Notes under the pieces: model-generated
Told to the model about the DNA's origin: nothing
Databases searched by the model: none
What the model saw: the letters and a program-made list of their open reading frames with translations, nothing else
Program-made: the position numbers and the translations under genes
Shown here: one piece after another, positions 1-9,777 of the stretch
Numbering within the stretch: position 1 is the stretch's first letter
Layout: every line of letters begins with the position of its first letter
Assembly: GCA_002691835.1 (NCBI GenBank)
Contig: NZJA01000146.1
Location: 10,488 to 20,264 of the forward strand
Length of the DNA stretch: 9,777 nucleotides
From: Planctomycetota bacterium
GTDB taxonomy: Bacteria > Planctomycetota > UBA8108 > UBA1146
Direction: 5' to 3'

Positions 1-534
1 CTGATGGCGGTGTGGGCTTTCCAGGGCTACTGGAAATCGATGCAGGTTCCCCTCGTCTGGTTTGGCTTCCTGTGGGCCATCTACAATCTGACCGTGGGTA
101 TGACCGGCCGTTTTGCCACGGGTCTGGAAAAGAAGTGGGGACCGAGGGCCGTGTTGCTCTTCATCGCGGCATTACCGATTACCGGCTATGGCGGGATGGC
201 GCTCTTTTATCAGGGTCCAGAAACTTCGCTGGCATTCATGATCGGTGGAATCCTCATCGGTCTCAGTTTCAGCGTCAGTCGCGGTCTCACTCAGGTCGTG
301 ACCAAAGGAGCACTCAATTCACGGGTTCCTGCGGAATTGCGCGCCACTGCCAACTCACTCTCGAGCCTCGGAGTCCGCATCGGTTTCGCAATTCTCGGCC
401 CCCTGTTGGGTTGGGGATTCGATGAAAAGGGTTACTTCAGCAGCCTGTTGGTGGCCGCAGGAGTTTGCGTCTCATTTGCCTTGTTGGTTCAACTTCCCCT
501 CGTTGCGCACCTTAAAAAAACCAGGAACCAGTGA
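1..534 (+). CDS. MFS transporter, C-terminal part (5' end outside window)
   Basis: This is the C-terminal half of a major facilitator superfamily permease, an inner-membrane secondary transporter. The frame is open from base 1 and ends at TGA 532-534; the ATG at base 4 lies inside the gene and is not taken as the start. The visible 177 codons give about five to six hydrophobic helices with short loops. A basic cytoplasmic loop (GLEKKWGPRA) follows the first helices. A later stretch, with VPAELRATANSLSSLG ahead of a Gly/Pro-rich helix (ILGPLLGWGF), is typical of the region around helices 10-11 of MFS proteins, where RAT-N-S-L is a common pattern. The protein ends in a short basic tail (HLKKTRNQ). 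The substrate cannot be inferred, because the N-terminal half and the upstream neighbours are missing. The gene is convergent with the membrane-protein gene that ends at 570. Confidence 0.85.
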   Translation: MMAVWAFQGYWKSMQVPLVWFGFLWAIYNLTVGMTGRFATGLEKKWGPRAVLLFIAALPITGYGGMALFYQGPETSLAFMIGGILIGLSFSVSRGLTQVVTKGALNSRVPAELRATANSLSSLGVRIGFAILGPLLGWGFDEKGYFSSLLVAAGVCVSFALLVQLPLVAHLKKTRNQ

Positions 535-569
535 CGTAACAACGACAAGGTCCTTCGTTCCTATCAGCT

Positions 570-1280
570 TTAATAATTGAGCATCGAAGCACGTCGGATG
601 CACATATGGCCGTAAATGCCCAAAATGACCGTGTGGAGAAGCACCAGCGGCCCTGAGTATTCAGGGTATTCAGGAAAAAAGTTCGGCGAAACATAAGCAG
701 CGATGAAGGTGATCATCGCCGTAGATGTGATCCATGCAGGCATCTCAGGTAGGTTCCACCCATGATCTGAATTGAGATGATTGAATTCCGCTCTCCAGGC
801 CCAATACAAGAAGGGAACCCATAGAGGCATGATCAATGGCACCCAGCAAAGGAGTACTGCAACGATGGCATTTGGAGATCCACCTCGGCGGTTAAGAATT
901 TCAAAAACTTTGTAGAGGTAGGCGAAAAAAAATATGGGGACTGCATAGACCAATACAGTCTCAATCAAAGAAGGAAGAGCAATACGGGAAGGGAGATCTA
1001 TCGCATTGAGAGCCAAAAGCGCGAAGAAACCAAAAATCCACATGCCGCTCCCCGGCAGCTCTTTGACCGATTCGCTTTGGGCGATTGCAATGTCGGACTC
1101 ATTGACGACCTGAATAGAAGTGGCCGAAGTTCCTTGTGCTTCAAATTCGACTTCCAGCTCTTCAACCGGAGGAGTTTCAACAGAAAAGTTTGTTGCAGCA
1201 AACTCATAACTCACTCCGTCTTCACCCAAAATGCTCCCCGACTTCCCGTCATTTTTTATGAACTCAACTCGTCCACGCAT
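570..1280 (-). CDS. Membrane protein with degenerate cold-shock-like N-terminal domain
   Basis: The 236-aa product starts at ATG 1280 and stops at TAA 570. Residues 1-60 resemble a cold-shock-type OB fold in their order of elements: GRVEFIKNDGKSGSIL, then DGVSYEFAATNF, then a stretch close to the usual 'G..VEFE' strand (LEVEFEAQGTSATSIQVV). The RNA-binding aromatics are absent: the RNP1-like site reads KSGSIL instead of KGFGFI, and the RNP2-like site reads YEFAATNF instead of VFVHF. Nucleic-acid binding is therefore doubtful. A linker (about 61-78) leads to about five hydrophobic segments near 80-96, 103-124, 136-162, 181-197 and 210-227. Proteins joining a cold-shock domain to a membrane domain are known (CSD plus DUF1294), but this membrane part does not look like DUF1294 and I do not recognise it. 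No strong Shine-Dalgarno sequence precedes the start. Its function is unknown. Confidence 0.75.
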   Translation of the reverse strand: MRGRVEFIKNDGKSGSILGEDGVSYEFAATNFSVETPPVEELEVEFEAQGTSATSIQVVNESDIAIAQSESVKELPGSGMWIFGFFALLALNAIDLPSRIALPSLIETVLVYAVPIFFFAYLYKVFEILNRRGGSPNAIVAVLLCWVPLIMPLWVPFLYWAWRAEFNHLNSDHGWNLPEMPAWITSTAMITFIAAYVSPNFFPEYPEYSGPLVLLHTVILGIYGHMCIRRASMLNY

Positions 1281-1318
1281 AGGAAATTCTCGTTTCAGAT
1301 TTTGGTGGGCTAGATGTA

Positions 1319-1347
1319 ATTATAATAAAGAGCAACGATTCAGGGAA
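1319..1347 (-). promoter_or_regulatory. Candidate promoter of the cold-shock-like membrane protein gene
   Basis: On the minus strand a perfect TATAAT lies at 1324-1319. Seventeen bases upstream there is only a poor -35 (TTCCCT, 1347-1342; three of six matches). The expected transcription start is near 1312, giving a leader of about 30 bases before ATG 1280. The -10 lies in an AT-rich island (ATTATAAT) that also reads TATAAT on the plus strand, but I find no -35 for that direction. Confidence 0.35.
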
Positions 1348-1519
1348 TATGGTTCTTGAATTGGTCTTGGGATCAGGACACCATGTCTGTACATCAGGAT
1401 CGAGGGGGCCGGGTCGTCCGCGGAATTTCCGGAGGCGAAAACTGGCTGGGGAGATGCGACACTGCGGTTCGCCGCGATGTCCTGTTCCAGGGGAAAGGTC
1501 AGTACGGCCCCCTCCATAT

Positions 1520-1545
1520 CCTATATCCATAACCTATATCCATAA
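1520..1545. repeat. Two tandem copies of a 13-bp repeat
   Basis: CCTATATCCATAA occurs twice without a gap, at 1520-1532 and 1533-1545. It is preceded by a related partial copy (CCATAT, 1514-1519) and followed by CC. It sits at the right edge of the GC-rich patch. It could be a slippage-prone microsatellite or paired binding sites for a regulator; the sequence alone does not decide. Confidence 0.7.
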
Positions 1546-1610
1546 CCTTTGCGGACGATTCAGTCCAAACTGTCGAGAGCATTCCAATCCACAAGTGATC
1601 TTTATTTTGA

Positions 1611-1631
1611 CAAAGACAATGCGTGTCTTTG
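1611..1631. promoter_or_regulatory. Perfect 8-bp inverted repeat, candidate operator upstream of alkaline phosphatase
   Basis: CAAAGACA (1611-1618) and TGTCTTTG (1624-1631) are perfect inverted copies separated by five bases. The centre lies about 97 bases before ATG 1718. A TTGACA hexamer (1607-1612) overlaps the left arm, but no acceptable -10 lies 16-18 bases downstream, so the promoter is not proven. With no U-run after it, it does not read as a terminator. A dimeric regulator site is the likelier reading. Confidence 0.4.
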
Positions 1632-1717
1632 GCGTTGGTGGAATTCTTTCCAGCGAGTACATTGCAGGCAGAGTGATCCAGCGACTTTGAAAGTTGGATC
1701 GATGGAAAGAGGAACCG

Positions 1718-3163
1718 ATGTCGACCGATCGTTTGACCCGAAGAGGATTTCTTGGAAGCGGAGCGGCTGCAGGCGCAGGACTCCTTTGGAGTTCGAGTCT
1801 GGGTGGCTGCTCTCTCGTTGAGGCGAAAGATGGCCATGAAGGATTGCATGCCGGGTCCGAGTCACAAGCGAAGAATGTTATCTTCCTGGTTGCCGATGGT
1901 ATGAATACCGGGACCTGGTCCCTCGCTGATTACTATCTCCAACATCAAAACAGTACTCAAAATCGTGGTGCCCGCAGAAGCGAGTGGGTGCACCTCTACG
2001 CAGAAAGACTGGTCAATCGAGCTTTGATGGAGACCTGCTCCGCCAATTCTCTGGTGACCGACTCTGCCGCTGCCGGCAGTGCCTGGGCCAATGGTCAGCG
2101 CGTCAACAACGGCTCCCTGAATGTCAGCCCGGAGGGCAAGATTCTGACCCCGATCCACGATCTGGTGCAAAAGAGCGGTCGTGCTACAGGTTTGGTGACC
2201 ACGACTCGGATGACCCATGCCACCCCGGCTTCTTTTGCCACTTCCGTGCCCAAACGGGGCATGGAAGACGACATCGCTCTCCAGTATCTGGACAAGGGTG
2301 TCGACGTGCTTCTCGGGGGAGGCAGTCGCCACTTTGCAGCAGAGACTCGAAAAGACGGCACCGATCTGTTCTCGAAGTTCCGCAAGTCGGGATACGAGAT
2401 CCTTGGAAATCGAAACGAATTGCTGAGTGCGACCGAAGTTCCCGATCGCTTGTTGGGAACTTTCTGGAAGACGCATTTGCCCTACACTCTCGATCGCAAC
2501 CACCAGAAAGAAATCGCCAGCGCTGTTCCCACTCTTGCGGAGATGATGCGAACGGCCTTAAAGGTCCTTGATCGCAAGCCCAAGGGTTTCCTTCTTCAGG
2601 TCGAAGCGGGTCGTGTCGACCATGCCGGTCACGGCAATGACCCGGGCGCCATCGTTCATGATCAGTTGGCGTTTGATGAGTGCATCGCCGTTGCTCTGGA
2701 GTACACCCGTGACAACCCCGATACCATGGTGGTCGTCACGACAGACCATGGCTGTGGAGGCTGCCAACTCAATGGCATGGGAACTTCTTATCTGGATACG
2801 GACAAAACCTTCTTCAATGGAATTGGCGCCTTGAAAAGCAGTTACGAAAATCTGCGCCATCAGTTTGGCGTGTTGTCGCGCGCGGATTTCAGGGCACTGG
2901 TCGAGGATTCGATCCAACTGGTTCTGACCGACGATCAACTCGATACTCTCGACGGACTCAAGAGTACCGATTACGGAGTCTCGACACAGATCCGCAAGTG
3001 GCACGATCCCATTAAGAGAACGGGCGTCAACTTCACCAGCACGAATCATACGGGTGAATTTGTGGAACTGAGTTCTTGGGGACCGGGCAGTGGACTCATC
3101 GGATCATGGTTGAAGAATACAGATCTCAACTCTGTGGTGCGTCAGGCTCTGGCACTTTCTTAG
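1718..3163 (+). CDS. phoA: Alkaline phosphatase, Tat-exported putative lipoprotein
   Basis: The 481-aa product belongs to the PF00245 phosphomonoesterase family, which releases inorganic phosphate from organic esters outside the cytoplasm. The ATG at 1718 is chosen because AGAGG (1708-1712) lies five bases upstream; a TTG at 1694 in the same frame has no such site. Residues 7-12 (TRRGFL) form a twin-arginine signal, and LGGC ending at Cys31 fits a lipobox, so a Tat-exported lipoprotein is likely. Active-site residues are present: Asp60 (VADGM), Ser116 nucleophile (TDSAAAGSA), His167/Thr169 (THATP), Arg180 (VPKRGMEDDIA), Glu296, Asp301 and His305 (EAGRVDHAGH), Asp343-His344 (TTDHG) and His444 (NHTGE). 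His167 and His302 stand where E. coli PhoA has Asp153 and Lys328, a combination seen in animal-type enzymes. Length is close to E. coli PhoA (471). The last 38 bases overlap the convergent gene. Confidence 0.93.
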   Translation: MSTDRLTRRGFLGSGAAAGAGLLWSSSLGGCSLVEAKDGHEGLHAGSESQAKNVIFLVADGMNTGTWSLADYYLQHQNSTQNRGARRSEWVHLYAERLVNRALMETCSANSLVTDSAAAGSAWANGQRVNNGSLNVSPEGKILTPIHDLVQKSGRATGLVTTTRMTHATPASFATSVPKRGMEDDIALQYLDKGVDVLLGGGSRHFAAETRKDGTDLFSKFRKSGYEILGNRNELLSATEVPDRLLGTFWKTHLPYTLDRNHQKEIASAVPTLAEMMRTALKVLDRKPKGFLLQVEAGRVDHAGHGNDPGAIVHDQLAFDECIAVALEYTRDNPDTMVVVTTDHGCGGCQLNGMGTSYLDTDKTFFNGIGALKSSYENLRHQFGVLSRADFRALVEDSIQLVLTDDQLDTLDGLKSTDYGVSTQIRKWHDPIKRTGVNFTSTNHTGEFVELSSWGPGSGLIGSWLKNTDLNSVVRQALALS

Positions 3164-3785
3164 GCTTTTCTTCGGCATTGGCGGTTCCCTTTTTCGGGGA
3201 ACTGGTCGACTTGGGATGATTGCCAAGAAGTCCTTTTGCGATCTCGGGAGTCGGCGGTTTTTTACCGATATAAAGCTTCAGGATGAGATCGAGAAACTGC
3301 TGATCACCGGGGATGAGAGTCTTCTTTTTTCCCTGTCGAACTTCTAAGCCTTTTCCGGGCAGGCAGATGAGCTGCATTTGCGACCCATTCGGGGCCGCTT
3401 CGACGGAGTTGATAAATTGATCGAGGGAAGTTTTAAGGCTTTCAGTCATCGGATCCGGTTGATTGACCTTGATCGACTCCTGATAGGCCTCTCGCATCTG
3501 CTTTTGTGAAAGAGATCTGACGAATTGAAGCTCAAGGCAATTGATGAGGCCTGGCTTGAGCAGTTGATTTGGATCAGAGCTTGGAGTTTCCACCCATAAG
3601 GCGACTCGGTACAGATCGAGACCAAAAAAGCCCCACTCACAGAGAGCCTCACCGTTCTTCTTCAGTGTTTTGTCGGCGATTTCGATAGTTGGAGCAAAAC
3701 GATCCGCGGCTTGTAGCAGTCCTTGAGCCAGAAAGAGCTGCAAAGCCAGAAGCAGAAGAAATCGTGTTTTAGACTGGAGGCGCAT
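3126..3785 (-). CDS. Secreted chalcone isomerase-like domain protein
   Basis: The 219-aa product is placed in the bacterial chalcone-isomerase-like family (Chalcone_3 type). These are mostly secreted proteins of unknown role, with no evidence of flavonoid chemistry. Start ATG 3785 puts a Sec signal peptide directly at the N-terminus (TRFLLLLALQLFLAQGLLQAA, cleavage likely after QAA near residue 27). A TTG at 3809 in frame would add eight residues, and neither start has a clear Shine-Dalgarno sequence. Family features seen are NGEALCEWGFFGLDLYRVAL near residues 44-63, the LELQFVRSLSQKQMREAY stretch near 84-101, and later LICLPGKGLEV. The last 30 or so residues are a Lys/Pro/Ser-rich low-complexity tail. 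The gene follows the monohaem cytochrome gene by 84 bases on the same strand and may share its transcript. Its 3' end overlaps the phosphatase gene antisense over 3126-3163. Confidence 0.75.
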   Translation of the reverse strand: MRLQSKTRFLLLLALQLFLAQGLLQAADRFAPTIEIADKTLKKNGEALCEWGFFGLDLYRVALWVETPSSDPNQLLKPGLINCLELQFVRSLSQKQMREAYQESIKVNQPDPMTESLKTSLDQFINSVEAAPNGSQMQLICLPGKGLEVRQGKKKTLIPGDQQFLDLILKLYIGKKPPTPEIAKGLLGNHPKSTSSPKKGTANAEEKPKKVPEPDAPQS

Positions 3786-3861
3786 ACGGTGAACTGGGCT
3801 TTCAAGCAAAGATTCAAAAAATCAGTCATCTGAATATGCCGATGTTTCAGCCAAAGAGCAA

Positions 3862-3878
3862 GGATCACTTCAGTGACC
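3862..3878 (-). other. Small hairpin across the stop codon of the monohaem cytochrome gene
   Basis: On the minus strand GGTCACTGAAGTGATCC can fold into a stem of about six pairs with one bulged T and a TGAA loop, spanning stop codon TGA 3872-3870. No U-run follows immediately (the next bases are TTGCTC), so it is a poor rho-independent terminator. A T6 tract appears only about 40 bases further on. It may be an mRNA 3' structure or chance. Confidence 0.25.
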
Positions 3879-4685
3879 TTCTAATAATTGGATCACTGTT
3901 GATGGAGAGGCTTTTTTCGCAAAGGCATCCATAAAGGTTTTTTCATCGGGGATGAAATTGCCTTCACTGGGCCACTGATTGCCGATCTCTGGTTTGTCTT
4001 TAAAAGAGTTGATCTTCGTGAGATAGCTTCGATAGGCGTCCCTGAACGAGGTCCGTACTGAAGCAATGATTTGCAGATACTCGGCTTCTCCCACAGATGT
4101 GTGAGGATAAGACCAGGTAGTGGCACCCATCACATCGTTGAGGACCCAGTCTGTCTTTGGTGAAGCCGGGTGTTCGTTATGGCAGGTCACGCACGCTTGC
4201 GCCGCTGCGATATCGGGAAACATCGCCACTTGCAGACCGGTTCGTGAATCCATAAAAAATTCCGGCTTTCTGCTCTTTTGGATACTTTCAAATCGGCCGA
4301 TCTGATCACCCTTAAAAGCGTTCGTTGGAGTGATCGGCATATGAGAACCAAGGACCAGTTCCAGTCCTATATTTTGACGGGACAAGCTGGCGGCTGCTTT
4401 ACTTAAAAACAACGCAGGTAACGGTCCAGCGTCGACCCCTTCGTTTTCCCAATTTTCATCGAAGTGAAGCCCGACCTTTTTACCTGCTCCGACAATCGAT
4501 TGGGTGTAAAGAGTACGTACCACGTCATTTTCTGCCGCGATGGTGGCGAACACCTTCTCGATGGGAATGTCTGCGACGGCACTGCGCTCGTTGACTTCAG
4601 GGAGCGGTACAGGTGCGCTCACTGCACTCCAGACGATCAAAAGAACGAGCAATAAAGCGAACAGATGAGAAAAGGTGATCTTCAT
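3870..4685 (-). CDS. Periplasmic monohaem cytochrome c, Tll0287-like (DUF3365) domain
   Basis: The 271-aa product has a Sec signal peptide (residues 1-24, ending AVSA before PVPL) and one haem c site, CVTCH at 165-169. The segments around it (LGSHMPITPTNAF, MFPDIAAAQACVTCHNEHP, then WVLNDVMGATTWSYP at 180-194) match the pattern of the DUF3365/Tll0287-like domain, a PAS-like haem c fold found in soluble cytochromes and sensor ectodomains. In cyanobacterial Tll0287 a Cys serves as the second haem ligand. Here the only cysteines are the two of the haem motif, so the sixth ligand must be something else. After residue 200 there is a helical tail with no motif I know. ATG 4685 overlaps the stop of the pentahaem gene as ATGA (4685-4682), which suggests translational coupling. 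Its role is probably as a redox partner or redox sensor of the upstream chain. Confidence 0.85.
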   Translation of the reverse strand: MKITFSHLFALLLVLLIVWSAVSAPVPLPEVNERSAVADIPIEKVFATIAAENDVVRTLYTQSIVGAGKKVGLHFDENWENEGVDAGPLPALFLSKAAASLSRQNIGLELVLGSHMPITPTNAFKGDQIGRFESIQKSRKPEFFMDSRTGLQVAMFPDIAAAQACVTCHNEHPASPKTDWVLNDVMGATTWSYPHTSVGEAEYLQIIASVRTSFRDAYRSYLTKINSFKDKPEIGNQWPSEGNFIPDEKTFMDAFAKKASPSTVIQLLEGH

Positions 4686-5365
4686 GGAGAAGTCTCTCTC
4701 TCTTCCGGGTAGGGGTTAATCAGTTTTCCGTATGGGGCCGGTGTTTTTCCATCGAGGTAGCTTTGGACCTGTTTGATGGAGAATGCGTCCTCGAGAGCTT
4801 TAGGCCAGTCGTAATCATGATTGCCATGAAAATCATGGCATTGCAGACACGTTTCCCAACGTTCTTCAGCGATCAGAGTTTGGTGGCGAGGCTCGATGGT
4901 GTCTTTCTTGTCACCCCAAACCTGATGGCAATTCATACAGAATTCCATTGAGTGGACAACATTGATGGAAGAGTGGTGATCATGGCAACCCATGCATTGG
5001 TGCTGTCCAAGAGTCTCTCTCAACTCAAAATATTCTGAATGAGCAAAACGATGCTGGGGATGCAGATTCTTTGGCATCTCGTGACATGCGAGGCAGTCTG
5101 CTGAATCGACGGGATTTGTCAGGAATGGAGCGCCTTCTTTTCGAAAGCCAAGCCAGTGGTGGACATTGGCCTGAACTTGTTGCCTTACAGATCCAGCTGC
5201 AGGCTGGTGACATTGCTCACATGCCATCTCCTCATGCATTTCTTGATCACCACCTGGGCTCAGGAATTGTTCCTGGCGTGGAGATAGAAAGGCGGCGAGG
5301 AGTGTCAGCGTCAAGACCATGCCCAGCCACAGTGGAGCAGTTCTGGGGAATCCGCCAGTTCTCAT
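4682..5365 (-). CDS. Membrane-anchored pentahaem cytochrome c
   Basis: The 227-aa product has an N-terminal membrane anchor or uncleaved signal (about 10-28, APLWLGMVLTLTLLAAFL). Five CxxCH haem c sites follow: CEQCH 49-53, CLACH 91-95, CMGCH 124-128, CMNCH 143-147 and CLQCH 173-177. Many further histidines between them (for example HDHH 128-131 and HDFHGNHD 177-184) can act as distal ligands. The haems face the periplasm. Start ATG 5365 is chosen because GGAGGA (5376-5371) lies five bases upstream and the frame overlaps the preceding stop as ATGA (5365-5362). The open frame extends to 5755, but that extra part lies in antiphase with the upstream gene and is discarded. The family is a c3/NapC-like multihaem protein in the broad sense, and I cannot name a closer subgroup. 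It most likely takes electrons from, or gives them to, the membrane haems of the upstream protein. Confidence 0.9.
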   Translation of the reverse strand: MRTGGFPRTAPLWLGMVLTLTLLAAFLSPRQEQFLSPGGDQEMHEEMACEQCHQPAAGSVRQQVQANVHHWLGFRKEGAPFLTNPVDSADCLACHEMPKNLHPQHRFAHSEYFELRETLGQHQCMGCHDHHSSINVVHSMEFCMNCHQVWGDKKDTIEPRHQTLIAEERWETCLQCHDFHGNHDYDWPKALEDAFSIKQVQSYLDGKTPAPYGKLINPYPEERETSP

Positions 5366-7902
5366 GATGGTCCTCCATGTCCCAGAATCAGCCATACATG
5401 CAAGAGCCCCAAAGCGGTCAACAGCAGAGAGATGACGATATGAGGATACAGCCAAAGACGTAAGAACCGTTGTTTTTGAATCGCGCCAGAAATCCGTGAA
5501 CGATCGGCGATGCCGATCACGGTGTGAGTCAAAAACAGAAGGGTGATCAGTCCAAGGATTCCCGCCCCGAATCCGCTTCCATGAAGAAGAAGGAGCAATG
5601 GCGAAAAAGCACCGATTCTTCGGTGGAGTTTCAGGGAGCTCGAAGAATTGCGGATCGATCGGCGCATACGTTGCATTGGGAGAATCCATTGCCATCCAAG
5701 AAACGCCATCAATGCACTGCCGGAGATCCAGTGGCCTCCGGAAGTCTGCTGCCATTCTTTCCAGTCATGAGGAAGAAGGTCCATGCTGAGAACAAGGGCG
5801 GTGAGAATGGTCGTGACCCAGCCAGATACCCACGCTATGGAATCTTTTGGAATCGAATCCAGTGAAGTCGAATTTCGGGCATGGAAGAGTTCTAAACGAA
5901 TAGATTCTTCCGAGACTCCAATATCATTCAGATGTTCAAGCATCGTCTGCTCGAAACCTTCTGGGCCACAGATCATCCACTTTGCAGTGGGGTAAAGTGC
6001 CGAGTAATGCTGAAGATTTTCCCGCCGGAGTCTCTTGCCAGCGAGAGTTTCCCGAATGTGATATTCAACGTCAGGATGTTCTTCAGCAGTTTGGATGAGT
6101 TCTTCACGGCAAGGCCCAGAACGATTGCTGTGCATCGAGTGGTCGACGACGATTCGCGGACCTTTATTAAACGCTATACGGCTGCGGACGATGTTGAGGG
6201 CCGGAGTGACGCCGATTCCAGCGACCAGAAAAATAATCGGATCGGTGCTGTTCAGGTCTGCGATAAATTCACCGCTGGGCGGCGATAGAAGGAGAGTTTC
6301 ACTGCCGGGTTTTGCACTGGAAAGCCATCGAGAAAAAAGGCCGTGGGGTTCATTTTTGAAAGTGATTTCTCGCCAGCGCGTTTCATTGGCTGGGCTGGTC
6401 AAGGTGTAAGAGCGACGGATGGTTTCTCCATGAATTTCCACTTCAATCCGGACGTGTTGGCCAGGCTGAAAAGTCGACAGAGGTGTTTGATCTTTGGGGG
6501 TGAATCTTGCTCGGAAGAACCCGGGCTGAAACTCGGAGATTTCTAGCAGATGCATCTCTACATTGTCGGAAGATTGACAGAGAGCCGCTATTTCCCCGCG
6601 ACAGCCTCCGCAAACGGTTCCCGCGCCTGTTTCTTGCATCACCTGTTCCTGTAGACAAGAAGAAGTTTCAACCAATCCCAAAATTTCAGAGCGAGTAATC
6701 TGCATGCAGTGACAAAGAGTGTCGCTTTGTGCCGCTTGTTCAAACAGTAATCCGGTGGTTTCAAATTTGCGCCACTGTTCGACACTCACAGGAGTTTTAT
6801 GGCGTATCGCTTCGATGATGCGTCCGGCTTCGGGATGCGGGCCATTGAGGCGTGCGGCAGTAATCACGCCCATAGTCATTTCCAGTTGATAGTGGATGTC
6901 ACGTTGTTCTTCTCGATACGAGAAAACCATCGCGTCCCCGAGAGTTGGAATGACTTCGATGGAGACTGAATCTGAATGAACATTGAAGTCGGTAATCAGT
7001 TGCCGGTCTGAATCAAGCTGAATCGTTGAGGTGAAACGAGGTTGTCCTTCCACCTGATAATGAAACTGTAAAACGACCTCATCGGAACGATTGCGATAGA
7101 TTTTTCGAAGCGTCAGCAGATGTTGAGCAAACTCCTGGTTTTCGCGGGCAAGAGTTAAAAAATCTTCTGCCTGGAGAATCAGTAAATGGCAGGTGCTTTG
7201 GGTGCGCGCTCCAGTTGATCGAGGGACTCCATTGCTAACTCCCAGTTCACCGAAAATTTGGCCTTCTCCCAGGCTCGATTTGATTTTTCTGTCCTCTGAT
7301 ATGATCTCTACTTGACCGTGGAGAATCAGGAAAACTTCTTTCGAAGGATCTCCCTGCCCAAAAATCAAAGCTCCTGCTGGAAGAATCTTTTCTTCGTAGT
7401 TCAGGCGTGTTGAACCCTGTTGGGTCATCAAATTAAACAGAGGTGACTGGCTGACCAGAGAGTCGTGACTTTTTAGTTTTCTACCACGCTGTGCACTGTG
7501 TCCGAGGAAATCAGTAAAGGAGCCGATTTCCTTGATGAGGGTGTAGGGGATTTCGATCAGCGTTGAATTTCCCCGAGCGCGAACAGAGGCACTGCGGGTC
7601 TGATCCTGCCGAGTTGCTGCCCATTCACCGAGAGCGTCTCCTTGCTGAAAGAGACGTGCAAGGATCAGTTCCGGATCTTCCGGGGGGCCTTTGGCGTAGA
7701 TTTCGAGATCTCCCTGAATAATCAGAAACAGGGATTCACCTCGGTCACCCTTGAAAAAAAGGTGTTCACCAGCCGCAAGAAATTTGTGATGGGCTCTTGA
7801 GGCTAACTGCCACTGTTGATCAGGAGTCGCCCATTTCAGATCAGGACAAGATTGAATGGTCTGTAGTAGAAAATTTGTGGCAGGGGTCGCTGGCCGGTTC
7901 AA
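5362..7902 (-). CDS. Fusion protein: 2x cNMP-binding, BFD [2Fe-2S], FAD/NAD reductase, dihaem b-like membrane domain
   Basis: The 846-aa product starts at TTG 7902, fixed by AAGGAG (7915-7910) seven bases upstream. Domains in order: Crp-type cyclic-nucleotide-binding domain 1 (about 14-135, phosphate cassette with Glu93 and Arg103); domain 2 (about 150-265, FGEL with Glu219 and Arg228); an unassigned segment (about 270-390) without cysteines; a BFD-like [2Fe-2S] domain (Cys397, Cys399, Cys431, Cys434, spacing as in Bfd and NifU); an FNR-type FAD domain (about 446-548, RRSYT at 496-500, GLFSRWL at 521-527); a NAD(P) domain (AGIGVTP 561-567, CGPEGF 645-650); and about five membrane helices from 689 to 840. 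His760/His774 in helix three and His821/His835 in helix five have the spacing of the dihaem ligands in ferric reductase/NOX proteins. There is no DNA-binding domain. Probable role: ligand-modulated transmembrane NAD(P)H dehydrogenase feeding the downstream c cytochromes. Flow in the reverse direction is also possible. Confidence 0.88.
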   Translation of the reverse strand: MNRPATPATNFLLQTIQSCPDLKWATPDQQWQLASRAHHKFLAAGEHLFFKGDRGESLFLIIQGDLEIYAKGPPEDPELILARLFQQGDALGEWAATRQDQTRSASVRARGNSTLIEIPYTLIKEIGSFTDFLGHSAQRGRKLKSHDSLVSQSPLFNLMTQQGSTRLNYEEKILPAGALIFGQGDPSKEVFLILHGQVEIISEDRKIKSSLGEGQIFGELGVSNGVPRSTGARTQSTCHLLILQAEDFLTLARENQEFAQHLLTLRKIYRNRSDEVVLQFHYQVEGQPRFTSTIQLDSDRQLITDFNVHSDSVSIEVIPTLGDAMVFSYREEQRDIHYQLEMTMGVITAARLNGPHPEAGRIIEAIRHKTPVSVEQWRKFETTGLLFEQAAQSDTLCHCMQITRSEILGLVETSSCLQEQVMQETGAGTVCGGCRGEIAALCQSSDNVEMHLLEISEFQPGFFRARFTPKDQTPLSTFQPGQHVRIEVEIHGETIRRSYTLTSPANETRWREITFKNEPHGLFSRWLSSAKPGSETLLLSPPSGEFIADLNSTDPIIFLVAGIGVTPALNIVRSRIAFNKGPRIVVDHSMHSNRSGPCREELIQTAEEHPDVEYHIRETLAGKRLRRENLQHYSALYPTAKWMICGPEGFEQTMLEHLNDIGVSEESIRLELFHARNSTSLDSIPKDSIAWVSGWVTTILTALVLSMDLLPHDWKEWQQTSGGHWISGSALMAFLGWQWILPMQRMRRSIRNSSSSLKLHRRIGAFSPLLLLLHGSGFGAGILGLITLLFLTHTVIGIADRSRISGAIQKQRFLRLWLYPHIVISLLLTALGLLHVWLILGHGGPS

Positions 7903-7909
7903 GAGAGAT

Positions 7910-7915
7910 CTCCTT
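7910..7915 (-). promoter_or_regulatory. Strong ribosome binding site deciding a TTG start
   Basis: AAGGAG on the minus strand lies seven bases before TTG 7902. The next residues run straight into the first cyclic-nucleotide-binding domain and there is no upstream ATG in frame, so the TTG is the convincing start. The site overlaps the edge of an 8-bp palindrome, GAGATCTC (7905-7912). Confidence 0.8.
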
Positions 7916-7922
7916 CGATCTC

Positions 7923-7951
7923 ATTATAGGGGGGGCTTTAACTTTAGTCAC
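7923..7951 (-). promoter_or_regulatory. Predicted sigma70-type promoter of the redox operon
   Basis: On the minus strand a perfect TATAAT (7928-7923) lies 17 bases after GTGACT (7951-7946), which matches four of six positions of the -35 consensus. The spacer contains a run of seven C. The predicted start near 7916 leaves a leader of only about 14 bases, just enough for the Shine-Dalgarno sequence. The -35 overlaps the last codons and stop of the HI0933-family gene, so the redox operon can be transcribed separately from it. Confidence 0.6.
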
Positions 7952-9194
7952 CCTTTAGGCTTGTTGAGCTTCCGGCAATGTATCCAGTTGCCCAAGCCCA
8001 TTGAAAATTAAAGCCACCGATACGCCCATCTACATCGAGGATTTCTCCAACGAGAGATAGGCCGGGCATTTTTCTTGAAGTCATCGTTTTGAGATCGACC
8101 TCTTCGAGGGGTACTCCACCCATCGTGACTTCCGCATAGGTGTAACCCCGGTCTCCTTGTACCGGTAGCACGTACTGCTTGCAGGTTTGAATCAGTCGTT
8201 TGCGATCGGCTTTCGGGAGTTGTGCGCAGGCCACCAAGCCATCGACTTCGGCGAGTTTTAGCAAGGTATCCACGAGGCGGCTACTGAGCCATTGTCGCAA
8301 GATCGCCCGAGAGTTTTTTGGACCGGCCTCCTGGAGTGCCTGATCGAGGTCATTTTCTGAAACCTGTGGCATAAAGTCGAGATCGAGGGTGGCCCCGGCA
8401 TCTTCTTCGATGCCAGCACGCCAGTAACGACTGATGTCGAGAATCCCGGGACCTGATAGACCAAAGTGGGTAAAGAGGATGCTATGCGTGGTGTGGTGCA
8501 GCACTTTATTACTCGAAGCTCGAACGGTCAGGGTGCCATCCAATGAAAATCCGGAGAGTTCCCGTAGTGGATGTTCTCCGGGCAGGATCAGCGGAACCAG
8601 AGCGGGAAAGATGCGTTCAGAGAGGCGGTGTCCGAGGCTTTCGGCGATCAGGTAGCCATGTCCATCGGATCCGGACTTGGGCAAGGCTCGACCACCCGTG
8701 GCCAGAATTACGCGAGCCGCCCTTACTTCTCCCCATTCTCCAGAAATGACAAATCCATCCTCGATACGCTCGACGTTTTCCACTCTTTGGGGAAATGCCA
8801 AGGTCACCGCAGCCGCTTCACAGGCGCGGATCAGAGCATCGAGCACCGTTCGCGCCTTGTCAGTCACTGGAAACAGTTTGCCGGTTTCTTCTTGTTTGAG
8901 TTCGACACCCTGTTCGCGGAAGAACTCGATGGTGTCCGCCACATCAAAGCGGCGCAGTACCTTGCGAATGCGATTCGGTTTGTCTCCGGCATAATCGGAA
9001 GGGTCAACGGTATAGTGAGTGACGTTACAGCGGCCACCGCCGGCGACCAGAATTTTGGCCCCCAGCTTCTTCGCTCCGTCGAGCACGAGCACCCGCTGCC
9101 CCGCCCGCCCGGCAAAGATCGCCGCAAACAATCCCGCCGCTCCACCGCCAACGACGGCGACGTCGTAATCAGAGCTGTTGGAGTCTGAAGCCAT
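7944..9194 (-). CDS. HI0933-family (BaiN/YhiN-like) FAD-dependent oxidoreductase
   Basis: The 416-aa cytosolic flavoprotein starts at ATG 9194 and stops at TAA 7944. An FAD-binding Rossmann motif lies near residues 9-22 (DYDVAVVGGGAAGLF). It is followed by the family signature KKLGAKILVAGGGRCNVTH and by ILATGGRALPKSGSDGHGY, a second GG motif typical of two-dinucleotide-binding flavoproteins. The C-terminus has TMGGVPLEEVD, then GLSLVGEILDVDGRIGGFNF and QWAWATGYIAG, where FAD contacts recur. This is the HI0933/YhiN family of about 400 residues. One member, BaiN, is linked to bile-acid dehydroxylation, but for most members, including this one, the substrate is unknown. The frame reaches back to TTG 9314, but the extra 40 residues lie before the Rossmann strand, and the family normally starts as here. 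No strong Shine-Dalgarno sequence was seen (AGGA about 12 bases upstream). It is separated by 41 bases from the redox operon, which has its own promoter. Confidence 0.9.
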   Translation of the reverse strand: MASDSNSSDYDVAVVGGGAAGLFAAIFAGRAGQRVLVLDGAKKLGAKILVAGGGRCNVTHYTVDPSDYAGDKPNRIRKVLRRFDVADTIEFFREQGVELKQEETGKLFPVTDKARTVLDALIRACEAAAVTLAFPQRVENVERIEDGFVISGEWGEVRAARVILATGGRALPKSGSDGHGYLIAESLGHRLSERIFPALVPLILPGEHPLRELSGFSLDGTLTVRASSNKVLHHTTHSILFTHFGLSGPGILDISRYWRAGIEEDAGATLDLDFMPQVSENDLDQALQEAGPKNSRAILRQWLSSRLVDTLLKLAEVDGLVACAQLPKADRKRLIQTCKQYVLPVQGDRGYTYAEVTMGGVPLEEVDLKTMTSRKMPGLSLVGEILDVDGRIGGFNFQWAWATGYIAGSSTSLKGD

Positions 9195-9337
9195 ATGCGG
9201 AGTCCATCCTGAAACTGGAAAGTATCTCCTGTCCATCATCGAAGCGACTGTGAACAGGAGATTGTGGATCAAATTGAACTCTGTGAAAGAGCTGGACTCA
9301 AGATCTCTCGTCAAAAGAGATTGGGAGGCACAGCCGC

Positions 9338-9777
9338 CTACTCGGTACGGTTGCCTTGTTTATGGCAGGTGGATGGATCGTCTGAATAGGGGTGGCTCAA
9401 TGTTCCGGGGATGATCCCTCCCGCAATCGCACCTGCATAAAGATACATTCGCATACTGGCCGGCAACTCAAAGAGTTCGCTGATATTGGGCTCATCATCA
9501 CTGAAGAGATGGGGTGTCTGGGAAGCACCTGCACCCCTGTTTTCGTAACCAAGGAGAGACTGGTCTGTAGGAGGGTGTTCGACCATTCTGCGAATTGCAT
9601 GCAGCGTTAATTGAATTGAAGGACAAACATTTCGAAGATTATTCAGGAACAGGTGAGGCCATGGAGTTCCCAACCCTTCAGGGTCAAGTTCGCACTCACG
9701 ACCCCGCGAGTTGAAGTGGTTGTAACTGAAAAGGTAGTCTTCCAGGTCTTGAACTGTCCATTGTTCACCTTCTTCAA
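9338..9777 (-). CDS. Unrecognised protein, C-terminal part (5' end outside window)
   Basis: The minus-strand frame is open from the right window edge (9775) to TAG 9340-9338, so 145 codons of a longer gene are visible. The TTG at 9673 that could serve as a start lies within this frame and has no support. The visible part is soluble, begins with acidic EEGEQWTVQDLEDYLFSYNH, continues with a segment rich in aromatic and charged residues, and ends with a short hydrophobic stretch (MYLYAGAIAGGIIPG) and a polar tail. No motif I know is present. The HI0933-family gene starts 143 bases downstream on the same strand. That gap holds no clear promoter; a weak hairpin (ATCTCT 9303-9308 with AGAGAT 9316-9321) lacks a U-run. 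Confidence 0.55.
   Translation of the reverse strand, partial: EEGEQWTVQDLEDYLFSYNHFNSRGRECELDPEGLGTPWPHLFLNNLRNVCPSIQLTLHAIRRMVEHPPTDQSLLGYENRGAGASQTPHLFSDDEPNISELFELPASMRMYLYAGAIAGGIIPGTLSHPYSDDPSTCHKQGNRTE

Follow-up and report, generated by a model that had tools for sequence, protein, structure and literature searches.

A candidate cyclic-nucleotide-gated NAD(P)H:periplasmic cytochrome c oxidoreductase encoded by three overlapping genes of a planctomycete

In the window, the whole stretch of 9,777 nucleotides of DNA from a probably marine planctomycete that was analysed, an intact open reading frame encodes a protein of 846 residues which, together with the products of two overlapping genes, a pentahaem c protein and a Tll0287-like (sCache_heme) protein, probably (with a probability of roughly 0.6) constitutes a cyclic nucleotide (cNMP)-gated NAD(P)H:periplasmic cytochrome c oxidoreductase. 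The 846-residue protein would be the cytoplasmic and membrane part of this three-gene electron conduit. The reading builds on domain content, conserved ligands, gene overlaps, topology bias, co-occurrence and interchangeable fusions among related loci, all taken from sequence. A description of the architecture was not found by full-text searches among open-licence papers, an absence that carries little weight. The features are as follows.

7910..7915, minus strand: ribosome-binding site AAGGAG, read directly, with the TTG start 7 nt on
5362..7902, minus strand: intact open reading frame of 846 residues; order cNMP, cNMP, beta domain, BFD, FNR, dihaem b membrane domain
7522..7809, minus strand: cNMP-binding domain 1, residues about 32-127, with E93 and R103
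7138..7386, minus strand: cNMP-binding domain 2, residues 173-255, with E219 and R228
6718..7110, minus strand: residues 265-395, a beta-rich stretch that no Pfam family matches by itself
6580..6717, minus strand: BFD-type [2Fe-2S] domain, residues 396-441, with C397, C399, C431 and C434
6265..6510, minus strand: FAD-binding part of the FNR module, residues 465-546, with R497-S-Y499-T
5944..6228, minus strand: residues 559-653, NAD(P)-binding part of the FNR module; its Pfam score is sub-cut-off and the fold supports it
5380..5841, minus strand: five-helix dihaem b domain, residues 688-841
5625-5623, minus strand: codon of H760, dihaem b domain
5583-5581, minus strand: codon of H774, dihaem b domain
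5442-5440, minus strand: codon of H821, dihaem b domain
5400-5398, minus strand: codon of H835, dihaem b domain
4682..5365, minus strand: pentahaem c protein, 227 residues, N-terminal hydrophobic anchor, five CXXCH and five further invariant His
3870..4685, minus strand: Tll0287-like PF11845 (sCache_heme) protein, 271 residues, N-terminal hydrophobic anchor, one CXXCH

The domain order proposed in the first-pass annotation is borne out by the intact reading frame, the domain search and the motifs, and every residue named there lies at its position. The search recovered PF00027 twice (108 bits), which identifies the N-terminal repeats as the cNMP folds they had been taken for, and PF04324 (28.0 bits versus a cut-off of 26) on the BFD domain, where the CxC-x31-CxxC pattern is present and its cysteines are conserved in homologues; on the other hand, the NAD(P) part stayed below the cut-off and the expected PF01794 was absent from the rows of the window protein at E <= 1. 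Both the FAD and the NAD domain of an FNR-type flavoprotein are nevertheless present in the FNR fold. The end of the beta-rich stretch and the BFD domain align with NirB-type reductases, with TIGR02374 on residues 371-444. Relatives in other assemblies carry the same layout, so that the fusion is no assembly error.

The four-histidine pattern, likened earlier to that of NADPH oxidases (NOX) and ferric reductases (FRE), holds as well, with the pair H760/H774 in helix three and the pair H821/H835 in helix five, both at a spacing of 14 residues, and all four histidines are kept in 31 of the 36 chosen homologue rows, the remaining five being without a complete domain. Five membrane helices are present, and the Lys and Arg counts (5 and 5 in the inner loops; 1, 0 and 0 in the outer ones) give a topology bias. 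Helices and topology are compatible with histidine pairs that would face each other and bind two b haems. When aligned by hhalign with the N-terminal parts of eight TM-FNR proteins, one of which (L072) was checked and matches PF01794 above cut-off, the membrane domain reached a probability of 90.6 with profile A5, and the fused members alone 69.8; their score was 39.5, whereas 20 column shuffles scored no higher than 18.4 and reversed controls no higher than 14.7. All four histidines fall in register in this comparison with ferric-reductase-like proteins, and by its profile the dihaem domain is related to ferric-reductase/NOX membrane domains. The split subunit of locus L026 matches PF01794 with 16.5 bits, below cut-off. 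Profiles A5 and A3 matched no solved-structure profile at E <= 1, while A6 gave ten at E <= 0.1. Most of these were octahaem nitrite reductase fragments, and there were also a c3, a putative multihaem cytochrome and one row with the label cystathionine beta-synthase.

ATGA overlaps join the three genes, the ATG of the pentahaem gene overlapping the stop of the gene of the 846-residue protein and the ATG of the sCache_heme gene the stop of the pentahaem gene. In the pentahaem alignment the five CXXCH and His44, 102, 131, 161 and 180 are invariant in all 12 rows, and the five c haems are probably bis-His coordinated. A pentahaem nitrite reductase of the NrfA type was considered and rejected, since CXXCH stands at each of the five sites, alongside five additional invariant histidines; the catalytic haem site of NrfA is CXXCK. 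PF02335 is not among the families listed at E <= 1 for the window protein. The third gene matches PF11845 with 27.8 bits versus a cut-off of 24.1, and its product is the best conserved of the set (mean pairwise identity over 11 loci including the window 48.0%, compared with 39.7% for the pentahaem protein and 30.0% for the dihaem b domain). It belongs to a large group, for which scoring 7,998 similarly long candidates gave 2,281 clusters at E <= 1e-20. Among the window sequence and the best 120 of these 2,281 hits the CXXCH is present in 121/121, 55 positions are at least 97% conserved, no cysteine outside the CXXCH is among them and 99 of the 121 sequences have no cysteine besides the CXXCH. 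The family match and the single CXXCH are shared with Tll0287 proteins; unlike Tll0287 and the P. putida protein, which have an axial Cys ligand, this class is without a conserved one, and its link with pentahaem and dihaem b partners sets it further apart. The words operon, FNR and multiheme are absent from the main text of PMC12889525, a study of Tll0287/DUF3365 domains.

In a genome scan, 16 of 80 related loci contained the pentahaem gene and all 16 of these also the sCache_heme gene. Searching 1,488 genomes at E <= 1e-25 found the pentahaem protein in 19 (11/392, 3/398, 1/200, 2/251 and 2/247), of which 13 were already among the first loci (nine search centres and four with the same match figures) and six were new. 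sCache_heme adjoins the pentahaem gene in 19/19, and the dihaem b domain is fused to FNR in 13 of these loci, a separate gene in five, with one locus cut by a contig end. In three of the 16 loci (L018, L026 and L029) it is the pentahaem protein that is fused to cNMP-BFD-FNR, and a separate gene for 154-159 amino acids has the same four histidines; the fused and split dihaem profiles match with a probability of 99.8. The 846-residue protein is thus likely a subunit alongside pentahaem c and sCache_heme operon partners. The first-pass annotation, although right about domain order, four-histidine pattern and reversed order, had missed these partners, the versions that are split or lack FNR, and the other fusions in which the core recurs.

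In the mechanism that we infer, including its cofactor loading and direction of flow, NAD(P)H would reduce FAD in the FNR module, with the BFD cluster beside the FAD, and electrons would then pass to an inner b haem (H760/H821) and an outer b haem (H774/H835), and from there reach, on the periplasmic side, the five pentahaem c haems and finally the one c haem that sCache_heme carries. This last haem, the best conserved haem part and without an evident sixth ligand, may be the site that meets substrate or signal. Binding of cyclic nucleotide to the two N-terminal domains might switch or tune the reductase. Such gating is plausible: Glu and Arg are retained in the two phosphate-binding cassettes (GEWAATRQDQTRSAS and FGELGVSNGVPRSTGA), also in nearly all chosen homologues that have the domains, and PF00211 cyclases occur in 8/8 planctomycete genomes searched. 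Gating would, however, be an accessory, because in L008 and L019, with the same membrane domain, the reading frames are too short for cNMP domains. An sCache_heme sensor on a cyclase would close a regulatory loop, but seven stretches from four genomes, out of 13 PF00211 matches, showed none.

Alternatively, the dihaem b domain might exchange electrons with the quinone pool in the manner of CbcL- or NapC-like multihaem quinol dehydrogenases, with the NAD(P)H front end as an optional second input. This is suggested by pentahaem - sCache_heme - dihaem b sets without FNR in L101, L102, L103 and L105, in whose genomes no cNMP-BFD-FNR protein was found elsewhere, and by weak matches of the split and related dihaem domains to PF01292 cytochrome b561 and PF14358, all below cut-off. 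In the tree of pentahaem and sCache_heme the FNR-less loci lie scattered among the fused ones, with low to middling support. Reductase and dihaem domain are, however, one chain in the window and in 13 of 16 pentahaem loci (in L030 over two frames), and a quinone-linked system is considered unlikely. Even less probable is that electrons go directly to O2 or metals outside, as in a NOX- or ferric-reductase-like enzyme, with the c proteins incidental or part of an extracellular electron route. The relationship of the membrane domain and the presence of a multihaem c partner fit such an enzyme, which we hold to be the least probable of the alternatives, since the overlapping genes, the co-occurrence with both c proteins and the fusion swap point to the c haems as natural acceptors.

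NAD(P)H electrons could also do no more than set the redox state of sCache_heme, which would then signal NO or redox conditions without bulk turnover. According to PMC12889525, Tll0287/DUF3365 domains fused to signalling modules have NO-sensor properties, and the NO-binding protein studied there is without the axial Cys; the class of the window protein is likewise without a conserved Cys. The stand-alone protein of that work behaved, however, as a redox protein, the product of the third gene has no signalling output domain and no Pfam kinase or cyclase is found among the nine window open reading frames scanned, which makes a pure sensor improbable. As substrate of the preferred oxidoreductase a nitrogen oxide (NO or nitrite, for example) can be suggested only tentatively, a weak guess that draws on globin or nitrate-transport genes near a distant version. 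More doubtful still is a new class of second-messenger-gated, NAD(P)H-driven periplasmic nitrogen-oxide reductase, in which an inside-out NOX-like wire would feed the pentahaem protein as relay and the sCache_heme haem, until now encountered just in sensing or redox roles, would be catalytic.

Four histidines 14 residues apart in helices three and five and an FNR-fold FAD/NAD module are shared with FRE/NOX proteins including SpNOX. The membrane domain of these has six helices, whereas the window protein has five and is without a PF01794 match; it carries additional BFD and cNMP domains and has a multihaem c protein as likely acceptor. Its reductase precedes the membrane domain, in agreement with the reversed order claimed beforehand. 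In MsrPQ with the flavin reductase Fre, a cytosolic flavoprotein feeds a ferric-reductase-type membrane haem protein serving a periplasmic partner, a likeness in overall route; those are separate proteins with a molybdenum partner and have neither c haems nor ligand-binding domains. The core of the ferric reductase superfamily is described in PMC3591440 as a membrane domain followed by FAD and NADPH domains, and the reversed order has a precedent there in STEAP2-4, whose NADPH-binding domain lies N-terminal to the ferric-reductase membrane domain. STEAP2-4 differ by the nucleotide-binding fold PF03807, two of the four histidines and the lack of BFD and ligand domains, and PMC3591440 states that a STEAP-like architecture had not been predicted for bacterial metal reductases. 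If the preferred reading is true, the window encodes a transmembrane NAD(P)H oxidoreductase whose ferric-reductase-type haems come in reversed order, whose own chain includes a ligand switch and whose outlet is a multihaem c protein, and the large sCache_heme group would gain candidate redox partners by which its role becomes testable.

The same cNMP-BFD-FNR core is fused elsewhere to NO synthase (NOS) and P450 domains, NOS being found in 13 of 52 protein homologues (the query itself counted). In scNOS, the Sorangium cellulosum type, a reductase with [2Fe-2S], FAD and NAD parts is equally N-terminal and the effector domain C-terminal (PMC3701330); the effector of the window protein is instead the dihaem membrane domain, and the Sorangium homologue P0030 has EF-hands before BFD in place of cNMP domains. 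Natural fusion swaps thus expose an interchangeable input (FNR, NirB-type or none), gate (cNMP, EF-hand or none) and effector (dihaem b, pentahaem, NOS or P450). If the nitrogen-oxide reading were true, one gated core would make NO with NOS and remove nitrogen oxides with the dihaem domain. That window-type planctomycetes themselves make NO by NOS was rejected, with PF02898 in 0/8 genomes.

A more distant version occurs in other planctomycetes (L104 and L106-L109), where NirB-type NADH reductase, BFD and dihaem b follow each other. As in the window, BFD stands between flavoprotein and dihaem b and the neighbour is a multihaem c protein, and the flavoprotein differs in being of the Pyr_redox_2 family, with no cNMP match and with 10-11 c haems in the neighbour. 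A replacement of a missing nitrite reductase by this version was not supported, PF01077, which does not tell sulphite and nitrite reductases apart, being present in 5/5 genomes; it was found in 0/2 window-type genomes tested, whose assemblies may be incomplete. The assignment of a Mo reductase in the distant clusters is uncertain. The 14/14 spacing of the dihaem b histidines is seen in L104 and L106, and sCache_heme is present in four of the five loci. Globin or nitrate-transport genes lie near the distant version.

The open reading frame 5362..7902 (minus strand), in which the first-pass annotation had recognized a single polypeptide joining two cyclic-nucleotide-binding (cNMP) domains, a BFD domain, an FNR module and a dihaem b membrane domain, is real and complete, and its layout is confirmed and conserved, with no description of it found in the open-licence literature searched. 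Its TTG start at 7902 is preceded 7 nt upstream (minus strand) by AAGGAG, and close relatives begin at about the same residue. Two haem c genes follow, each with its start (5365 and 4685, respectively) inside the stop codon of the gene before it.

7902..5362, minus: gene one, 846 residues, cNMP - cNMP - beta domain - BFD - FNR - dihaem b membrane domain
5365..4682, minus: gene two, pentahaem c protein, 227 aa, hydrophobic anchor at the N-terminus, five CXXCH
4685..3870, minus: gene three, sCache_heme protein (PF11845 above cut-off), 271 aa, hydrophobic anchor at the N-terminus, one CXXCH

As gene two contains, besides its five CXXCH, five more His invariant in 12 of 12 rows, it would hold five bis-His haems. 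A TATAAT at 7923-7928 (minus), 20 nt before the TTG start and inside the 41-nt gap that follows the HI0933-like gene, is a possible promoter of the three-gene unit.

The domain search proposed for gene one bore out the two cNMP domains, BFD and the FAD part (FAD_binding_6) above the Pfam cut-off, with NAD_binding_1 just under it and no Pfam match for the membrane part; equally, the residues named for this protein, including the cassette pairs E93/R103 and E219/R228 and the haem ligands H760/H774 and H821/H835, are correctly placed according to sequence and homologue alignment. AlphaFold2 on a 36-row alignment gave the whole protein a pLDDT of 83.7 but a pTM of 0.40, so that the domains are well predicted and their mutual arrangement is not; the membrane domain predicted alone reached pLDDT 89.2 and pTM 0.83.

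This membrane domain consists of five helices, with five K/R each in loops 2-3 and 4-5 and 1, 0 and 0 in the outer loops, a charge bias that points the same way in 15 related rows and places the FNR part inside and the C-terminus outside, with H760/H821 near the cytoplasm and H774/H835 near the periplasm. Against the N-terminal regions of eight TM-FNR proteins taken from other genomes (one of them, in locus L072, checked and above the PF01794 cut-off), a profile built from 16 dihaem b domains scored a probability of 90.6 with all four His in register; the figure was 69.8 for the fused members alone, 85.1 for the split ones and never above 0.8 for reversed profiles or 20 column-shuffled controls. 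By this match the dihaem b domain is related to the membrane domain of FRE/NOX proteins. However, in the FRE/NOX core as presented in PMC3591440 the membrane domain leads, and the haem ligands in NOX2 are His101/209 and His115/222, whereas here the order is reversed, a sixth helix is absent and the domain has no PF01794 match of its own, which is why gene one is not classed as a FRE/NOX member. Placing a reductase ahead of the membrane domain has some precedent: in STEAP2-4, an NADPH-binding domain of a different type precedes it (PMC3591440). The gene-one system would operate as an inverted membrane reductase of the NOX/FRE type, linked to multihaem c proteins.

The search for the same architecture, with one genome per species, found the layout conserved: among the best 80 of 83 loci, many of which are just FNR or NOS-type relatives, 16 carry a pentahaem gene (L001-L009, L011, L018, L019, L026, L029, L030 and L034), and all 16 also carry a sCache_heme gene. 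The FNR part is joined to the dihaem b domain in 13 of the 16, with L030 spanning two frames and L005 and L034 cut N-terminally by contig ends; in L018, L026 and L029 it runs into the pentahaem protein, and the four His lie in a separate 154-159-aa gene after sCache_heme. A pentahaem profile search of 1,488 genomes gave 19 at E <= 1e-25, of which six are new, as nine are search centres and four reproduce the match figures of L002, L004, L006 and L008. In 19 of 19 sCache_heme adjoins the pentahaem gene, and dihaem b is fused in 13, a separate gene in five and undecidable in one. The three haem genes occur without an adjacent FNR gene in L101, L102 and L103, and the cNMP-BFD-FNR type was not found elsewhere in these possibly incomplete assemblies. 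By genome labels, which can be wrong, the loci span Planctomycetota, Pseudomonadota, Acidobacteriota, Chloroflexota, Gemmatimonadota and Campylobacterota. One pentahaem match (L097, G006:C36:304077-304724) was flagged with two internal TGA; the same gene read in L019 is an intact 220-aa open reading frame with five CXXCH.

A distant version came to light in five genomes through weak matches to the pentahaem profile (E 4e-14 to 1e-10, search round G001): there, a NirB-type flavoprotein carrying BFD plus a membrane extension at its C-terminus is paired with a 10-11-haem c protein; the flavoprotein was assigned by Pfam or NCBIfam in four and by blastp only in L109.

Pairs of NirB-type flavoprotein and haem c protein
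L104:8141-11505
L106:8198-11558
L107:6778-10091
L108:8619-12095
L109:8789-12276

sCache_heme follows in four of the five, and four His with 14/14 spacing were read in L104 and L106. Nitrate-type ABC transporter genes adjoin the pair in L106 and L108 (of the two ATPases in L108, one passes the ntrCD cut-off and the other narrowly misses it), both with a molybdopterin reductase nearby whose best NCBIfam rows, formate dehydrogenase alpha and NasA, are all below cut-offs; in L104 and L107 a globin lies one or two genes away, and L109 has neither globin nor nitrate-type transporter genes nearby. These neighbours are the main, indirect ground for guessing at a nitrogen oxide as substrate. In the homologue P0028 (737 aa), BFD and FNR are combined with a single cNMP domain and with a four-His membrane domain that by eye resembles that of the NirB-type protein in L104; P0028 may link the two versions.

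Among the three haem parts sCache_heme is best kept, with 48.0% mean pairwise identity over the same 11 loci versus 39.7% for the pentahaem protein and 30.0% for dihaem b. At least 97% conservation applies to 55 positions, including R57, M155, H172 and W191, with no Cys beyond CXXCH among them (window and best 120 of 2,281 hits). In PMC12889525, a tight NO binder lacks the axial Cys and a Cys-bearing protein binds NO weakly; as the C59A variant of the latter is still a weak binder, absence of Cys alone is no proof.

Gene-one residues 280-846 used as query (7,996 candidates scored, limited by length) retrieved 52 proteins, query included, with a NO synthase domain in 13, P450 in one and EF-hands in four. 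Pfam reads cNMP2-BFD-FAD-NOS in L012 and L020 and cNMP2-BFD-FNR-P450 in L010, while L060:24-2190 joins an FNR-type NAD domain to a nitrite/sulphite reductase domain in one N-terminally open frame. In P0030 (Sorangium) EF-hands stand before BFD in place of the cNMP domains. Judging from these NOS, P450, EF-hand and nitrite/sulphite reductase fusions, nature has repeatedly put a presumed gate at the N-terminus of a BFD-FNR reductase whose effector can be exchanged. The cNMP2-BFD-FNR core, with EF-hands instead of cNMP domains in P0030, is joined to NO synthase oxygenase or cytochrome P450 in L012, L020 and L010 (whole open reading frames), P0025, P0027 and P0030, making for a self-sufficient bacterial NOS or P450 that may be gated.

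In the aligned rows that have cNMP domains, Glu and Arg are kept in both cassettes, except in P0004 (Ile at E219) and P0028 with its single domain; the L008 and L019 open reading frames are too short for cNMP domains. A search of 16 genomes found PF00211 cyclases in 14, including all eight planctomycetes.

The window and L001-L005 share flanking HI0933-like and alkaline phosphatase genes (79-95% identity where present). The sCache_heme gene and a chalcone-isomerase-like gene are direct neighbours in the window, but in close relatives a gene for a FAD_oxidored (PF12831) protein roughly 550 aa long lies between them (L001:5182-6837 and L005:3734-5386; L003 and L004 have open reading frames of the same size). 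At 570-1280 (minus) lies a 236-aa open reading frame with no Pfam match and a 47% identical relative in L005; by eye, its N-terminus resembles a cold-shock-type fold, with membrane helices after it.
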